The notes under the pieces were generated by a model. The model was not told the DNA's origin and searched no databases. It saw only the letters and a program-made list of their open reading frames with translations. From the NCBI RefSeq assembly GCF_905221025.1, contig NZ_CAJNBL010000005.1:1-64000 (forward strand): a stretch of 64,000 bases of DNA. Reading direction: 5' to 3'. Positions 1 to 64,000 of this stretch are shown here, piece after piece. This DNA is from Candidatus Nitrotoga fabula (GTDB lineage Bacteria; Pseudomonadota; Gammaproteobacteria; Burkholderiales; Gallionellaceae). A program made the translations under genes and the position numbers. Position 1 is the first letter of the stretch. The number at the start of each line of letters is the position of its first letter.

Positions 1-125
1 TCGCAGAATTTTCCTTACCAATTTTCCTTACCGTCGTCTGCTGCGAAACTGTTTTTGGATGTTTACGCCGGTTGCAACGGCTTGTCAACTTTTTTGCATC
101 CAGTTGCATAAAAGATACAAGAAAC
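1..125. repeat. Intergenic module, copy A (matches 1978-2085)
   Basis: This stretch matches 1978-2085, the segment that follows the second paralogous surface gene. Shared blocks include TCGCAGAAT, GTCTGCTGCGAAACTGTTTTT, ACGCCGGTTGCAAC, GGCTTGTCAA/AGCTTGTCAA and ATCCAGTTGCATA, with small insertions between copies. In both places it lies just beyond the 3' end and terminator of a surface-protein gene. It looks like part of a duplicated gene-plus-spacer unit. Copy A is cut by the window edge. Confidence 0.8.
60..88 (-). promoter_or_regulatory. Putative promoter reading out of the left edge
   Basis: Read on the minus strand, TTGACA (88-83) is followed after exactly 17 bases by TAAACA (65-60). 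The same arrangement occurs in the second repeat copy at 2051-2023. Its direction implies a gene on the minus strand left of position 1, possibly another copy of the surface gene. Confidence 0.4.
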
Positions 126-163
126 AAACAGGGGTGCAGATTGCTCCACACCCCTGTTTGTTT
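122..163 (-). terminator. Terminator of the first surface-protein gene
   Basis: A perfect 12-bp inverted repeat (CAAACAGGGGTG at 125-136, its complement at 149-160) has a 12-base loop. A/T-rich flanks on both sides allow it to work in either direction. It lies about 140 bases beyond the stop of the minus-strand gene at 300-1814. Confidence 0.75.
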
Positions 164-299
164 TTTACGCTGTTACCGGAGCCGCCTGCTTCCCAGTTGC
201 CGGCAGGACGTGGAACGCCCCGCCGTAAACCGGGCCGCGTGAAGATCCGCGGTTCCGGAGTATCCTGCATGGCTCCGGGCCGGGGCCGAGCAGAACTCG

Positions 300-1814
300 T
301 TATGGTGCTTGTATTGAGTCTTCCACCTGCAGACTGCCGCTGATGCTGGTCTCGTACTTGTGCTTGAAGCTGCCGCCGTAGGTGGCCATCACGCCCGGAG
401 CCGCATTCAGGTTGACGAAGTCCTGCACCATGAAGCCGATGACCGGCAGACCATAGTAGGTGTGGTTGCTGTTATTCGAAGACTGTTTCTGGCCATCTGC
501 GTCAAAGTGCATGCGCACCCAGCCGTTCTGGAAGCCTTCTGCGATCGCAATGTTCACCGAATGAGCCGAGCTCAGGATGTTGCTGTCGTTGAAGGTGATC
601 ACGTTGGCTTCCCAGCACAGCGCGTTGTTCACGCCGGGTGGGGGTGGCGAGAAGCCGCCGACCACTTTGGTGCGCTCTTCGCGGTCATAGTACTCGATGT
701 CCACCGGTTCGCACGCACCGTTTTCCCAGAAGGTGGAGGTGAACGGAGGCAGTGCATGGTGGCTGTCGTGGTTGCTGTTGTTCGGATCCTTGATCGGCAC
801 CGAGTAGCGCTTGGTCGGCATCGTCACCACCCAGTCGGTTCCGGACAGGGTTACGTTGTCCAGCACGAACTCGTTGATCACGGCGCGGTGCATCAGCAGC
901 GCGTTCACCGCGTTGACCGAATCCTTGCTCCAGTCATCGCCCTCATATTCGCCAGTATCGAACCAGTCGGTATCGACCACGTGCTGGTCGTAGAACACCA
1001 GGCTGCGGTTGCGGCCATGGCGCAGGTCAGGCTCGATCGAACCGGCCTGGTGCCATATCTCGTGGTACGCAAAGTTGTCGATCGCAACCGGGTCATAACT
1101 GAAATCGGTTCCGGATCCCGGAGCAATCAGCGACGCGGAACCGGTCAGGCCGCCGGTTGGCGTACCGATATTCAGCTTTAACTCGTCTCCGGATTTCAGG
1201 CCCTGCAGCTTGGAGCAGTCATCCGGAACGCCATCCGCGTGGGTGATGTATTCGACATAGTCCTCATTGTGGATCTCGCCCATCTCGATGATTTCGATAT
1301 AGCCCTCGCGGGTACGATCCAGGGATGCAGTTTCGCCATCCGCACCGCCGATGTTAATGCCGTTGGCTTTGGGATTGCTCGAATCAATCTTATCTTCGTT
1401 ATCCACCGTGCCGGTGTAGGCATAGTTCACGAATGCCTGGCCGCCCGCCGGAATGGCTGGCGTGGTGCAGGACTTGTCGGCAGTCACCACCTTGGCGCCG
1501 CTGCCGGTATCGACCACGGCCGCGGTCCACATGTCATACGGGGACAGATACAGGTTAAAGTCCAGCACTTCGCGGCTGTTCCTCGATTCGACGAAGCGAA
1601 CTTTCACCGCCTTGACTTCACCAGTGGTATTCACCAGGGACAGGTAGGTGTCCATGCCGCCACGGGTGGTGTAGTACGGATACAGCAGCACCTGGCCGGT
1701 GCCGTCTGCATTGATGTACATGCCGTTGCCGGGACCACCTGCCATCGCCATGCTGGACGCGCCGATACCGGCTGCCAAAGCGAGGTGTATTGACTTTCTC
1801 TTGAAGTTTTTCAT
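300..1814 (-). CDS. Secreted protein of unknown function, paralog 1
   Basis: The 504-residue protein has a clear Sec signal peptide (KNFKRKS basic start, hydrophobic LALAAGIGASSMA, likely cut after AMA). The mature part begins GGPGNGMYINADGTGQVLLYP. I do not recognise a domain with known function, and similar signal-bearing proteins are known to me only as hypothetical surface or envelope proteins. It is rich in Asp, Asn and Gly, with no transmembrane segment after the signal. A conserved Cys pair (SCTTP near residue 115, DDCSK near 200) is shared with the neighbouring paralog. A 64-residue segment (ENGA to WVRMHF) containing two more cysteines is absent from that paralog. The start has AAGGAG upstream. 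It ends before a strong terminator. Confidence 0.8.
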   Translation of the reverse strand: MKNFKRKSIHLALAAGIGASSMAMAGGPGNGMYINADGTGQVLLYPYYTTRGGMDTYLSLVNTTGEVKAVKVRFVESRNSREVLDFNLYLSPYDMWTAAVVDTGSGAKVVTADKSCTTPAIPAGGQAFVNYAYTGTVDNEDKIDSSNPKANGINIGGADGETASLDRTREGYIEIIEMGEIHNEDYVEYITHADGVPDDCSKLQGLKSGDELKLNIGTPTGGLTGSASLIAPGSGTDFSYDPVAIDNFAYHEIWHQAGSIEPDLRHGRNRSLVFYDQHVVDTDWFDTGEYEGDDWSKDSVNAVNALLMHRAVINEFVLDNVTLSGTDWVVTMPTKRYSVPIKDPNNSNHDSHHALPPFTSTFWENGACEPVDIEYYDREERTKVVGGFSPPPPGVNNALCWEANVITFNDSNILSSAHSVNIAIAEGFQNGWVRMHFDADGQKQSSNNSNHTYYGLPVIGFMVQDFVNLNAAPGVMATYGGSFKHKYETSISGSLQVEDSIQAP

Positions 1815-1977
1815 TTTTATTCTCCTTATTATTTAGAGTTGGTTGGCAGAATTGCAGGGTTCAGCGTCGACCCCCTTAATTTCTGTCAAGTTCCTGTCGA
1901 GGCAGTATGGCCAGTTCTCACGCATCTTCCCGTCTGCGCGCCTTCCTGCCAGACCCAGTTTCCCATCAGCCATGTAT

Positions 1978-2085
1978 CGCAGAATATTCCTTCCCACCGT
2001 CTGCTGCGAAACTGTTTTTTAATGTCTACGCCGGTTGCAACAGCTTGTCAAGCTTTTTTCATCCAGTTGCATAGATGATACAAAA
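1978..2085. repeat. Intergenic module, copy B
   Basis: This is the second copy of the module at 1-125. It lies between paralog 2's terminator and paralog 1, and carries the TTGACA-17-TAGACA promoter-like element. Confidence 0.8.
2023..2051 (-). promoter_or_regulatory. Putative promoter of surface paralog 1
   Basis: On the minus strand TTGACA (2051-2046) is followed by a 17-base spacer and TAGACA (2028-2023). The element is conserved in the left-edge repeat. Transcription from here would give an untranslated leader of about 200 bases before the start codon at 1814. Confidence 0.45.
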
Positions 2086-2119
2086 AAACCGGGGTGCAGA
2101 TTTCTCCGCACCCCGGTTT
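2082..2119 (-). terminator. Terminator of surface paralog 2
   Basis: A perfect 12-bp stem (AAACCGGGGTGC at 2086-2097, complement at 2108-2119) has a 10-base loop. On the minus strand it is followed by a run of seven U residues (2088-2082), the classical intrinsic terminator form. Confidence 0.85.
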
Positions 2120-2187
2120 CCGGTTTCGCTTCCGCCAGTCCAGCGGAACCGCATGCAACCTGCGGTTCCGGCGAGCCTGCCTACGCC

Positions 2188-3519
2188 TTAGTATGCGTAA
2201 TGGCAGGACTCATATCTCTGGTTCACGTCACCAGAAATGCAGGTCTCATACTTGTGCTTGAAGCTGCCGCCGTAGGTGGCCATCACCCCGGGAGCCGCAT
2301 TCAGGTTGACGAAGTCCTGCACCATGAAGCCGATGACCGGCAGACCATAGTAGGTGTGGTAGCCTTCTTGGTTGCTGTGGCCTACCTGCTGATGGGCCTC
2401 ATCGTCAAAGTGCATGCGCACCCACGCACCGTTTTCCCAGAAGGTGGAAGTGAACGGAGGCAGTGCATGGTGGCCGTCGTGGTTGCTGTTGTTCGGATCC
2501 TGGATCGGCACCGAGTAGCGCTTGGTCGGCATCGTTACCACCCAGTCGGTTCCGGACAGGGTTACGTTATCCAGCACGAACTCGTTGATCACGGCACGGT
2601 GCATCAGCAGCGCGTTCACCGCGTCCACCGAATCCTTGCCCTCATATTCACCAACACCATTCCAGCTGGTGTCCACCACTTGCTGGTTGTAGAACACCAG
2701 GCTGCGGTCGCGGCCATGGCGCAGGTCAGGCTCGATTGAACCGGCCTGGTGCCAGATCTGATTCCAGGTAAAGTTGTCGATTGCAACCGGGTCATAGCTG
2801 AAATCGGTTCCGGATCCCGGAGCGACCAGCGACGCGGAGCCGGTCAGGCCACCGGTTGGATCGGTAATTTGGAGCTTGCTTCCCAGATCGGAGTACTTCA
2901 GCCCTTGCAGCTTGGAGCAGTCGTCCGGCACGCCGTCCACGTGGGTCAGCGCTTCCAGGAGATCGTCATTGCCGTAGATTTCACCCATTTCGATGACTTC
3001 GATATAGCCCTCGCGCGTACGATCCAGGGACTGGGTCTCGCCGTCGCGGCCGCCGATGTTGATGCCGTTGGCGTCGGAATCACCTGAGTCGATCTTGTCT
3101 TCGTTATCCACCGTGCCGGTATAGGCGTAGTTCACGAATGCCTGGCCGCCCGCCGGGATCATCGGTGTGGTGCACGACTTGTCGGCAGTGATCACCTTGG
3201 CGCCGGTGCCGGTATCGACCACGGCCGCGGTCCACATGTCATACGGGGACATGTACAGGTTGAAGTCCAGCACTTCACGGCTGTTCCTCGATTCGATGAA
3301 GCGCACTTTCACCGCCTTGGCATAGCCAGTGGTGTTGATCACGGACATGTAGGTGTCCATGCCGCCACGGGTGGTGTAGTACGGGTACAGCAGCACCTGG
3401 CCGGTGCCATCCGCATTGATGTACATGCCGTTACCCGGCCCCCCTGCCATCGCCATGCTGGACGCGCCGATGCCGGCTGCCAGGGCGAGGTGTATTGACT
3501 TTCTCTTGAAGTTTTTCAT
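2188..3519 (-). CDS. Secreted protein of unknown function, paralog 2
   Basis: The 443-residue protein is a paralog of the gene at 300-1814; the first 56 residues, including the signal peptide, are identical. Most of the rest aligns closely. Two differences stand out. The 64-residue cysteine-bearing segment of paralog 1 is missing in frame between ENGA and WVRMHF, and the C-terminal tail differs, here carrying two cysteines (ETCISG and ESCHYAY) absent from the tail of paralog 1. The ribosome site is GAGG in front of the ATG. Function is unknown. Export to the periplasm or surface is inferred from the signal peptide, and the type II system downstream could carry it further, which is speculation. 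Confidence 0.8.
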   Translation of the reverse strand: MKNFKRKSIHLALAAGIGASSMAMAGGPGNGMYINADGTGQVLLYPYYTTRGGMDTYMSVINTTGYAKAVKVRFIESRNSREVLDFNLYMSPYDMWTAAVVDTGTGAKVITADKSCTTPMIPAGGQAFVNYAYTGTVDNEDKIDSGDSDANGINIGGRDGETQSLDRTREGYIEVIEMGEIYGNDDLLEALTHVDGVPDDCSKLQGLKYSDLGSKLQITDPTGGLTGSASLVAPGSGTDFSYDPVAIDNFTWNQIWHQAGSIEPDLRHGRDRSLVFYNQQVVDTSWNGVGEYEGKDSVDAVNALLMHRAVINEFVLDNVTLSGTDWVVTMPTKRYSVPIQDPNNSNHDGHHALPPFTSTFWENGAWVRMHFDDEAHQQVGHSNQEGYHTYYGLPVIGFMVQDFVNLNAAPGVMATYGGSFKHKYETCISGDVNQRYESCHYAY

Positions 3520-3755
3520 CGTTTTTTTCCTCGGTTGTTAAACACACAAAGCTTCAACGCTTAAAGGTTTCGACTCAACCGGATGCAACCCCCGGTTTTT
3601 TCTTGCCTCTAAGACTGAATCAAGGCTTATAGATCATGTCAAATAATTGCTACAGTCGACTTTAGAAATTACTGCAATGTCATTGTATCTCATGGTTCTT
3701 TGCTCCTACAAGTTTTTTTTCTCCATCCTTTCCCCTTTATGTCTGTTGATCGCCA
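3520..3755. other. Upstream region of surface paralog 2
   Basis: No gene is seen in this AT-rich spacer. It contains a hairpin (AACCGG at 3577-3582, CCGGTT at 3592-3597, then T residues on the plus strand). It also has a minus-strand TTGACA near 3640 without a good -10. The leader of paralog 2 must pass through the hairpin. Confidence 0.5.
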
Positions 3756-4190
3756 TTATTTTCTCGGGACAAACCACCATACGCCATCCTGCAACAGCCA
3801 GTTTTCCGGCAGGCGAGTTTCGATGGATTTCATGTCGCGATAGCCATATTCCAGCGCAACCTGGACATCGCACTTCTCCTGCTCACAGCGCACCGATTCC
3901 ACATTGGCCCGTTTCCAGGTTCCGCCACGAATCCGGTCTGCATACGCCTGCTGCGTGACCCGCTGCCGCGTTCCCGGGCTCAGGTACGCATACGCCGCAG
4001 AAAAATCCCTTTTAATCAATGCGTCCCAGCGTTGGGCGGCCCGCTCGGCCACGATTTTTTCCGGTTCCGCCGTTGCTGCCGAAGGGGAACCGGTACCGGT
4101 TCCGGCACAGCCTGCCACCCCGATCCCGACCATCAGCGCCGCCAGCGCTCCAATACTTCTCCGGTTTTTTTTACCTGCCTGTTCAGCCAA
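3756..4190 (-). CDS. Small lipoprotein after gspD
   Basis: Translation from TTG at 4190 gives about 144 residues with a lipoprotein signal: basic KKNRR, a hydrophobic stretch and lipobox GVAGC. The TTG is preferred because AGGAGG lies five bases upstream (4201-4196); longer in-frame starts lack such a site and would bury the signal. The mature protein has a low-complexity Ser/Thr/Ala/Glu linker, then about 95 residues with RWDALIKRDFSAAYAYLSP and a WLLQDGVWWFVP ending, reminiscent of the NTF2-like fold. It lies 163 bases after the secretin gene in the same direction. That makes it a candidate partner or pilotin for GspD, but this is inference; pilotins are not recognisable by sequence alone. 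Confidence 0.65.
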   Translation of the reverse strand: MAEQAGKKNRRSIGALAALMVGIGVAGCAGTGTGSPSAATAEPEKIVAERAAQRWDALIKRDFSAAYAYLSPGTRQRVTQQAYADRIRGGTWKRANVESVRCEQEKCDVQVALEYGYRDMKSIETRLPENWLLQDGVWWFVPRK

Positions 4191-4353
4191 TCCTGCCTCC
4201 TGATGAATCATTAGTAACCATGAAGCGCATGGTCGCCCTTGCGCAGATTGCCTGTCAAGAATCCGGGCAATCCGCATCCCGCAACTGTGGTATTTTTGCA
4301 ACACTTCAGGGTTTGCAACCAAGCGCGCTTGCCTGCGCGGTTGGCTGCCCCTG

Positions 4354-6765
4354 CTATTTTTTCTGGGTTTCCGGCGCCGGCGGAACGACCTTCTGCAGCA
4401 TTTCGCTCACGCTGGCCGGCTTTTTCAGCTGGCTGCCCAGCTTACCGAGATCGCCCAGCACATCGCCCAGGCCCGCCATCTTTGACCGCAGCTCATTTGT
4501 AATCTCCTGCGCCTGCTGCGGATTGGAAATGGTTTTCGGGGTAATCATCAGGATCAGCTCGGTGCGGTTGGACTGCTGGTTCTGCACCCCGAACAGGCCG
4601 CCGAGCACCGGAATGCGCGACAGGAAAGGCAGCCCGCTGGTGGCCTCGGTCTTGTTATCGGTAATCAGCCCCCCCAGCACCATGGTTTCACCGGATTTGA
4701 CCACCACCGTGGTTTTCAGCGCGCGCTTGCTGATGGTGGGCGAATTGATCGAGGACGTGGTGGTAATCGATGCCTGGCTGACCTCCTGGTCGATATCCAT
4801 CGTGACCTGACCGCCGGAATTGATGCGCGGCGTGACCGTCAGCAGCACCCCGGTATCGATGTACTGGATGGATGCGATCAGGCCGGTGGCCGAGCCTAGG
4901 ACCGACTGGCTCTGGCTGGTGATCGGCACGCGGTCACCGACCTGGATTTTGGCCTGCTGGTTGTCGGTCACCATGATATGCGGCGAGGAAATGACCTTGA
5001 CGCGCGAATCGTTGGCCAGCATGTTCAGTGTGGCGGACACGCCGCCGGGCACGCTGCTGTTGCTCCACAGGTAGGAAAAACCCGGAGTCAGCGCGGCCAG
5101 ACCGGCGGCGCCCATGTCCAGCTTGCCGTTGCCGCTGCCATTGGTGAAGGCCCACTCCAGTCCGTATTTCAGGTCGCCGGCCAGCGTAACCTCGGCGATG
5201 GTGACGTCGATCAGCACCTGGCGCGGCTGGATATCCAGCTTGCGTATCGCGGTTTCCAGTTTTTCGTAGTTCGCCGCCGAGCAAAGGATCAGCAGGGCGT
5301 TATTATCCTTGTCCGCGAGGATGCGGACTTCTCCCCTGACCGCCACGCTGTCGCCGGCCAGCCCCTGCTGGTCTGCGGACTCCTCACCCAGAGGCAGGTT
5401 CCCGCCCGCTCCCTGGGGCTGGCCCGGGGCTGGGGCGACGCCGAAGGAACTGGTAAAAGTGCTGCTGGTGGTCTGCGTGCTGGTGGACTGCAATGATCCC
5501 ATGGCCATGCCGGGGGCAAGCGAAGCGCCTCCCTTGCCTCCCGTGGGCACGGGAGTGCGGTTGAATACGCCATTAAGCAGAATCGCCATTTTCTCCGCCA
5601 TGCCGTTCTGCACCGGGTACACGAACAGGCGCATCCCGCCGCCCACCCCGCCGCTGTGGTCCAGCCGTTCGATCCAGGTCTTTGCCTGTTCCAGATACTT
5701 GGCCTGCTGCGTAATGACCAGTATGGCATTCAGGCGTTCGATCGGCACCAGCTTGACCACCCCGGCCAGCGGGCTGAGCGCCTTTGCACCGAAAATCTTG
5801 TCCAGGTCCGCCACCGCCGTCTTGACCTCCACGCTTTGCAGCGAAAACAGGCCGATGGACATGCCGGCCAGCCAGTCGACATCAAACATGGTGATGGTGC
5901 TCTGCAGGTGCCGGAGTTCGCGTTCGGTCCCGGAAAGGATGATCAGGTTGCGCGCTTCATCGATGCGCACCGCACCCGCTTCCGAAGCAAACGGCTCCAG
6001 GAGCTTCAGCATTTCCTTGGCGGCGATGAATTTCAGCGGCGTGATCTGCACGCCATACCCGCTGCCGTTCGGCAAAGCCAGAGGGTCGCCCCCCAGTTGC
6101 GGCGTGACCGAGCCACGCGCCGCGGTCGCCGCCGGCACGATCTTGTATATCCCGTCTTCCAGCAGGATTGCCGCTCCGTTCATGCGCAGCAGGGTTTCCA
6201 GCGTGGGCAGCAAATCCTTGCGGCGCAGCGGATTGCTGGTATGCAGGTTGATCTGCCCCTGCACCTTGGGGTCGATGGTATAGGATGCATTCAGGAGGTC
6301 GCCGACAATGGCCTTGACCACCTCGCGCAGGTCGGCCCCGTCGAAATTCAGCATCGTTTCATCCTTGGGGTCTGGCTTGGCACCGCTGTCCGCAGCTGCC
6401 GGAGCCGGGGCCACGGACTGGATGAACACTCCGCTGCCCGGGAAAATTTTGGCCTTTTCCTGCTTGCGCGCGGCGGGAGTTGCCTTGCCGCCCGTCTTGC
6501 CGTTCGCTTCGACTCCGTGCCCGTTGCCCGGGTCCGCCTTGTGAGCGTCGTCCGGGTCTGCGCCCTCACTGCTGTCCGGCTCATGCTCCGTTGCAGCGGG
6601 GAGGTCGCCCGCCTCTGGAGCCTGCCCGGAAAGCGGTCTTGCCAGCTGCGGCTCCACGGAAACCTGCTTCGCTTCCTTTGCCTTGAACGGGTTTGCGCAC
6701 CCTCCCAGCAAAGTGAGGGTTACCGGGATCAGTACCCAGTGCAGTTGCGTTTTTTTTATGCACAT
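4354..6765 (-). CDS. gspD: Type II secretion outer-membrane secretin GspD
   Basis: The 803-residue protein forms the outer-membrane channel of the type II secretion system. It starts with a lipoprotein-type signal (LLGGC), then a low-complexity Glu/Ala/Asp/Lys stretch to about residue 115. An N0-like domain follows (MLNFDGADLREVVKAIVGD), then N1-type repeats with a Ser/Thr/Gly-rich loop near 420-470. The C-terminal secretin domain contains VKVISSPHIMVTDNQQAKI, VPITSQSQ, SGETMVLGGLI and the closing VPVLGGLFG-like IPVLGGLFG. Most E. coli-type GspD proteins are around 650-700 residues; the extra length here is the N-terminal linker and loop. It is the last core gene of the operon, after the GspC-like gene. 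Confidence 0.92.
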   Translation of the reverse strand: MCIKKTQLHWVLIPVTLTLLGGCANPFKAKEAKQVSVEPQLARPLSGQAPEAGDLPAATEHEPDSSEGADPDDAHKADPGNGHGVEANGKTGGKATPAARKQEKAKIFPGSGVFIQSVAPAPAAADSGAKPDPKDETMLNFDGADLREVVKAIVGDLLNASYTIDPKVQGQINLHTSNPLRRKDLLPTLETLLRMNGAAILLEDGIYKIVPAATAARGSVTPQLGGDPLALPNGSGYGVQITPLKFIAAKEMLKLLEPFASEAGAVRIDEARNLIILSGTERELRHLQSTITMFDVDWLAGMSIGLFSLQSVEVKTAVADLDKIFGAKALSPLAGVVKLVPIERLNAILVITQQAKYLEQAKTWIERLDHSGGVGGGMRLFVYPVQNGMAEKMAILLNGVFNRTPVPTGGKGGASLAPGMAMGSLQSTSTQTTSSTFTSSFGVAPAPGQPQGAGGNLPLGEESADQQGLAGDSVAVRGEVRILADKDNNALLILCSAANYEKLETAIRKLDIQPRQVLIDVTIAEVTLAGDLKYGLEWAFTNGSGNGKLDMGAAGLAALTPGFSYLWSNSSVPGGVSATLNMLANDSRVKVISSPHIMVTDNQQAKIQVGDRVPITSQSQSVLGSATGLIASIQYIDTGVLLTVTPRINSGGQVTMDIDQEVSQASITTTSSINSPTISKRALKTTVVVKSGETMVLGGLITDNKTEATSGLPFLSRIPVLGGLFGVQNQQSNRTELILMITPKTISNPQQAQEITNELRSKMAGLGDVLGDLGKLGSQLKKPASVSEMLQKVVPPAPETQKK

Positions 6766-6813
6766 TTTCTATTCTCTATGTGTGATTGCCGTTTCTCAAA
6801 TCGATGCAGGCGC

Positions 6814-7578
6814 TTACTGCTGCGCTCGCTGCCGCAGTGCACGTCGTCGTTCCACAAAGGACGGGGTCGCCGGGTCGCCGTCCGGAGCCACCGTCACGGG
6901 CGCCGGGGCAGGCGCACCGGAGGCAGGAGCTCCCGGTGCTGCCGCCGTTCCGGCCGGAGCCGCAGGTAGCGACGTTGCCGGAGGGACGGATCTTGCCGGC
7001 TGTTTCGGCCCGGTCTTGACCTTCAGGATCAGCACCTCGCTCTCCTCTCCCTGCGTGAAGGTGATTCTATCCGGTTCGAGTTTCTCCACCCGCATCCCGT
7101 TGATTTCTTCGCCCAGTTCGGCGCGGACGGTCTTGCGCGTCGACATCTCGCGCAGCAGGGCGATATTCTTTCCCTGGGCGATGATGATGCCATCCAGCAC
7201 GAACTGTCCTTTGCGCATCCTTTCCTTCGGCGGCTCTTCCACCTCTGCCTTCTCCTCCTTCTTGGGGGGCGGAGCGACCGCTGCCTTGCTCTTCCGCGCA
7301 TGCTGTACGGAAGCATGTGCGGAAGCAGCCTGCGGCAGCAGGGAATGGCGGCCAGGCACGAACAACGGCCGCGCCAGAATCTCGCTGTACGCCGGGTCAA
7401 GCGGCAACAGGTCGAAATCGGGCTGCAGCGGCAGCACGGCCGATTTGGCCTTTTGCAGCATGGGCTGCGGCAATTCGGCCCGCAGGCGGCTGCCCCAGCC
7501 CAGCTCGGTGCCGATCACCCCGGCCAGCAGCGCGATCAGGGCCAGCCATGCCAGCGACGGGATGCGGACAGCATTCAT
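6814..7578 (-). CDS. Type II secretion inner-membrane protein, GspC-like
   Basis: The 254-residue protein has one N-terminal membrane helix (LAWLALIALLAGVIGTELGW). A linker with the motif ILARPLFVPGR follows, and then an HR-like domain at about residues 125-195 (GQFVLDGIIIAQGKNIALL ... LGEEINGMRVEKLEPDRI). The tail is Pro/Ala rich. This layout matches GspC proteins, which link the inner-membrane platform to the GspD secretin; in some betaproteobacteria such genes are labelled GspN. Its ATG overlaps the gspM stop as ATGA, and gspD follows. The domain call comes from motif resemblance only. Confidence 0.75.
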   Translation of the reverse strand: MNAVRIPSLAWLALIALLAGVIGTELGWGSRLRAELPQPMLQKAKSAVLPLQPDFDLLPLDPAYSEILARPLFVPGRHSLLPQAASAHASVQHARKSKAAVAPPPKKEEKAEVEEPPKERMRKGQFVLDGIIIAQGKNIALLREMSTRKTVRAELGEEINGMRVEKLEPDRITFTQGEESEVLILKVKTGPKQPARSVPPATSLPAAPAGTAAAPGAPASGAPAPAPVTVAPDGDPATPSFVERRRALRQRAQQ

Positions 7579-8171
7579 TTTTTCCCCGCCTCCATCGTCG
7601 CATCCGCAACCAGTGCATAGCCGGAAACATCGAACTGGGCGACCAGTTCCGGATTTCCTGCCGGCGCATCCCTGCTCCCCCCTTTGCTCTGCGAGCGGAT
7701 GCTGATGTTATCCAGCAGCAGATAGGGACGCACGGTTTCGATGGCATACAGGATTTTCCTCAGCCCGGGCAGGCGGCTGCTGAACTGCACATTCACGGTA
7801 ATCCGGCGATAGCCGTCTTCATCGCGATGCGGAGCGACCTGCATGCTGATCAGCCTGCCCCCTCCGGCATCAATCAGGCTTTTTGCAATGCTCTGAATCT
7901 CGGCAGCGGCCAGCGCCGGCCCGGTGTCCATCAGAAAATGCTGACGCCCTGCCCGTTTCTGCACCTGCTCCAGCGCCAGGCTGACTTCGCCCCGGGTCGC
8001 AGCCAGTTGCCGGTAGCGCGCCAGATGGTCGACCATGTTTTCCAGCGCCTCGTCATAATGGCGGTGCAGCATGCCGACTGGAACCCACACCAGCGCGATG
8101 AGGGCCGCCAGGAACAGCAGCAGCAGGGCAACGGCCAGGTAGCGGCTTTCTTTCTTGTCGAGCGCGCGCAT
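7575..8171 (-). CDS. gspM: Type II secretion protein GspM
   Basis: The 198-residue bitopic inner-membrane protein has a short basic cytoplasmic start, a membrane helix (YLAVALLLLFLAALIALVWV), a coiled region, and a periplasmic ferredoxin-like domain. It is expected to pair with GspL in the inner-membrane platform. Its start overlaps the gspL stop by one base (TGATG), and its stop overlaps the next start. Sequence similarity in this family is weak, so the call rests on size, topology and position between gspL and the gspC/gspD genes. Confidence 0.8.
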   Translation of the reverse strand: MRALDKKESRYLAVALLLLFLAALIALVWVPVGMLHRHYDEALENMVDHLARYRQLAATRGEVSLALEQVQKRAGRQHFLMDTGPALAAAEIQSIAKSLIDAGGGRLISMQVAPHRDEDGYRRITVNVQFSSRLPGLRKILYAIETVRPYLLLDNISIRSQSKGGSRDAPAGNPELVAQFDVSGYALVADATMEAGKK

Positions 8172-9382
8172 CAGGGTCTGGCCCCGGGATACGGCGGCGC
8201 TTTTCCGGCGCTGCCGCCGTTTGCCGGCCTGCGCGGCGCTGGCGCAGCCGTTTCCGGAACCGGTGCGGTCAGGATTTGCGCGGTCAGGTGATAGCGCTCG
8301 CTGCCGGGCAGGTCGCCCTTGGTCAACGGCGAACGGAAATTGGCGTCGCGCAGCAGACGGGAGTTTTCAAACAGCGCGATCAGGCGCGAGGATGACCCGG
8401 TTTCCCCCTGGATTTGCAGTTCGCTGCCCTTGAGGCTGAACTGCTGCACCCAGGTATCGTCCGGCAGCAGGCGCGACAGCTCGTTCAGCAGCACGACCAG
8501 CGGCGGGGCGAACTGCTTTTTCAGCAGCATGAAGTTGTACTCGGCAGCCAGCTTTTCCTGCTCGCGCCGCAATGCGTCGATCTCCATTGCCCGCTGCTTG
8601 GCCCGGTCCACGACGGGCAGCAATGCCAGCACGGCCTCGCGCTTCTGCCAGACCGGAATGGCCAGGGCGGCTGCGCCCACCAGCAATGCCAGCAGAAGCA
8701 GGCCGGGATGGATGCTGCGCGACCGGGTCTGGGGCTGGGGCGTGTTACGCCCGGCCGGCATCAGGTTCATGCTGGCGCCGCCGGGCACAGCCGTGCCCGC
8801 CGCATACGCGGCAGTGGCCGTGGCTCCCCAGCTCGCCAGCAGGTTCAGCAGACCGTCCATCTCCGCGCGCGGTACTGCCACCAGCCTGAGACTGATCCGG
8901 TTGTTCTGGTTGTCCACGCGCAACACACGAAAATCGAAGTACACCTGCTCTGCCTTGAACGGGGTATGGCGATCCATTTCAAACCCCAGCACCTGACGCA
9001 GGTTTTTGGCTGCCGCAAGTGGCAGCTCGACCTGTTTCGTCAGACACTGCGCGGGACTGAGCCACAGTGCAACCGCCTCGTCGCGCTTGCGCAGCTTGCT
9101 GAAAAGGCTGCGGAAGGCAGCGCCATCGGCATCCGGGCTGCCGGGCTGGCGCTCAATCCGTCCCTGCTCGGCCAGGCTGCCCTGCAGCCAGCGCTGCAGC
9201 ACGATGGAGCGCGGAGTCATCTCGATCAGCAGCGCATCCGCGTCACTCGCACCGGGCTGGCGCAGCCAGGAAGGCAACAGCGCGGCGAGTTCATTCGTCC
9301 ACCAGCGCCAGAAGCGGCCTGCGGCGGAATTCTTGTCTAAAGCAAGGCGCGGCAGGCGCGCAGCCGATAATTTATTTCTCAT
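8171..9382 (-). CDS. gspL: Type II secretion protein GspL (PilM/PilN-like)
   Basis: The 403-residue protein has a cytoplasmic actin-like portion (residues about 60-210, with LSPAQCLTKQVELPLAAAKNLRQVLGFEMDRHTPF in sections). A single membrane helix lies near 230-250 (LLLLALLVGAAALAIPVW), followed by a periplasmic coiled coil and PilN-like domain. GspL recruits the GspE ATPase to the membrane. Its ATG lacks a clear ribosome site and lies 303 bases after gspK, an unusually wide gap for this operon. Confidence 0.85.
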   Translation of the reverse strand: MRNKLSAARLPRLALDKNSAAGRFWRWWTNELAALLPSWLRQPGASDADALLIEMTPRSIVLQRWLQGSLAEQGRIERQPGSPDADGAAFRSLFSKLRKRDEAVALWLSPAQCLTKQVELPLAAAKNLRQVLGFEMDRHTPFKAEQVYFDFRVLRVDNQNNRISLRLVAVPRAEMDGLLNLLASWGATATAAYAAGTAVPGGASMNLMPAGRNTPQPQTRSRSIHPGLLLLALLVGAAALAIPVWQKREAVLALLPVVDRAKQRAMEIDALRREQEKLAAEYNFMLLKKQFAPPLVVLLNELSRLLPDDTWVQQFSLKGSELQIQGETGSSSRLIALFENSRLLRDANFRSPLTKGDLPGSERYHLTAQILTAPVPETAAPAPRRPANGGSAGKAPPYPGARP

Positions 9383-9685
9383 GTAAAGCGTATGGCTCGC
9401 ATCGGACCTGTCCTGTATCCCTGATGCCGGCTCAGCGGCGGCTTGCCCGCCACCGGCGGTGCATGGGCACGGCAGGTCTTGTCGTTATTATTTCCGGGTA
9501 TCCGTCCGGCAAGGGTGCATATCGGGTTGCCGCGCGCGGCTGCCCGGAGCATTCATGCCGGTCGGGGTTGATTCCCGACAAAGTGTCGGAACCGGCCTGC
9601 ATGCCAAACCAGGGGAGGCAATCCTGCTCTCCTGCTCCTTAAGTCCGCACAAACCGCAAAGGGTTCCCTTGCGCGCGAATTATTT
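9383..9685. other. Gap inside the gsp operon with a hairpin
   Basis: No convincing gene lies in these 303 bases. A compact inverted repeat (CCGACA at 9575-9580, TGTCGG at 9584-9589, with TTC/GAA flanks) can fold in the mRNA. It has no U-tract, so it is more likely a processing or stability element than a terminator. Confidence 0.5.
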
Positions 9686-10642
9686 TTAATAACTGAATCC
9701 GGCTCCATCCCGATGGACTCCATCCTGATAAACCAGAGGCCTCGGGGCAGCCTGGCCTTCCTTCCAGGAATAGAAAGTGGTCTTGCGCGCGGCGCCGGGA
9801 TTTACGCCTGCGATCGTTTCCCGCACGAAACGCGTGCCATCCGGCAACGCCGCCTCGGCGCGGATACTATACACGGAACCTTCGCTTCCCGCCACTACGG
9901 TGGCCTGGGCCATGAACGGGGGGGGCGGCAGGTTTTTTATCAGGGCATCCTGGCGCGCAACCAGATACATATCCACGATTTCCGGGGTGGCGCCAGCCAG
10001 CGCAAGCAGCACCTGCCGCGGCGCAATTGCGGCGTTGACTCCCGGCTGGCGGGAATCTACCGTCAGCGCGCCTTCCAGGCTGGCATACAGGGCCGGGGTC
10101 ATCCCCAGCACCCGCTGCAATTCCTCGATGTTTTCAAATGGGGCATTGGTCGGGCGGAACGGCAGGCCGGCCGCCTGGTATTGCGCGGCCTCGGCACCCC
10201 TGGGCCGTGGCAGTTCGTCCTCGTCGCGCCAGTCCACGATCGCATCGGTCAGCACCACGCTTTGTTCTTCGGTCAGCCCGACGCTTTTCAGCAGTCCCTT
10301 CAGCAAGTCGTCGGTTGCGGTGTTGAGGTCGATCTTGCCGGTCACATCCAGCATCGTGACCGTTACCCGGGCATCTCCGAATTCCCACTGGCGCGCCAGG
10401 CCGTCGCCCCGCCATCGCTGCATGTCGACCGGTGGCCGGAACGCTTCATAGAGCGCGCGCTGCACTCCCGCATCCGCCGCCGCCTCGGCGCGCGCCTGCG
10501 CGGACAGGTTCTGCCCGAGCCGGGTATCCGTGCGCATGCTGTAGACAAAGCTGGCGGCAATCACTGTCAGCAGCGTGGTTGCCCACAGCACCAGCACCAG
10601 GGCGATTCCGCGCTGCCGTTTTTTCCGGTTCATGATTTTCAT
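9686..10642 (-). CDS. gspK: Type II secretion minor pseudopilin GspK
   Basis: The 318-residue protein has the pseudopilin leader ending in RQRG followed by IALVLVLWATTLLTVIAASF, so it would be cut by prepilin peptidase after Gly. A large globular domain includes the helix-hairpin-helix-like GKIDLNTATDDLLKGLL and the acidic DAIVDWRDEDE calcium-binding region typical of GspK. GspK is the tip pseudopilin and works with GspI and GspJ. Its ATG overlaps the gspJ stop (ATGA). Confidence 0.92.
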   Translation of the reverse strand: MKIMNRKKRQRGIALVLVLWATTLLTVIAASFVYSMRTDTRLGQNLSAQARAEAAADAGVQRALYEAFRPPVDMQRWRGDGLARQWEFGDARVTVTMLDVTGKIDLNTATDDLLKGLLKSVGLTEEQSVVLTDAIVDWRDEDELPRPRGAEAAQYQAAGLPFRPTNAPFENIEELQRVLGMTPALYASLEGALTVDSRQPGVNAAIAPRQVLLALAGATPEIVDMYLVARQDALIKNLPPPPFMAQATVVAGSEGSVYSIRAEAALPDGTRFVRETIAGVNPGAARKTTFYSWKEGQAAPRPLVYQDGVHRDGAGFSY

Positions 10643-11319
10643 TCACTCACGCAGCGATTGGCAAGGTTGTCCCACATGCAGCCGGTATCCATCCCGATCA
10701 GGGGCGCCACCACCAGATCCGGAAAAGGCCGGCCATCACTGAAGCGCAGCCGGAGGCGGATCAGCAGGGGCAGCCGCTGCTGGGTGTCGCGGATGCCCCA
10801 CTGTTCCTGCCAGTATGGCGGGGAGTCTTTACTGTCTGCGCCAAAATAGGCAAAGCTGAGTTCTTCCACCTGCTCCGCCAGCACGATAGGCTCGGCCTGC
10901 GCCAGAGGGTTGAAATCCACGCTGTTGACATCCGGCATCGCGGTTCTCATGACCAGCTGTCCGGGGCCTTCTTCGTTCCGCGCCAGGTCGAGCCCGATCT
11001 GAAACAGTCCTCCCGGCCCCGAGCGCACCGAAAGCGGCGCGACCATCCGGATGAAGCCGGGCTGGCCGATGAACGCCAGGTTCATGTCCGGTTTTTTTTT
11101 CCATTTGTACGGAATCGCCTGGCTCAGCTCGCGCCGCAAAAAACCCTGCAACGCGGACAGGTGCGCCGATTTTTCCACCCGCGCCTCTCCTGCGTCCCAG
11201 CTGCGGGCACCCAGCCGCATGCCGGCAAACAGCAAGGCCAGGATAAAACCGAGCAGCGACATGGCAATCAGCAGCTCAAGCAGGGTAAAGCCGGCAACGC
11301 GGCCGTTGCGGGTATTCAA
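10639..11319 (-). CDS. gspJ: Type II secretion minor pseudopilin GspJ
   Basis: The 226-residue pseudopilin has the cleavage motif VAG|FTLLELLIAMSLLGF. Its start codon is TTG at 11319, overlapping the TGA stop of gspI (sequence TTTTGA), so translation is probably coupled. The globular part contains GARSWDAGEARVEKSAHLSAL and RLPLLIRLRLRFSDGRPFPDL, consistent with GspJ. It caps the pseudopilus with GspI and GspK. Confidence 0.9.
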   Translation of the reverse strand: MNTRNGRVAGFTLLELLIAMSLLGFILALLFAGMRLGARSWDAGEARVEKSAHLSALQGFLRRELSQAIPYKWKKKPDMNLAFIGQPGFIRMVAPLSVRSGPGGLFQIGLDLARNEEGPGQLVMRTAMPDVNSVDFNPLAQAEPIVLAEQVEELSFAYFGADSKDSPPYWQEQWGIRDTQQRLPLLIRLRLRFSDGRPFPDLVVAPLIGMDTGCMWDNLANRCVSE

Positions 11320-11768
11320 AACGCTGCCCCGCTAGCCAGGCGCAGCGTGGCCAGCGTGGCCAGGCGCGGTTTTTCTGCATCGCCCCACTGCACCTCGACT
11401 TCCACCAGCAGGAGCGACACCGGCATGAGCGGAACCGGCTGCCCGGTCTGGGAGATCTGGGCGGCTTCCCCGGAAATCTGCATCTGGGGCTCCCAGTACG
11501 GACGGATGCGGACGAACCAGCGGTGGCCCGATTCATACTCGCCAAAACTTTCGCCCGACTTCAGCGGCGTCTCGATACCGACGGTCGCCAACCTGCTTTG
11601 CGCCAGCAGCATGGCCTGCTGGTATTCGTCCACGTTACGCGCGTTGCGCAGGCCGCCGGAAAAAATCCGCATCGACACCCCCAGGATCAGCGACAGGATG
11701 ACGAACGCCACCAGCACTTCCAGCAGGGAAAAACCGCGGCGGGTTCTGTGCGTGCGGGGAGAAGTCAT
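11316..11768 (-). CDS. gspI: Type II secretion minor pseudopilin GspI
   Basis: The protein has the prepilin motif RRG|FSLLEVLVAFVILSLILG. The ATG at 11768 gives a short leader of 12 residues and 150 residues in total. A TTG at 11831 overlapping the gspH stop (TTGA) would add 21 residues. Neighbouring genes use TTG coupling, so the upstream start cannot be dismissed, but the short leader is normal for pseudopilins. GspI nucleates the tip complex with GspJ and GspK. Confidence 0.85.
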   Translation of the reverse strand: MTSPRTHRTRRGFSLLEVLVAFVILSLILGVSMRIFSGGLRNARNVDEYQQAMLLAQSRLATVGIETPLKSGESFGEYESGHRWFVRIRPYWEPQMQISGEAAQISQTGQPVPLMPVSLLLVEVEVQWGDAEKPRLATLATLRLASGAAF

Positions 11769-11827
11769 GCGCCGGCCTGCCATGCAGCCCAAGTTTTCGC
11801 AATGTCCGGGCGCAGCACGGGCAGCCT

Positions 11828-12283
11828 TCAATTGAGCACGGTGACCCGGCCGGTCAGCCAGTCCACGTTGATCTCGTATTTGCGCGTACCGGTGGCTACC
11901 GTGATGCGGCCGCCGTTGGAGCTTCCGTCCGGATAGAAACGGATCGCGCCCATCCCGTCCGGCCGCAGGTCGGACTGGGCGGTGACCAGGGTATAGACCA
12001 GGCTGGCCGGCAGGTTGTAGCGCCGCCGGTCCCCGCTCACCATGAAATTGCGTTTTTCCACGTCCAGCACCAGTAGCGCCTCTTCTTTCTGCCTGACGGC
12101 CTCATTGCGCGCCTGGCGCAGGCCGGCCGCAATCTGCCGGGTTGCACCCTTGAGCTCGGTGCCGGGCTGGCCGGCAGAGAACATCGGCACGGCGAGACCG
12201 TAAACCAGCGCCAGCAGCAGCAGCACCACCAGCAGTTCCAGCAGGGTGAAGCCGGCACTGGCGCGAAGGGTTATTCTCCCCAA
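11828..12283 (-). CDS. gspH: Type II secretion minor pseudopilin GspH
   Basis: The 151-residue protein has the leader RASAG|FTLLELLVVLLLLALVYGLAVP, then ATRQIAAGLRQARNEAVRQ, a helix pattern usual for GspH/FimT. The only reasonable start is TTG at 12283, inside the last codons of gspG (13-base overlap). It contributes to the pseudopilus tip or tip-shaft joint. Confidence 0.88.
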   Translation of the reverse strand: MGRITLRASAGFTLLELLVVLLLLALVYGLAVPMFSAGQPGTELKGATRQIAAGLRQARNEAVRQKEEALLVLDVEKRNFMVSGDRRRYNLPASLVYTLVTAQSDLRPDGMGAIRFYPDGSSNGGRITVATGTRKYEINVDWLTGRVTVLN

Positions 12284-12726
12284 TTATTGATATCCTGGTT
12301 TTCTCCTTCTCCACCTTCCCGGTTATCCAGTCCCAGCGAGCTGAGGTCGTAATCCCGGGTGTTGTGCTGGCCGGGGGAAACGTACTGGTAATCGTTACCC
12401 CACGGATCCTTGGGCACGGTCTTGGCTCCCTTGACATAGGGGCCGTTCCAGCCGGTTGCCCCGGTCGGCGCCTCGATCAGCGCCGACAGTCCTTCCTGGG
12501 TGGTCGGGTAACGCCCGACTTCCAGCTTGAACAGTTCCAGGCTCTGCCCCAGCTGCTCAATCTGCAGTTTGCCGGTTTTGGTCTTCGAGGTTCCCAGGTA
12601 GTCCATCACCTTGGGACCGACCAGGCCGGCCAGCAGTCCGAGAATGACCAGCACGACCAGCAGTTCCAACAGGGTAAATCCCCTGTTTCGCGATATCCGG
12701 CTGATTGGGTTTATTCTTTTTGTCAT
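12271..12726 (-). CDS. gspG: Type II secretion major pseudopilin GspG
   Basis: The 151-residue major pseudopilin has the cleavage site NRG|FTLLELLVVLVILGLLAGLVGP. The C-terminal calcium-site region shows YPTTQEGLSALIEAPTG, WNGPYVKG, DPWGNDYQYVSPGQH and DLSSLGLDN. GspG polymerises to the pseudopilus piston. The ATG has GGAGAG upstream. It is expected to be the most abundant product of the operon. Confidence 0.95.
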   Translation of the reverse strand: MTKRINPISRISRNRGFTLLELLVVLVILGLLAGLVGPKVMDYLGTSKTKTGKLQIEQLGQSLELFKLEVGRYPTTQEGLSALIEAPTGATGWNGPYVKGAKTVPKDPWGNDYQYVSPGQHNTRDYDLSSLGLDNREGGEGENQDINNWGE

Positions 12727-12802
12727 GAGTTCTCTCCAAATATATAGTCTGTTTTAAATTTCTGCCTGCGAGCTTCCGTGCCGCCCCCGTTTCTCCTGCT
12801 GC

Positions 12803-14023
12803 TTACATGGCCAGATCGTTGACGCTGAGGATGGCGAGCAGGATCGACATGATGATGCCGCCGATCAGCAGGCCCAGCCCGAGGATCAGCACCGGCTCCA
12901 TCAGGCTTAGCATACGCTTGACCGTGGTTTGCACCTCATTGTCATATACATCGGCAATGCGTAGCAACATTTCTTCGAGCTGGCCGGTTTCTTCGCCCAC
13001 CACGACCATGTGGACCGCGAGCTTGGGAAACAGGCCGGTTTCCATCATCGGCTTGCCCAGCCCCAGCCCTTCCTTGAGCTGGCTGGCCACATGGTCCAGC
13101 CCGGCCGCCATCACGCTGTTGCCCAGGGTTTCCTTGATAATGTAGAGCGCGTTCAGCAGCGTGACTCCATTGCCGAGCAGGGTGCCCAGGCTGCGGCTGA
13201 AGCGAGCCACTTCGATCTTGGACACCAGATCTCCCACCAGCGGCAGGCGCAGCAGAACGCCATCCCAGCGGTAGCGGCTGGCAGGATTGGCCAGCTGCTG
13301 GCGCACCAGCAGGTATATGGCAAACCCGCCGAGCAGCAGCATCCACCAGTCCTGGCGGATGAATTCGCCCGCGCTGATCACGATCTGCGTCGGCAGCGGC
13401 AGGGTTTTGCCGGATTGCTCGAACATCTGGGAAAACTGCGGCACCACGAATACCAGCAGCAGCATGACCGAGCTCACCGCTACCAGCATCAGGATCACCG
13501 GATAGATCAGGGCGGAGGTTACGGTCTGCTTGAGCGCGCGCGCGCGCGCCATGAATTCGGTGATGCGCGTCAGTACCGGGCCCAGCGCGCCGCCCGCCTC
13601 TCCGGCGCGCACCATGTTGAGGTAGAAGCGGGAAAACACGCCCTTCTGCGCCTCCATCGCCGCGGACAGCGAGGCGCCGCCGCGCACGTCGTCCCGCACC
13701 TGGACCAGCAGGTTGCGCACCTTTTCATTCTCGGAAAGTTCCACCAGGATTTCCAGGGCGCGGTCCAGCGGCAACCCGGCATGGAGCAGCGTTGCAATTT
13801 CGCTGGTGAACGTGGCGATCTCGGCCTGGCTGAGCCGTTTCGGGCGCAGCCAGGCAAACGAAGTGCCTGCCGCGCTGTGCACTTCCCGCGCCTGTTCCAC
13901 CAGGATCGGGATATAGCCCATGCCCTGCAGGCGCTCTGCCACCACCTCGCTGCTGCGGGCTTCCATTTCGCCTTCGAGCGTTTCGCCGTCTGCGGCAACC
14001 GCGTTGTACCGGAACATTGGCAA
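12803..14023 (-). CDS. gspF: Type II secretion inner-membrane platform protein GspF
   Basis: The 406-residue protein has two T2SSF domains (about 70-195 and 270-395), each with membrane helices (SALIYPVILMLVAVSSVMLLLVF in part; a central helix near 235; a C-terminal GLGLLIGGIIMSILLAILS). GspF is the polytopic core of the platform that contacts GspE. TTG at 14023 is favoured over ATG at 14017 because GGGAGAG within the gspE end is better spaced from it. Only two bases separate it from the gspE stop. Confidence 0.93.
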   Translation of the reverse strand: MPMFRYNAVAADGETLEGEMEARSSEVVAERLQGMGYIPILVEQAREVHSAAGTSFAWLRPKRLSQAEIATFTSEIATLLHAGLPLDRALEILVELSENEKVRNLLVQVRDDVRGGASLSAAMEAQKGVFSRFYLNMVRAGEAGGALGPVLTRITEFMARARALKQTVTSALIYPVILMLVAVSSVMLLLVFVVPQFSQMFEQSGKTLPLPTQIVISAGEFIRQDWWMLLLGGFAIYLLVRQQLANPASRYRWDGVLLRLPLVGDLVSKIEVARFSRSLGTLLGNGVTLLNALYIIKETLGNSVMAAGLDHVASQLKEGLGLGKPMMETGLFPKLAVHMVVVGEETGQLEEMLLRIADVYDNEVQTTVKRMLSLMEPVLILGLGLLIGGIIMSILLAILSVNDLAM

Positions 14024-14025
14024 GG

Positions 14026-15723
<1,698 letters not shown>

Positions 15724-15841
15724 CTGGATGCTTTCTATACGAAAAAGTACGAAAATGGTATCACGAACGCGCCGCTCCTTCCCTGCGGCCCGCCCTGAAA
15801 TTCACTATGATGCGCAACCCGCTGCAAAGTTCGCCCGGCCG

Positions 15842-16564
15842 CTAGGAATACGACAGCAGCAGGCGGTATCCTGCCGGTTTGAGGTCTTCCGTGTCCAGGT
15901 ACAGTTCAATGGCAATTTCCTCGCTGGGCGGGATTCCCTGTTTTGCATCCTGCTCCGGCCTGAGATACTCGTCCGGAGTAAAGGTGCGGCGCGCCAGCGC
16001 CTCATCGGAAGTATCGGTCAGGGTCAGCTCAAGATCGGGATAGCTTTGGGCATGAGTCGCACGGTTATGCAGAATGGCATACAGCGTGACGATGGCCGGC
16101 TGCTTCGGCGCAGATTCCATCGCAGAGGACACGATACGCAGCTGGCCGAGATCCTGCGGGAGCGGGAGGGTGCAGCCTAGCAGCCGGCAGTAGCCAACAA
16201 TGGCAGGCCGGGCAGCCGGCAGGTATGCGGCGAGCCCGTTGCGAAACAGATACAGCGCCTGCGCTGCGACCAGCAGCGCCATGACCAGCGCGGCCACCCC
16301 CCACTTCGGCTGGAATCCGGCATGTCTGTCCTGTGCCGATCCGGCTGCGGCGGTTTCGACCCCTGCTACGCGGAGGGTGGCGTGAAACGGGACGTCCGTT
16401 TCACGCTGCACGGGCACAGGTTGCTGCTCAACCTGCTGCGTTTGAATCGCATTGAACACCGTCCGGCAGCAGCCGCAACGCACGGTTCCCTGGCATGCAT
16501 CCAGCTGCTCCCGGGTGACCCGGAAGCGCGTGCCGCACTGCGGGCAGCGGGTAACGGCAGTCAA
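15842..16564 (-). CDS. Zinc-ribbon membrane protein (MJ0042/DUF3426 type)
   Basis: From TTG at 16564 the product has 240 residues. It opens with a zinc ribbon (TRCPQCGTRFRV ... RCGCCRTVFNA), then a variable linker. A membrane helix follows (WGVAALVMALLVAAQALYL), and then a C-terminal extracytoplasmic domain with LRIVSSAMESAP and LELTLTDTSDEALARRTF of the DUF3426 kind. The TTG overlaps the TGA stop of prmA (TTGA), so the two are probably translationally coupled. Function is unknown; the same neighbour of prmA occurs across betaproteobacteria. Confidence 0.8.
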   Translation of the reverse strand: MTAVTRCPQCGTRFRVTREQLDACQGTVRCGCCRTVFNAIQTQQVEQQPVPVQRETDVPFHATLRVAGVETAAAGSAQDRHAGFQPKWGVAALVMALLVAAQALYLFRNGLAAYLPAARPAIVGYCRLLGCTLPLPQDLGQLRIVSSAMESAPKQPAIVTLYAILHNRATHAQSYPDLELTLTDTSDEALARRTFTPDEYLRPEQDAKQGIPPSEEIAIELYLDTEDLKPAGYRLLLSYS

Positions 16565-17451
16565 CGCTTCTTTCCCGAGATACAGGCCCAGCCTTCTTCC
16601 ACGGTGGGCGGGCCGCAGTCGAACCACTGCCCGTAGATTCCGGCCACATCCGCAGCCTGTTCGCCGAGTATGCCCGACAGCACGATCTGTCCGCCATCAC
16701 GGGTCAGGCTGGCCAGCAGGGGCGCAAGCACCTTGAGCGGGTTGGTAAGAATATTGGCGACCACGATATCTGCGGGTTGCGGTGTAGCCTGGTCCGCCTG
16801 GAAAAATTGCGCATCGACCTGGTTGAGCCGGGCATTGTCCCGGCTGGCCTGCACCGCCTGGGGGTCCACGTCCACGCCTGTTGCACGGGCTGCACCCAGC
16901 TTGAGCGCGGCAATGGCCAGAATGCCGGAGCCGCAGCCATAATCCAGTACCGATTCCCCGCCGCGCAGGTTCTGGTCGAGCCAGCGCAGGCACAGGCGGG
17001 TAGTGGGGTGGCTCCCGGTGCCGAAGGCCAGACCGGGGTCGAGCGTGATATTGATGGCAGCCGCATCATGCGGACTATGCCAGGTGGGAACGATCCACAG
17101 GCGCTCAGAGATGCGGATCGGGCTGAACTGCGCCTGCGTCATGCGCACCCAGTCGTTGTCGGGCAGGATGGCGGTGGTATAGGCGGGAATCTGCTCCAGC
17201 CCGATGGCGCGTGCCGCTTGCTGCACCACGGCATCAGGCTGTGCGCCTTCCTCCAGCAGCGCGGTAATCCGGTTATGCGGCCAGAGATGGGGCGCAGGCT
17301 CGCCCGGTTCACCGAACATGGCCTGTTCCTGCGGGGTATCGGCATCGGCATCAAGTATGTCCACCGCCAGCGCACCCAGGTCGAGCAGGGCTTCGCTCAG
17401 CCCCTCGGCCTGATCAGCAGGTGCGGAGATCGTCAGCGTAAGCCAGGCCAT
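16561..17451 (-). CDS. prmA: Ribosomal protein L11 methyltransferase
   Basis: The 296-residue enzyme methylates lysines and the N-terminus of ribosomal protein L11 using S-adenosylmethionine. Family hallmarks are the opening MAWLTLTISAPADQAEGLSEALLDLGA, DPGLAFGTGSHPTTRLCLRWL and the SAM motif VLDYGCGSGILAIAALKLGA. IVVANILTNPLKVLAP carries the NPL-type substrate motif. It follows accC with one intervening base and precedes the zinc-ribbon gene. Confidence 0.96.
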   Translation of the reverse strand: MAWLTLTISAPADQAEGLSEALLDLGALAVDILDADADTPQEQAMFGEPGEPAPHLWPHNRITALLEEGAQPDAVVQQAARAIGLEQIPAYTTAILPDNDWVRMTQAQFSPIRISERLWIVPTWHSPHDAAAINITLDPGLAFGTGSHPTTRLCLRWLDQNLRGGESVLDYGCGSGILAIAALKLGAARATGVDVDPQAVQASRDNARLNQVDAQFFQADQATPQPADIVVANILTNPLKVLAPLLASLTRDGGQIVLSGILGEQAADVAGIYGQWFDCGPPTVEEGWACISGKKR

Positions 17452-17452
17452 G

Positions 17453-18808
17453 TCATTTTACCTTGATGCGTTCGGCCAGCTTGTGTTCCAGATAATGGAT
17501 GCTCGTCCCTCCGCGCAGGAAAGCGGCGTCCTGCATCAGTTCGCGGTGCAGTTGCAGGTTGGTCTCAATGCCTTCCACCGCCATTTCGGACAGGGCGGTA
17601 TGCATGCGTGCGATCGCCTGCTGGCGGGTGTCGCCGTAGGCTATGATCTTGCCGATCATCGAATCATAGTGAGGCGGCACAAAATAATTGGCATACACGT
17701 GCGAGTCCACACGGATGCCCGGCCCCCCCGGCGTATGCCAGGTGGTAATGCGGCCGGCCGATGGCGTGAATTTGTACGGGTGTTCCGCGTTGATGCGGCA
17801 TTCGACGGCATGTCCCCTGAGGTTCACATCGCTTTGCTTGAAACCGAGTTTCTCCCCGGCGGCCACCCGGATCTGCTGCTGCACGATATCTATGCCGGTA
17901 ATCATTTCGCTGACCGGATGCTCCACCTGCAGACGGGTGTTCATTTCAATGAAGAAAAATTCTTCGTTTTCATACAGGAATTCAAATGTGCCTGCTCCAC
18001 GATAGCCGATCTTGCGGCAGGCTGCGGCGCAGCGCTCTCCAATTTTGTTGCGCAGGCGTGTATTGAGCAGGGGCGCCGGGGCTTCTTCCAGGACTTTCTG
18101 GTGGCGGCGCTGCATGGAGCAATCGCGCTCGCCCAGATAAACCGCATTGCCGTAGGAATCGGCCAGCACCTGAAATTCGATGTGGCGCGGGTTTTGCAGG
18201 AATTTTTCCATGTACACCATGGGGTTGTTGAATGCCGCCTGCGCCTCGCTGCGGGTCACAGACACCGCATTGAGCAGCGCAGCCTCGGTGTGCACCACGC
18301 GCATGCCGCGCCCGCCCCCGCCGCCCGCGGCCTTGATAATGACCGGATAGCCAATGCTGCGCGCAATCTTGGTCACTTCGGCCGGATTGTCCGGCAGCGC
18401 CCCGTCCACTCCGGGCACGCAGGGTATGCCAGCTTTTTTCATGGCGTTTTTGGCCGACACCTTGTCGCCCATCAGGCGGATGGTTTCCGGGCGCGGCCCG
18501 ATGAAAACAAACCCGCTTTTTTCCACGCGCTCGGCAAAGTCGGCATTTTCGGACAGGAATCCGTAACCCGGATGGATGGCCTGCGCATCCGTCACCTCGG
18601 CTGCGCTGATGATGGACGGAACGTGCAGGTAGCTCTGGTGCGACGCAGCCGGGCCGATGCACACCGATTCATCGGCCAGCTTGACATATTTGGCATCCGC
18701 ATCCGCCTCGGAATGCACAGCTACCGTCTTGATGCCCAGCTCGTGGCAGGCACGCTGGATGCGCAGGGCGATCTCTCCCCGGTTGGCGATCAGGATTTTT
18801 TCAAACAT
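17453..18808 (-). CDS. accC: Acetyl-CoA carboxylase biotin carboxylase subunit
   Basis: The 451-residue ATP-grasp enzyme carboxylates biotin on AccB, the first half-reaction of acetyl-CoA carboxylase in fatty-acid synthesis. It opens [20 protein letters not shown] and has the glycine-rich ATP loop [14 protein letters not shown]. The metal and catalytic region [19 protein letters not shown] and the C-terminal [19 protein letters not shown] are both present. It lies three bases after accB. Confidence 0.97.
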
Positions 18809-18811
18809 TGC

Positions 18812-19252
18812 TTAACTGATCACAAAAAGAGGTTGACCAAACTCAACCGGCTGGCCGCTTTCCACCAGAACCGCACTGATTACGCCATTCTGGTCCGCTT
18901 CGATTTCATTGAGCAGCTTCATCGCCTCGATGATGCACAGGGTATCGCCAGCGCTCACGTTCTGGCCTACCTCGACAAAAGGCTGGGCACCAGGAGAGGG
19001 ACTGCGGTAGAAGGTGCCGACCATCGGCGATTTCACAATATGGCCTTCCGGTTCAGCCGGTTGTTCCGGCGCTTCGGTCAATTGCGGAGGCGTGGCCAGC
19101 GCGGACAGCTGCTGGGGAGGCACGTACATCTGCTGCACGGTTGCCCCGGAGCGGACGATACGCACGCGCTCTTCGCCCTCGCTGATTTCCAGCTCGGCAA
19201 TGCCGGAGTTTTCCACCAGCTCGATCAAGGTTTTTATTTTTCGTAAATCCAC
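18812..19252 (-). CDS. accB: Biotin carboxyl carrier protein
   Basis: The 146-residue protein carries biotin on the lysine of EAMKL ([15 protein letters not shown]) in a C-terminal biotinyl domain. A flexible Pro/Ala-rich linker precedes it, and the N-terminal dimer segment is [23 protein letters not shown]. The start codon is GTG at 19252. It is cotranscribed with aroQ upstream (two bases apart) and accC downstream. Confidence 0.97.
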
Positions 19253-19254
19253 GA

Positions 19255-19698
19255 CTAACTCCTGACAGAATATTGCAGCGCATAGCGCACTGCGAGTTCA
19301 TAACCGGTTGCACCCAAGCCGCTGATCACGCCAATCGCCAGATCGGAGAAATAGGATTCCCTGCGGAATGGTTCACGCGCAAACACATTGGAAAGATGAA
19401 CCTCAATAAAAGGAATAGAAACTGCCGCCAGCGCATCGCGCAATGCCACGCTGGTATGGGTAAAGGCGGCAGGGTTGATCACAATGAAACCGGTACCGTC
19501 CTGGCGCGCCGCATGGACACGTTCGATCAGGGCGGATTCGGAATTACTCTGGAAATGCAGCAGGTTTGCGCCGTGATTTTGCGCTAATTGCTGCAAATGG
19601 CTGTTAATTTCTTCTAAAGTAACGTGGCCGTACAACCCCGGCTCGCGACTGCCGAGCAGGTTCAGGTTAGGACCATGTAGAACCAGGATGGTTTTCAT
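19255..19698 (-). CDS. aroQ: 3-dehydroquinate dehydratase, type II
   Basis: The 147-residue shikimate-pathway enzyme dehydrates 3-dehydroquinate. Diagnostic motifs are [20 protein letters not shown] with the catalytic Tyr, [17 protein letters not shown] and [19 protein letters not shown] at 19698 is preferred to a TTG six codons upstream, because [11 protein letters not shown] is the usual family start. It heads the aroQ-accB-accC-prmA block. Confidence 0.95.
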
Positions 19699-19766
19699 GA
19701 GCACAGTTTGCCGCAAGTTAGAACCAATTGTACATGTTTTAACAGAAATTAAGTGAAATAAAAATT

Positions 19767-20180
19767 TTATGCGGAACGCTGTTCCTGCAGGCGCTTGCGC
19801 AATTCTGCCACGGTAAGAACGGGCGGGATGAAGCTTCCGCGCAGCGCGACGATTTCTTTTTCAACGCTTACCAGCGCATTAACCCTGGCCTTGTGCGCTA
19901 CAGCCAGGAATATCTGGCAGAAAGTGCCATGCGAGGGCATCCAGCTGGACAGGACGGCATCCTCGCAGTAGGGAAAAAACTCTTCCAGCAGCCGATCCTG
20001 TTCCGGGACCGACAGGTTGAATGCTGGATATTCCAGCGCACAAAACAGGTCTTCTCTCGTTGCATGGCTCATTACCGGCCGGATTGACCGGCTCTGCCAG
20101 GCAGCTCTGAGCCACGCCAGGTTGCCATGGGTGAACAGCAGCGCAGAGAGAATTATATGGGTATCGAGGACAACGCGCAT
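19767..20180 (-). CDS. PIN-domain toxin of a putative toxin-antitoxin pair
   Basis: The 137-residue protein opens with [14 protein letters not shown], whose first Asp is the metal-binding residue of PIN RNases. It continues with [20 protein letters not shown] and further acidic positions. It resembles the PIN toxins that cut RNA and are restrained by a small partner. That partner would be the gene ending 14 bases upstream. Two residues typical of the active site (a mid-protein Asp pair in the usual DxxF/DxD setting) look altered to [13 protein letters not shown], so activity needs testing. Confidence 0.72.
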
Positions 20181-20194
20181 AGCATCCTTAACTA

Positions 20195-20404
20195 TTATTC
20201 TTTTTGGGTACGCGCCCAGGTGATGGCGTCAGCCACATCCTGCTCGGAAATGCCTGCGGCCATCAGTTTTGCACGCACCGCATCGGCAGTCGGGGCAGAA
20301 TCGGCTTCCGGGCCGGCGGCTGCCTCCTCCTGTCCGGAGATGTCCTTGCGGCCGAGGTCATCCGGAGGCGTGGCCTGATTGTTTGCAGTGGTGTTGATAT
20401 TCAT
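20195..20404 (-). CDS. Small putative antitoxin
   Basis: The 69-residue acidic protein (MNINTTANNQATPP ... ISEQDVADAITWARTQKE) lies just upstream of the PIN toxin and ends 14 bases before it. A disordered Ala/Glu/Pro-rich first half is followed by a helical C-terminal segment. The ATG at 20404 is chosen because the longer frame upstream is low-complexity and unlike protein. I do not recognise a DNA-binding domain; the antitoxin role is inferred from size, charge and position. Confidence 0.6.
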   Translation of the reverse strand: MNINTTANNQATPPDDLGRKDISGQEEAAAGPEADSAPTADAVRAKLMAAGISEQDVADAITWARTQKE

Positions 20405-20603
20405 GACAGCTACCCGGGCAGCTAAAATAATGAGGCTGAATTGAAAAATTATACCGAAAACAACAGCATGGAGCAAACCCGGCTCCTCTTTGCGCGGGGA
20501 ACATGCCTTGCGGCCCTGCCTGCGCCGGGAGAAAATTTGCACCGCTGCCGGAAGCTTCTGGCACGAAGATGCAAAAGCCGTTTCAGACTTTTTCCAGATC
20601 GGG

Positions 20604-20631
20604 ATTATATCGAATTGCAATCGCAATACAA
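20604..20631 (-). promoter_or_regulatory. Promoter for the antitoxin-toxin pair
   Basis: On the minus strand TTGTAT (20631-20626) and a consensus TATAAT (20609-20604) are 16 bases apart. The spacer and part of the -35 carry the inverted repeat ATTGC-N4-GCAAT (20614-20627), which could be an autoregulatory operator. The leader to the antitoxin start would be about 190 bases. Confidence 0.5.
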
Positions 20632-20687
20632 ATAATTATTGTTTTTTACCAGCCGAAGGTTCTCATTCTTTCTGCTTGGGTTCGGCG

Positions 20688-21845
20688 CTAACCGTTGGTG
20701 CCGAACATCATGCGCCGGGCGACGAATTTTTTTACGCCCGGAAGGCAGTCCAGCAGGGTCAGCGCCGCTGCGCGCGCACTTCGAACGAGTAGCAGATCAT
20801 TGGAAAACAGGCTGACCAGGCCGTCGGTGAAACGGGTGCCGGCCAGACGGTCCAGCCTGCGCCGCTGGCAATAGCCGGACAGCATCTCGCTGGAGCCATG
20901 CGCACCGGGAGACGAATCCAGGATTTCCTGTGCCAGTTCCCATGAATCCCGCAGGCCAAGGTTGAACCCCTGTCCGGCCACGGGATGCAGGGTCTGCGCC
21001 GCATTGCCGATCAGTACCGTATGCGGCAGCGTAAGGTTGGGGGCATACTTCATGCACAGGGGAAAGCTGGTGCGCCTGCCCATGGTCAGGAATTCCCCTA
21101 CCCGGTCGCCAAAGTGCTGATGCAACCGGGCCAGGAAGACGGCATCGGGCCAGGCCAGCATTTCCTGTGCCATTTTTTGTTCTGCCGTCCATACCAGTTC
21201 GTATCCGCCCCTGAACGGCAGCAGCGCCAGCGGCCCCTGCGCGGTGAAACGCTCGAAGGCAGTGTCCGGCTGCGGATGGGCGCAGGTGACATGGGTAATG
21301 ACGGCGGATTGATGGTAATCCCGGATCCTGGGGGGATGGGTGGCTTCCAGCAGCTTTCCGCCATCCGCCACCACTGCCAGCCTTGTCTGTAACTGACAGG
21401 TCTCCCCGTCGTGCTGGTAGGTGATGGATGCCCCCTGGTCCGTACTTTGCAGCCGGGTGACGGCTGCACCGGTGAGACAGGTTGCATCGTTCCCCTGCAG
21501 AACGCGGTTCAATGCATTCTGCAACTCCGTGTAGGGCAGCACATAGCCCAGCGCCGGCACCTCCAGCTCTGCCGCCCGCAGCAGGGTGCGCCCGAAGGAG
21601 CCTTTCTGCGAAACATGTATGTCCCGGATCGGAGAAACCTGGGCGATCTCGCGCCATACCCCAAGCCTTTCGAGGATCTGGCGACTGCCGCAGGACAGGG
21701 CCAGGGCGCGCGGGTCATCTCCCGCGTGCTCCTTTCTGCGTGCTTCGAGCATGACGATGCGCAGGCCACTGTCGCGCAGGGCAAGCCGCAGCGCGCTGCC
21801 TACCGGACCGCCCCCGATGATGGCGATATCGCAATCCGCATTCAT
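20688..21845 (-). CDS. ubiH: FAD-dependent ubiquinone hydroxylase UbiH
   Basis: The 385-residue protein is a UbiH/UbiF/VisC-type flavin monooxygenase of ubiquinone synthesis. It has the N-terminal FAD fold DIAIIGGGPVGSALRLAL, the motif DDPRALALSCGSRQIL, and the second FAD motif GNAAQTLHPVAGQGFNLGLRD, in which the usual His of GNAAH is Gln. It follows pepP with an ATGA overlap, the usual pepP-ubiH order. Which ring position it hydroxylates cannot be read from the sequence. Confidence 0.88.
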   Translation of the reverse strand: MNADCDIAIIGGGPVGSALRLALRDSGLRIVMLEARRKEHAGDDPRALALSCGSRQILERLGVWREIAQVSPIRDIHVSQKGSFGRTLLRAAELEVPALGYVLPYTELQNALNRVLQGNDATCLTGAAVTRLQSTDQGASITYQHDGETCQLQTRLAVVADGGKLLEATHPPRIRDYHQSAVITHVTCAHPQPDTAFERFTAQGPLALLPFRGGYELVWTAEQKMAQEMLAWPDAVFLARLHQHFGDRVGEFLTMGRRTSFPLCMKYAPNLTLPHTVLIGNAAQTLHPVAGQGFNLGLRDSWELAQEILDSSPGAHGSSEMLSGYCQRRRLDRLAGTRFTDGLVSLFSNDLLLVRSARAAALTLLDCLPGVKKFVARRMMFGTNG

Positions 21846-23146
21846 CGGCGCCCCATTAGTTCCTCGATCGCACTGACGGTTCCGGGTACGGCTTCAGTCA
21901 GCACCTCGCACCCCTGCGCAGTAATGAGCACGTCATCTTCAATGCGGACTCCGATATTCCAGAGAGCCTGCGGCACATCATCCGCCGGACGGATATAGCA
22001 GCCTGGCTCGACGGTAAATGTCATGCCAGGCTGCAATGCACGCCACCTGTTTTCCAGCTTGTAGGCACCGACGTCGTGCACGTCCATACCCAGCCAGTGG
22101 CCGGTTCGGTGCATGTAAAAACGCTTGTAGCTCCCGTTTTCGAGCACATCCTCCAGATTTCCGCGGCACAATCCAAGATCGATCATTCCCTGCGCCAGCA
22201 CGCGCACGGCCGCTTCGTGCGGCTGATTCCAGTATGCGCCGGGAAGGGCGGCAGCCAGAGCGGCGGCCTGTGCTGACCATACCAGTTCGTACACGTCCTT
22301 CTGAGCGCCGGTAAAACGGCCGTTTACCGGAAACGTGCGGGTAATATCGGCTGCATAACCATCGATTTCGCAGGCCGCATCGATGAGCAGCAGCTCGCCG
22401 TCGCGCAGCCGCGCGTCGTTGCGGATGTAGTGCAGGACGCACGCATTGCCGCCGCCAGCAACAATGGAGGTATAGGCAGGTGCCTGCGCCCCGCTTCTGC
22501 GAAATTCATAAAGCAGCTCTGCCTCGATCTCGTATTCCATTTTTTCCGGCAGGGTCGCACGCATCGCGCGAATATGCGCGGCCGAAGAAATGGCGGCGGC
22601 GCGGCGCATGATGCCCAGCTCGGCCTCGTCCTTGATCAGGCGCATTTCATCCAGCAGCATCCGTATGTCATGAATTTCATTCGGCGCGCTGATCCCGCTG
22701 CGCGCCTTTGCCTGCACACCGGCACGCAGCGCGAGTATCCGGTCGTCCCAGGATGCATGGGCCCCCAACGGGAGAAACAGCGCAGGCTGATTCCCCATCA
22801 GCGCCCCCAGTTTTTCATCCAGTTGTGCAATGGGAAAAGCCGCGTCCAGGCCGAATCTTTCCTTTGCGCCCTCCGGCCCGTGGCGGAAGCCGTCCCAGGT
22901 TTCGCGCTCGGCATCCTTTTCGCGGCAGAACAGGATGGATTGCGGCTCGGCGCCCGCGATCAGTACCAGTACGGCTTCGGGTTCATCAAACCCGGTCAGG
23001 TAGTGGAAATGGCTGTCAAAGCGGTAAGCATAGTGGGTATCGCTGTTGCGGAAGACCTCGGGGGCAGTCGGAATGACAGCAATCCCCCGCTGCATCTGGT
23101 TGATCAGGCGATTGCGACGACAGGCATGAATGGCGGCTTCAGACAT
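21842..23146 (-). CDS. pepP: Xaa-Pro aminopeptidase
   Basis: From ATG at 23146 it has 434 residues. It removes N-terminal residues next to proline. The N-terminal AMP_N domain (NRLINQMQRGIAVIPTAPEVFRNSD) is followed by the creatinase-fold metal site. The ligands are Asp in LLIDAACEIDGYAADITRTF, His in MHRTGHWLGMDVHDVG, and Glu in VEPGCYIRP and GVRIEDDVLIT. The start lies inside the last codons of murU (8-base overlap). An upstream extension to 23317 is low-complexity and overlaps murU, so it was rejected. Confidence 0.93.
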   Translation of the reverse strand: MSEAAIHACRRNRLINQMQRGIAVIPTAPEVFRNSDTHYAYRFDSHFHYLTGFDEPEAVLVLIAGAEPQSILFCREKDAERETWDGFRHGPEGAKERFGLDAAFPIAQLDEKLGALMGNQPALFLPLGAHASWDDRILALRAGVQAKARSGISAPNEIHDIRMLLDEMRLIKDEAELGIMRRAAAISSAAHIRAMRATLPEKMEYEIEAELLYEFRRSGAQAPAYTSIVAGGGNACVLHYIRNDARLRDGELLLIDAACEIDGYAADITRTFPVNGRFTGAQKDVYELVWSAQAAALAAALPGAYWNQPHEAAVRVLAQGMIDLGLCRGNLEDVLENGSYKRFYMHRTGHWLGMDVHDVGAYKLENRWRALQPGMTFTVEPGCYIRPADDVPQALWNIGVRIEDDVLITAQGCEVLTEAVPGTVSAIEELMGRR

Positions 23147-23837
23147 GGGGGATATTGTGCTGCGAACGCAGCGCATTGTCGAGTTTTTCCAGACGCTGCC
23201 GGGTTCCGATATCCATCCACAGGCCGTGATAGTGTTCGCCTCCGACTTTTCCCAGGGCAATCTGGGCACGCAGCAGCGGCGCAAGCGGGGCATGGGTACC
23301 ACGCGGGATCCGGGCAAACAGTCCGGGGTGATAAACCCCTATGCCGCTGAAAGTCAGTGCGGGTTTTCCCTGACAGACCCGGCCTCCGTCCAGGCCGAAA
23401 TCACCGTCCGGGTGGTGCACGGGATTGTTCACCAGCACCAGGTGGGCACAGTCTCCGTTTTGCTCCATTTCGGCAACCCGTTGCGGAAGCAGGGCAAAAT
23501 CGTAGTCGCTGTAGAGGTCGCTATTGACCACGGCAAATGGCTCCCCGCCCAACAGCGACAAGGCATGGGCGATGCCCCCCGCCGTTTCCAGAGCCGGATT
23601 CTCGGGGGAGTAACGGATACGCACGCCAAACCGGCTGCCATCCCCCAGCGCCGTCTCAATTTGCCCGCCCAGATGCGCGTGATTAATGACCAGCTCGACA
23701 ATGCCTGCCCTGGCCAGCTTCTCGATATGCCAGACGATAAGCGGCTTGCCGCCGGCCTGCAGCAGGGGTTTTGGGGTGTGATCGGTAAGCGGGCGCATGC
23801 GTTCTCCCCTGCCAGCCGCCAGCAGCATGGCCTTCAT
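23139..23837 (-). CDS. murU: N-acetylmuramate 1-phosphate uridylyltransferase
   Basis: The 232-residue nucleotidyltransferase has MKAMLLAAGRGERMRPLTDHTPKPLL, the sugar-nucleotide binding signature, with VVNSDLYSDYDF as metal-binding Asp region. Adjacent to amgK it would form UDP-N-acetylmuramic acid from recycled MurNAc-1-phosphate, bypassing fosfomycin-sensitive MurA; this pathway is known from Pseudomonas. ATG at 23837 overlaps the amgK stop (ATGA). Confidence 0.9.
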   Translation of the reverse strand: MKAMLLAAGRGERMRPLTDHTPKPLLQAGGKPLIVWHIEKLARAGIVELVINHAHLGGQIETALGDGSRFGVRIRYSPENPALETAGGIAHALSLLGGEPFAVVNSDLYSDYDFALLPQRVAEMEQNGDCAHLVLVNNPVHHPDGDFGLDGGRVCQGKPALTFSGIGVYHPGLFARIPRGTHAPLAPLLRAQIALGKVGGEHYHGLWMDIGTRQRLEKLDNALRSQHNIPHV

Positions 23838-24826
23838 GAAAGGAAACCCATTGCCGGCTGCCTGTTTTCCAGCGCATCCAGAATTTGCAGCAGAGGCTTC
23901 AGTTCCACGTAGCGCTCGCAAGCGCTGCGCAGGTACTTCATGACCAGCGGCATGTCCTTCAGGTATCCATCCTTGTGGTCGCGATGATGCAGGCGCGCAA
24001 AAATTCCCAGCACCTTCAGGTGGCGCTGGACGCCCATCCACTCGTAATCGCGGAAAAAATCGGCAAAGGAAAGGTGTACCGGAAGCCCTGCCTTGCGCGC
24101 TTTTTCCCAGTAACGGATCAGCCAGTCGAGCGCGTCGGCCTCCTCCCACTCGATGTAGGCATCCTTGAACAGGGAAACCAGATCATAGGTGATGGGCCCG
24201 TGAACGGCATCCTGGAAATCCAGAATGCCAGGGTTCGGAAAGCTGACCATCAGGTTGCGCGAATGAAAGTCACGATGCACGAAAACACCGGGCTGGGCCA
24301 GATTGTTCTGGAGGATGCGCTGAAATACGTTTTCCAGTGCAGCGCATTGCCTGTCATCCAGCGTGACCCTAAGGTGCCTCGCGACATACCACTCGGGAAA
24401 CAGTTGCATTTCGCGCGCCAGCATCGCCCGGTCATAGGGCGGCAGTTCGTTTTCACGACTGGCCAGCTGGATCCGGATCAGCGCATCGGTGGCAGCACCA
24501 TAGAGTTCGCGCGCGCTTTCGGCATTCAGCGCCTGCAGGTAGGTTTGGCAGCCCAGGTCGGACAGCAGCAGGAAGCCCTGCTCCAGATCCTGCGCCAGGA
24601 CTTCCGGCACGTGTACCCCTGCTGCGCCCAATAACCGGGCAACATGGAGGAACGGGCGGCAGTCCTCATGTTGCGGCGGGGCGTCCATCACGATCCGGGT
24701 GCGGTCGGCAAAGGTAACGCGAAAATAGCGGCGAAAGCTGGCATCGGCAGAGGCCGCCGCGATCGTGAAATCCTGCCCTGGGAACTGTTTTTCCAGCCAG
24801 ATCTGGACTTGCTGTTGGCGCTTCAT
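23834..24826 (-). CDS. amgK: N-acetylmuramate/N-acetylglucosamine kinase
   Basis: The product from ATG at 24826 has 330 residues. It has the aminoglycoside-phosphotransferase-like kinase fold, with the catalytic loop VFVHRDFHSRNLMV and metal motif GILDFQDAVHGPITYDLVSLF. It phosphorylates recycled cell-wall amino sugars at the anomeric position for MurU. The start at 24826 (KRQQQVQIWLEKQFPG) is preferred; a start at 24910 would overlap divergent lptD. Confidence 0.9.
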   Translation of the reverse strand: MKRQQQVQIWLEKQFPGQDFTIAAASADASFRRYFRVTFADRTRIVMDAPPQHEDCRPFLHVARLLGAAGVHVPEVLAQDLEQGFLLLSDLGCQTYLQALNAESARELYGAATDALIRIQLASRENELPPYDRAMLAREMQLFPEWYVARHLRVTLDDRQCAALENVFQRILQNNLAQPGVFVHRDFHSRNLMVSFPNPGILDFQDAVHGPITYDLVSLFKDAYIEWEEADALDWLIRYWEKARKAGLPVHLSFADFFRDYEWMGVQRHLKVLGIFARLHHRDHKDGYLKDMPLVMKYLRSACERYVELKPLLQILDALENRQPAMGFLS

Positions 24827-24908
24827 AATGGGTTCATAATCAGGTAGCGGATTGCCTAAATCGTCATTTTGTGCGATTTTAGCATCTTGAATCCTCCGAC
24901 GCTGTTTC

Positions 24909-27131
24909 ATGCACCCTCACTTTCGCCTCCTTGCGCTATCCCTTTTTTGCGCACTGATACCCGTGGTTTATGCCCAGGGCGAGACACTACAGCTGAAGCT
25001 GGACCGCACGTTCATGAATTTACCCAAAAGCAGTGAGGACACCCCCGCCTACGTCGCAGCCAAACAAGTGGAAGGCCAAACCAAGGGCAAGATCGTTGCC
25101 CGTGGGGAGGTTGAGCTGCGCAAGCGGGGACAGACCGTATTCGCGGACAATGTAGTCTACGACCAGACCAGCAGTGACCTGATTGCGCAGGGCAACGTGC
25201 GCCTCGAAATGCAGGACATCAAAATGCAGGGGCCGCATGTCAAGCTGAATCTGGATACGAATATCGGGGATATCACCACCCCTGCATTCCAGTTTCCCGC
25301 GATGAATGGACGCGGACGGGCGGAAAACCTGCACATGGCGGGCAAGCAGCAGTATTCTGCAAAAAACGTTGAATTCACCACCTGTTCGATTGAAGATGAA
25401 GACTGGCTGGTCAAGGCGGGTTCCCTGGATATTGACAATGTCCGTCAGGAGGGATTGGCACGCAATGCTCGCGTGGAATTCATGGGGGTGCCGATCCTGT
25501 ACGTGCCGAAGATGAGTTTTGCGCTCAGCGAACAGCGCAAGTCAGGTTTTCTCAGTCCGGTGTACGGGAATACCCGGAAAAGCGGCAATGAAATCTCCAT
25601 GCCCTATTACTGGAACATTGCTCCCAACCGCGATGCCACCATTACCCCGCGCGTGATGACCAAACGGGGCCTGCAGATCAACAACGAGTTCCGCTACATG
25701 GGTTCCGCGTATGGCGGCGAGGCCCATCTGGACATCCTGCCCAATGATGCGATGACGGATACTACCCGCTACCGTACTGCCCTGAAGCATTTCCAGAATT
25801 TCGGCAACGGGCTGGTGGCATCGGCCAACCTCAACCATGTTTCGGACAATAATTATTTTCGCGACCTTACGAACACGGTCAGCACCACATCGATGGTCAA
25901 CCTGGTGCGCGAGGGGATGCTGGGCTATTCCGGCGGGTGGTGGAATACCGCGGTACGGATGCAGTCCTACCAGACCCTGCAAGATCCCGGGGCCCCGATC
26001 ATAAAGCCTTACCAGCGCCTGCCCCAGGTTACCCTGGGCGCGCGGCGCCAGCTGGGAAACGCGGACTTTGGGATGATCGGCGAATTTACCAGCTTTAGCC
26101 ACTCGTCCCTGGTCAGCGGACAACGCCTGGTGATGTACCCGAGCATCAGCTACCCGCTTTCAAACTCCCCGTCGTATTTCCTGACTCCGAAGGTGGGCGT
26201 GCATTTCACCCAGTATTCTCTGGGTTCCAATTATTCCGGGGAAGGTTCGACCAGTCCGACGCGCATATTGCCGATCGTCAGCCTGGACAGTGGCCTGGTA
26301 CTGGAGCGCGACTGGAAGCTGGGCGGAAAGGATTACCTGCAAACACTGGAACCACGCGTTTATTTCCTGCACGTCCCCTACAAAAACCAGGATATGCTAC
26401 CGAATTTCGATACGGCCCAGGCGGATTTCAATTTTGCCCAGATGTTTACCGAAAGCCGCTTTTTCGGTCATGACCGTGTCGGGGACGCCACCTCCATGAC
26501 CTACGCGCTTACCTCACGCCTGCTGTCGGCGAAAGACGGAGCGGAACGGCTACGCATAGCTCTGGGACAGCGCTTCAGCTTCAGGACCCCGCAGGTCAAC
26601 CTGATTGCCCCTGAAACCGCTACAACCAATACATCGGATATCCTGTTTGCGGTCATGGGCCAGGTTACCCCCGCACTATCGCTGAACGGCGCCTACCAGT
26701 ACAACCCCAACGAATGGCGCGACGAAAGAATCAACCTGGGTCTCCGTTATCGCCCAGAAGCCGGGAAAGTACTGAATCTGGGTTATCGCTTCACCCGTAA
26801 CAGCCTGCGCCAGATGGATATTTCAACACAGTGGCCGCTTTGGAAAAAATGGTATGCGATGGGCCGCTGGAATTATTCCCTGCAGGATAGCCGCCTTTTG
26901 GAAATGATCGCCGGGCTTGAGTATAATGAAGACTGCTGGGCAGTCCGGGTAGTGGCGCAACGCTTTGTTACCGCCACCAACGACTACGCGACCGGTATAT
27001 TCGCGCAACTGGAACTGAATGGGCTGGCCAGACTGGGTTCTGATCCGCTGAATGTCTTGCGACAGGGCATTATCGGCTTCCAGAAACTGAACGAGCCTCC
27101 AAAATACAACCCGGAACAGGGCTTGCGTTGA
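24909..27131 (+). CDS. lptD: LPS-assembly outer-membrane protein LptD
   Basis: The 740-residue protein inserts lipopolysaccharide into the outer leaflet together with LptE. A signal peptide (LLALSLFCALIPVVYA) is followed by an OstA/LptA-like beta-jellyroll at about residues 55-190 (GKIVARGEVELRKRGQTVFADNVVYD in sections). A large beta-barrel ends in strand-rich sequence with YNEDCWAVRVVAQR near 675. This is the usual length. Divergent from amgK across 82 bases and followed by surA, it matches the classic gene order. Confidence 0.95.
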   Translation: MHPHFRLLALSLFCALIPVVYAQGETLQLKLDRTFMNLPKSSEDTPAYVAAKQVEGQTKGKIVARGEVELRKRGQTVFADNVVYDQTSSDLIAQGNVRLEMQDIKMQGPHVKLNLDTNIGDITTPAFQFPAMNGRGRAENLHMAGKQQYSAKNVEFTTCSIEDEDWLVKAGSLDIDNVRQEGLARNARVEFMGVPILYVPKMSFALSEQRKSGFLSPVYGNTRKSGNEISMPYYWNIAPNRDATITPRVMTKRGLQINNEFRYMGSAYGGEAHLDILPNDAMTDTTRYRTALKHFQNFGNGLVASANLNHVSDNNYFRDLTNTVSTTSMVNLVREGMLGYSGGWWNTAVRMQSYQTLQDPGAPIIKPYQRLPQVTLGARRQLGNADFGMIGEFTSFSHSSLVSGQRLVMYPSISYPLSNSPSYFLTPKVGVHFTQYSLGSNYSGEGSTSPTRILPIVSLDSGLVLERDWKLGGKDYLQTLEPRVYFLHVPYKNQDMLPNFDTAQADFNFAQMFTESRFFGHDRVGDATSMTYALTSRLLSAKDGAERLRIALGQRFSFRTPQVNLIAPETATTNTSDILFAVMGQVTPALSLNGAYQYNPNEWRDERINLGLRYRPEAGKVLNLGYRFTRNSLRQMDISTQWPLWKKWYAMGRWNYSLQDSRLLEMIAGLEYNEDCWAVRVVAQRFVTATNDYATGIFAQLELNGLARLGSDPLNVLRQGIIGFQKLNEPPKYNPEQGLR

Positions 27132-27160
27132 CCCGATTTTACTTAGGAATTCAAATTATT

Positions 27161-28972
27161 ATGCCGTATATCCAGCTGCTGCTGGCCAGCCTTTTTTCAG
27201 TGACCTGCATCGCCCCCCTCTCCGCCGCTGATTTGCAAAATCCCGGGGGCAGCACTCCGAAACAGGCTGTAGTTGCTCCGAAACAGGCCGAAACTGCTCC
27301 GAAAAAGACCGGATCGCAAAAGCTGGTAGTCAAGCCGCCTGTCGCCCGCACGAAAACGGCTCTGGCAGGAAAATCGAAAGCAAGCTCCCGGTCAGTTTCT
27401 GCCTCCGGCCTGAAAAAAGCCTCCCTCCCATCCAAAAAAAAATCCCCCGTTGCCCCGAGGAAAAAAGCCGCAGCCAAACCTGCCTCCCCTGACGCCGATT
27501 TGAAAAAAACCGCTGCAACTGCAAGCAACCCCGAGAATCCCGAAAAAGATACAGGACCCATGACCACGGCCGCCCCGGCTGCTGACCCGTCCCCTCCGGA
27601 TTCAAGCAGCACTGTACCGGATTCAGCCAGCCTGCCTCACCCGGATGAGGCGGTTGCGCCTGCCATTGCCACACCTGCCGTTGTCGCACGCCCCCCCAGA
27701 AAATCCAGGCGAAGCACAACCTCCGGCGACTCGGAATTGATCGATGAGATTGTTGCAGTGGTGAACAATGACGCGATTACCCGTTACGAGCTGGAGGAAC
27801 GAATCGCCCTCGCAGAGAACCAGTTGTCCAAGCAGGGCACGCCGCTACCGGACACCGATCTACTGGAGAAACAGGTTCTGGAACGCATGATCACGGAGAT
27901 GCTGCAGGTCCAGTTTGCCAAGGATACCGGGATCCGCGTGGATGATGTCCAGCTCGACAAGGCCCTCCAGCGAATGGCAAAGGATAATAAATTCACATCC
28001 CTGGGGGATTTTCGCGCTCAGCTGGAAAAGGAAGGGATTGTTTTCAGGAAATTCCGGGAGGATATCCGCAGCGAAATTATTTTCGCTCGTTTGCGCGAAC
28101 GGGAAGTGGACAGTAAACTGATCATCAGCGATGGCGAAGTGGAAAATTACCTTGCCAATCAGGCCAAGCAGGCCGGGAAAGGGGAAGAGTTTCATCTGGC
28201 CCACATCTTGATCATGGTACCGGAACAGGCCAGCGCCGAGAAGATCCAGGAAATCCGAAAACAGGCCGAACAGGCATTGGCACAGTTGCAGGGCGGAGCA
28301 GATTTCGCACAGGTGGCGGCAGGGTTTTCAGATGCCAAGGACGCACTGGAAGGTGGTAACCTTGGCTGGCGCCCGGCTGACCGCATCCCCGCCATCTTCC
28401 TGAATGTACTGGAGAAAATTGGGCCTGGAGGCATCAGTCCGATTTTTCGCAGCCCTAATGGCTTCCACATCCTCAAGCTGATTGAAAAGCGCAGCAAGGA
28501 ACAACCGGTGGTTATTTCACAGGCCCACGTGCGCCATATCCTGATCAAGACCAGCGAACTGGTGCCGGAAGCCGAGGCCAAGAGTCGCCTGATGGCCGTT
28601 AAGGAGCGCATCGGGAAGGGGGCGGATTTTGCCAAGGAAGCGAAACTGCATTCGGAAGATGGGAGCGCCATGCAGGGCGGGGATTTGGGCTGGATCTCGC
28701 CTGGCGAAACGGTGCCGGAATTCGAGAAAGCGATGAACGAACTGGAGCCCGGACAGATCAGCGATTTGGTACAGTCGACCTTTGGCTGGCACCTGATACA
28801 GGTCCTTGAACGCCGGGATACCGATGTAAGCCTCAAGCAGAAAAAACAGCAGGCGCAAATGGCGATTCGTTCATATAAATCCGAAACTGCCTATCAGGAC
28901 TGGCTGCGCCAGCTGCGCGACTCGGCCACCATCGAGAATCGCCTGGAAAAATCAGAAAATACCGCAAAATGA
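27161..28972 (+). CDS. surA: Periplasmic chaperone/peptidyl-prolyl isomerase SurA with long linker
   Basis: The 603-residue protein assists outer-membrane protein folding, including LptD. Signal peptide IQLLLASLFSVTCIAPLSA is followed by about 165 residues rich in Lys, Ala, Pro and Ser. The SurA N-domain comes next (ELIDEIVAVVNNDAITRYELEERI), then two parvulin domains (HLAHILIMVPEQ ... GGNLGWRPADRIP; HVRHILIKTSELVP ... GGDLGWISPGETVP). SurA is usually about 430 residues, so the extension is unusual. ATG at 27161 is chosen over TTG at 27128, which overlaps the lptD stop. Confidence 0.9.
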   Translation: MPYIQLLLASLFSVTCIAPLSAADLQNPGGSTPKQAVVAPKQAETAPKKTGSQKLVVKPPVARTKTALAGKSKASSRSVSASGLKKASLPSKKKSPVAPRKKAAAKPASPDADLKKTAATASNPENPEKDTGPMTTAAPAADPSPPDSSSTVPDSASLPHPDEAVAPAIATPAVVARPPRKSRRSTTSGDSELIDEIVAVVNNDAITRYELEERIALAENQLSKQGTPLPDTDLLEKQVLERMITEMLQVQFAKDTGIRVDDVQLDKALQRMAKDNKFTSLGDFRAQLEKEGIVFRKFREDIRSEIIFARLREREVDSKLIISDGEVENYLANQAKQAGKGEEFHLAHILIMVPEQASAEKIQEIRKQAEQALAQLQGGADFAQVAAGFSDAKDALEGGNLGWRPADRIPAIFLNVLEKIGPGGISPIFRSPNGFHILKLIEKRSKEQPVVISQAHVRHILIKTSELVPEAEAKSRLMAVKERIGKGADFAKEAKLHSEDGSAMQGGDLGWISPGETVPEFEKAMNELEPGQISDLVQSTFGWHLIQVLERRDTDVSLKQKKQQAQMAIRSYKSETAYQDWLRQLRDSATIENRLEKSENTAK

Positions 28973-29973
28973 CACAGCCTACGTTGCTGGCGATCACCTC
29001 CGGCGAACCGGCCGGCATCGGCCCCGACCTGTGTAACCGGCTGGCATGGCAGGAATCCGGGCAGGCTTTCGTGGTACTTGCAGACAGGGACGTGCTGCAG
29101 CAACGCGCAGCGAGGCTGGGACTGAATATCCGGTGGCACGACTACGACCCGCATCAATGCTCCCTTCTGCCGCCGGGCCATTTGCGCGTGCTGCATGTGC
29201 CGGCGCCCCGCCCCGTTCAGGCCGGGCAACTTGACCCGGACAACAGCCCGTATGTCCTCGACCTGCTGGTTCGTGCCATGCAGGGTTGCCAGGCCGGGGA
29301 GTTTTCAGGCATGGTTACCCTACCGGTGCATAAGGGCGTGATCAACGATGCCGGCATCCCTTTTACCGGGCACACCGAATTCCTGGCCGAAAAGCTACAC
29401 GCCGGGCAGGTGGTGATGATGCTTGCGGGCGGCGGCATGCGGGTTGCGCTTGCCACCACGCACCTGCCTCTGCGTCAGGTCGCGAATGCAATCACCCCGG
29501 AATTGCTGGAAAGCGCGCTACAGATCATTCAGCGCGATCTGGTGCGGCGCTTCGGCATTGCCATGCCGCGCATCCTGGTAGCGGGACTGAACCCTCACGC
29601 GGGAGAGGGCGGCTACCTTGGCGACGAAGAAATCAGGATCATGATTCCGGTGCTGGATCGGCTGCGTACGCAGGGAATGCATGTCAGCCCGCCCTTGCCC
29701 GCCGACACGCTTTTTACCCCGCAGAGACTGGAACAATGCGATTGCGTGCTGGCCATGTACCATGACCAGGGGTTGCCGGTTCTGAAATATGCCAGCTTCG
29801 GGCGGGGAGTCAATGTTACACTGGGCCTGCCGATCATCCGCACCTCCGTGGATCACGGCACGGCTCTGGAACTCGCCGGCAGCGGCAAGGCAGAGGCAGG
29901 CAGCCTGCTGGAAGCGATCCAGGTGGCGAAGGACATGGCCCGCCACGACGGGCTTGCTCCTTCTTGGCCTTGA
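28969..29973 (+). CDS. pdxA: 4-hydroxythreonine-4-phosphate dehydrogenase
   Basis: The 334-residue enzyme oxidises 4-phosphohydroxy-threonine in pyridoxal phosphate synthesis. It has ITSGEPAGIGPDL, the metal-site histidine motif FTGHTEFLAEKL, AGLNPHAGEGG and AMYHDQGLPVLKY, with the ending GVNVTLGLPIIRTSVDHGTALELAG. The start overlaps the surA stop as ATGA. Confidence 0.97.
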   Translation: MTQPTLLAITSGEPAGIGPDLCNRLAWQESGQAFVVLADRDVLQQRAARLGLNIRWHDYDPHQCSLLPPGHLRVLHVPAPRPVQAGQLDPDNSPYVLDLLVRAMQGCQAGEFSGMVTLPVHKGVINDAGIPFTGHTEFLAEKLHAGQVVMMLAGGGMRVALATTHLPLRQVANAITPELLESALQIIQRDLVRRFGIAMPRILVAGLNPHAGEGGYLGDEEIRIMIPVLDRLRTQGMHVSPPLPADTLFTPQRLEQCDCVLAMYHDQGLPVLKYASFGRGVNVTLGLPIIRTSVDHGTALELAGSGKAEAGSLLEAIQVAKDMARHDGLAPSWP

Positions 29974-30042
29974 GCAGGAATCCTGTTTTTTTGTTTAACC
30001 AGATTTTCACTGGCGTGGGGATGAAGCGTCCCCGGTATTCCA

Positions 30043-30804
30043 ATGCATAGGGCACGCAAACGGTTCGGGCAGAATTTTTTGGTGGATGAACAGATCATTG
30101 CCGCCATCCTCCACATAATCCACCCTGAGACAACGGACAACATGGTGGAAATCGGCCCCGGACTGGGCGCGCTGACCCGCCCACTGTTACAGCGCCTGAA
30201 CCAGCTGCACGTAGTGGAAATCGACCGCGACATCATCGCCTATCTGGAAGGAAATTTCCCTCGGGACCGTCTGATCATCCATGCAGGAGATGCGCTGGAG
30301 TTTGATCTGGCGCAACTGCCCGCCCCGCTGCGCATCGTGGGGAATCTGCCCTATAACATTTCTTCGCCGCTGCTGTTCCATTTCTCCGGCTACCGCGAGC
30401 ACATCCGCGACATGCACTTCATGCTGCAGAACGAAGTGGTGGAACGCATGGTCGCCAGGCCATCGACCCCGGCCTACGGCCGCCTGTCGGTCATGCTGCA
30501 ATACCGTTTCCATATGGAGAAACTGCTCGATGTCCCCCCCGGATCATTCCGCCCCGCTCCCAAGGTGGACTCTGCCATAGTTCGCATGATTCCCCTGCCG
30601 GCAGGCGACATTCTGGTAACAAATGAAAACCGGTTCGCACAGATCGTCAGCGCCGCTTTCTCCCAGCGCCGAAAAACCCTGCGCAACACCCTTAAGGCCT
30701 ATCTGACGGAAAATGATTTTGTACACCTGCAAATCGACCCACAACTGCGCGCAGAAAACCTGGGAATAGCGGAATTTGCACGCATTGCCAGCCTGGGCAA
30801 CTGA
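30043..30804 (+). CDS. rsmA: 16S rRNA dimethyladenosine transferase
   Basis: The 253-residue enzyme dimethylates two adjacent adenosines near the 3' end of 16S rRNA. It opens [17 protein letters not shown], with the SAM motif [16 protein letters not shown] and the catalytic [14 protein letters not shown]. It is the last gene of lptD-surA-pdxA-rsmA, 69 bases after pdxA; no strong ribosome site is seen. apaG does not follow. Confidence 0.96.
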
Positions 30805-31190
30805 CGCAGCACCCTATCCGGCACCAGCCTCGCGTACAAAGCATCGTGACCAGGACACTACAAAACGCAGCCATAGGTCGATGTCTTCAACATATCCATG
30901 CCTGCCACTCATTACATGTCGATACAATCGACATAAACTGTCTCCTTACGCATGACGTGTCGATATTTTCAGGAAATTTAAACATGAACTGGCGTGCATA
31001 TCAGTTCACTCGCCCATATCCCCTCCATTCCAAACATCAGAAAATATGCAACACAAATCCATCTGGTACATTGACCAGTGTATGGAAACAATGCGTTTTT
31101 CTGACATGACACGCAATCAGAAGATGTAAAAAAGCCGCATTTATAGCGGCTTATCCAGATTACCGAAATGGCATACAGCCAGCTGAAACA
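30805..31190. other. Gap between rsmA and yicC with an inverted repeat
   Basis: The 386-base convergent gap has no supported gene. It contains a perfect inverted repeat ATGTCGAT-ACA-ATCGACAT (30916-30934), with isolated TCGAT copies nearby at about 30876 and 30957, and the yicC terminator at its right end. Confidence 0.5.
31128..31152 (-). terminator. Terminator of yicC
   Basis: On the minus strand a stem AGCCGC/GCGGCT (31151-31146 and 31138-31133), with loop TATAAATG-like bases, is followed by a U-run. It lies about 40 bases after the yicC stop. Confidence 0.8.
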
Positions 31191-32057
31191 TCATTCAATG
31201 TTCTGAATTTGTTCGCGCATCTGTTCAATGATCAGTTTCATTTCCATGGACACACGCGACACTTCCGCATCGACGGATTTTGCGCCCAGCGTATTCGCTT
31301 CGCGGTGCAGTTCCTGCATCAGGAAGTCCAGCCGCTTGCCTGCCACCCCTCCTTTGGCCAGCACCCGCTTCATTTCTGTCAGATGGGCCTGCAAACGAGT
31401 CAGTTCTTCATCCACGTCAATCTTGCTGGCAAACAGTGTAATTTCCTGTCTCAGGCGTTCATCCTCTCCCGTTTGCAAAACCGTTTGCAAACGGGCAGCC
31501 AGCTTTTCCTCATATGCCGCAATAGCCGCCGGAATGCGCGGAGCAACCGTGGCACACAGGGTTTCAATTTGTTCTATGCGCTGTTGCAGGAAATCCTGCA
31601 TTTTTTCCCCTTCCCGTCTGCGGGCTTCAGTAAATTCGCGCAACACCTGGCGCACCAGATCGGGCAATATGGCCTGCAGGGTATCGGCGGGCGCAGACGG
31701 ATTCTGCAGCACTCCATTCCACCGCAGCACATCCGCCACGCTCAGCCCTGATGCCCCGGGCAGAATGTCCTGCACCTCCCGGCTCCACTGCGCAAGCAGC
31801 TGCACCAGGGATAGGTTGATCTGCGCCGGGTTTTGCCCGGATTGCCGTGCCGAAAAGGCAACCCGGCATTCCACCTTGCCGCGCGTCAGCCCGGCAGCGA
31901 GAATTTCTCGCAGCATGGGCTCCAGCATTCGCAGTTCATCAGGCATGCGCACCTGAAGATCGAGGTAACGGTGATTGACCGCACGCAGCTCCACCGCAAG
32001 CGATCCAAAATCCAGTTCTGTTGCGACAGAAGCAAAGCCGGTCATGCTGAAAATCAT
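31191..32057 (-). CDS. yicC: YicC-family endoribonuclease-like protein
   Basis: The 288-residue protein opens with the diagnostic MIFSMTGFASV and contains ELRAVNHRYLDLQVRMPDELR, the conserved N-terminal region. The C-terminal DUF1732 part is ASKIDVDEELTRLQAHL and GKRLDFLMQELHREANTLGAK. E. coli YicC is linked to RNA turnover. ATG at 32057 is chosen because MIFSMTGFA is the usual start. It is divergent from rph, a common arrangement. Confidence 0.92.
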   Translation of the reverse strand: MIFSMTGFASVATELDFGSLAVELRAVNHRYLDLQVRMPDELRMLEPMLREILAAGLTRGKVECRVAFSARQSGQNPAQINLSLVQLLAQWSREVQDILPGASGLSVADVLRWNGVLQNPSAPADTLQAILPDLVRQVLREFTEARRREGEKMQDFLQQRIEQIETLCATVAPRIPAAIAAYEEKLAARLQTVLQTGEDERLRQEITLFASKIDVDEELTRLQAHLTEMKRVLAKGGVAGKRLDFLMQELHREANTLGAKSVDAEVSRVSMEMKLIIEQMREQIQNIE

Positions 32058-32275
32058 GCAAACTCCAAAAATAATCAAGTGCCAGCCCGGCTATGGTGCA
32101 TGCCATGATTCTTCATGGATACCTGACCATGCCTTCTTTTCGGGCCCGAGGCGAATACGAAAAATGCATTATATGACGATTGCGTGTCATGAATCATGTC
32201 AAGCATCCCGGGCAGGCCAGCATGGCACTTCCGGGGGCGCTCCGCATTTTGCAATGGCATGAAATCACGAAGAGA

Positions 32276-32281
32276 TATAAT
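32276..32281 (+). promoter_or_regulatory. -10 box of the rph promoter
   Basis: A consensus TATAAT lies 33 bases before the rph start in the yicC-rph divergent gap. No convincing -35 is visible at standard spacing (TTGCAA lies 21 bases upstream), so activation may be needed or the site may be weak. Confidence 0.4.
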
Positions 32282-32314
32282 GTGCTCCGTTTCATTCAGA
32301 CCAGGATTATTTTT

Positions 32315-33031
32315 ATGCGCCCCAGTCAGAGACTACCGGACCAGCTCCGCTCCGTCCACATCACACGCCATTACACCAAACATGCCGAAGGCTCGGTGCT
32401 GATTGAGTATGGCGACACGAAGGTGATTTGTACCGCCAGCCTGGAAGAGCGTGTGCCACCCCATAAAAAGGGCTCCGGGGAAGGATGGGTTACCGCGGAA
32501 TACGGCATGCTGCCACGCTCTACCGGTAGCCGCATGAGCCGTGAGGCTGCGAAAGGAAAGCAGTCCGGGCGCACACAGGAAATCCAGCGCCTGATCGGCC
32601 GCAGTTTGCGTTCTGTAGTGGATTTAAAACAATTGGGCGAACGCACCATTCAGGTAGACTGCGACGTGATCCAGGCCGATGGTGGCACCCGCACCGCAAG
32701 CATTACCGGGGCATTTGTCGCCGTGCATGACGCCATCAATGGCCTGATTCGCCAGACGCTGGCCGGCCCTGACACGATACGCGATTTCGTTGCCGCAATC
32801 TCGGTGGGAATTTTTCAAGGGGTTCCGGTACTGGATCTTGACTACACCGAAGATTCGTTGTGCGACACGGACATGAATGTGGTGATGACCGGCAGCGGTC
32901 ATTTCATAGAAGTGCAGGGTACGGCAGAGGGTCATGCTTTCAGCCGCTCTGAAATCAATGCCATGCTCGATCTGGCACAATCCGGCATCGCGCAATTAAT
33001 TGAAGTACAGCGCATGGTACTAGGAAAATAA
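32315..33031 (+). CDS. rph: Ribonuclease PH
   Basis: The 238-residue phosphorolytic 3' exonuclease trims tRNA precursors. It has [65 protein letters not shown] and [15 protein letters not shown], the full RNase PH signature. The start at 32315 ([12 protein letters not shown]) is preferred to a longer frame starting at 32180. rdgB follows after five bases. Confidence 0.97.
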
Positions 33032-33036
33032 CCGCC

Positions 33037-33627
33037 ATGCGCAAACTGGTCATTGCTTCCGGCAATCCCGGCAAGTTACGCGAATTTCAGCTTACGCTTG
33101 CACCCCTGGATATGGAAATTCTTACCCAAGCCCAGCTGGGTATAGACGAAGCTGAAGAACCTCACTGCACCTTCATTGAAAATGCTCTGGCCAAGGCACG
33201 CCATGTCAGCCGCATCAGCGGGCTGCCTGCGCTTGCGGATGACTCCGGAATCTGCGTGGCCGCCCTGGATGGTGCGCCTGGTGTGCTTTCGGCACGCTTT
33301 GCTGGCGAACCCGGATCAGACGCACGGAACAATGAAAAATTGCTGCACATGATGCAAGGGGTGACAGACCGGCGCGCGCATTATTATTGCGTTTTAGTTC
33401 TGGTGCACCATGCAAACGATCCGCAACCACTGATTGCAGAAGGCGAATGGCACGGAGAAATTGCACTGGAGATGCGTGGAGAAGGGGGGTTCGGCTACGA
33501 TCCGCTATTCTGGATTCCGCAACTCAACAAAATGAGCGCGGAATTGTCCAGGGACGAGAAAGCCAGGATCAGTCACCGTGCCCAGGCTCTGGATGCGCTA
33601 CTGCAAAAAATGCGGCTTGACCGGTAA
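33037..33627 (+). CDS. rdgB: XTP/dITP pyrophosphatase
   Basis: The 196-residue house-cleaning enzyme hydrolyses non-canonical purine nucleoside triphosphates. It opens KLVIASGNPGKLREF, then FIENALAKARHVSRISGLPALADDSGICV and GFGYDPLFWIP, which are Ham1/RdgB motifs. It is cotranscribed with rph. Confidence 0.97.
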   Translation: MRKLVIASGNPGKLREFQLTLAPLDMEILTQAQLGIDEAEEPHCTFIENALAKARHVSRISGLPALADDSGICVAALDGAPGVLSARFAGEPGSDARNNEKLLHMMQGVTDRRAHYYCVLVLVHHANDPQPLIAEGEWHGEIALEMRGEGGFGYDPLFWIPQLNKMSAELSRDEKARISHRAQALDALLQKMRLDR

Positions 33628-33747
33628 AGCGCCGAACCCATGACTGCTGCGATTATTGTTCCGCACCAGCGGTGGCCATATCACCGGCAAACAACCGGAT
33701 TTTCAACTCTTTTCACGAACAAAAGAACCGCAACTTTCATGAAGGTT

Positions 33748-34215
33748 TTAATGACAGCGCGACTGGCCGCGTTTTTCCAGATACTGCTGGTGATATTCCT
33801 CGGCATAATGATACGTTGAGGCGGGTACGATCTCGGTAACGATTGGTTTGTGGTATCGCCCGCTGCTTTCCTGCTGGATTTTGGAAGCTTGTGCAGCAGA
33901 TTCCTGTTGCGGAGTATGGAAAAATATGGCAGAACGATATTGCGTACCTGTATCCGGCCCCTGACGGTTAAGCTGCGTCGGATCATGGCATTGCCAGAAA
34001 ACATCCAGTAATTGCCGGTAACTGACCTGTCCCGGATCGAATGTAACCTGCACTGCCTCTGCATGACCGGTTCTGCCTGTGCATACTTCCTGGTAAGTTG
34101 GATTGGGGGTGTTGCCGCCGGTATAGCCGACACTTGTGTCCTGTACACCTGGAATCTGCCGGAATGCGGCTTCCACACCCCAGAAGCACCCTGCTGCAAA
34201 CGTTGCCTGTTCCAT
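33748..34215 (-). CDS. msrA: Peptide methionine sulfoxide reductase A
   Basis: The 155-residue enzyme repairs S-form methionine sulfoxide. The catalytic Cys lies in [15 protein letters not shown], with [26 protein letters not shown] and a C-terminal Cys (RGQSRCH) able to resolve the disulfide. ATG at 34215 has GGAGA upstream. It is divergent from hemW across 25 bases. Confidence 0.95.
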
Positions 34216-34240
34216 TTTTATTTTCTCCGTCGAAACAATC

Positions 34241-35443
34241 ATGTCCACAAATATTCATCTTTTTCACCCGCTTGACTCCAGGACGCAAGAAATCCGCCTG
34301 GACGCTTTGCCTCCTTTGTCTTTGTATATCCATATTCCATGGTGCATGCGCAAGTGCCCGTATTGTGATTTTAATTCACATGAAGCACGTGATACCCTGC
34401 CGGAACAGGAATATGTGGCAGCTCTGACACGTGATCTGGAACTGGCCCTGCCGCAAATATGGGGACGCAAAGTGTACACCGTATTTATCGGCGGCGGCAC
34501 ACCCAGTCTGTTTTCCATGCATGCGATGGAGCAAATTCTTGCTACTGTGCGCATGCTGCTGCCGCTGGATCATGGTGCAGAAATCACGCTGGAAGCCAAT
34601 CCGGGAACCGTTGAGACGGATAAATTTTCCGGATTCCGCAATGCCGGCATCAACCGGTTATCCCTGGGCATCCAGAGCTTCAATGACATTCATCTCAGGT
34701 CACTCGGACGCATCCACGATGCATCCGGAGCAAAGCGTGCCATAGAACTTGCCCGGCAGCATTTTGACAACATCAACCTGGATCTGATGTACGGTCTGCC
34801 GCAACAAACGCAGGAGGAAGCAATGCAGGATATCCGCACTGCACTGGAATTTTCCCCACAGCATTTATCCTGCTACAACCTTACCCTGGAACCCAATACC
34901 CTGTTTCACCGTTATCCGCCCCCCTTGCCGGGAGAGGATCTGTGCGGCCTCATGCAGCGTGAAATCGAGCAGACGCTGGCCCTGAATGGTTACGTGCATT
35001 ACGAAACCTCGGCTTTTTCACAACCGGGGAAACAGGCGCGCCACAACCTCAATTACTGGAAATTTGGCGACTATCTGGGCATAGGGGCAGGCGCACACAG
35101 CAAACTGAGTTTTCCGGATAGAGTAATGCGCCAGATGCGCTACAAGCAGCCGCAAGCCTATATGCAACAGGTATCACAAAGCTCGCCGGTACAGACTGAA
35201 CACGCAGTAAAGCGGGAAGATCTGCCGTTTGAATTCATGATGAATGCATTGCGCCTGAATCAGGGGTTTGCGGACACCCTGTTTGCCGAGCGCACCGGTC
35301 TATCTTTGCTGCTGATCCGCAATGAGCTGGAGCAGGCGGAACATCGGGGGCTGATTACACGCGACCTGCAGCGCATTGCACCAACCGAACTGGGGCGAAA
35401 TTTTCTGAATGACCTGCTGCAGATTTTTTTGCGCGACTCATGA
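34241..35443 (+). CDS. hemW: Radical SAM protein HemW
   Basis: The 400-residue protein has the iron-sulfur motif CMRKCPYC within [19 protein letters not shown]. It continues with [12 protein letters not shown], the HemN-like [12 protein letters not shown], and [15 protein letters not shown]. HemW is regarded as a heme chaperone rather than the coproporphyrinogen oxidase HemN. ATG at 34241 is chosen; the longer frame would run into the msrA gene. Confidence 0.93.
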
Positions 35444-35482
35444 GCGCCCGGAAAGGCCACCATAGTCATTTCGCATCTGGAA

Positions 35483-36160
35483 TCAGGGCTTCTTCCGGAA
35501 TATCAGATCCCACACACCGTGTCCCAGGCGCAAACCACGCTGTTCAAATTTTGTGAGCGGACGATACGCCGGCCGGGAAGCATAATCCACCGCATCATTC
35601 TCCAGCGATGGCTCACTTCTGAGCACTTCCAGCACCTGTTCCGCGTAATCCTGCCAGTCGGTGGCAACATGGATATATCCGCCCACCCTGATCCGGGCTG
35701 CCAGCTGTTTCACAAACGCCGGCTGAATCAAGCGGCGCTTGTTATGACGCGCCTTGTGCCATGGGTCCGGGAAAAAAATATGCACCCCATCCAGAACGCT
35801 ATCGGTCAGCATATCGCGTATCACTTCAACTGCGTCATGCTGGATGATACGGATATTTTTCAAGCCTGCTTCTTCAATCTGCTTGAGCAAACTTCCCACA
35901 CCCGGAGTGTGCACTTCCAAGGCAAGATAATCATTTTGCGGATGCGCCTGCGCAATGGCAGCCGTGGTTTCACCCATGCCAAAACCAATTTCCAGAATTC
36001 TGGTTGCATCCCTCCCAAAAACCTGTCCCATGTACAGTGGCTGCTGGGAATATGGAATGCCATACACCGGCCAAAGGTGATCCAGACAGCGCTGCTGCGC
36101 ATTGGAAATACGCCCCTGTCGCAGCACATAACTGCGAATATGGCTAGAACGCGACGGCAT
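35483..36160 (-). CDS. trmB: tRNA (guanine-N7-)-methyltransferase
   Basis: The 225-residue enzyme methylates G46 of tRNA. Motifs are [43 protein letters not shown] and a C-terminal [20 protein letters not shown]. The ATG overlaps the thiG stop by one base (TAATG). Confidence 0.96.
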
Positions 36161-36945
36161 TAACTAATTAACCCACTGACAGGGGAGCTTGGCGAAGCGC
36201 TATACAGTTTTTTGGGCATGCGCCCAGCCAGATATGCTAGGCGCCCCGCCTCCACAGCCGCTTTCATGGCAGATGCCATCCATACCGGTTGCTGCGCCGC
36301 AGCAATGGCGGTATTCATCAGCACGCCATGGCAACCAAGCTCCATGGCAATGGCAGCGTCGGATGCAGTACCTACTCCTGCATCCACAATAACCGGTACT
36401 TGAACGCGCTCCATGATCAGCTGCAGGTTCCATGGGTTGAGAATCCCCATTCCGGAGCCGATCAGCGAAGCCAACGGCATGATTGCAACACATCCGACAT
36501 CTTCCAGCTGCTTTGCAACAATGGGGTCATCCGACGTGTACACCATCACCTGGAATCCTTCCGCCACCAGTATTTTCGCAGCAGCAATGGTCTCCACCAC
36601 ATTCGGGTACAACGATTGCGGATCCCCCAATACCTCAAGCTTGACCAGGCTATGCCCGTTCAGCAGTTCACGGGCAAGACGCAGGGTACGTACTGCATCG
36701 TTCGCACTGTAGCAGCCTGCCGTATTCGGGAGCAGGGTATATCTGGACGGGGGAAGGATATCCAGCAAATTCGGTTCGTTCGGGTTCTGCCCGATGTTGC
36801 TGCGACGAATGGCAATGGTAATGATCTCGGCTCCGCTGGCCTCCACCGCTGCCCGGGTTTCGCTAAAATCCCTGTATTTTCCCGTGCCTATCAGCAGGCG
36901 CGAGCGATAGGTTTTGCCCGCAATGAGCAAGTTATCCTGGTTCAT
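36160..36945 (-). CDS. thiG: Thiazole synthase
   Basis: The 261-residue TIM-barrel enzyme makes the thiazole phosphate of thiamine from ThiS thiocarboxylate, deoxyxylulose phosphate and an amino-acid-derived imine. It has [13 protein letters not shown], the catalytic lysine region [18 protein letters not shown], and [22 protein letters not shown]. It lies 17 bases after thiS. Confidence 0.96.
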
Positions 36946-36962
36946 GTATTTAAGTTCCGTAA

Positions 36963-37172
36963 TTAACCACCACCGACGGCAACGACAATTTCCAGCCGGT
37001 CACCGTTTTCAAGCAACTGCTGGTCAAATTGCCCACGAGGAACAATTTCACCATTGCGTTCCAGGGCAATGCGCTTCCCGTTCAGCTGCATCTGTTCAAG
37101 CAGCGTGACCAGGGTAATCGGATGATCAAACTGGCGAAGCTCGCCATTAATGATGACTGCAATCACTGACAT
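36963..37172 (-). CDS. thiS: Sulfur carrier protein ThiS
   Basis: The 69-residue ubiquitin-fold protein ends in the required Gly-Gly (VVAVGGG), which is adenylated and thiocarboxylated to feed ThiG. The start has AGGA close upstream. No TPP riboswitch motif is seen in the 500 bases before it. Confidence 0.93.
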
Positions 37173-37674
37173 ATTCCTGGCAAATATAAAATTATCAATC
37201 TATTTTACATGCCGGCATCAGATAAGTGTAATCCTACTGCTCTCCAATTATTCCCAGAAATCTGTGGGATACCTGCTCTGCGTGGCCTCCCCCTTTTCCA
37301 CTACCGAGTATTAACAGGTCTTCTTGATATACAGCAGCATGATTCCTTGAGAACTTGCGGTTGTTTTCCGAAAATGCATGATTCGATATCAATATGCTAA
37401 GCCACAGCCCCAAACCTCACCCGGCGACTGCGCCATCATTCCGCCCAGAGTTCTCATCCAACCGCCAGAAAACAACAGCGAATCCTGTTGAATAACAGAT
37501 TTTATTTAATTGTGCGACTCATTCAGAGATCCCGATTCACTACAATCCTGAAAGGAAATGACCTCCGGCAATATTGCCCCGTTTATCCAAACCAGACAAC
37601 TAACATCCCCACCTGATTACCGGGGATATTGAAACCAGCCGATTCCGGGCTTAAAATGCAGGCTGTCATTCCGA
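37173..37674. other. Gap between thiS and the tRNA
   Basis: This stretch of about 500 bases has no gene with support. The composition becomes more AT-rich here. The only clear signal is the tRNA promoter at its right end. Confidence 0.5.
37629..37657 (+). promoter_or_regulatory. Promoter of the tRNA-Gly gene
   Basis: TTGAAA (37629-37634) and TAAAAT (37652-37657) are exactly 17 bases apart. The start point expected near 37664 lies just before the mature 5' end at 37675. Confidence 0.7.
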
Positions 37675-37748
37675 GCGGGCGTCGTATAATGGTAATACCC
37701 TAGCTTCCCAAGCTAGCGCCGTGGGTTCGATTCCCATCGCCCGCTCCA
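37675..37748 (+). tRNA. tRNA-Gly, anticodon CCC
   Basis: The acceptor stem GCGGGCG pairs with CGCCCGC. The anticodon stem CTAGC/GCTAG encloses the loop TTCCCAA, giving anticodon CCC (codon GGG). The T-arm holds GTTCGAT-type TTCGATT, and discriminator T is followed by an encoded CCA. The D-arm stem GTAT/ATAC encloses AATGGTA. It stands alone, with a terminator following. Confidence 0.95.
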
Positions 37749-37781
37749 ACACTGTGTTTTACCCGTATCAAATCATCTCAC

Positions 37782-37816
37782 AAACCCCACAGAATAAGGC
37801 TTTTGCGGGTTTTTTA
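37782..37816 (+). terminator. Terminator after tRNA-Gly
   Basis: AAACCC (37782-37787) can pair with GGGTTT (37807-37812), followed by more T residues. The loop is long and partly foldable, so this is a modest-strength call. Confidence 0.5.
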
Positions 37817-38006
37817 TGTCCAGACGGCGTCAATCAATCTCGCTGAATCTTGCAACATTTGGCGGTATCCTGCACACCACTTACCGACACGGCAATTTCT
37901 GATACCGTCATAAGCCAAGCATGGCACTGACTGAACTGATTACACAAGGCCGGTCGGGCACGGCTTCATTTACAGGCAATATTTAAAAACCCGAAATCCC
38001 TGTATC

Positions 38007-40517
38007 CTAAAAAATCTCTATATTTTCTGGCGGCAAGTCCGCCAGATACCGTTCATACATTGCCGTATAGGCAGACTCCAGTTTCTGCGTAAACAGCTTG
38101 GTATCAAACAACGGCGTTGTCAGCCTGTTTTGCGCAAGTTTTTTTCTGATTGCCGCCAGCATACCCGGCTCAGTTGCCAGTTCTATGGCTTTCGTTTCAT
38201 ATTGTTGCCGGGTTTGCGCAATGAGCTCCTGTAACCCGATCGCATTCAAAAGGCTGGCTGCAACCCTGCCGGCAAAGGATGTCCCAATGCAAGTGAGGAC
38301 CGGCAGACCTGCCCATAAAGCATCGCTGGCAGTGGTATGGGCGTTGTACGGCGAGGTATCCAGGAACACATCCGCAAGCCGGTGTCTGGACAGATGTTCT
38401 GGCAGTGGAATACGTTTGGCGAATATCAGGCGATTTTCGCTCACCCCTCTTCGCTCCGCTTCTTTACGCAAGTTTTTCACAGCGGTTGGATTATCTTCCA
38501 GCAACCACAAGTAGCTGCCGGGGACATTTTTTAGAACCCGCATCCAGGTCTCAAACATTTCCGGCATGATTTTGAAATTATTGTTAAAGCAACAGTAAAT
38601 GAATCCTTCCTCGGGCAACCCACACTCTTCCCTGGTAAAAACCCTGCCAGATATTTCTCTTCTAGCATCATTGACCTGGTAACTGTTGGGTAAATACACA
38701 ATTTTCTCTGTGTAATGCTGCTGCGCTTCTCTGGGAATCAGTACCCTGTCTGCAATAATGTAGTCGATAAACGGTGCTCCCATTGTTCCAGGATAACCAA
38801 GGTAATTCACCTGTATAGGCGCACAGCGTTCTGCAAAAATTCCAACCCTCATATCCTGAGTGTAGCCTTTCAGGTCAATCGCAATATCAATTCCCAGTTC
38901 CCTTGACCGCATGGCTATTTCGCAGTCACTCATGTTTCTAACATCTATGAATCTGGAAAATACCGGAGCTATCCGTTGTCGCATTTCATCATGCTTATCC
39001 GGGCCAAAAGAGAAACCAATCAATTCAAATCTGGAAGAGTCATGAGATTCGAACATACCCGCCATCAGGAATGCCGTTGCATGATTATGAAAATCCGCTG
39101 AATAATACCCAATACGAATTTTATCGTTCCTGCATTTTCTATTAAGAGAACCCAAGGTATTTTCTGGCAGGCGTTGGGCAGTTACCGATATTTCTGCGGC
39201 CAGCCTTTGCAAGGCCGGAAAGTCGAACAAGGCTAGCACGGGAAAAGCTGGCGTTATGCTTTTACCGAGAAAAATCTGTTCCTGAAAATTATGCAGGGTT
39301 TCGCCATGATTCTGCCAGTCACAAAGACGATGCTTCATATGCAGCCAGGTTCCAAAAAGGAATTCGCAGTCCGGTTTATGAGTCATTGCCTGCTCATAGC
39401 TATCCAACGCTGCATCCAGTTGCGTCATATCGTCCAGTATGTTTCCCCGATTAAAATGTGCTTCCACATAATCGGCTTTAATGGCGATGGCCCGATCAAA
39501 ACTCGCCAGCGCTGCATCAGATTTCCCCTGCTTTTTCAACACAAGACCAAGATTGACATACGCTTCTGCATAATCTGGTTTAAGAGCAATCGCTTTTTTT
39601 AAACTAGCCCGAGCAGATTCCAGCTGTTTAAGCTCGCACAAAACAAGGCCCCGGTTAGAATACGCTTCGGCATAATCAGGCGCGAGAGCAATAGCCCGGT
39701 CAAAACTGGCCAGTGCCGCATCCGTTTTCCTAAGCCCATACAGAGCAATACCACGGTTGGAATACGCTTCAGCGTAATTTGGTTTGATGACGATAGCCTG
39801 GTCAAAACTATCCAGTGCCGATCCCCAATGCTTACGCTCATTTTGTGCCAACCCCCGGTTGGAATATGCTTCGGCAAAATCTGGCCTGATCGCGATGGCC
39901 TGATCAAGACTGGCTATTGCAGCATCGAACTGTTTGAGTTCTTTCAGAACAACACCACGATTAACATACGCGTCAGCGTAATTTGGCTGAATGGCAATGG
40001 CACGGTCATAACTAGCTATCGCAGCCGCCGGTTGCTTAAGCATGTGCAATGTAAAACCGCGATTAAATAACGCTTCCGCATGGTCAGGTTTGATAGCGAT
40101 AACCCGCTCAAAACAGGATAACGCTACAACGGGCTGCTTCATCTCATTCAGAATTACCCCACAATTAAAATATGCTTCGGCGTAATCCGGTTTAATGGCA
40201 ATGGCACGGTCAAAGCTGGCTAACGCATCCTTTAGCTGTCCAAGCTCCTTCAGCGCTTTACCTCGGGTGCAATAGTAGACCGCGTGATCCGGACGAATTT
40301 GAATTGCTTTTTCGATCAAATCCACTGCATGACGAAAATTTCTGGTCTGGGCGGCGATCAGCCCCAGCAGATGTAACATATCAGGATTTCCGGGTTGTAC
40401 CTTAAGTATCTCCTCATACAGCACTTTCGCTTGAGCAATACGCCCCTTCTGATGGAGATTCCTGGCCTCCTTTATCTTGTCCTGCACGAATCCCGCCGGA
40501 TAACCGGATTTAGCCAT
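38007..40517 (-). CDS. TPR protein with O-GlcNAc-transferase (GT41) domain
   Basis: The 836-residue protein has about 11 tetratricopeptide repeats of 34 residues (residues 10-388; repeats such as AEAYSNRGIALYGL). A GT41 domain like that of OGT and SPINDLY follows. The catalytic-base region is IGYYSADFHNHATAFLM with His479 in the position of human OGT His498. The acceptor/donor motifs are YLGYPGTMGAPFIDYIIAD, the UDP-binding Lys region CCFNNNFKIMPEMF, and LDTSPYNAHTTASDALWAGLPVLT. It is expected to transfer a sugar to proteins in the cytoplasm; substrate and sugar are unknown. It stands alone and divergent from the YdcF-like gene. Confidence 0.88.
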   Translation of the reverse strand: MAKSGYPAGFVQDKIKEARNLHQKGRIAQAKVLYEEILKVQPGNPDMLHLLGLIAAQTRNFRHAVDLIEKAIQIRPDHAVYYCTRGKALKELGQLKDALASFDRAIAIKPDYAEAYFNCGVILNEMKQPVVALSCFERVIAIKPDHAEALFNRGFTLHMLKQPAAAIASYDRAIAIQPNYADAYVNRGVVLKELKQFDAAIASLDQAIAIRPDFAEAYSNRGLAQNERKHWGSALDSFDQAIVIKPNYAEAYSNRGIALYGLRKTDAALASFDRAIALAPDYAEAYSNRGLVLCELKQLESARASLKKAIALKPDYAEAYVNLGLVLKKQGKSDAALASFDRAIAIKADYVEAHFNRGNILDDMTQLDAALDSYEQAMTHKPDCEFLFGTWLHMKHRLCDWQNHGETLHNFQEQIFLGKSITPAFPVLALFDFPALQRLAAEISVTAQRLPENTLGSLNRKCRNDKIRIGYYSADFHNHATAFLMAGMFESHDSSRFELIGFSFGPDKHDEMRQRIAPVFSRFIDVRNMSDCEIAMRSRELGIDIAIDLKGYTQDMRVGIFAERCAPIQVNYLGYPGTMGAPFIDYIIADRVLIPREAQQHYTEKIVYLPNSYQVNDARREISGRVFTREECGLPEEGFIYCCFNNNFKIMPEMFETWMRVLKNVPGSYLWLLEDNPTAVKNLRKEAERRGVSENRLIFAKRIPLPEHLSRHRLADVFLDTSPYNAHTTASDALWAGLPVLTCIGTSFAGRVAASLLNAIGLQELIAQTRQQYETKAIELATEPGMLAAIRKKLAQNRLTTPLFDTKLFTQKLESAYTAMYERYLADLPPENIEIF

Positions 40518-40862
40518 TTAATATATTTCCATACCTGAATTAAATATAGAGTCTCAGTGCAATCACATTTAAGCAAGCCACAACATGCGTAAACACCCAT
40601 GGTCACGGCCCATTATAATGGCAGCAGAAAAGTTCGGTTTACCATAATGATACCGAAACCAGGTCATCTTTCTGGCATTCACCCGTTAACAAGCTACGCT
40701 TGAGGTCATTTAAACCCTATCGTTTCCAGAATATGTGAACGGACCGAAAATAAATTACAGCGCCGTCTCTCATGGATAAACCGTTTCATTCTGTAAAACA
40801 GACAGGATATTCAATCAATAAAAATCCCGGATCAGAAATTTCTACAGGCGTCTCTCTATCCA
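40518..40862. other. Divergent intergenic region
   Basis: No gene is seen in 345 bases. A perfect 12-base palindrome CCATTATAATGG (40610-40621) and an inverted repeat TTCGGT...ACCGAA (about 40636-40661) could be operators for either flanking gene, but no regulator can be named. Confidence 0.4.
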
Positions 40863-41630
40863 ATGCAAGCCATGCCCGATTTTTTTACGATTAAAACAAT
40901 TGCAAAAATCATTGCTCTCCCTCCAACGGGCTTGATTTTATTCACCCTTCTTGGTCTTTGCCTGATACCCAGGTTTCCTCGGGCCGGCAGGGGAATCGCA
41001 TTCATTGCGACGATACTTTTACTCATCCTCTCCAGTCCATTTGCCTCGTACCAGCTCATAAAATTACTGGATACATTTCCCCCGCTTGATCTGAAGGAAA
41101 CCCGTCTTGCCCGGGCCATCATAATCCCGGGCGCCGGGATAGACCGCAACATGCTGGAATACGGTGATGCCACCCTGGGACAGCTGACTCTCGAACGCGT
41201 ACGTTACGGAGCAAAAATCGCCAGAATCACCGGTTTGCCGATACTCGTCAGCGGAGGATCGATACAGGAAGGAGAACAAGAAGCAACACTAATGAAGGCA
41301 GCTCTGGAGGAAGAGTTTGGAATAAAGGTACGCTGGAGCGAGAATCAATCCAGAAACACGCATGAAAATGCAATGTTCTCGGCTTCGATACTGCAAAAAG
41401 AGGGCATCAGGCACGTGATACTGGTTACGCACAGCTATCACATGGCACGTGCAAAAACGGACTTTTCCTCCGCCGGATTCTCGGTAGTACCCGCCCCCAC
41501 GCAAATCCTGAACCAGGACCCCACATGGCCTTCAAGTTTCATTCCCGGAATCTCAGGATTGCAGACAAGCTACTATGTTTGTTATGAGCTTCTCGCAAAA
41601 CTCTTCATGAAGATCATTCCTTTCCCATAA
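40863..41630 (+). CDS. YdcF-family (DUF218) membrane protein
   Basis: The 255-residue protein has two N-terminal membrane helices (IALPPTGLILFTLLGLCLIP; GIAFIATILLLILSS). A DUF218 domain follows with AIIIPGAGIDRN, LPILVSGGSIQEGEQEA, SRNTHENAMFSA and VILVTHSYHMARA. Relatives include ElyC and SanA, linked to envelope integrity. The start may be the ATG at 40863 or 40872. The exact role is unknown. Confidence 0.82.
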   Translation: MQAMPDFFTIKTIAKIIALPPTGLILFTLLGLCLIPRFPRAGRGIAFIATILLLILSSPFASYQLIKLLDTFPPLDLKETRLARAIIIPGAGIDRNMLEYGDATLGQLTLERVRYGAKIARITGLPILVSGGSIQEGEQEATLMKAALEEEFGIKVRWSENQSRNTHENAMFSASILQKEGIRHVILVTHSYHMARAKTDFSSAGFSVVPAPTQILNQDPTWPSSFIPGISGLQTSYYVCYELLAKLFMKIIPFP

Positions 41631-41682
41631 TAAACAAGATCAAGTTGGTACTCAGCTATACCGCGGTTAAAAAATTCCTCCT

Positions 41683-41716
41683 TCAGAACTGGTTAATAAC
41701 TACTTGAGTTCTGAAT
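41683..41716. terminator. Possible shared terminator between ydcF-like and cusA
   Basis: A perfect 8-bp inverted repeat TTCAGAAC (41683-41690) and GTTCTGAA (41709-41716) lies between two convergent genes. The 18-base loop and lack of a strong T-run make it only tentative. Confidence 0.35.
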
Positions 41717-41746
41717 GCAAAGGCAGCCCTGAACAAGCATCCCGCA

Positions 41747-44700
41747 TCAGTTCTCAGCCAGGTTTCGCCCCTGCCACCACGAATACAGCACGGGCACCAC
41801 AATCAGCGACAACAGCGGGGCAGTCAACATACCTCCGACCAGCGGTGCAGCAATCCGTTTCATCACTTCTGCACCGGCTCCCTGGCTGAACATGACCGGC
41901 AGCAAACCTGCAACAATCACTGAAACCGTCATCATTTTGGGGCGAATCCGCATGAGTGCCCCCTGAATGATGGCATGGTGCAAATCTTTGCGATTATTCA
42001 GGCGCCCCGCAGCCCGCAAATCTTCGATGGCGCTATCGAGATACAGCAGCATAACCACGCCAAATTCTGCGGCCACTCCAGCCAGGGCAATGAAACCCAC
42101 CGCCACGGCAACGGAAAAATTATATCCCAGCGCATATACCAGCCAGAATCCTCCTATCAGGGAGAACGGGAGGCACAGCAATACCAGCAGCACTTTCCCG
42201 AAATGGCGGAAATGCAAATACAACAACAGAACCGCAAGCATCAGCGTAAGCGGGATGACCCACTGCATACGTTCTTTGGCATGCTGCAAGTTTACATATT
42301 GACCCGACCATGCCATGGAATAACCTGGCGGCAATTTCACCAATTTCTCCAGTACCTGCCTTGCTTCATCCACATACCCCCCCAGATCCCGGTCGCTGAT
42401 ATCGATATATACATAAGCAGTCAGGCGCGCATTTTCGCTTTTAATTTCCGAGGCTCCTTCGCTGAAATGCAAGTGTGCCAATTCGCCCAAGGGCACCTGT
42501 GCCCCGGAAGGCAGGGCAATTCGGATAGCCGCCAATGCCTGCAGGGAATCACGTAGCGATCGAGGATAACGCAGATTGATTTGGAAACGCTCACGCCCAT
42601 CCACAACCGTACCAATATTCTCACCGCCAATCGCCCCCTGAACAAGACGTTGCACGTCCGCCACGGTTATCCCGTAACGAGCGGCCTGGGCCCGATTAAT
42701 ATCTATGTCCAGATAACGCCCTCCCGTGGTACGCTCCGCAAACACGTTACGTGTACCCGGCACGCTCTTGACTGCTACAGCTATTTCCTGGGTTAGCTGA
42801 GCAATGCCAGCGAGATCCGGTCCGCTTACTTTTATCCCGAGCGGGGTTCTGATCCCTGTGGCAAGCATGTCTATACGGGTGCGGATCGGGTAGCCCCAGG
42901 AGTTGGTAAGCCCTGGCAAGCGCACCTGCTCATCAAGCTTGTGTATCAATTGCTCTACCGTTTCACCTGGCGGCCACTGATCACGCGGTTTTAACAGAAT
43001 TGTGGTTTCCAGCATCGAGAGCGGCGCAGGGTCGGTTGCGGTCTCTGCCCGCCCGGCCTTGCCAAACACCCGCTCGACTTCCGGCAATTCCTTGATCAGG
43101 CGATCTGTAATTTGCAGAATATTTACCGCTTCATCCACAGACAAGCCCGGCAACGTCGTAGGCATATAAAGCAGATCGCCTTCATACAGTGGCGGCATAA
43201 ATTCATTGCCCAGTTTTTGCAGCGGCCATGACACGGTTATCAGCAACAATAACGTGACAAACACCGTCAATTTGCGCCTGCCCAGTGCCGCGAGCAAAAC
43301 TGGCCGGTAGAGTGCCTGCAAGATGCGATTTAACGGGTTGTGCTGTTCCGGGCGAATACGTCCGCGAATAAAATATGCCATCAACACCGGCGTCAGCGAT
43401 ATCGCCAGGAATGCACTGGCGGCCATTGCATACGTTTTTGTATACGCGAGAGGCGCAAACAACCTTCCCTCCTGTCCACCCAGGGTTAACACCGGAAGGA
43501 AGGATATGGTAATCACCAGCAAAGAAAAGAACAGGGCAGGCCCCACTTCCTGCGAACTTTCTTTCACTACACGCCAGTAATCCGGGTTGGATCCGGCTCG
43601 CTCCAGGTGCTTATGCATGTTCTCTATCATTACAATGGCAGCATCAACCATGGCACCAATGGCAATAGCGATGCCGCCCAACGACATGATGTTCGCGCTG
43701 ACCCCCTGTTGCTGCATGATGATAAAAGCAGCCAATATACCGATAGGTAGGGTAACCACCGCCACCAGCGAAGAACGCAAATGGAACAGGAATAACAGGC
43801 ATACCAGCGACACTGCCAGTGACTCTTCAATCAACTTCTCACGCAGAGTACTAACGGCACGCTCAATCAGGCCGGAGCGATCATACGTCACCACCAGTTC
43901 CACACCCTGAGGCAGACCTGATTTCAGTTCCTGCAAGCGTGACTTGACCCGCTCTATTGTTTCCAGTGCATTATTGCCGTAACGCATCACGACAATCCCG
44001 CCCACCACTTCTCCTTCCCCGTCCAGATCAGCCACCCCACGGCGGCCTTCCGGCCCGGTCTGGATATGCGCCACATCCTGTAGACGAACTGGTATGCCCC
44101 GTACATCTGTACCCAGCGGAATCTGGCGAAAATCCTCCAGGGTTTTGAGATATCCGCTGGCACGAATCATGTATTCTGCACGTCCCATTTCTACCACAGA
44201 GCCTCCACCGGACAGGTTGCTGTCCCGCACTGCCTGCGCAACCTGATCAAGTGTCAACCGATACGCAGCCAGCCGATCCGGATTTACTTCGATCTGATAT
44301 TGCCGCACCATGCCGCCGACACTTGCCACTTCTGCCACACCAGGCAGGCTTTGCAACTCATACTTAAGGAAGAAATCCTGCAATGCCCTTAACTGATCAG
44401 GGTCATACCGATGATGGCGATCGGTCAGCGCGTATTCAAAAATCCAGCCCACCCCGGATGCATCCGGACCAAGCGCAGGGGAAACCCCCGCCGGCAGCTT
44501 GCCCGACATCTGGCTAAGATACTCAAGCACACGCGTTCGCGCCCAGTATGGATCCGTTCCATCCTTGAAAATAATGTAGATAAAAGACTCGCCAAACATG
44601 GAAAAACCACGTACCGCGGTCGACCCCGGTACGGACAGCAACGCCGATGTCAGCGGATACGTAACCTGGTCTTCCACCGCTTGCGGAGACTGGCCCGGAT

Positions 44701-44857
44701 AGGAGGTTTTGATAATGACCTGGACATCGGAAAGGTCGGGGATGGCATCCAGCGAGGTGTGCCGCAAGGAGTAAATTCCCCAGGCACTGATCAGTGCTGC
44801 CAGCAATACAACCAGCAGGTGGTTACGCAATGACCAGGAAATAATGCGGGAAATCAT
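41747..44857 (-). CDS. cusA: Copper/silver RND efflux transporter CusA
   Basis: The 1036-residue inner-membrane RND pump exports monovalent metal from periplasm or cytoplasm through a tripartite complex. It has the usual twelve helices, SLDAIPDLSDVQVIIKTSYPGQSP, the proton-relay region AIAIGAMVDAAIVMIENMHKHL, and TRIDMLATGIRTPLGIKVSG. The Met in the last motif matches the Cu(I)-binding Met region of E. coli CusA, favouring Cu/Ag over Zn/Co. The ATG overlaps the cusB stop (ATGA). Confidence 0.92.
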   Translation of the reverse strand: MISRIISWSLRNHLLVVLLAALISAWGIYSLRHTSLDAIPDLSDVQVIIKTSYPGQSPQAVEDQVTYPLTSALLSVPGSTAVRGFSMFGESFIYIIFKDGTDPYWARTRVLEYLSQMSGKLPAGVSPALGPDASGVGWIFEYALTDRHHRYDPDQLRALQDFFLKYELQSLPGVAEVASVGGMVRQYQIEVNPDRLAAYRLTLDQVAQAVRDSNLSGGGSVVEMGRAEYMIRASGYLKTLEDFRQIPLGTDVRGIPVRLQDVAHIQTGPEGRRGVADLDGEGEVVGGIVVMRYGNNALETIERVKSRLQELKSGLPQGVELVVTYDRSGLIERAVSTLREKLIEESLAVSLVCLLFLFHLRSSLVAVVTLPIGILAAFIIMQQQGVSANIMSLGGIAIAIGAMVDAAIVMIENMHKHLERAGSNPDYWRVVKESSQEVGPALFFSLLVITISFLPVLTLGGQEGRLFAPLAYTKTYAMAASAFLAISLTPVLMAYFIRGRIRPEQHNPLNRILQALYRPVLLAALGRRKLTVFVTLLLLITVSWPLQKLGNEFMPPLYEGDLLYMPTTLPGLSVDEAVNILQITDRLIKELPEVERVFGKAGRAETATDPAPLSMLETTILLKPRDQWPPGETVEQLIHKLDEQVRLPGLTNSWGYPIRTRIDMLATGIRTPLGIKVSGPDLAGIAQLTQEIAVAVKSVPGTRNVFAERTTGGRYLDIDINRAQAARYGITVADVQRLVQGAIGGENIGTVVDGRERFQINLRYPRSLRDSLQALAAIRIALPSGAQVPLGELAHLHFSEGASEIKSENARLTAYVYIDISDRDLGGYVDEARQVLEKLVKLPPGYSMAWSGQYVNLQHAKERMQWVIPLTLMLAVLLLYLHFRHFGKVLLVLLCLPFSLIGGFWLVYALGYNFSVAVAVGFIALAGVAAEFGVVMLLYLDSAIEDLRAAGRLNNRKDLHHAIIQGALMRIRPKMMTVSVIVAGLLPVMFSQGAGAEVMKRIAAPLVGGMLTAPLLSLIVVPVLYSWWQGRNLAEN

Positions 44858-46188
44858 TGGTGCGTGTGTGATTCCTGCATGCGCTGCGCAGCATCATGCA
44901 ACGATGCTGCTGCATCCAGGAGAAATTGTCCATTTACTGCAACTTCCGAACCTTCCAGCAACCCTTCGACCACTTCGATCCAGTCCCCGCTTTCTACCCC
45001 GGTTTCGATATTTACAGGGAGAAAATGTCCGTTACCCCTGGACAGAATTACCCAGTTTCCGCTCCCGGAGTGAATGACAGACGAGCGTGGCAAAACAAGA
45101 GCTTCATGCGGCTCAGCGTGAATAATCACGTCAACAAAGCTACCAGGACGCAAGCCACGATCCTGGTTTTTCAGTGTTACCCTTGCACTGATTTTGTTAT
45201 TTTCAGCGATCGGATTGATAAAATTGATCCTTGCCTGGTATTCCTGTCCGCTCTGGCTTCTGATCGTTACCACATCTCCTTCCCTGACCCGGCTAGCCTG
45301 GTCAGGATAAAGCGCGATATCAACCCACACTCTGGTAACATCGGCAAGAGTGAATAATATGTCAGCAGGCGTGACAAAACTGCCTTCCCGGGCATTGATT
45401 TGCGTCACGACGCCCGCCTGTCCGGCCAGCATTTTTACCACCTCAATGGGTTGCTTGGAACTCTCAATCTGATGAACCGATTCAATGCCTATGTCCTTAT
45501 AAAGGAATTTGGTTCTCTCTCTGGAAAGCTCCTGCAGAAGATCCATCACATAAGGATTTTCCGTCAGCGGGGAAATGTCACCTATCGTTTTCAAGGTCTG
45601 GTCACGCCGTACCATATACCTCAAATAATCTTTCTGCTGCGCAATCAAATCGGGCGAGTAAATCTCATAAATAATCTGTCCTTTCTGAACTTGCTGTCCG
45701 ACAGAATTGATGTACAGTTTTCTGATCCAGCCATCAACCTTGGCATGAACATTAAAAAGGGAATCCCCGCTTACTGTTACACTTCCATAAGTGCGGATTT
45801 CCTGGCTGAGCTGGGTTTTTTGGATGGTTGCCAACCTGACGCCCAGCTTCTGAATGGAAGCGGTATCAACATAAACCCCGTGATCATGCATGGATGCACC
45901 GCTTGAAGGCACCAGATCCATCCCGCAAATCGGGCAAGAACCCGGATGGTCCTGCATAATTTCAGGATGCATCGGACAGATCCAGATTTTTTCCCGCCCG
46001 GACTTCCCGATTTCCAATATTGGAACAGTATGGTTTCCAGGCACTTCAGTTTGTGTCGGGCGCCACGTAATTAAAATGCGCTGACTGAGGAAATATACGG
46101 CCAGAATGACGATCCCCAGCAGTAACACTCCTGTCGCTATTTTTTTCGTCGTATTGTGCTTCTGTTTTTTCTGATCCATACTGTTCAT
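44854..46188 (-). CDS. cusB: Copper/silver efflux adaptor CusB with metal-binding domain
   Basis: The 444-residue periplasmic adaptor is anchored by one helix (ATGVLLLGIVILAVYFLSQRI). Next comes a heavy-metal-binding domain (IWICPMHPEIMQDHPGSCPICGMDLVP with Cys, Met and His ligands), then barrel-sandwich and beta-barrel domains (SLFNVHAKVDGWIRKLYINSVGQQV; LFTLADVTRVWVDIALYP). A His-rich tail (QESHTHQ) closes it. No cusC outer-membrane channel gene and no two-component regulator are next to it. Confidence 0.92.
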   Translation of the reverse strand: MNSMDQKKQKHNTTKKIATGVLLLGIVILAVYFLSQRILITWRPTQTEVPGNHTVPILEIGKSGREKIWICPMHPEIMQDHPGSCPICGMDLVPSSGASMHDHGVYVDTASIQKLGVRLATIQKTQLSQEIRTYGSVTVSGDSLFNVHAKVDGWIRKLYINSVGQQVQKGQIIYEIYSPDLIAQQKDYLRYMVRRDQTLKTIGDISPLTENPYVMDLLQELSRERTKFLYKDIGIESVHQIESSKQPIEVVKMLAGQAGVVTQINAREGSFVTPADILFTLADVTRVWVDIALYPDQASRVREGDVVTIRSQSGQEYQARINFINPIAENNKISARVTLKNQDRGLRPGSFVDVIIHAEPHEALVLPRSSVIHSGSGNWVILSRGNGHFLPVNIETGVESGDWIEVVEGLLEGSEVAVNGQFLLDAAASLHDAAQRMQESHTHQ

Positions 46189-46358
46189 AGGCTTTACTTA
46201 CAGCACAAAATCCCACCTGCACGATTCTTCCGGTTTGGCCAGGACAACCCTGACAGTGAATACAGAAAATACATTCACCTGCTCCTTTACCTGTGGGCCA
46301 GTTTGGACTTAGCAGATGTTTGAAAAATGACCGATGCCATTTTACCCAAAATGACCCT
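46189..46358. promoter_or_regulatory. cusBA upstream region with repeats
   Basis: The spacer has an inverted repeat CATTTT-accc-AAAATG (46338-46353 region) and two direct AAAATGACC copies (46324-46332, 46348-46356). It also has GTGAAT...ATTCAC (about 46256-46278). These could be operator sites for metal control of cusBA. No standard CusR box is seen. Confidence 0.35.
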
Positions 46359-46790
46359 CTACTTTCCCCCGAATGTCCGTATAAATTGAATTACATTCCA
46401 TCCATCTTCTTCCGTTATGTCGGTTCCGACCCGGATAGGCATGCCGGTACCAGGGCTTCCATTTTTCAAAACCCACATAAGCTCACCATCGGTACGAAGC
46501 TTCTGCCATTTCGCATCAGTAAAATCACGTGGAGGATGCCCGGGCAGATTGACACCTGTTCCATCCTTACTATGGCAAGTTACACAGAAACCGACACCAA
46601 AATAAACTCTCCGGCCCGCTTCAATTCGCTCCGGTGTTACAGGATGCGGGCTTTTGACTTGCTGCTCCTGTGCAAGAATTTCATTGGGTACACGTGGCTC
46701 ATACACATCCTTATGAAAAGCCCATGCGCTTTGTCCACATATAGACAAAAGAATGGCACACCCTATTGACCTAATCTTCAAAAAGAACAT
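46359..46790 (-). CDS. Secreted monoheme cytochrome c
   Basis: The 143-residue protein has a signal peptide (IGCAILLSICGQSAWA) and one heme site, CVTCH, in VYFGVGFCVTCHSKDGTGVNLPGHPPRDF. The likely axial Met lies in the later NGSPGTGMPIRV, a class I pattern. ATG at 46790 has AGGAGG six bases upstream. A strong hairpin with a U-tract lies just before that site. It probably accepts or donates electrons in the periplasm; partner unknown. Confidence 0.88.
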   Translation of the reverse strand: MFFLKIRSIGCAILLSICGQSAWAFHKDVYEPRVPNEILAQEQQVKSPHPVTPERIEAGRRVYFGVGFCVTCHSKDGTGVNLPGHPPRDFTDAKWQKLRTDGELMWVLKNGSPGTGMPIRVGTDITEEDGWNVIQFIRTFGGK

Positions 46791-46806
46791 GGAACCTCCT
46801 ATCTCA

Positions 46807-46857
46807 CCAAAAACAAAAGACACAGTGCTTATCCTTGATTTAAGGACAAACACCGTG
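46807..46857 (-). terminator. Strong hairpin-U-tract between DUF1264 gene and cytochrome
   Basis: Arms at 46842-46857 and 46821-46836 form 16 consecutive pairs (several G-U) with a 5-base loop, followed on the minus strand by TCTTTTGTTTTT. This is a textbook terminator. It sits only 17 bases before the cytochrome start codon, so it may also act as an attenuator. Confidence 0.8.
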
Positions 46858-46929
46858 CCTCTTTCTACACAATCCAAAGCATCTTAAATGTCAGGAGCCA
46901 CCCCGCTTATTAATTCCAGGCCGGTTGCA

Positions 46930-47466
46930 TTACTTTCTGGTATTGTCCTTGCTAATTTTTCCATGCAACTCTTCCCAATGGCCCACGGATTGAGGGATTC
47001 CGACCGAACCATCCGGAATGGGCGCATCTTTAGGCCAAAGATGGAAAATAATTCCATCCGTATCCGCAACATAATCCGCCAATCCTTTCACTTCCTTGGG
47101 GTCAGTCGGGTTCACGATGGCAACGCGGCCAGTTTCGATCTCCTGCTTGTGGTCATGCCAATTCTGAACATGAGACCATTTTGGAATGGCCGATCTGGCA
47201 AGTTTTTTGGAAACCATATATTCAATTTCAGTCAGACGGGCATTGGGATCCGTCGACTCAAACAAAATGCATTGAATCACATCGTCATTAATTGGCTTGC
47301 AATAATGATGAAACGGGCCAATCACCTCCCCATCCATAACATGTGGCGCCACAACATGGATGGTATAACCACTCAGAGGGTTTTTATCTGCTGCAAATAC
47401 AGGTGCAGACAGGAACCCAGCAGCGATCAGAACAGAAACAAGAAAACCAGTTTTGCTAACTTTCAT
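46930..47466 (-). CDS. Secreted DUF1264 protein
   Basis: The 178-residue protein has a signal peptide (VSKTGFLVSVLIAAGFLSAPVFA). A domain of the DUF1264 type follows, with HVMDGEVIGPFHHYCKPINDDVIQCILFES, ARLTEIEYMVSKKLARS and WHDHKQEIETGRVAIV. DUF1264 is also found in plant oil-body-associated proteins; its biochemical role is unknown. The Cys and His pairs (HHYCK, QCILF, WHDH) could bind metal, but that is a guess. ATG at 47466 has AAGGAG upstream. It ends at a strong hairpin. Confidence 0.78.
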   Translation of the reverse strand: MKVSKTGFLVSVLIAAGFLSAPVFAADKNPLSGYTIHVVAPHVMDGEVIGPFHHYCKPINDDVIQCILFESTDPNARLTEIEYMVSKKLARSAIPKWSHVQNWHDHKQEIETGRVAIVNPTDPKEVKGLADYVADTDGIIFHLWPKDAPIPDGSVGIPQSVGHWEELHGKISKDNTRK

Positions 47467-47939
47467 AATTAAATCTCCTTGTGAATTTATTATTAAGTTT
47501 GGATGATTTCTATACAATTATTGCCCATTTACCGGTTAATTGGCAGATTTCTATCCATTTTCGCTAAGAATGGGGTGCACTCCCTCCCGATCTGCATGGA
47601 ACAACCTGTTTTAATGGGCTTTCAAGGCCAACTCTATATTTAATAATCATTCAGGTTATTAAATTCCTATACAACTGGAAGCTTCACTCTACTCCAGCGT
47701 TTACTTCCAGTCAACGCAAAAACCATGCATATCTTTTTTGATATTTTCTTGTACCATAAAATTCTGACATGAAACATGGCCAGACATAATGCCGGTATGC
47801 CATAAACTCCCGCTCCAGCTAGCTCATCTGAAAATTATCCTGCATTTTGATGTACCCAAATACAAGAGGAGGCACCCGCCGCCTCCAGAATTCCCTTTCA
47901 TTCTGGCTGCCATCGCGATTTCAGGCAGCCGGATGAAAT
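47467..47939. other. Gap between nirK and the DUF1264 gene
   Basis: The AT-rich 473-base gap has no supported gene. It holds the hairpins after nirK (right end) and a direct repeat GATTTCTAT at 47505-47513 and 47546-47554 close to the DUF1264 start, possibly part of its control region. Confidence 0.45.
47861..47930 (-). terminator. Nested hairpins after nirK
   Basis: Just after the nirK stop three inverted repeats follow: GGCTGCC/GGCAGCC (47905-47911, 47924-47930), CCAGAA/TTCTGG (47885-47890, 47901-47906) and GGAGGC/GCCTCC (47868-47873, 47881-47886). On the minus strand the last is followed by TCTTGTATTT. The first two overlap and are mutually exclusive. Confidence 0.55.
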
Positions 47940-48884
47940 TTATCGGATCAGAATCTGGTCACCATGACCTTTTTTGGGATCTGCATCAGGCTTGTTCATC
48001 AACACCGTGATTGCGCCGCGCAACGCTGCTCCCATGGCATGATCCACAATTGCGAAATTGGTAGGACGGTCTGCCGGAGAAACGATATCAAAAGTACTTC
48101 CTTCCGATACAGCCACATTATAGGTTTGTATACCATACAGCGTATTTTTCGGATTACCGTTGATATAAACGCGATCCCAGATTCCTGCAATTGGATGTAG
48201 AGCAACCGGGTTGTTGATATTCGCATTTACAAAGAAGATACGAACCCTTTCACCCGGTTTGGATTCCAGCACCTGAGTTGCATTAGGCTCATGAACCGGG
48301 TCGTAATGGAACATCTTCCCATTGATCATCGCACCTTTCCAGCCGGAATTCTCAAGCAAGGCATTGAGATTCTCCGTATCGGGGAAATATTGTTGCTGTA
48401 TCAACACATATTCACGGTCTGCTTTGGGGTAATTCTTTTTATCCTTTGGTTCAACAATAATCACCCCGTACATTCCCTTGACAATATGCTGAACCATTGG
48501 GCCTGCACCACAGTGATACATGAACACGCCAGGAACCTTGGCTTCAAACTTGAATGTCTTGGTTTGTCCAGGCTTGACTTCAGCAAATTCATTCAACACA
48601 TCGACCTGGGCTGCATGAAAATCCATGGCATGCGAATTTTTATTTTCAGGTGGATTGACCAGCGTAAAATCGACTGTATCGCCCTCCTCCACCCGAACAG
48701 GTTTTCCCGGGATAGAGCCATCGAATGTCCAGGCTGCCATTTTTACATCACCCTTGTTATTCACCGGCAAATCAACCTCCATCGCCGTCATTGTGACCTT
48801 GACGGTTTTTGCAAGGACCTGCTGCGCCGAAAACACCCCGGCTATCATCATAGCCACAATGGTTACACTCTTAAGCTTACTCAT
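47940..48884 (-). CDS. nirK: Copper-containing nitrite reductase NirK
   Basis: The 314-residue periplasmic enzyme reduces nitrite to nitric oxide. After a signal peptide (VAMMIAGVFSAQQVLA), two cupredoxin domains carry the copper ligands. Type 1 ligands are His85, Cys125, His133 and Met138; type 2 ligands are His90, His124 and His282. Asp88 and His230 match the catalytic pair. The type 1 loop is YHCGAGPMVQHIVKGM, Cys-x7-His, one residue shorter than the Achromobacter-type loop. It is the fourth gene of an ncgABC-nirK type operon. Its start has AGGGGG upstream. Confidence 0.93.
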   Translation of the reverse strand: MSKLKSVTIVAMMIAGVFSAQQVLAKTVKVTMTAMEVDLPVNNKGDVKMAAWTFDGSIPGKPVRVEEGDTVDFTLVNPPENKNSHAMDFHAAQVDVLNEFAEVKPGQTKTFKFEAKVPGVFMYHCGAGPMVQHIVKGMYGVIIVEPKDKKNYPKADREYVLIQQQYFPDTENLNALLENSGWKGAMINGKMFHYDPVHEPNATQVLESKPGERVRIFFVNANINNPVALHPIAGIWDRVYINGNPKNTLYGIQTYNVAVSEGSTFDIVSPADRPTNFAIVDHAMGAALRGAITVLMNKPDADPKKGHGDQILIR

Positions 48885-48963
48885 GTTATCCCCCTAGTTA
48901 AATAAAATATACAACTAACAGCTTCCCAACAATCTCCCTTTAAATGCAGCTTAATTACGGCTG

Positions 48964-49314
48964 CTAACTCATCTTGCATTTACACATCATGCGCAAGTAC
49001 TGCACCAGATCCTCAATTTCCTCATCGCTCAAGGTTGCCCCCCAGGGAGGCATCAAAACTGATTTACTAATGGATGCCCCCCCTTCCTTAATTGCCTTGA
49101 AAAGCGTTTCGTCCGAACGGCCTGACATGGATTTCGCATCCGTGTGATCACGAGGAACCACCGACATATCCCTGACATTTATTCCCTTTCCGTTCCCCTC
49201 TATCCCATGACACTGGGTGCAATATGCCTTATAGTTGTCTTCAGCCGTTTCCTTGGCGTGAACCGAAACCGAGAACACTGCAAATAAAGCCAACCAGAAT
49301 AATTTAGTTACCAT
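48964..49314 (-). CDS. Monoheme cytochrome c (NcgC-like)
   Basis: The 116-residue protein has a signal peptide (LFWLALFAVFSVSVHA), one heme site YCTQCHGIEGNGKG, and a likely axial Met in SVLMPPWGATLSDEEI. ATG at 49314 has AAGGAGG upstream and overlaps the preceding gene by 11 bases. In the nirK cluster it most resembles the small cytochrome of ncgABC and may feed electrons to NirK; the ncgB/ncgC assignment is by position. Confidence 0.85.
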   Translation of the reverse strand: MVTKLFWLALFAVFSVSVHAKETAEDNYKAYCTQCHGIEGNGKGINVRDMSVVPRDHTDAKSMSGRSDETLFKAIKEGGASISKSVLMPPWGATLSDEEIEDLVQYLRMMCKCKMS

Positions 49315-49984
49315 TTGTCCCCTCCTTGCTGAGTGTTTCAAGGTAATGAACCATTTTTTGTATATTCCCATCTGACAACTGCTTGTTCGGCATCATTGAT
49401 TTACGATCCCATGCCTGGGGGGACCTGATAAAGCTCGCCATGTACTCCGGTTGCAGGCGCTTGGCAGCCGTATAGAGCTCCGGCCCCGAAAAACCACCAT
49501 ACTCTGGCTCGATCAGGTGACATGCCATACAGCCCAGGAATTTATTGAAAGCCATTTCCCCCATCTGCCTGGGTACCGATCCTGGCTCGATCTTCTCTTT
49601 AGCAATCAGGTCATTATGTGGCTTTAACTTCATGAGTTCAGCCGCCACGGACGTTGCATCCGCCTTGGACAGGACAACATGGCTGATAAGCGTAGATGGA
49701 TCAATTTCATCCCCCTTGCTCCCAGTCTTGACATGCCCGCCATAAAACATCCCAGCCGGCCGAATTCGAGCAGGCTTTTGCAGCCAGGAAACCAACCATT
49801 CCTGTCGGTATTTATTACCCGCATAAAAGAGATCCGGTCCCTTTTTTGCAAAGGCGTCCTTCAACGTCTGGGCTGCCGGCCCTGTAATGTTATGACAGGC
49901 GGCACAACTGCCCTGCAGCATCCCCCCTTCCGCCAAGGCTGTTCCAGAAAAAGCAAGCAAAACAACCATAACCATACGCATCAT
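49304..49984 (-). CDS. Diheme cytochrome c (NcgB-like)
   Basis: The 226-residue exported protein has a signal peptide (VMVVLLAFSGTALA). Two heme sites are seen, CAACH (Cys27, Cys30, His31) and CMACH (Cys152, Cys155, His156). Candidate axial Met residues lie in PAGMFYG and SMMPN, typical of a diheme cytochrome c. AAGGAG precedes the ATG. It starts two bases after the multicopper oxidase stop, so the operon is tight. Confidence 0.87.
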   Translation of the reverse strand: MMRMVMVVLLAFSGTALAEGGMLQGSCAACHNITGPAAQTLKDAFAKKGPDLFYAGNKYRQEWLVSWLQKPARIRPAGMFYGGHVKTGSKGDEIDPSTLISHVVLSKADATSVAAELMKLKPHNDLIAKEKIEPGSVPRQMGEMAFNKFLGCMACHLIEPEYGGFSGPELYTAAKRLQPEYMASFIRSPQAWDRKSMMPNKQLSDGNIQKMVHYLETLSKEGTNGN

Positions 49985-49986
49985 AT

Positions 49987-51075
49987 CTATCTCCTTCGTT
50001 TCCCCTGTTCTACAATTTTTCCCATGAAGGGTGCACTGTTAAAAATCCCGTATCCTTGCTTAAGCGAAACGCTATAGAAAAAGTTAGGGTCATACACTTT
50101 GTTTTTCCATGGATAGCTTTCATTCATTTTGACACCATCATATTCAAAGACCGTCATTGGCCCCCCCATCGAAGCACCATTGTTGGACATGTGCTTGTCC
50201 ACATGATCATGCATAATGAAAAGCCCCGGATTATTCATCCTGACGATTACGTCATAGCGCTCCCCTGGTCCAAGCGGAACCGTATCCACGTAATAGGGGC
50301 TGGCCAATGGATAACCATCTTTATGCGTAACCAGCATATCGTGGCCGTGCATATGCATCTGATGTGTCTCATCCCCTGCACCAATAAACCGCATTCTCAG
50401 GACATCTCCCTTCTTGACCCTGATCGGCTGCGTAAACGGGAAAGATTTTGCATTTACCGAGAAAAAATCCGAAACATCCTGTGGGCTTCCGCCCTTGCCA
50501 TACACTCCGCCATATGGAGACTGCCACGTACTCATCATCAGGACAGCATCCACGGTAACCTCTTTCTCCAGCGCGCTCGGATTTTTAGGGTCAACGATCA
50601 ATGGTCCCCACATTCCGCGTAACGCCACATGCTCCCAAACATCCACATGACAGTGATACCAAAGAGTTCCCGGGCGATCCATATTGAACTTGTATGTATA
50701 GGATTCTCCGGGCTGAATCGCCTCCTGCGTAATTCCTGGCACTCCATCATGCTGCCAGCTGCCAACCTGGTTAACGCCATGCCAATGAATGGTATGAGGA
50801 AGAGTGGTATTGTTGGTTACATGAACCATCACATCATCCCCTTCCTTAACATGAATGAGAGGCCCAGGCACCTGTCCATTAAACGCAAATACTTTATTGG
50901 TGAAGCCCGGAGCCACCTCAATCACCACCTCCTCAATGCTCAGACTGAATTCACGCTGCTCAGCCCAGCTTGCGGTGGAAAATACCGTAAGAAATCCAAG
51001 AAAAAAGACCAGACTGATGTAGCCTTTCAAAGCAGATACCATCGTTTTATTCAGATAAATTGCCATCTTCTTCAC
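49987..51075 (-). CDS. ncgA: Two-domain multicopper oxidase (NcgA-like)
   Basis: The 362-residue exported protein (signal segment GYISLVFFLGFLTVFSTASWA) has two cupredoxin domains. Domain 1 has HTIHWH (His94, His97, His99) and YHCHVDVWEHVALRGM (His141, Cys142, His143, His149, Met155), so it holds a type 1 copper. Domain 2 has HQMHMHGH and MHDHVDKH, where Asp290 replaces the Cys, so it lacks type 1 copper. This is the type C two-domain pattern. The first codon is GTG (51075) or ATG (51066). It heads the nirK operon. Confidence 0.87.
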   Translation of the reverse strand: MKKMAIYLNKTMVSALKGYISLVFFLGFLTVFSTASWAEQREFSLSIEEVVIEVAPGFTNKVFAFNGQVPGPLIHVKEGDDVMVHVTNNTTLPHTIHWHGVNQVGSWQHDGVPGITQEAIQPGESYTYKFNMDRPGTLWYHCHVDVWEHVALRGMWGPLIVDPKNPSALEKEVTVDAVLMMSTWQSPYGGVYGKGGSPQDVSDFFSVNAKSFPFTQPIRVKKGDVLRMRFIGAGDETHQMHMHGHDMLVTHKDGYPLASPYYVDTVPLGPGERYDVIVRMNNPGLFIMHDHVDKHMSNNGASMGGPMTVFEYDGVKMNESYPWKNKVYDPNFFYSVSLKQGYGIFNSAPFMGKIVEQGKRRR

Positions 51076-51084
51076 CCAGATTTA

Positions 51085-51109
51085 AAAGATTCATTACTAA
51101 TGTATCTTT
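51085..51109 (-). promoter_or_regulatory. NsrR-like operator before ncgA-nirK
   Basis: The arms AAGATTCATT (51086-51095) and AATGTATCTT (51099-51108) are separated by three bases and are complementary except one position; an A/T pair extends them. The 23-bp symmetry and AAGAT...ATCTT ends fit NsrR sites. It covers the -10 box of the promoter below. N. europaea nirK is known to be repressed by NsrR, so the match is meaningful, though nsrR itself is not in the window. Confidence 0.65.
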
Positions 51110-51128
51110 AAGACCGACAGGTTGTCAA
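51099..51128 (-). promoter_or_regulatory. Promoter of the ncgABC-nirK operon
   Basis: On the minus strand a perfect TTGACA (51128-51123) is followed after 18 bases by TACATT (51104-51099). The start point would fall near 51092, giving a leader of about 17 bases to the GTG at 51075. Confidence 0.6.
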
Positions 51129-51302
51129 GAACTTTTTTATAAAACTGAATATATGGTTATCCGCCGGCAAGAAAAAAGGCAGGGGTTACTCAAACACCGG
51201 AACCCTGGCGGTCATGGATAATCACAACAAGAAAAGGAACGTGAAGAAACTGCGATAACATCTATTCTGCATCCAGTTTGCACAAACCGGGCAGAACAAA
51301 CC

Positions 51303-51333
51303 AAAAGTCAGGAATCCCCCTGATATCCTGACT
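51303..51333 (-). terminator. Terminator of the two-domain methyltransferase gene
   Basis: An 8-bp stem (AGTCAGGA at 51306-51313, TCCTGACT at 51326-51333) has a 12-base loop and is followed by U residues on the minus strand (TTTT at 51306-51303). It lies 60 bases after the stop and separates this gene from the nirK operon. Confidence 0.75.
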
Positions 51334-51392
51334 ACATCTCTGATCGGGCCACGCAGGAAAGCATTCAGGAAATATGCAACCAACCGGACAAG

Positions 51393-52622
51393 CTAGTTCT
51401 GACTACAGCCGACCTCCGGCTTTTTAAGGGCGATGTAGGGCTCTTCTACCGCCAGATCAAGGATGCTGTATGGCTGCAGGGCCTCATCATATTCCACTAT
51501 ATCGCTGGTCCTCACTGCCGCACGAAGTATGATGTAACCATAGCCACGCAACTCTTTTTCAAAATCCGCAAGACGAATGGGGTTCAGCTCTTTATAAAAG
51601 CGCCAGTAGTCTTCATTTGTAACATCAAAGCCCGATCGATCCATAATCGTTGGCATGGTAGTCATTACCATTTCTTTCAGCTGCGCCTCCGGAATTCGCA
51701 AATGCAGATGCGGAGTCGAATCAAACTCGCCCAGATGACTGCCATATGCCGAGTAGTACAAACCCGGAGCAACGAAAAACAGCCCTCCCGGCTTTAGCAC
51801 CCGGTATACTTCATCCAGCGCTTTTCGATATCCGCCCGCAATATGCTCAAGCGATCCCCAGGAAATCACAACATCAAAACTGGCATCCGGGTATGGGATA
51901 TCCTCACAGCTATGTTGCAGGAAAGTGAAATTGTCCGGCCGGTTATTCAACGGCAATCCATTTTCCCTGGCAATCCTGGGTAACTCATTTATATAATCCA
52001 CAATATCCATTGCGACCAGTTCTTGCGGCTGATACCGCAAAAATATGCTCAAATCGGTAATTCCCTCTCCCGCTCCAATGTCCAGAATCCTGCCGCGAAG
52101 CTTTTCCGAATTAGCGAGACAAAGTTCACCAATTACTTTTGCAGCGTGGCAAAAATGACGATGAAACCAATTTGTCATACCCTCGTTCCATGACAACTTG
52201 CTGATCCGGGATGCAGTTTCAGGACTGGGTCTCCATGTACCCACCAAAGCTTGCTGCGACTGTTCTGTCCCCTGTATGGAAAATTTTTGCACCGAATCCG
52301 GTAAGCGGACCTTGTTTACCGTCCCCCAAGCAACCCCAATTTCATAACTCCCCGGAGGAAGGGATACGGGCCATTCAAAACTGAACAAATATTCCCCCTC
52401 GGGCAGCCATGGAAGAAATATTCCACCTTGATGCGTGTCTGATCCAACCAAATGGGTATCCCCCCCTTCAGTGCGAATAAATAAACGAATTACCGGATCA
52501 AAAACACAAATATTCCTGACACGCAGATTCATCTGGATGTTTACAATCTGGCCTGGCTGGTAGCTTCCAGCAACCGGCTGAACATTGAGTACTGCAGGAT
52601 CGATATGGTTTGCCTGATTCAT
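51393..52622 (-). CDS. Methyltransferase with N-terminal beta-sandwich domain
   Basis: The 409-residue protein has an N-terminal region (about 1-120) like the C-terminal domain of Wzt O-antigen exporters (VNIQMNLRVRNICVFDPVIRLFIRTEGG; LPPGSYEIGVAWGTVN). A class I SAM methyltransferase follows at about 150-350 (GRILDIGAGEGITDLSIFL; FDVVISWGSLEHIAGGYRKALDEVYRVLKPGG). It may modify a surface glycan, but the substrate is unknown. It is monocistronic, with its own promoter and terminator. Confidence 0.75.
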   Translation of the reverse strand: MNQANHIDPAVLNVQPVAGSYQPGQIVNIQMNLRVRNICVFDPVIRLFIRTEGGDTHLVGSDTHQGGIFLPWLPEGEYLFSFEWPVSLPPGSYEIGVAWGTVNKVRLPDSVQKFSIQGTEQSQQALVGTWRPSPETASRISKLSWNEGMTNWFHRHFCHAAKVIGELCLANSEKLRGRILDIGAGEGITDLSIFLRYQPQELVAMDIVDYINELPRIARENGLPLNNRPDNFTFLQHSCEDIPYPDASFDVVISWGSLEHIAGGYRKALDEVYRVLKPGGLFFVAPGLYYSAYGSHLGEFDSTPHLHLRIPEAQLKEMVMTTMPTIMDRSGFDVTNEDYWRFYKELNPIRLADFEKELRGYGYIILRAAVRTSDIVEYDEALQPYSILDLAVEEPYIALKKPEVGCSQN

Positions 52623-52638
52623 TATTGGATACTGGATA

Positions 52639-52667
52639 GATATAATTTTTATACTGAAAATTTACAA
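52639..52667 (-). promoter_or_regulatory. Promoter of the two-domain methyltransferase
   Basis: On the minus strand TTGTAA (52667-52662) and TATATC (52644-52639) are 17 bases apart. The start point expected near 52632 leaves only about ten bases before the ATG at 52622, and no ribosome site is visible, so the mRNA may be nearly leaderless. Confidence 0.4.
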
Positions 52668-53024
52668 AAACTGGCAGGTTGCGCCATGCAAGAAACAACT
52701 CCCAAAACCCTGCATTCCCACAACGCTATAAACATGGTGGCAATAAAAATGCGTCTCGTTCCATTCATTCATGGAAAAACAACCACCTGCCTGTCGCAAC
52801 GGAAACCTGTCAAGGCCAATTATATACGCAAACTTTGCTATTCAGGAGTCGGCATACTTCAGGCACAGTTGAAGCATCGAAAGTAATACAGAATGACCAA
52901 GGCACCTACCCGATGCCGGCCACCGGTGCCAAGATGTTCGTTACAAACATAGCTTGCCCGGCCCATTGCATATTCCCCGGGTCAGCATTCCTGGAGGGAA
53001 ATTTTTTATGCAATTCATCCGGGA
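52645..53024. other. Divergent gap before the tandem glycosyltransferases
   Basis: No credible gene or repeat is seen apart from the leftward promoter. The start signals for the rightward glycosyltransferase pair were not found with confidence. Confidence 0.4.
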
Positions 53025-55052
53025 ATGCATGAAAATCTTTATTTTCCATCATGCACCGTGTTTCCCATCATGCATAAAAAATCCTCCAGGATACTCGGAA
53101 CACCCACTAGGCAGCGCCCGGCGCATCCGGATGCGCCGGGCGCGCCTGAATATTCTTCAGGATCGAAAGCATTACGTACAAAAAATTTCGACCTGGCAGC
53201 AGAATATTTTAACCGGGCGCTGCAGGCGGATCCCAAACAGCCGCACTACTGGCGTGCCTTCGCAACCGTTTCGCGGATACAGGGCAAGATCAACGAGGCA
53301 GCCCGGGGTTTCTGCAAAGCCCTTGAGCTCGACCCTGGTTTTTCGCACGCATGGAATGATCTCGGCAATCTGTATCAATCCCAGGGGAAATTCACAGAGG
53401 CCGCAAAATGCTACCAGAAATCCATGGAGCTTGATCCTGACGGTATCGATGCCCACATTGGCCTGGGGCATACCCTGCTTGCACAGGGAAAAATGGAACA
53501 ATCCGAGCAAGCAATGCGATGGGCGGTTCGGCTTGATCCCCGCCATATACCGGCACTCCAAGGACTGGCCTATTCCCTGAAGGGGCAAGGCAGGCACACA
53601 GAAGCAAGAAAGGTTTATCTACACGCATGGCTGTTGAAACCCAATGATTTGCAAGCCTGCATCGGCGCACACCTGACCCTGCCCACAATCTATTCCAGCC
53701 TGGCGGAACTGTCCGCTTCCCGGAAGCAGTTTGCCGAGGGCCTGAAAAAATTGCATGCAAACACGGAAACATTCATCAAATCCGGGTCAAAAGAGCTCTT
53801 GTCCGGGCTGAACTGGACAAATTTTTACCTTGCCTATCAGGGCGAAGACGACAAATTCCTGCAAACGGAATATGCACGCTTTGTGGCAAAAATTGTACAT
53901 AGCGCAGCTCCAGATTTAATGCGACCCATTAGGAAAAACCCAGGCCCCCTCCGGAATCGCATACGCATCGGATTTCTTTCCAGCTTCCTGCGCAATTGCA
54001 CGGTCGGTTCCTATTTCAAAAGCTGGATCACCTCCCTGAACAGGGAAACCTTCGATATCTTTTGCTATTTCACAGGAAGCATCCGGGACCACGTAACCGA
54101 AGAGCTTGCCCGCTCCTCTGATCACGCTGCATTCCCTAGAGGCAGCGCTGAGGATATCGGCAGGCAAATCAAACAGGATCAACTGGACATCTTGATATAT
54201 CCGGAAATTGGCATGGATCCGGTTACATGCACTCTGTCCGCCATGCGCCTCGCACCTGTTCAATGTGCTGCATGGGGGCATCCGGTCACGACCGGTCATG
54301 CCCATATCGATTGTTTCTTTTCCAGCGTACTGATGGAACCTGAAAACGCGCAGGATCACTACAGCGAACGATTGATCCTGCTGAGTGGAATTGGAACCTG
54401 TTATTCCAAACCGCCCCCCCCTTCCCCGGCAAAACGGTCTGATTTTTCACTACCGGAAGAACGCATTCTCTATCTATGTCCGCAGTCGCTATACAAAATT
54501 CACCCCGATAACGATAAGCTGCTGTCCGAAATACTGGCACGCAACCAGAATGCTTCTCTTGTATTCTTTCAGGCAAACGACCTGTCCATCACCCGCGCAT
54601 TCATGAAAAGGCTGGAAACCACCCTAGACGACGCCGGGATAAAAAAAACGGGCCAGATCAAAATATTGCCGCGCATGGAACATGCAAATTACCTGCGCAT
54701 AAACCTGCTATGTGACGTCATGCTGGACACCCTGCACTGGTCCGGTGGCAACACCACGCTGGATGCGCTGGCCTGCGGCCTACCCGTGGTAACCCTCCCC
54801 GGTAAATTCATGCGCGGGCGCCAGAGTTACGGTATGCTGAAATATATGGGAATGGATGAACTGATCGCGCAGGGACCGCAGGAGTACATTGAAATTGCAA
54901 CCCGGCTTGGACTGGATCACGCCTGGCGCACGCAACTTGCGCAACGCATCGCCCAGAACAGTGACACACTCTTTTCCGATGAGTCACCCGTGCGTCAGCT
55001 CGAAGCATTCCTGACCATGCAAATGGATACGTCTTTGTGCCATGACCGATAA
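53025..55052 (+). CDS. TPR protein with divergent GT41 glycosyltransferase domain, copy 1
   Basis: The protein has up to 675 residues; the start may be 53025 or the ATG at 53070, and neither has a clear ribosome site. About five TPRs (residues 40-205) precede a GT41-like domain. Position 325 (IRIGFLSSFLRNCTVGSYF) is Cys where canonical OGT has the catalytic-base His. The donor-binding Lys is kept (LCPQSLYKIHPDND). Other motifs diverge: AAWGHPVTTGHAHIDCFFSS and DTLHWSGGNTTLDALACGLP. It overlaps the next gene by 11 bases. It may have a different acceptor or mechanism, or reduced activity. Confidence 0.8.
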   Translation: MHENLYFPSCTVFPIMHKKSSRILGTPTRQRPAHPDAPGAPEYSSGSKALRTKNFDLAAEYFNRALQADPKQPHYWRAFATVSRIQGKINEAARGFCKALELDPGFSHAWNDLGNLYQSQGKFTEAAKCYQKSMELDPDGIDAHIGLGHTLLAQGKMEQSEQAMRWAVRLDPRHIPALQGLAYSLKGQGRHTEARKVYLHAWLLKPNDLQACIGAHLTLPTIYSSLAELSASRKQFAEGLKKLHANTETFIKSGSKELLSGLNWTNFYLAYQGEDDKFLQTEYARFVAKIVHSAAPDLMRPIRKNPGPLRNRIRIGFLSSFLRNCTVGSYFKSWITSLNRETFDIFCYFTGSIRDHVTEELARSSDHAAFPRGSAEDIGRQIKQDQLDILIYPEIGMDPVTCTLSAMRLAPVQCAAWGHPVTTGHAHIDCFFSSVLMEPENAQDHYSERLILLSGIGTCYSKPPPPSPAKRSDFSLPEERILYLCPQSLYKIHPDNDKLLSEILARNQNASLVFFQANDLSITRAFMKRLETTLDDAGIKKTGQIKILPRMEHANYLRINLLCDVMLDTLHWSGGNTTLDALACGLPVVTLPGKFMRGRQSYGMLKYMGMDELIAQGPQEYIEIATRLGLDHAWRTQLAQRIAQNSDTLFSDESPVRQLEAFLTMQMDTSLCHDR

Positions 55053-57297
55053 CAGCACAGACATCCTTTCCCGGGCAGCCAGGCTACTAAGAGGCGGCCA
55101 GCTGCAACCCGCGGAAGCGATATTCCGGCAGATTCTGGCCAGCCATCCCAAAGCGCTGCCACAGGCAGCGGCAATCGCACTGCAATACCAGCGCCTGCCG
55201 CTGGCACTGCTCTGCCTTGAACAATCCATCCTCCATGAACCACAGGAAGCGCGCCATTATTTCCTGCGCGGAATCACACTGGAAGATCTGCACCGGAGAG
55301 ACGAGGCTCTCAACAGCCTGCAGCAGGCAATCCGCCTCAAACCGGATTATGCCGAAGCATACAACAATATCGGCATTATTCTGCATGACCAAAAAAATTT
55401 TGAGCAGGCCGCCGCGAATTTCCACAACGCCATTCTGCACAAACCGGATTATTCCGGGGCGCATAACAACCTGGGCTCAACACTACGCGCGCTTGGAGAT
55501 CTTGCCGGGGCACAACAGCAGTTTGCCCGGGCAGTTCAACTGAATCCTGCTTATGCCCTGGCCCATTTCAATCTGGGGAAGACATACCTGGACATGGGGC
55601 AACTGGTTCCAGCGGAAACCCATTTCCAGCAAGTGTTACGCCTGAAACCGGATCACCTTCAGGCCTGTGGCCATCTGGGCTCCATTCAGTTCCAGCTGGG
55701 GAAACTGGATGAAGCGGAAGCCAGTTTTTCCTACGCAGCCCAACGAAAACCCGGAAAAAACGGAGCGGAACTCAACAAGCTTGCCCGGGTACTCTGGGAA
55801 CAGGGCCGGATCGGCCCGACTCTGACTGCCTATCGTCAGGCGCAGGCCCTTAACCCCCACGAGCTAAAATCAGCCCTTGGAGCCCTGCTTTCACTACCCG
55901 CGGTCTACGGTAACAAGAATGAACTGCTGGCCACGCGCCAAAGGTTTGCCAAAGGGCTGGAAACCCTGCATTTTCGGGTTCCGGAGTTTGTTTCCCAAAA
56001 CCCGTCCGAAAAACTTTTGAACGAGCTGCGCTGGAGCAATTTTTACCTCGCCTACCAGGGCATGGACGACAAGCCTCTGCAAACAGACTATGCCCGCTTC
56101 GTCGCCAGAATATTGCAAATCATCGCTCCCCGCTTCATGCAGCCGCGCATCAAAAAACCACAGGCAGGCCGCCGCCTCCGCATTGGTTATTTATCCAGTT
56201 TTTTCAGAAAGTGTACGGTCGGAATGTACTTCCGCAGCTGGATCACATTGCTTGACCGCAATCAATTTGAAATCTTCATTTATTATACCCGTCCGGAAAC
56301 CGACCCGGTCACGCAGGAAATCATCGACGCCAGCGACCATTTCCGCCAGCCGGTCGCGGGTCGCATCCCGGTTGGCACCATCGCCGATACTGTTCTGGCG
56401 GACGACCTGGATATTTTGGTTTACCCGGAACTTGGCATGGACAACACCAGCTTCCTGCTGGCTGCCATGCGCCTGGCGCCACTGCAATGCGCCGGCTGGG
56501 GGCATCCTGTAACGAGCGGCCATGCAAATGTGGATTATTATTTTTCCAGCGCCGCACTGGAACCCGCGAACGCTGCTCCGCATTATTCCGAAAAACTGAT
56601 ATTACTTGACGGAATTGGCACGCATTACCGAAAGCCTCCTCTGCCCACACCGGCACGGCGTGCAGATTTTGCGCTGCCAGAAGGCAGGACACTGTATCTT
56701 TGCCCTCAATCCTTATTCAAAATCCACCCGGACAACGACCCCATCCTGGCCAGAATTCTTGAACGCGACCCGAACGGGGTACTCGTGCTGTTCGCCGGCC
56801 GCCACCCCAACATTACCCGCACCCTGCTTACCCGGCTGACGCAGGCGATGCACACACGCAGGCTCAGACCACAAGGGCGGAGCATCGTCTTGCCACCTGT
56901 GGAACACGATGACTACCTGCGCATCAACATGCTGTGCGATACCATGCTCGATACCCTGCACTGGTCCGGCGGTAACACCACGCTGGATGCGCTCGCCTGC
57001 GGCTTGCCGGTTGTCACCCTGCCGGGAGAATTCATGCGTGGACGACAAAGCTGCGGAATGCTGGAATACATGGGACTGAATGAGCTGATCGCCCGGGACG
57101 AAGAGGACTACATACGGATTGCCCTCCGGATCACCGCCGACCATGCATGGCGCAGACAGATTGTAGAACGCATCCATACGGGCAGCCAGCGGATTTTCAA
57201 CCAGGACACTCCATTGCGACAAATGGAACGGTTTTTTTATTCCGAATTCAACCGGAAGGATGATCCCCCTCCCAATTTGCGCAATTCCCTGCCCTGA
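55042..57297 (+). CDS. TPR protein with divergent GT41 glycosyltransferase domain, copy 2
   Basis: The 751-residue paralog of the preceding gene has about eight TPRs (residues 8-275; AEAYNNIGIILHDQKNFEQAA). The same divergent GT41 domain follows: Cys391 in IGYLSSFFRKCTVGMYF, CAGWGHPVTSGHANVDYYFSS, LCPQSLFKIHPDND, and DTLHWSGGNTTLDALACGLPVVTLPGEF in part. The two genes are translationally coupled and probably arose by tandem duplication, followed by change in repeat number. They may act as a hetero-oligomer. Confidence 0.82.
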   Translation: MTDNSTDILSRAARLLRGGQLQPAEAIFRQILASHPKALPQAAAIALQYQRLPLALLCLEQSILHEPQEARHYFLRGITLEDLHRRDEALNSLQQAIRLKPDYAEAYNNIGIILHDQKNFEQAAANFHNAILHKPDYSGAHNNLGSTLRALGDLAGAQQQFARAVQLNPAYALAHFNLGKTYLDMGQLVPAETHFQQVLRLKPDHLQACGHLGSIQFQLGKLDEAEASFSYAAQRKPGKNGAELNKLARVLWEQGRIGPTLTAYRQAQALNPHELKSALGALLSLPAVYGNKNELLATRQRFAKGLETLHFRVPEFVSQNPSEKLLNELRWSNFYLAYQGMDDKPLQTDYARFVARILQIIAPRFMQPRIKKPQAGRRLRIGYLSSFFRKCTVGMYFRSWITLLDRNQFEIFIYYTRPETDPVTQEIIDASDHFRQPVAGRIPVGTIADTVLADDLDILVYPELGMDNTSFLLAAMRLAPLQCAGWGHPVTSGHANVDYYFSSAALEPANAAPHYSEKLILLDGIGTHYRKPPLPTPARRADFALPEGRTLYLCPQSLFKIHPDNDPILARILERDPNGVLVLFAGRHPNITRTLLTRLTQAMHTRRLRPQGRSIVLPPVEHDDYLRINMLCDTMLDTLHWSGGNTTLDALACGLPVVTLPGEFMRGRQSCGMLEYMGLNELIARDEEDYIRIALRITADHAWRRQIVERIHTGSQRIFNQDTPLRQMERFFYSEFNRKDDPPPNLRNSLP

Positions 57298-57386
57298 TGC
57301 GGAAACCGGATTCCGCCTACCAGAACAGCACATCCCGGTCGATATGCCACTGTCCATGAATATGTCACGTACACTATAATTCCAAC

Positions 57387-58124
57387 ATGAATCTGCCCCG
57401 CTTTTATTGCCCCCCGCCGCTGCATGCGGGCCCTACCCTTGAACTGCCACCATCTGCCGCACATCACGCCATCCGGGTACTGCGCCTGCGCGTTCATGAC
57501 AGGGTCAGTGTATTCGACGGGGATGGCACAGAACTTCATGGCAGCATCTACCGGATTGACGGTAAACGGGTCGTGCTGGATCAAATCCAAAGCTGCATGA
57601 TCAACCGCGAATCTCCATTGACCCTGATCCTGGCACAGGCGCTGTGCAGCACCGAAAAAATGGACTGGATCATTCAAAAAGCCACCGAGCTCGGGGCTGC
57701 TGAAATACAACCCCTGCAAACCCGCCGCAGCACGACCCGGCTGGATGGCGAGCGTGGGGAAAAACGCACCCGGCACTGGCATGACATCGCCATTTCCGCC
57801 TGTGAACAATGCGGCAGGAACAGGCTCCCCCGCATACATTCCCCACAGGAATTCGGCGTCTGGCTTGCCGCTGTCGGGGAGATGCCAGGCAGAAAATTTA
57901 TTCTCTCCCCGGAAGCTGCAACCACCCTGCATGAGCAGCCTGTGCCGAATGAACCCATCACCCTGCTAACTGGGCCGGAAGGCGGTTTCAGCGAGGAAGA
58001 AATGCAGCTTGCCATCCGGGCAGGCCTCATTCCGGTTCGCATGGGCCCGCGCGTACTGCGCACAGAAACCGCCGCACTGGCAGGCATCACTTCCCTGCAA
58101 ACCCTATGGGGAGATTTTATTTAG
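57387..58124 (+). CDS. rsmE: 16S rRNA (uracil1498-N3)-methyltransferase
   Basis: The 245-residue SPOUT enzyme opens NLPRFYCPPPLHAGPTLELPPSAAHHAIRVLRLR in sections. It continues with AQALCSTEKMDWIIQKATELGAAEIQPL and the C-terminal knot LLTGPEGGFSEEEMQLAIRAG, MGPRVLRTETAALAGI. These are RsmE hallmarks. Confidence 0.95.
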   Translation: MNLPRFYCPPPLHAGPTLELPPSAAHHAIRVLRLRVHDRVSVFDGDGTELHGSIYRIDGKRVVLDQIQSCMINRESPLTLILAQALCSTEKMDWIIQKATELGAAEIQPLQTRRSTTRLDGERGEKRTRHWHDIAISACEQCGRNRLPRIHSPQEFGVWLAAVGEMPGRKFILSPEAATTLHEQPVPNEPITLLTGPEGGFSEEEMQLAIRAGLIPVRMGPRVLRTETAALAGITSLQTLWGDFI

Positions 58125-58245
58125 CCCTGCCGGACCCCTCCGCTCAGGACAATACACCACCCGCTTATCCCGCTGCAATGTCCGACCTGCAATGCCGGAT
58201 CCGGTTTTTACAGCCGGCAACCCGGACTTCGGTCATTTTCTCCTG

Positions 58246-58274
58246 TTGCCCAAAACAGGGCAGTACGGCATAAT
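58246..58274 (+). promoter_or_regulatory. Putative promoter of tkt
   Basis: TTGCCC (58246-58251) and CATAAT (58269-58274) are 17 bases apart, about 70 bases before the tkt start. GCCC...GGGC symmetry overlaps the -35. No defined CbbR site was found. Confidence 0.45.
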
Positions 58275-58343
58275 TACCAACTGTTTCTGTCTGTTACAAC
58301 GAAAATCAATTCATTCTAGAGATGTTTAGGAGGCTAGTAAAAA

Positions 58344-60359
58344 ATGGCTGCGGCGCGTAAGGTACACCCACCCAAGTTTAATGACATAACTGGAGCGATC
58401 CGCGCTTTGGCAATGGATGCAGTGCAAAAAGCCAACTCCGGACATCCTGGTGCCCCTATGGGCATGGCAGAAATCGCCGAAGTGCTATGGATCAACCACC
58501 TTCGCCACAACCCGGCCAACCCGAAGTGGGCGGACCGCGACCGGTTCGTGTTTTCCAACGGCCATGGATCGATGCTGATTTATGCACTGCTGCACCTGAG
58601 CGGTTACGATCTGCCCATGGATGAACTGAAACGCTTCCGCCAGATGCACTCCATGACTCCGGGACACCCCGAGTACGGCTATACCGCAGGAGTGGAAACC
58701 ACGACCGGCCCGCTGGGACAAGGCATTACCAATGCAGTCGGCTTTGCGCTCGCCGAAAAGCTGCTGGCCGCAGAATTCAACCGCCCCGACCATGAGATCG
58801 TCAACCATTACACCTACGTTTTCCTTGGCGACGGCTGCATGATGGAAGGTATTTCACACGAATCCTGCGCGCTGGCAGGAACATGGGGGCTGGGAAAGCT
58901 GATCGCTTTCTGGGACGATAATGGCATTTCCATTGACGGTCACGTGGAAGACTGGTTTACCGACGATACCCCGAAACGCTTCGAGGCTTACGGATGGCAC
59001 GTAATCGCTGACGTGGAAGGCCACGATCCTGAAGCAATCAATGAAGCTATCCTGGCCGCCAAGGCAGTGACCGACAAGCCCACCCTGATCTGCTGCAAAA
59101 CCATCATCGGCGCAGGTTCGCCAAACAAGGCCGGCACCCATGACGTGCACGGTGCGGCGCTTGGAGATGCGGAAATCGCCGCCACACGCGAACATATCGG
59201 CTGGAAGTACCCGCCATTCGAAATTCCGGCGCATGTCTACCAGGCATGGAACGCACGCACCAAGGGAGAAGGACTGGAAAAGCTCTGGCAAAACAAATTT
59301 GCAGAATACAGCAAGGCATATCCCCAGGAAGCGGCTGAATTTGAACGGCGCATGAGGGGCGATCTGCCGGAAGGCTGGGAGCAGCATGTTGCGGACCTGA
59401 TCGCCAAAACCAACGAGAAGTCGGAGTCAATTGCTTCGCGCAAGGCTTCACAGAACGCCATTAACGGGCTGGCTACCGCGCTGCCGGAATTTCTGGGCGG
59501 TTCAGCCGACCTGACCGGATCCAACCTGACCAACTGGACCGGCGCCAGACACATCCATGGAAAATCAACCGGCAATTACATCAGCTACGGGGTTCGCGAA
59601 TTCGGCATGTCCGCGATCATGAACGGCGTAGCACTGCATGGCGGGTTGCTGCCGTTCGGCGGCACATTCCTGATGTTCTCGGAATATGCGCGCAATGCAC
59701 TGCGTATGGCCGCCCTGATGAAACAGCGCGTCATTTTCGTATACACGCACGACTCCATCGGCTTGGGGGAAGACGGCCCGACTCACCAGCCAGTCGAGCA
59801 GACTGCCACGCTCCGCTACATTCCAAACATGGATGTCTGGCGTCCCTGCGATACCGTCGAATCGGCCGTTTCCTGGGTTGCCGCGGTTGAACGCAAAACC
59901 GGACCGTCCAGCCTGATTTTCAGCCGCCAGAACCTGGCATTCCAGAAACGCGACATCGCCCAGATTGCCGATATCCGCAAGGGTGGATACATCCTGTCGG
60001 AAGCAGCCAATGGCCAACCCAAAGCTATCCTCATTGCAACCGGTTCCGAGGTCGGTCTGGCAATGGATGCGCAGAAAGCTCTGGCGCAGGAAGGCATTCA
60101 TGTACGTGTGGTTTCCATGCCATCCACCAACGTCTTTGACCGGCAGGATGCCACATACCGCGCCCATGTGTTGCCTGCAGGCATCCGGCGCGTGGCGGTT
60201 GAGGCCGGCGTGACAGATTTCTGGCACAAATATGTCGGCCTGGACGGCGCCGTGATCGGCATGAACGTATTCGGCGAATCCGCCCCGGCAGGCGAACTAT
60301 TCAAGCATTTCGGCTTTACCACTGAAAACGTGGTAAATACGGTAAAAGGCATTTTATAA
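58344..60359 (+). CDS. tkt: Transketolase
   Basis: The 671-residue thiamine-diphosphate enzyme moves two-carbon units between sugar phosphates. It has [19 protein letters not shown], the thiamine-binding [12 protein letters not shown] with its metal-binding pattern, [17 protein letters not shown], and the C-terminal catalytic Glu region [19 protein letters not shown]. The ribosome site AGGAGG lies ten bases upstream. It heads the tkt-gap-pgk-pyk set used in the Calvin and pentose phosphate cycles. Confidence 0.97.
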
Positions 60360-61946
<1,587 letters not shown>

Positions 61947-61956
61947 TAAACCTGTC

Positions 61957-61981
61957 CGCAGGGCGGAGTTTCCGCCCTGCG
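61957..61981 (+). other. Intercistronic hairpin between gap and pgk
   Basis: A perfect 11-bp stem (CGCAGGGCGGA at 61957-61967, complement at 61971-61981) has a 3-base loop and lies 11 bases after the gap stop without a U-run. It is more likely a stability or processing element than a terminator. Confidence 0.65.
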
Positions 61982-62023
61982 AGGGCTCATGTACATCCCC
62001 CAAATGATTCATTGGAGAAAGAA

Positions 62024-63208
62024 TTGTCCGTAATCAAAATGACTGATCTGGATCTCAAGGGCAAACGCCTCCTGATCCGCGAAGATTTGAACGTTCCCCA
62101 GGCCGATGACGGTACGGTCACCGACGATACCCGCATCCGGGCCAGCCTTCCCACCATCCGGCATGCCGCAGATGCAGGTGCCAAGGTAATGCTGATGTCC
62201 CACCTCGGCCGTCCCGAAGAAGGCGTGTACTCCGAAGCCGATTCCCTGAAACCCGTGGCCGATTGCCTGTCCAGGCTGCTGGGCCAGGAAGTCCGGGTAA
62301 TCCGTGACTGGCTGGATGGTAACTTCAGCGTGGCCGACGGGGAAGTCGTGCTGTTTGAAAACGTGCGCTTCAACCAAGGCGAAGGAAAGAACAGCGACGA
62401 GCTGTCCCAGAAAATGGCCAGATTGTGCGACATCTTTGCCATGGATGCTTTTGGCACCGCTCATCGCGCGCAGGCTTCCACCCACGGGGTGGCGAAATAC
62501 GCGCCCGTCGCATGCGCCGGTCCGCTGCTGGCAGCGGAGCTGGATGCTCTGGGCAAGGCCCTGCAAAGCCCCGCACACCCGCTGATCGCCATTGTCGGAG
62601 GTTCCAAGGTTTCAACCAAGCTGACCGTCCTGGAATCACTGTCCCATATTGTGGATCAGCTGATCGTAGGCGGAGGCATAGCCAATACCTTCATCAAGGC
62701 GGCAGGATACAACGTCGGTAAATCCCTGTATGAAGCCGACCTGGTAGCCGAAGCACAACAACTGATCCAGGCTGCCAAGGCCAAGGGCGGCTCCATTCCG
62801 GTTCCGACTGATGTGGTTGTCGGCAAAAAATTCGATGCGAACGAGCCGGCCGTCATCAAGAAGGTTGCAGACATCAGCGATGACGACATGATTTTCGATA
62901 TCGGCCCCGAAACCGCCCGGACCTATGCAGACTACCTGAAAAAAGCCGGCACCATAGTCTGGAACGGCCCGGTCGGGGTGTTCGAGTTTGACCAGTTTGG
63001 CGCAGGCACCCGGACCCTAGGCATGGCCATTGCGGAAAGTCCCGCATTTTCCATAGCCGGCGGCGGAGACACGCTGGCAGCGATTGCAAAATACGGGATC
63101 GGCAGCCAGGTAAGCTATATTTCCACGGGAGGCGGAGCATTCCTGGAGTTTCTTGAAGGAAAGAAATTGCCCGCGGTAGAAATTCTTGAGCAACGTGCCG
63201 CACAGTAA
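62024..63208 (+). CDS. pgk: Phosphoglycerate kinase
   Basis: The 394-residue kinase transfers phosphate between 1,3-bisphosphoglycerate and ADP. It has [50 protein letters not shown] and the ending [24 protein letters not shown] at 62024 is chosen because GGAG lies six bases upstream; the ATG at 62039 would be 21 bases from it, too far. Confidence 0.96.
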
Positions 63209-63224
63209 ACAAAACGAGAAATTT

Positions 63225-64000
63225 ATGTTACGCAGAACCAAGATCGTTGCCACCCTTGGACCCGCCTCCAGCGACCAGAAAGTGCTGGAAAAAATGATAC
63301 AGGCCGGCGTGGATGTGGTGCGCATGAACTTTTCCCACGGTTCCGCAAAGGACCATGTGGCCCGGGTGGAAAAAGTGCGCGCAGCAGCGGCTGCATGCGG
63401 CCGCATTGTAGGTATCCTGGCCGACCTGCAGGGTCCAAAGATCCGTGTGGGCAAAATCGAGAATGACAAGATCATGCTCAAGCAGGGTGACACATTTATC
63501 CTGGACGCGGAATGGACCGGGCTCGGCAACCAGGAGCGTGTCGGCCTCGACTACAAGGATCTGCCCAAAGATGTCAGCAAGGGTTCCGTGCTGCTTCTGA
63601 ACGACGGTATGCTGGAATTCGACGTGATCGAGGTCAAGGGCGCGCAAGTGATCTGCAAAGTGGTGTGCGGCGGCATTCTGTCCAACAACAAGGGGATCAA
63701 CCGCAAGGGCGGCGGCCTGACTGCGCCCGCGCTGACCGACAAGGATAAAAAGGACATCAAGACTGCCGCCCTCATCCAGGCAGATTATCTGGCAGTTTCC
63801 TTCCCGCGCTCGGCAGAAGACATGAAACTTGCGCGCAGGTTGATGCACGAGGCTGGCGGAAAAAGCCTGCTGATGGCAAAAATCGAGCGCGCCGAAGCCA
63901 TCGGCGTGCTGGACGAAATCATCGATGCATCCGATGCGATCATGGTTGCCCGCGGCGACCTTTCGGTGGAAGTCGGAGATGCGGCCGTACCCGGCCTGCA
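63225..64000 (+). CDS. pyk: Pyruvate kinase, partial
   Basis: The first 258 codons are present and the gene is cut by the right window edge. It has RRTKIVATLGPASSDQKVLEKMIQAG, the motif VVRMNFSHGS, and the catalytic region LLMAKIERAEAIGVLDEII, DAIMVARGDLSVEVG. It starts 16 bases after pgk in the same direction. The regulatory C-terminal part is not visible. Confidence 0.96.
   Translation, partial: MLRRTKIVATLGPASSDQKVLEKMIQAGVDVVRMNFSHGSAKDHVARVEKVRAAAAACGRIVGILADLQGPKIRVGKIENDKIMLKQGDTFILDAEWTGLGNQERVGLDYKDLPKDVSKGSVLLLNDGMLEFDVIEVKGAQVICKVVCGGILSNNKGINRKGGGLTAPALTDKDKKDIKTAALIQADYLAVSFPRSAEDMKLARRLMHEAGGKSLLMAKIERAEAIGVLDEIIDASDAIMVARGDLSVEVGDAAVPGL

Follow-up and report, generated by a model that had tools for sequence, protein, structure and literature searches.

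In the 64,000-nucleotide stretch of Candidatus Nitrotoga fabula DNA analysed here (the window), an inverted repeat lies across the -10 box of the promoter in front of an ncgABC-nirK operon. This raises the question of whether a repressor acts on the operon through the repeat, which protein that would be and which signal would lift it. In our reading, to which we give a probability of roughly 0.8, the repeat is an NsrR-type operator in Candidatus Nitrotoga, from which an NsrR-like protein, NsrRa, would repress the operon until released by NO or by NO derived from nitrite. Directly visible in the DNA are a palindrome that overlaps the -10 and matches the NsrR motif, the conservation of its near half and an NsrR homologue in every genome of the genus that has the operon.

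The predicted operator occupies 51085-51109 on the minus strand, as an 11-3-11 inverted repeat with 10/11 pairs and with 18/22 of the NsrR consensus letters; in the minus-strand reading it is AAAGATACATT AGT AATGAATCTTT. Its core (51086-51108, AAGATTCATT ACT AATGTATCTT) keeps 9/10 pairs, in agreement with the first-pass annotation, which had described a 23-bp near-perfect inverted repeat with a 3-base centre. The repeat had also been placed within a promoter TTGACA-18-TACATT, over the -10, and indeed TACATT (51099-51104, minus strand) lies inside the promoter-proximal half of the palindrome, downstream of the -35 hexamer TTGACA (51123-51128, minus strand). If transcription began about 7 bases beyond TACATT, the start would lie near 51092, inside the palindrome. 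The two hexamers match the consensus at 10/12 positions. This match alone proves nothing, since a promoter scan of 49500-56000 found fewer sites than its shuffles (4 promoter-like sites versus a mean of 7.0); a weaker match (9/12) was seen at 50042-50015, before ncgB.

The genes that follow on the minus strand form an ncgABC-nirK run, which confirms that the target is a nirK operon, and it is the -10 before these genes of NO or nitrite metabolism that the operator covers. They encode an ncgA-like multicopper oxidase (49987-51066, 359 aa from ATG 51066, three multicopper-oxidase Pfam domains over cut-off), an ncgB-like c-type cytochrome (49304-49984, 226 aa), an ncgC-like c-type cytochrome (48964-49371, whose given start overlaps ncgB and whose true start is perhaps further in) and a nirK-like copper nitrite reductase (47940-48884, 314 aa). 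The names ncgA, ncgB and ncgC were assigned by homology and gene order; ncgA orthologues at 75-87% are found in 12 other genomes of the genus. The NirK model TIGR02376 gave 164.7 bits, under its curated cut-off of 296.3 bits, and the Cu-ligand motifs DFH, YHC, HIVKGM and VDH were recognised by eye. We grade co-transcription of ncgABC-nirK from 51128 as likely, because the promoter scan as a whole was poorer in matches than its shuffles. For ncgA, GTG 51075 is also open. ATG 51066 looks the likelier start, with GGGTGA, a plausible ribosome site, just upstream, whereas the GTG has none. The statement that the repeat ends 10 bases before the first gene holds only if the GTG is used; with the likelier ATG the distance is 19 nt from 51085. 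Some 420 bases separate nirK from the next genes on the minus strand (46359-47517), which encode a small c-type cytochrome and a protein of 195 aa and which may or may not be co-transcribed.

How unusual is the repeat? Palindromes of the 11-3-11 form with at least 10 pairs occurred in 11 of 2000 simulated local stretches of 401 nt, and when any centre of 0-10 was allowed, 8 of 300 simulated local stretches were positive. The 64-kb window contains three further 11-3-11 palindromes of at least equal quality. The letters were scored against an extended NsrR consensus (11-1-11, 22 informative positions), in which we added outer AA/TT and inner T/A letters to the core. The score of 18/22 compares with best scores of 14-17 in 30 simulated 64-kb windows, and none of 100 simulated local stretches reached it. 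A pattern built from the operator itself matched once in the window (0.01 expected); in the 2.3-Mb genome it had one other place within 3 mismatches and no others within 2. Symmetry alone is therefore moderately rare and weak evidence, and the letters, which are much rarer, are strong evidence. Against the core consensus gATGyAT-N5-ATrCATc, as given in the available part of PMC1274295, the operator agrees at 12/14 positions, and both departures fall on the symmetric G4/C16 positions.

Thirteen genomes of the genus carry ncgA, and since the contig of one of them (G015) ends inside the site, 12 promoters are readable. The promoter-proximal half, TAAAGATACATT, is invariant in all 12. TTGACA is equally present in 12/12, with a spacer of 18 in the window and of 17 in the other 11, and AAAGA, which is outside the -10, is as fixed as TACATT (12/12 in every column). 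In an ungapped stack, mean column agreement was 83% for the far half, 56% for the flanks and 73% for the nine spacer columns, the last figure being slightly depressed by the window's one-base-longer spacer. The far half keeps 9/10 pairs in 7 of the 12 promoters and is eroded to 7/10 pairs in the other five, which still score 17/22, a value reached by 0-1 of 100 simulations for each. Relatives in which the regulator persists have conserved the operator. The idea that the far half eroded only once was rejected, since at least two changes of this label are required on the ncgA tree. Three ncgA promoters (L005, L006 and L011) contain a second palindrome, ATCTTTAATTAAAGAT, which lies in the -35/-10 spacer and overlaps the operator; it is absent from the ncgA promoter of the window.

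Outside the genus, two sets of 13 and 8 loci yielded 20 distinct ncgA loci, L108 being a repeat of L056, with a readable upstream neighbour in 18 of them (all except L058 and L109). An nsrR-like gene is divergent from ncgA in 7 of these 18 loci (L044, L045, L049, L055, L111, L112 and L113), bearing out the remark that nsrR adjoins the operon in some relatives; at the genus loci read, no divergent nsrR was seen beside ncgA. When the upstream regions of 19 loci (all except L058) were scored, 14 reached at least 17, with a top score of 20/22 in L044 and L047; the others were L050 and L109 (16), L051 and L053 (15) and L056 (14). In 200 simulated sets of the 19 regions, a mean of 0.04 and at most one reached 17. 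Two amoA-bearing genomes, G081 and G125, served as stand-ins for Nitrosomonas europaea in the comparison. Their loci (L111 and L112) have a divergent nsrR together with sites of 19/22, and L111 carries a half, GATACATT, that is the same as in Nitrotoga. Judged by eye, the site is just past the apparent -10 in these two genomes, whereas it is on the -10 in Nitrotoga. The identification of the repeat as an NsrR-type operator, proposed from the window alone, is thus well supported by comparison, both through its 18/22 consensus match and through related clusters with NsrR-type sites and a divergent nsrR.

Which protein could bind the operator? The worry that the genome might hold no NsrR was not borne out, as three Rrf2 matches were found at the search threshold in the window's genome (G000): IscR (L001) and two NsrR-like proteins, NsrRa and NsrRb, which are 53% identical over 135 residues. 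The observation that nsrR is not adjacent to the operon also stands. NsrRa is encoded elsewhere (G000:C28), adjoining flavoprotein-like and thioredoxin-like genes, and NsrRb (G000:C30) is divergent from hmp (L003 1391-1491). NsrRa passes the Rrf2 domain PF02082 (128.4 bits, cut-off 30). Each of its three cluster-binding cysteines has its counterpart in an alignment with S. coelicolor NsrR 5n07, and its best solved-structure matches are S. coelicolor NsrR. The NCBIfam NsrR equivalog cut-off of 182 bits is missed by NsrRa (138.3) and by NsrRb (142.1), hence the term NsrR-like for both paralogues. All 7 ncgA-adjacent regulators outside the genus miss it as well, including those of the two amoA-bearing genomes (134.5 and 135.4), which indicates that this cut-off does not discriminate here.

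Orthologues of NsrRa (78-100% identity) were found in 14 of 19 genomes of the genus, namely all 13 with ncgA and G009 (85% complete). NsrRa is accordingly found in 13/13 genomes with ncgA and in 1/6 without it (Fisher p 0.0005, ancestry ignored). The five genomes with neither gene are G002, G007, G010, G011 and G018 (completeness 72, 71, 91, 83 and 97%, respectively; three of the five are below 90%). A 53% relative in G002 was left out of the count. The joint absence may reflect shared ancestry, and reduced Nitrotoga genomes lacking nirK have been published, according to the accessible part of PMC9239080. A search for NsrRb in the 19 genomes returned only G000, the other strong matches being NsrRa places (46-52%) and a 44% protein in G002; NsrRb is hence known only from G000. 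When the two paralogues are compared, NsrRa gives the higher score for six of the 7 ncgA-adjacent regulators outside the genus. From these scores, the co-occurrence with ncgA and the restriction of NsrRb to one genome, we infer that NsrRa is the likelier partner of the operator. In an NsrR tree, the placement of NsrRa came out without a resolved branch, and NsrRb was closest to the regulator of L044. Autoregulation of nsrRa was considered and discarded, as no site above 14/22 lay near the start in 11 of 14 NsrRa loci (11 scored).

A more sceptical account would make the conserved half a mere promoter element and the window's symmetry a remnant or chance, with no repressor involved. TACATT does account for some of the conservation, 5/12 promoters have an eroded far half, and symmetry alone is not very rare. 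This account leaves unexplained why AAAGA before TACATT is invariant while the rest of the spacer varies; we know of no sigma-70 element of this kind. Neither does it fit the 9/10 pairs kept in 7/12 promoters, nor the NsrR-type site of the amoA-bearing genomes, which sits just downstream of the apparent -10 (by eye), so that promoter function fails to explain the letters. We regard it as quite unlikely. If the operator is real, it might still be served by NsrRb, or both paralogues might compete for it. NsrRb scores slightly better with the NsrR model (142.1 versus 138.3), it adjoins a flavohaemoglobin gene, a usual place for an NsrR, and its closest tree relative adjoins an ncgA. The operator, however, is in all 12 readable promoters and NsrRb in only one of 19 genomes, the majority of ncgA-adjacent regulators lean towards NsrRa, and even the hmp promoter beside NsrRb holds only a 15/22 match, which makes control by NsrRb, alone or in competition with NsrRa, rather unlikely.

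A related doubt concerns what NsrRa would sense. For this protein the RirA model gives 134.5 bits against 138.3 for the NsrR model, a near tie, and for the regulators of L045 and L049 RirA even comes out slightly above NsrR. NsrRa could on these scores be a RirA-type sensor of iron or Fe-S status, and the operon would then follow iron and not NO or nitrite. The same near tie is nevertheless seen in the ncgA-adjacent regulators of the amoA-bearing genomes, the setting of the nitrite-sensitive NsrR of N. europaea; moreover, the DNA site is of the NsrR type and the closest solved structures are those of S. coelicolor NsrR. An iron-responsive operon thus appears very unlikely, and repression by NsrRa acting as an NsrR is the reading that we retain.

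Other targets were looked for with two patterns. The general consensus at 3 mismatches matched only ncgA promoters, in 4/19 genomes; the window's own genome was not among them, the operator being 4 mismatches away and so missed. A genus-type pattern at up to 3 mismatches found 17 distinct places in the 19 genomes, the 12 ncgA promoters and 5 others (L091, L097, L100, L102 and G014:C36), versus one place for a reversed control pattern. Having been derived from these very sites, this pattern is informative only through its specificity. The open frames around L091, L097, L100 and L102 gave no recognisable nitrogen-oxide gene, and a wider regulon was not retained on this basis. At L091 (1501-1523, in G004), a copy of the site with 2 mismatches precedes, by about 170 bases, a gene resembling a cyclic-nucleotide-binding protein. 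No other strong site was seen in the window's genome. A full hmp is present in 7 of the 19 genomes, all 7 with ncgA, and a fragment in G009. It was rejected as a second target, the best site among 8 hmp loci being 15/22 in G000 and 12-14/22 elsewhere; at the 7 remaining Nitrotoga hmp loci that were read, hmp has no nsrR neighbour and the matches to the NsrR site are only weak.

In the mechanism that we favour, a cluster-loaded NsrRa dimer would bind the operator and block access of RNA polymerase to the -10. Damage to the Fe-S cluster by NO, or by NO derived from nitrite, would release NsrRa from the DNA and allow transcription of the operon. Where the far half is eroded, binding would occur mainly via the near half-site. 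NsrR is reported to use half-sites in E. coli and B. subtilis, whereas the S. coelicolor protein did not bind them (PMC4432287, in its available part).

The metabolism of the host bears on the likely signal. The window's genome encodes a 1169-aa protein that can be aligned, over residues 8-1168, with nitrite oxidoreductase subunit A (7b04; E 1.6e-229), and no match to AMO was found in the same genome. Since the NXR alpha subunit is present and AMO absent, Candidatus Nitrotoga is, judged by its genes, a nitrite oxidizer, a point missing from the first-pass annotation; an origin from Nitrosomonas was considered and set aside. Nitrite, as its energy source, would normally be present; sensing of nitrite only would then make a poor switch, and NO would be the likelier cue. 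We also prefer NO because NsrR senses it directly, as reported in the accessible part of PMC2577008. Against this preference counts the statement, in the portion of PMC6967387 at hand, that nirK of N. europaea responds to nitrite, with neither NO nor O2 acting as its signal. The available parts of the literature further describe NsrR repression of this nirK (PMC1274295, PMC6967387) and nitrite tolerance conferred by nirK and ncgABC (PMC6967387, PMC5080386).

A NirK induced by NO is a puzzle, because no NO reductase was seen and NO production without a sink would run away. Each of the 13 genomes with ncgA has three matches to PF00115, which we take to cover NO reductase large subunits as well: one open frame of about 474-485 aa and two of about 165-330 aa. 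In the window's genome, the long protein resembles cbb3 subunit I, below cut-off, and a CcoO-like gene comes next. On the same contig, two short proteins (G000:C5:171711-172058, L146, and G000:C5:188416-188643; frames of 178 and 202 aa) give partial matches to heme-copper oxidase subunit I, and that of L146 resembles part of CcoN. No NorB-like protein was seen among the PF00115 matches of the 13 genomes, in a search run without a NorB positive control, and 6/13 have no full Hmp. That no NO reductase was seen, and no full Hmp in those six, suggests a bolder reading, in which NcgABC-NirK itself would remove NO. The Nitrotoga NsrR circuit would then be a one-operon loop, induced by NO, in which NcgABC-NirK oxidizes NO to nitrite for NXR; we consider this unlikely. 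To our knowledge, an NO oxidase has been proposed, though not identified, in ammonia oxidizers. Nitrobacter winogradskyi, which likewise has this cluster and lacks nor, does not settle the matter, because it is reported to both produce and consume NOx (PMC5080386, in the part available). If this reading were true, NcgABC-NirK would be an NO oxidase of that kind, switched on by its substrate and feeding the cell's energy substrate back to NXR.

Control of ncgABC-nirK by NsrR in Nitrosomonas europaea was reportedly established by Beaumont in 2004 and 2005 and is treated by Rodionov in 2005 (PMC1274295), and our results would extend the nirK repressor circuit published for this species to a nitrite oxidizer. 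Literature searches for Nitrotoga with NsrR or nirK, and for NsrR with nitrite-oxidizing bacteria, in a coverage that leaves out most subscription papers, gave no report of the operator. The half-site erosion, the unlinked regulator and the host are new details of a known NsrR-nirK kind. The operon, the repressor family and the NsrR-type site are the same as in N. europaea, and one of its amoA-bearing stand-ins shares the GATACATT half. Unlike N. europaea, which is an ammonia oxidizer, Nitrotoga is by its gene content a nitrite oxidizer with an unlinked regulator; nirK and nsrR are operonic in N. europaea, an arrangement common to N. eutropha (PMC4940428, accessible part). In the amoA-bearing G081 and G125 the site is just past the -10 (by eye), whereas the Nitrotoga operator is on it and has lost pairs in its far half in some members of the genus. 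Neisseria likewise has an NsrR-regulated nirK-type gene, aniA, and its consensus is also changed at G4/C16 (PMC1274295, same part as above), but norB is co-regulated there, whereas no NO reductase was seen in Nitrotoga. Nitrobacter winogradskyi is closer in its metabolism, being a nitrite oxidizer with the same ncgABC-nirK cluster and no known NO reductase; its cluster differs in that it rose with quorum sensing, and no NsrR operator is described for it in the available part of PMC5080386. Through the proposed operator it would become possible to test whether, in nitrite oxidizers, ncgABC-nirK produces NO or removes it, a question that the same part of that paper leaves open for Nitrobacter.
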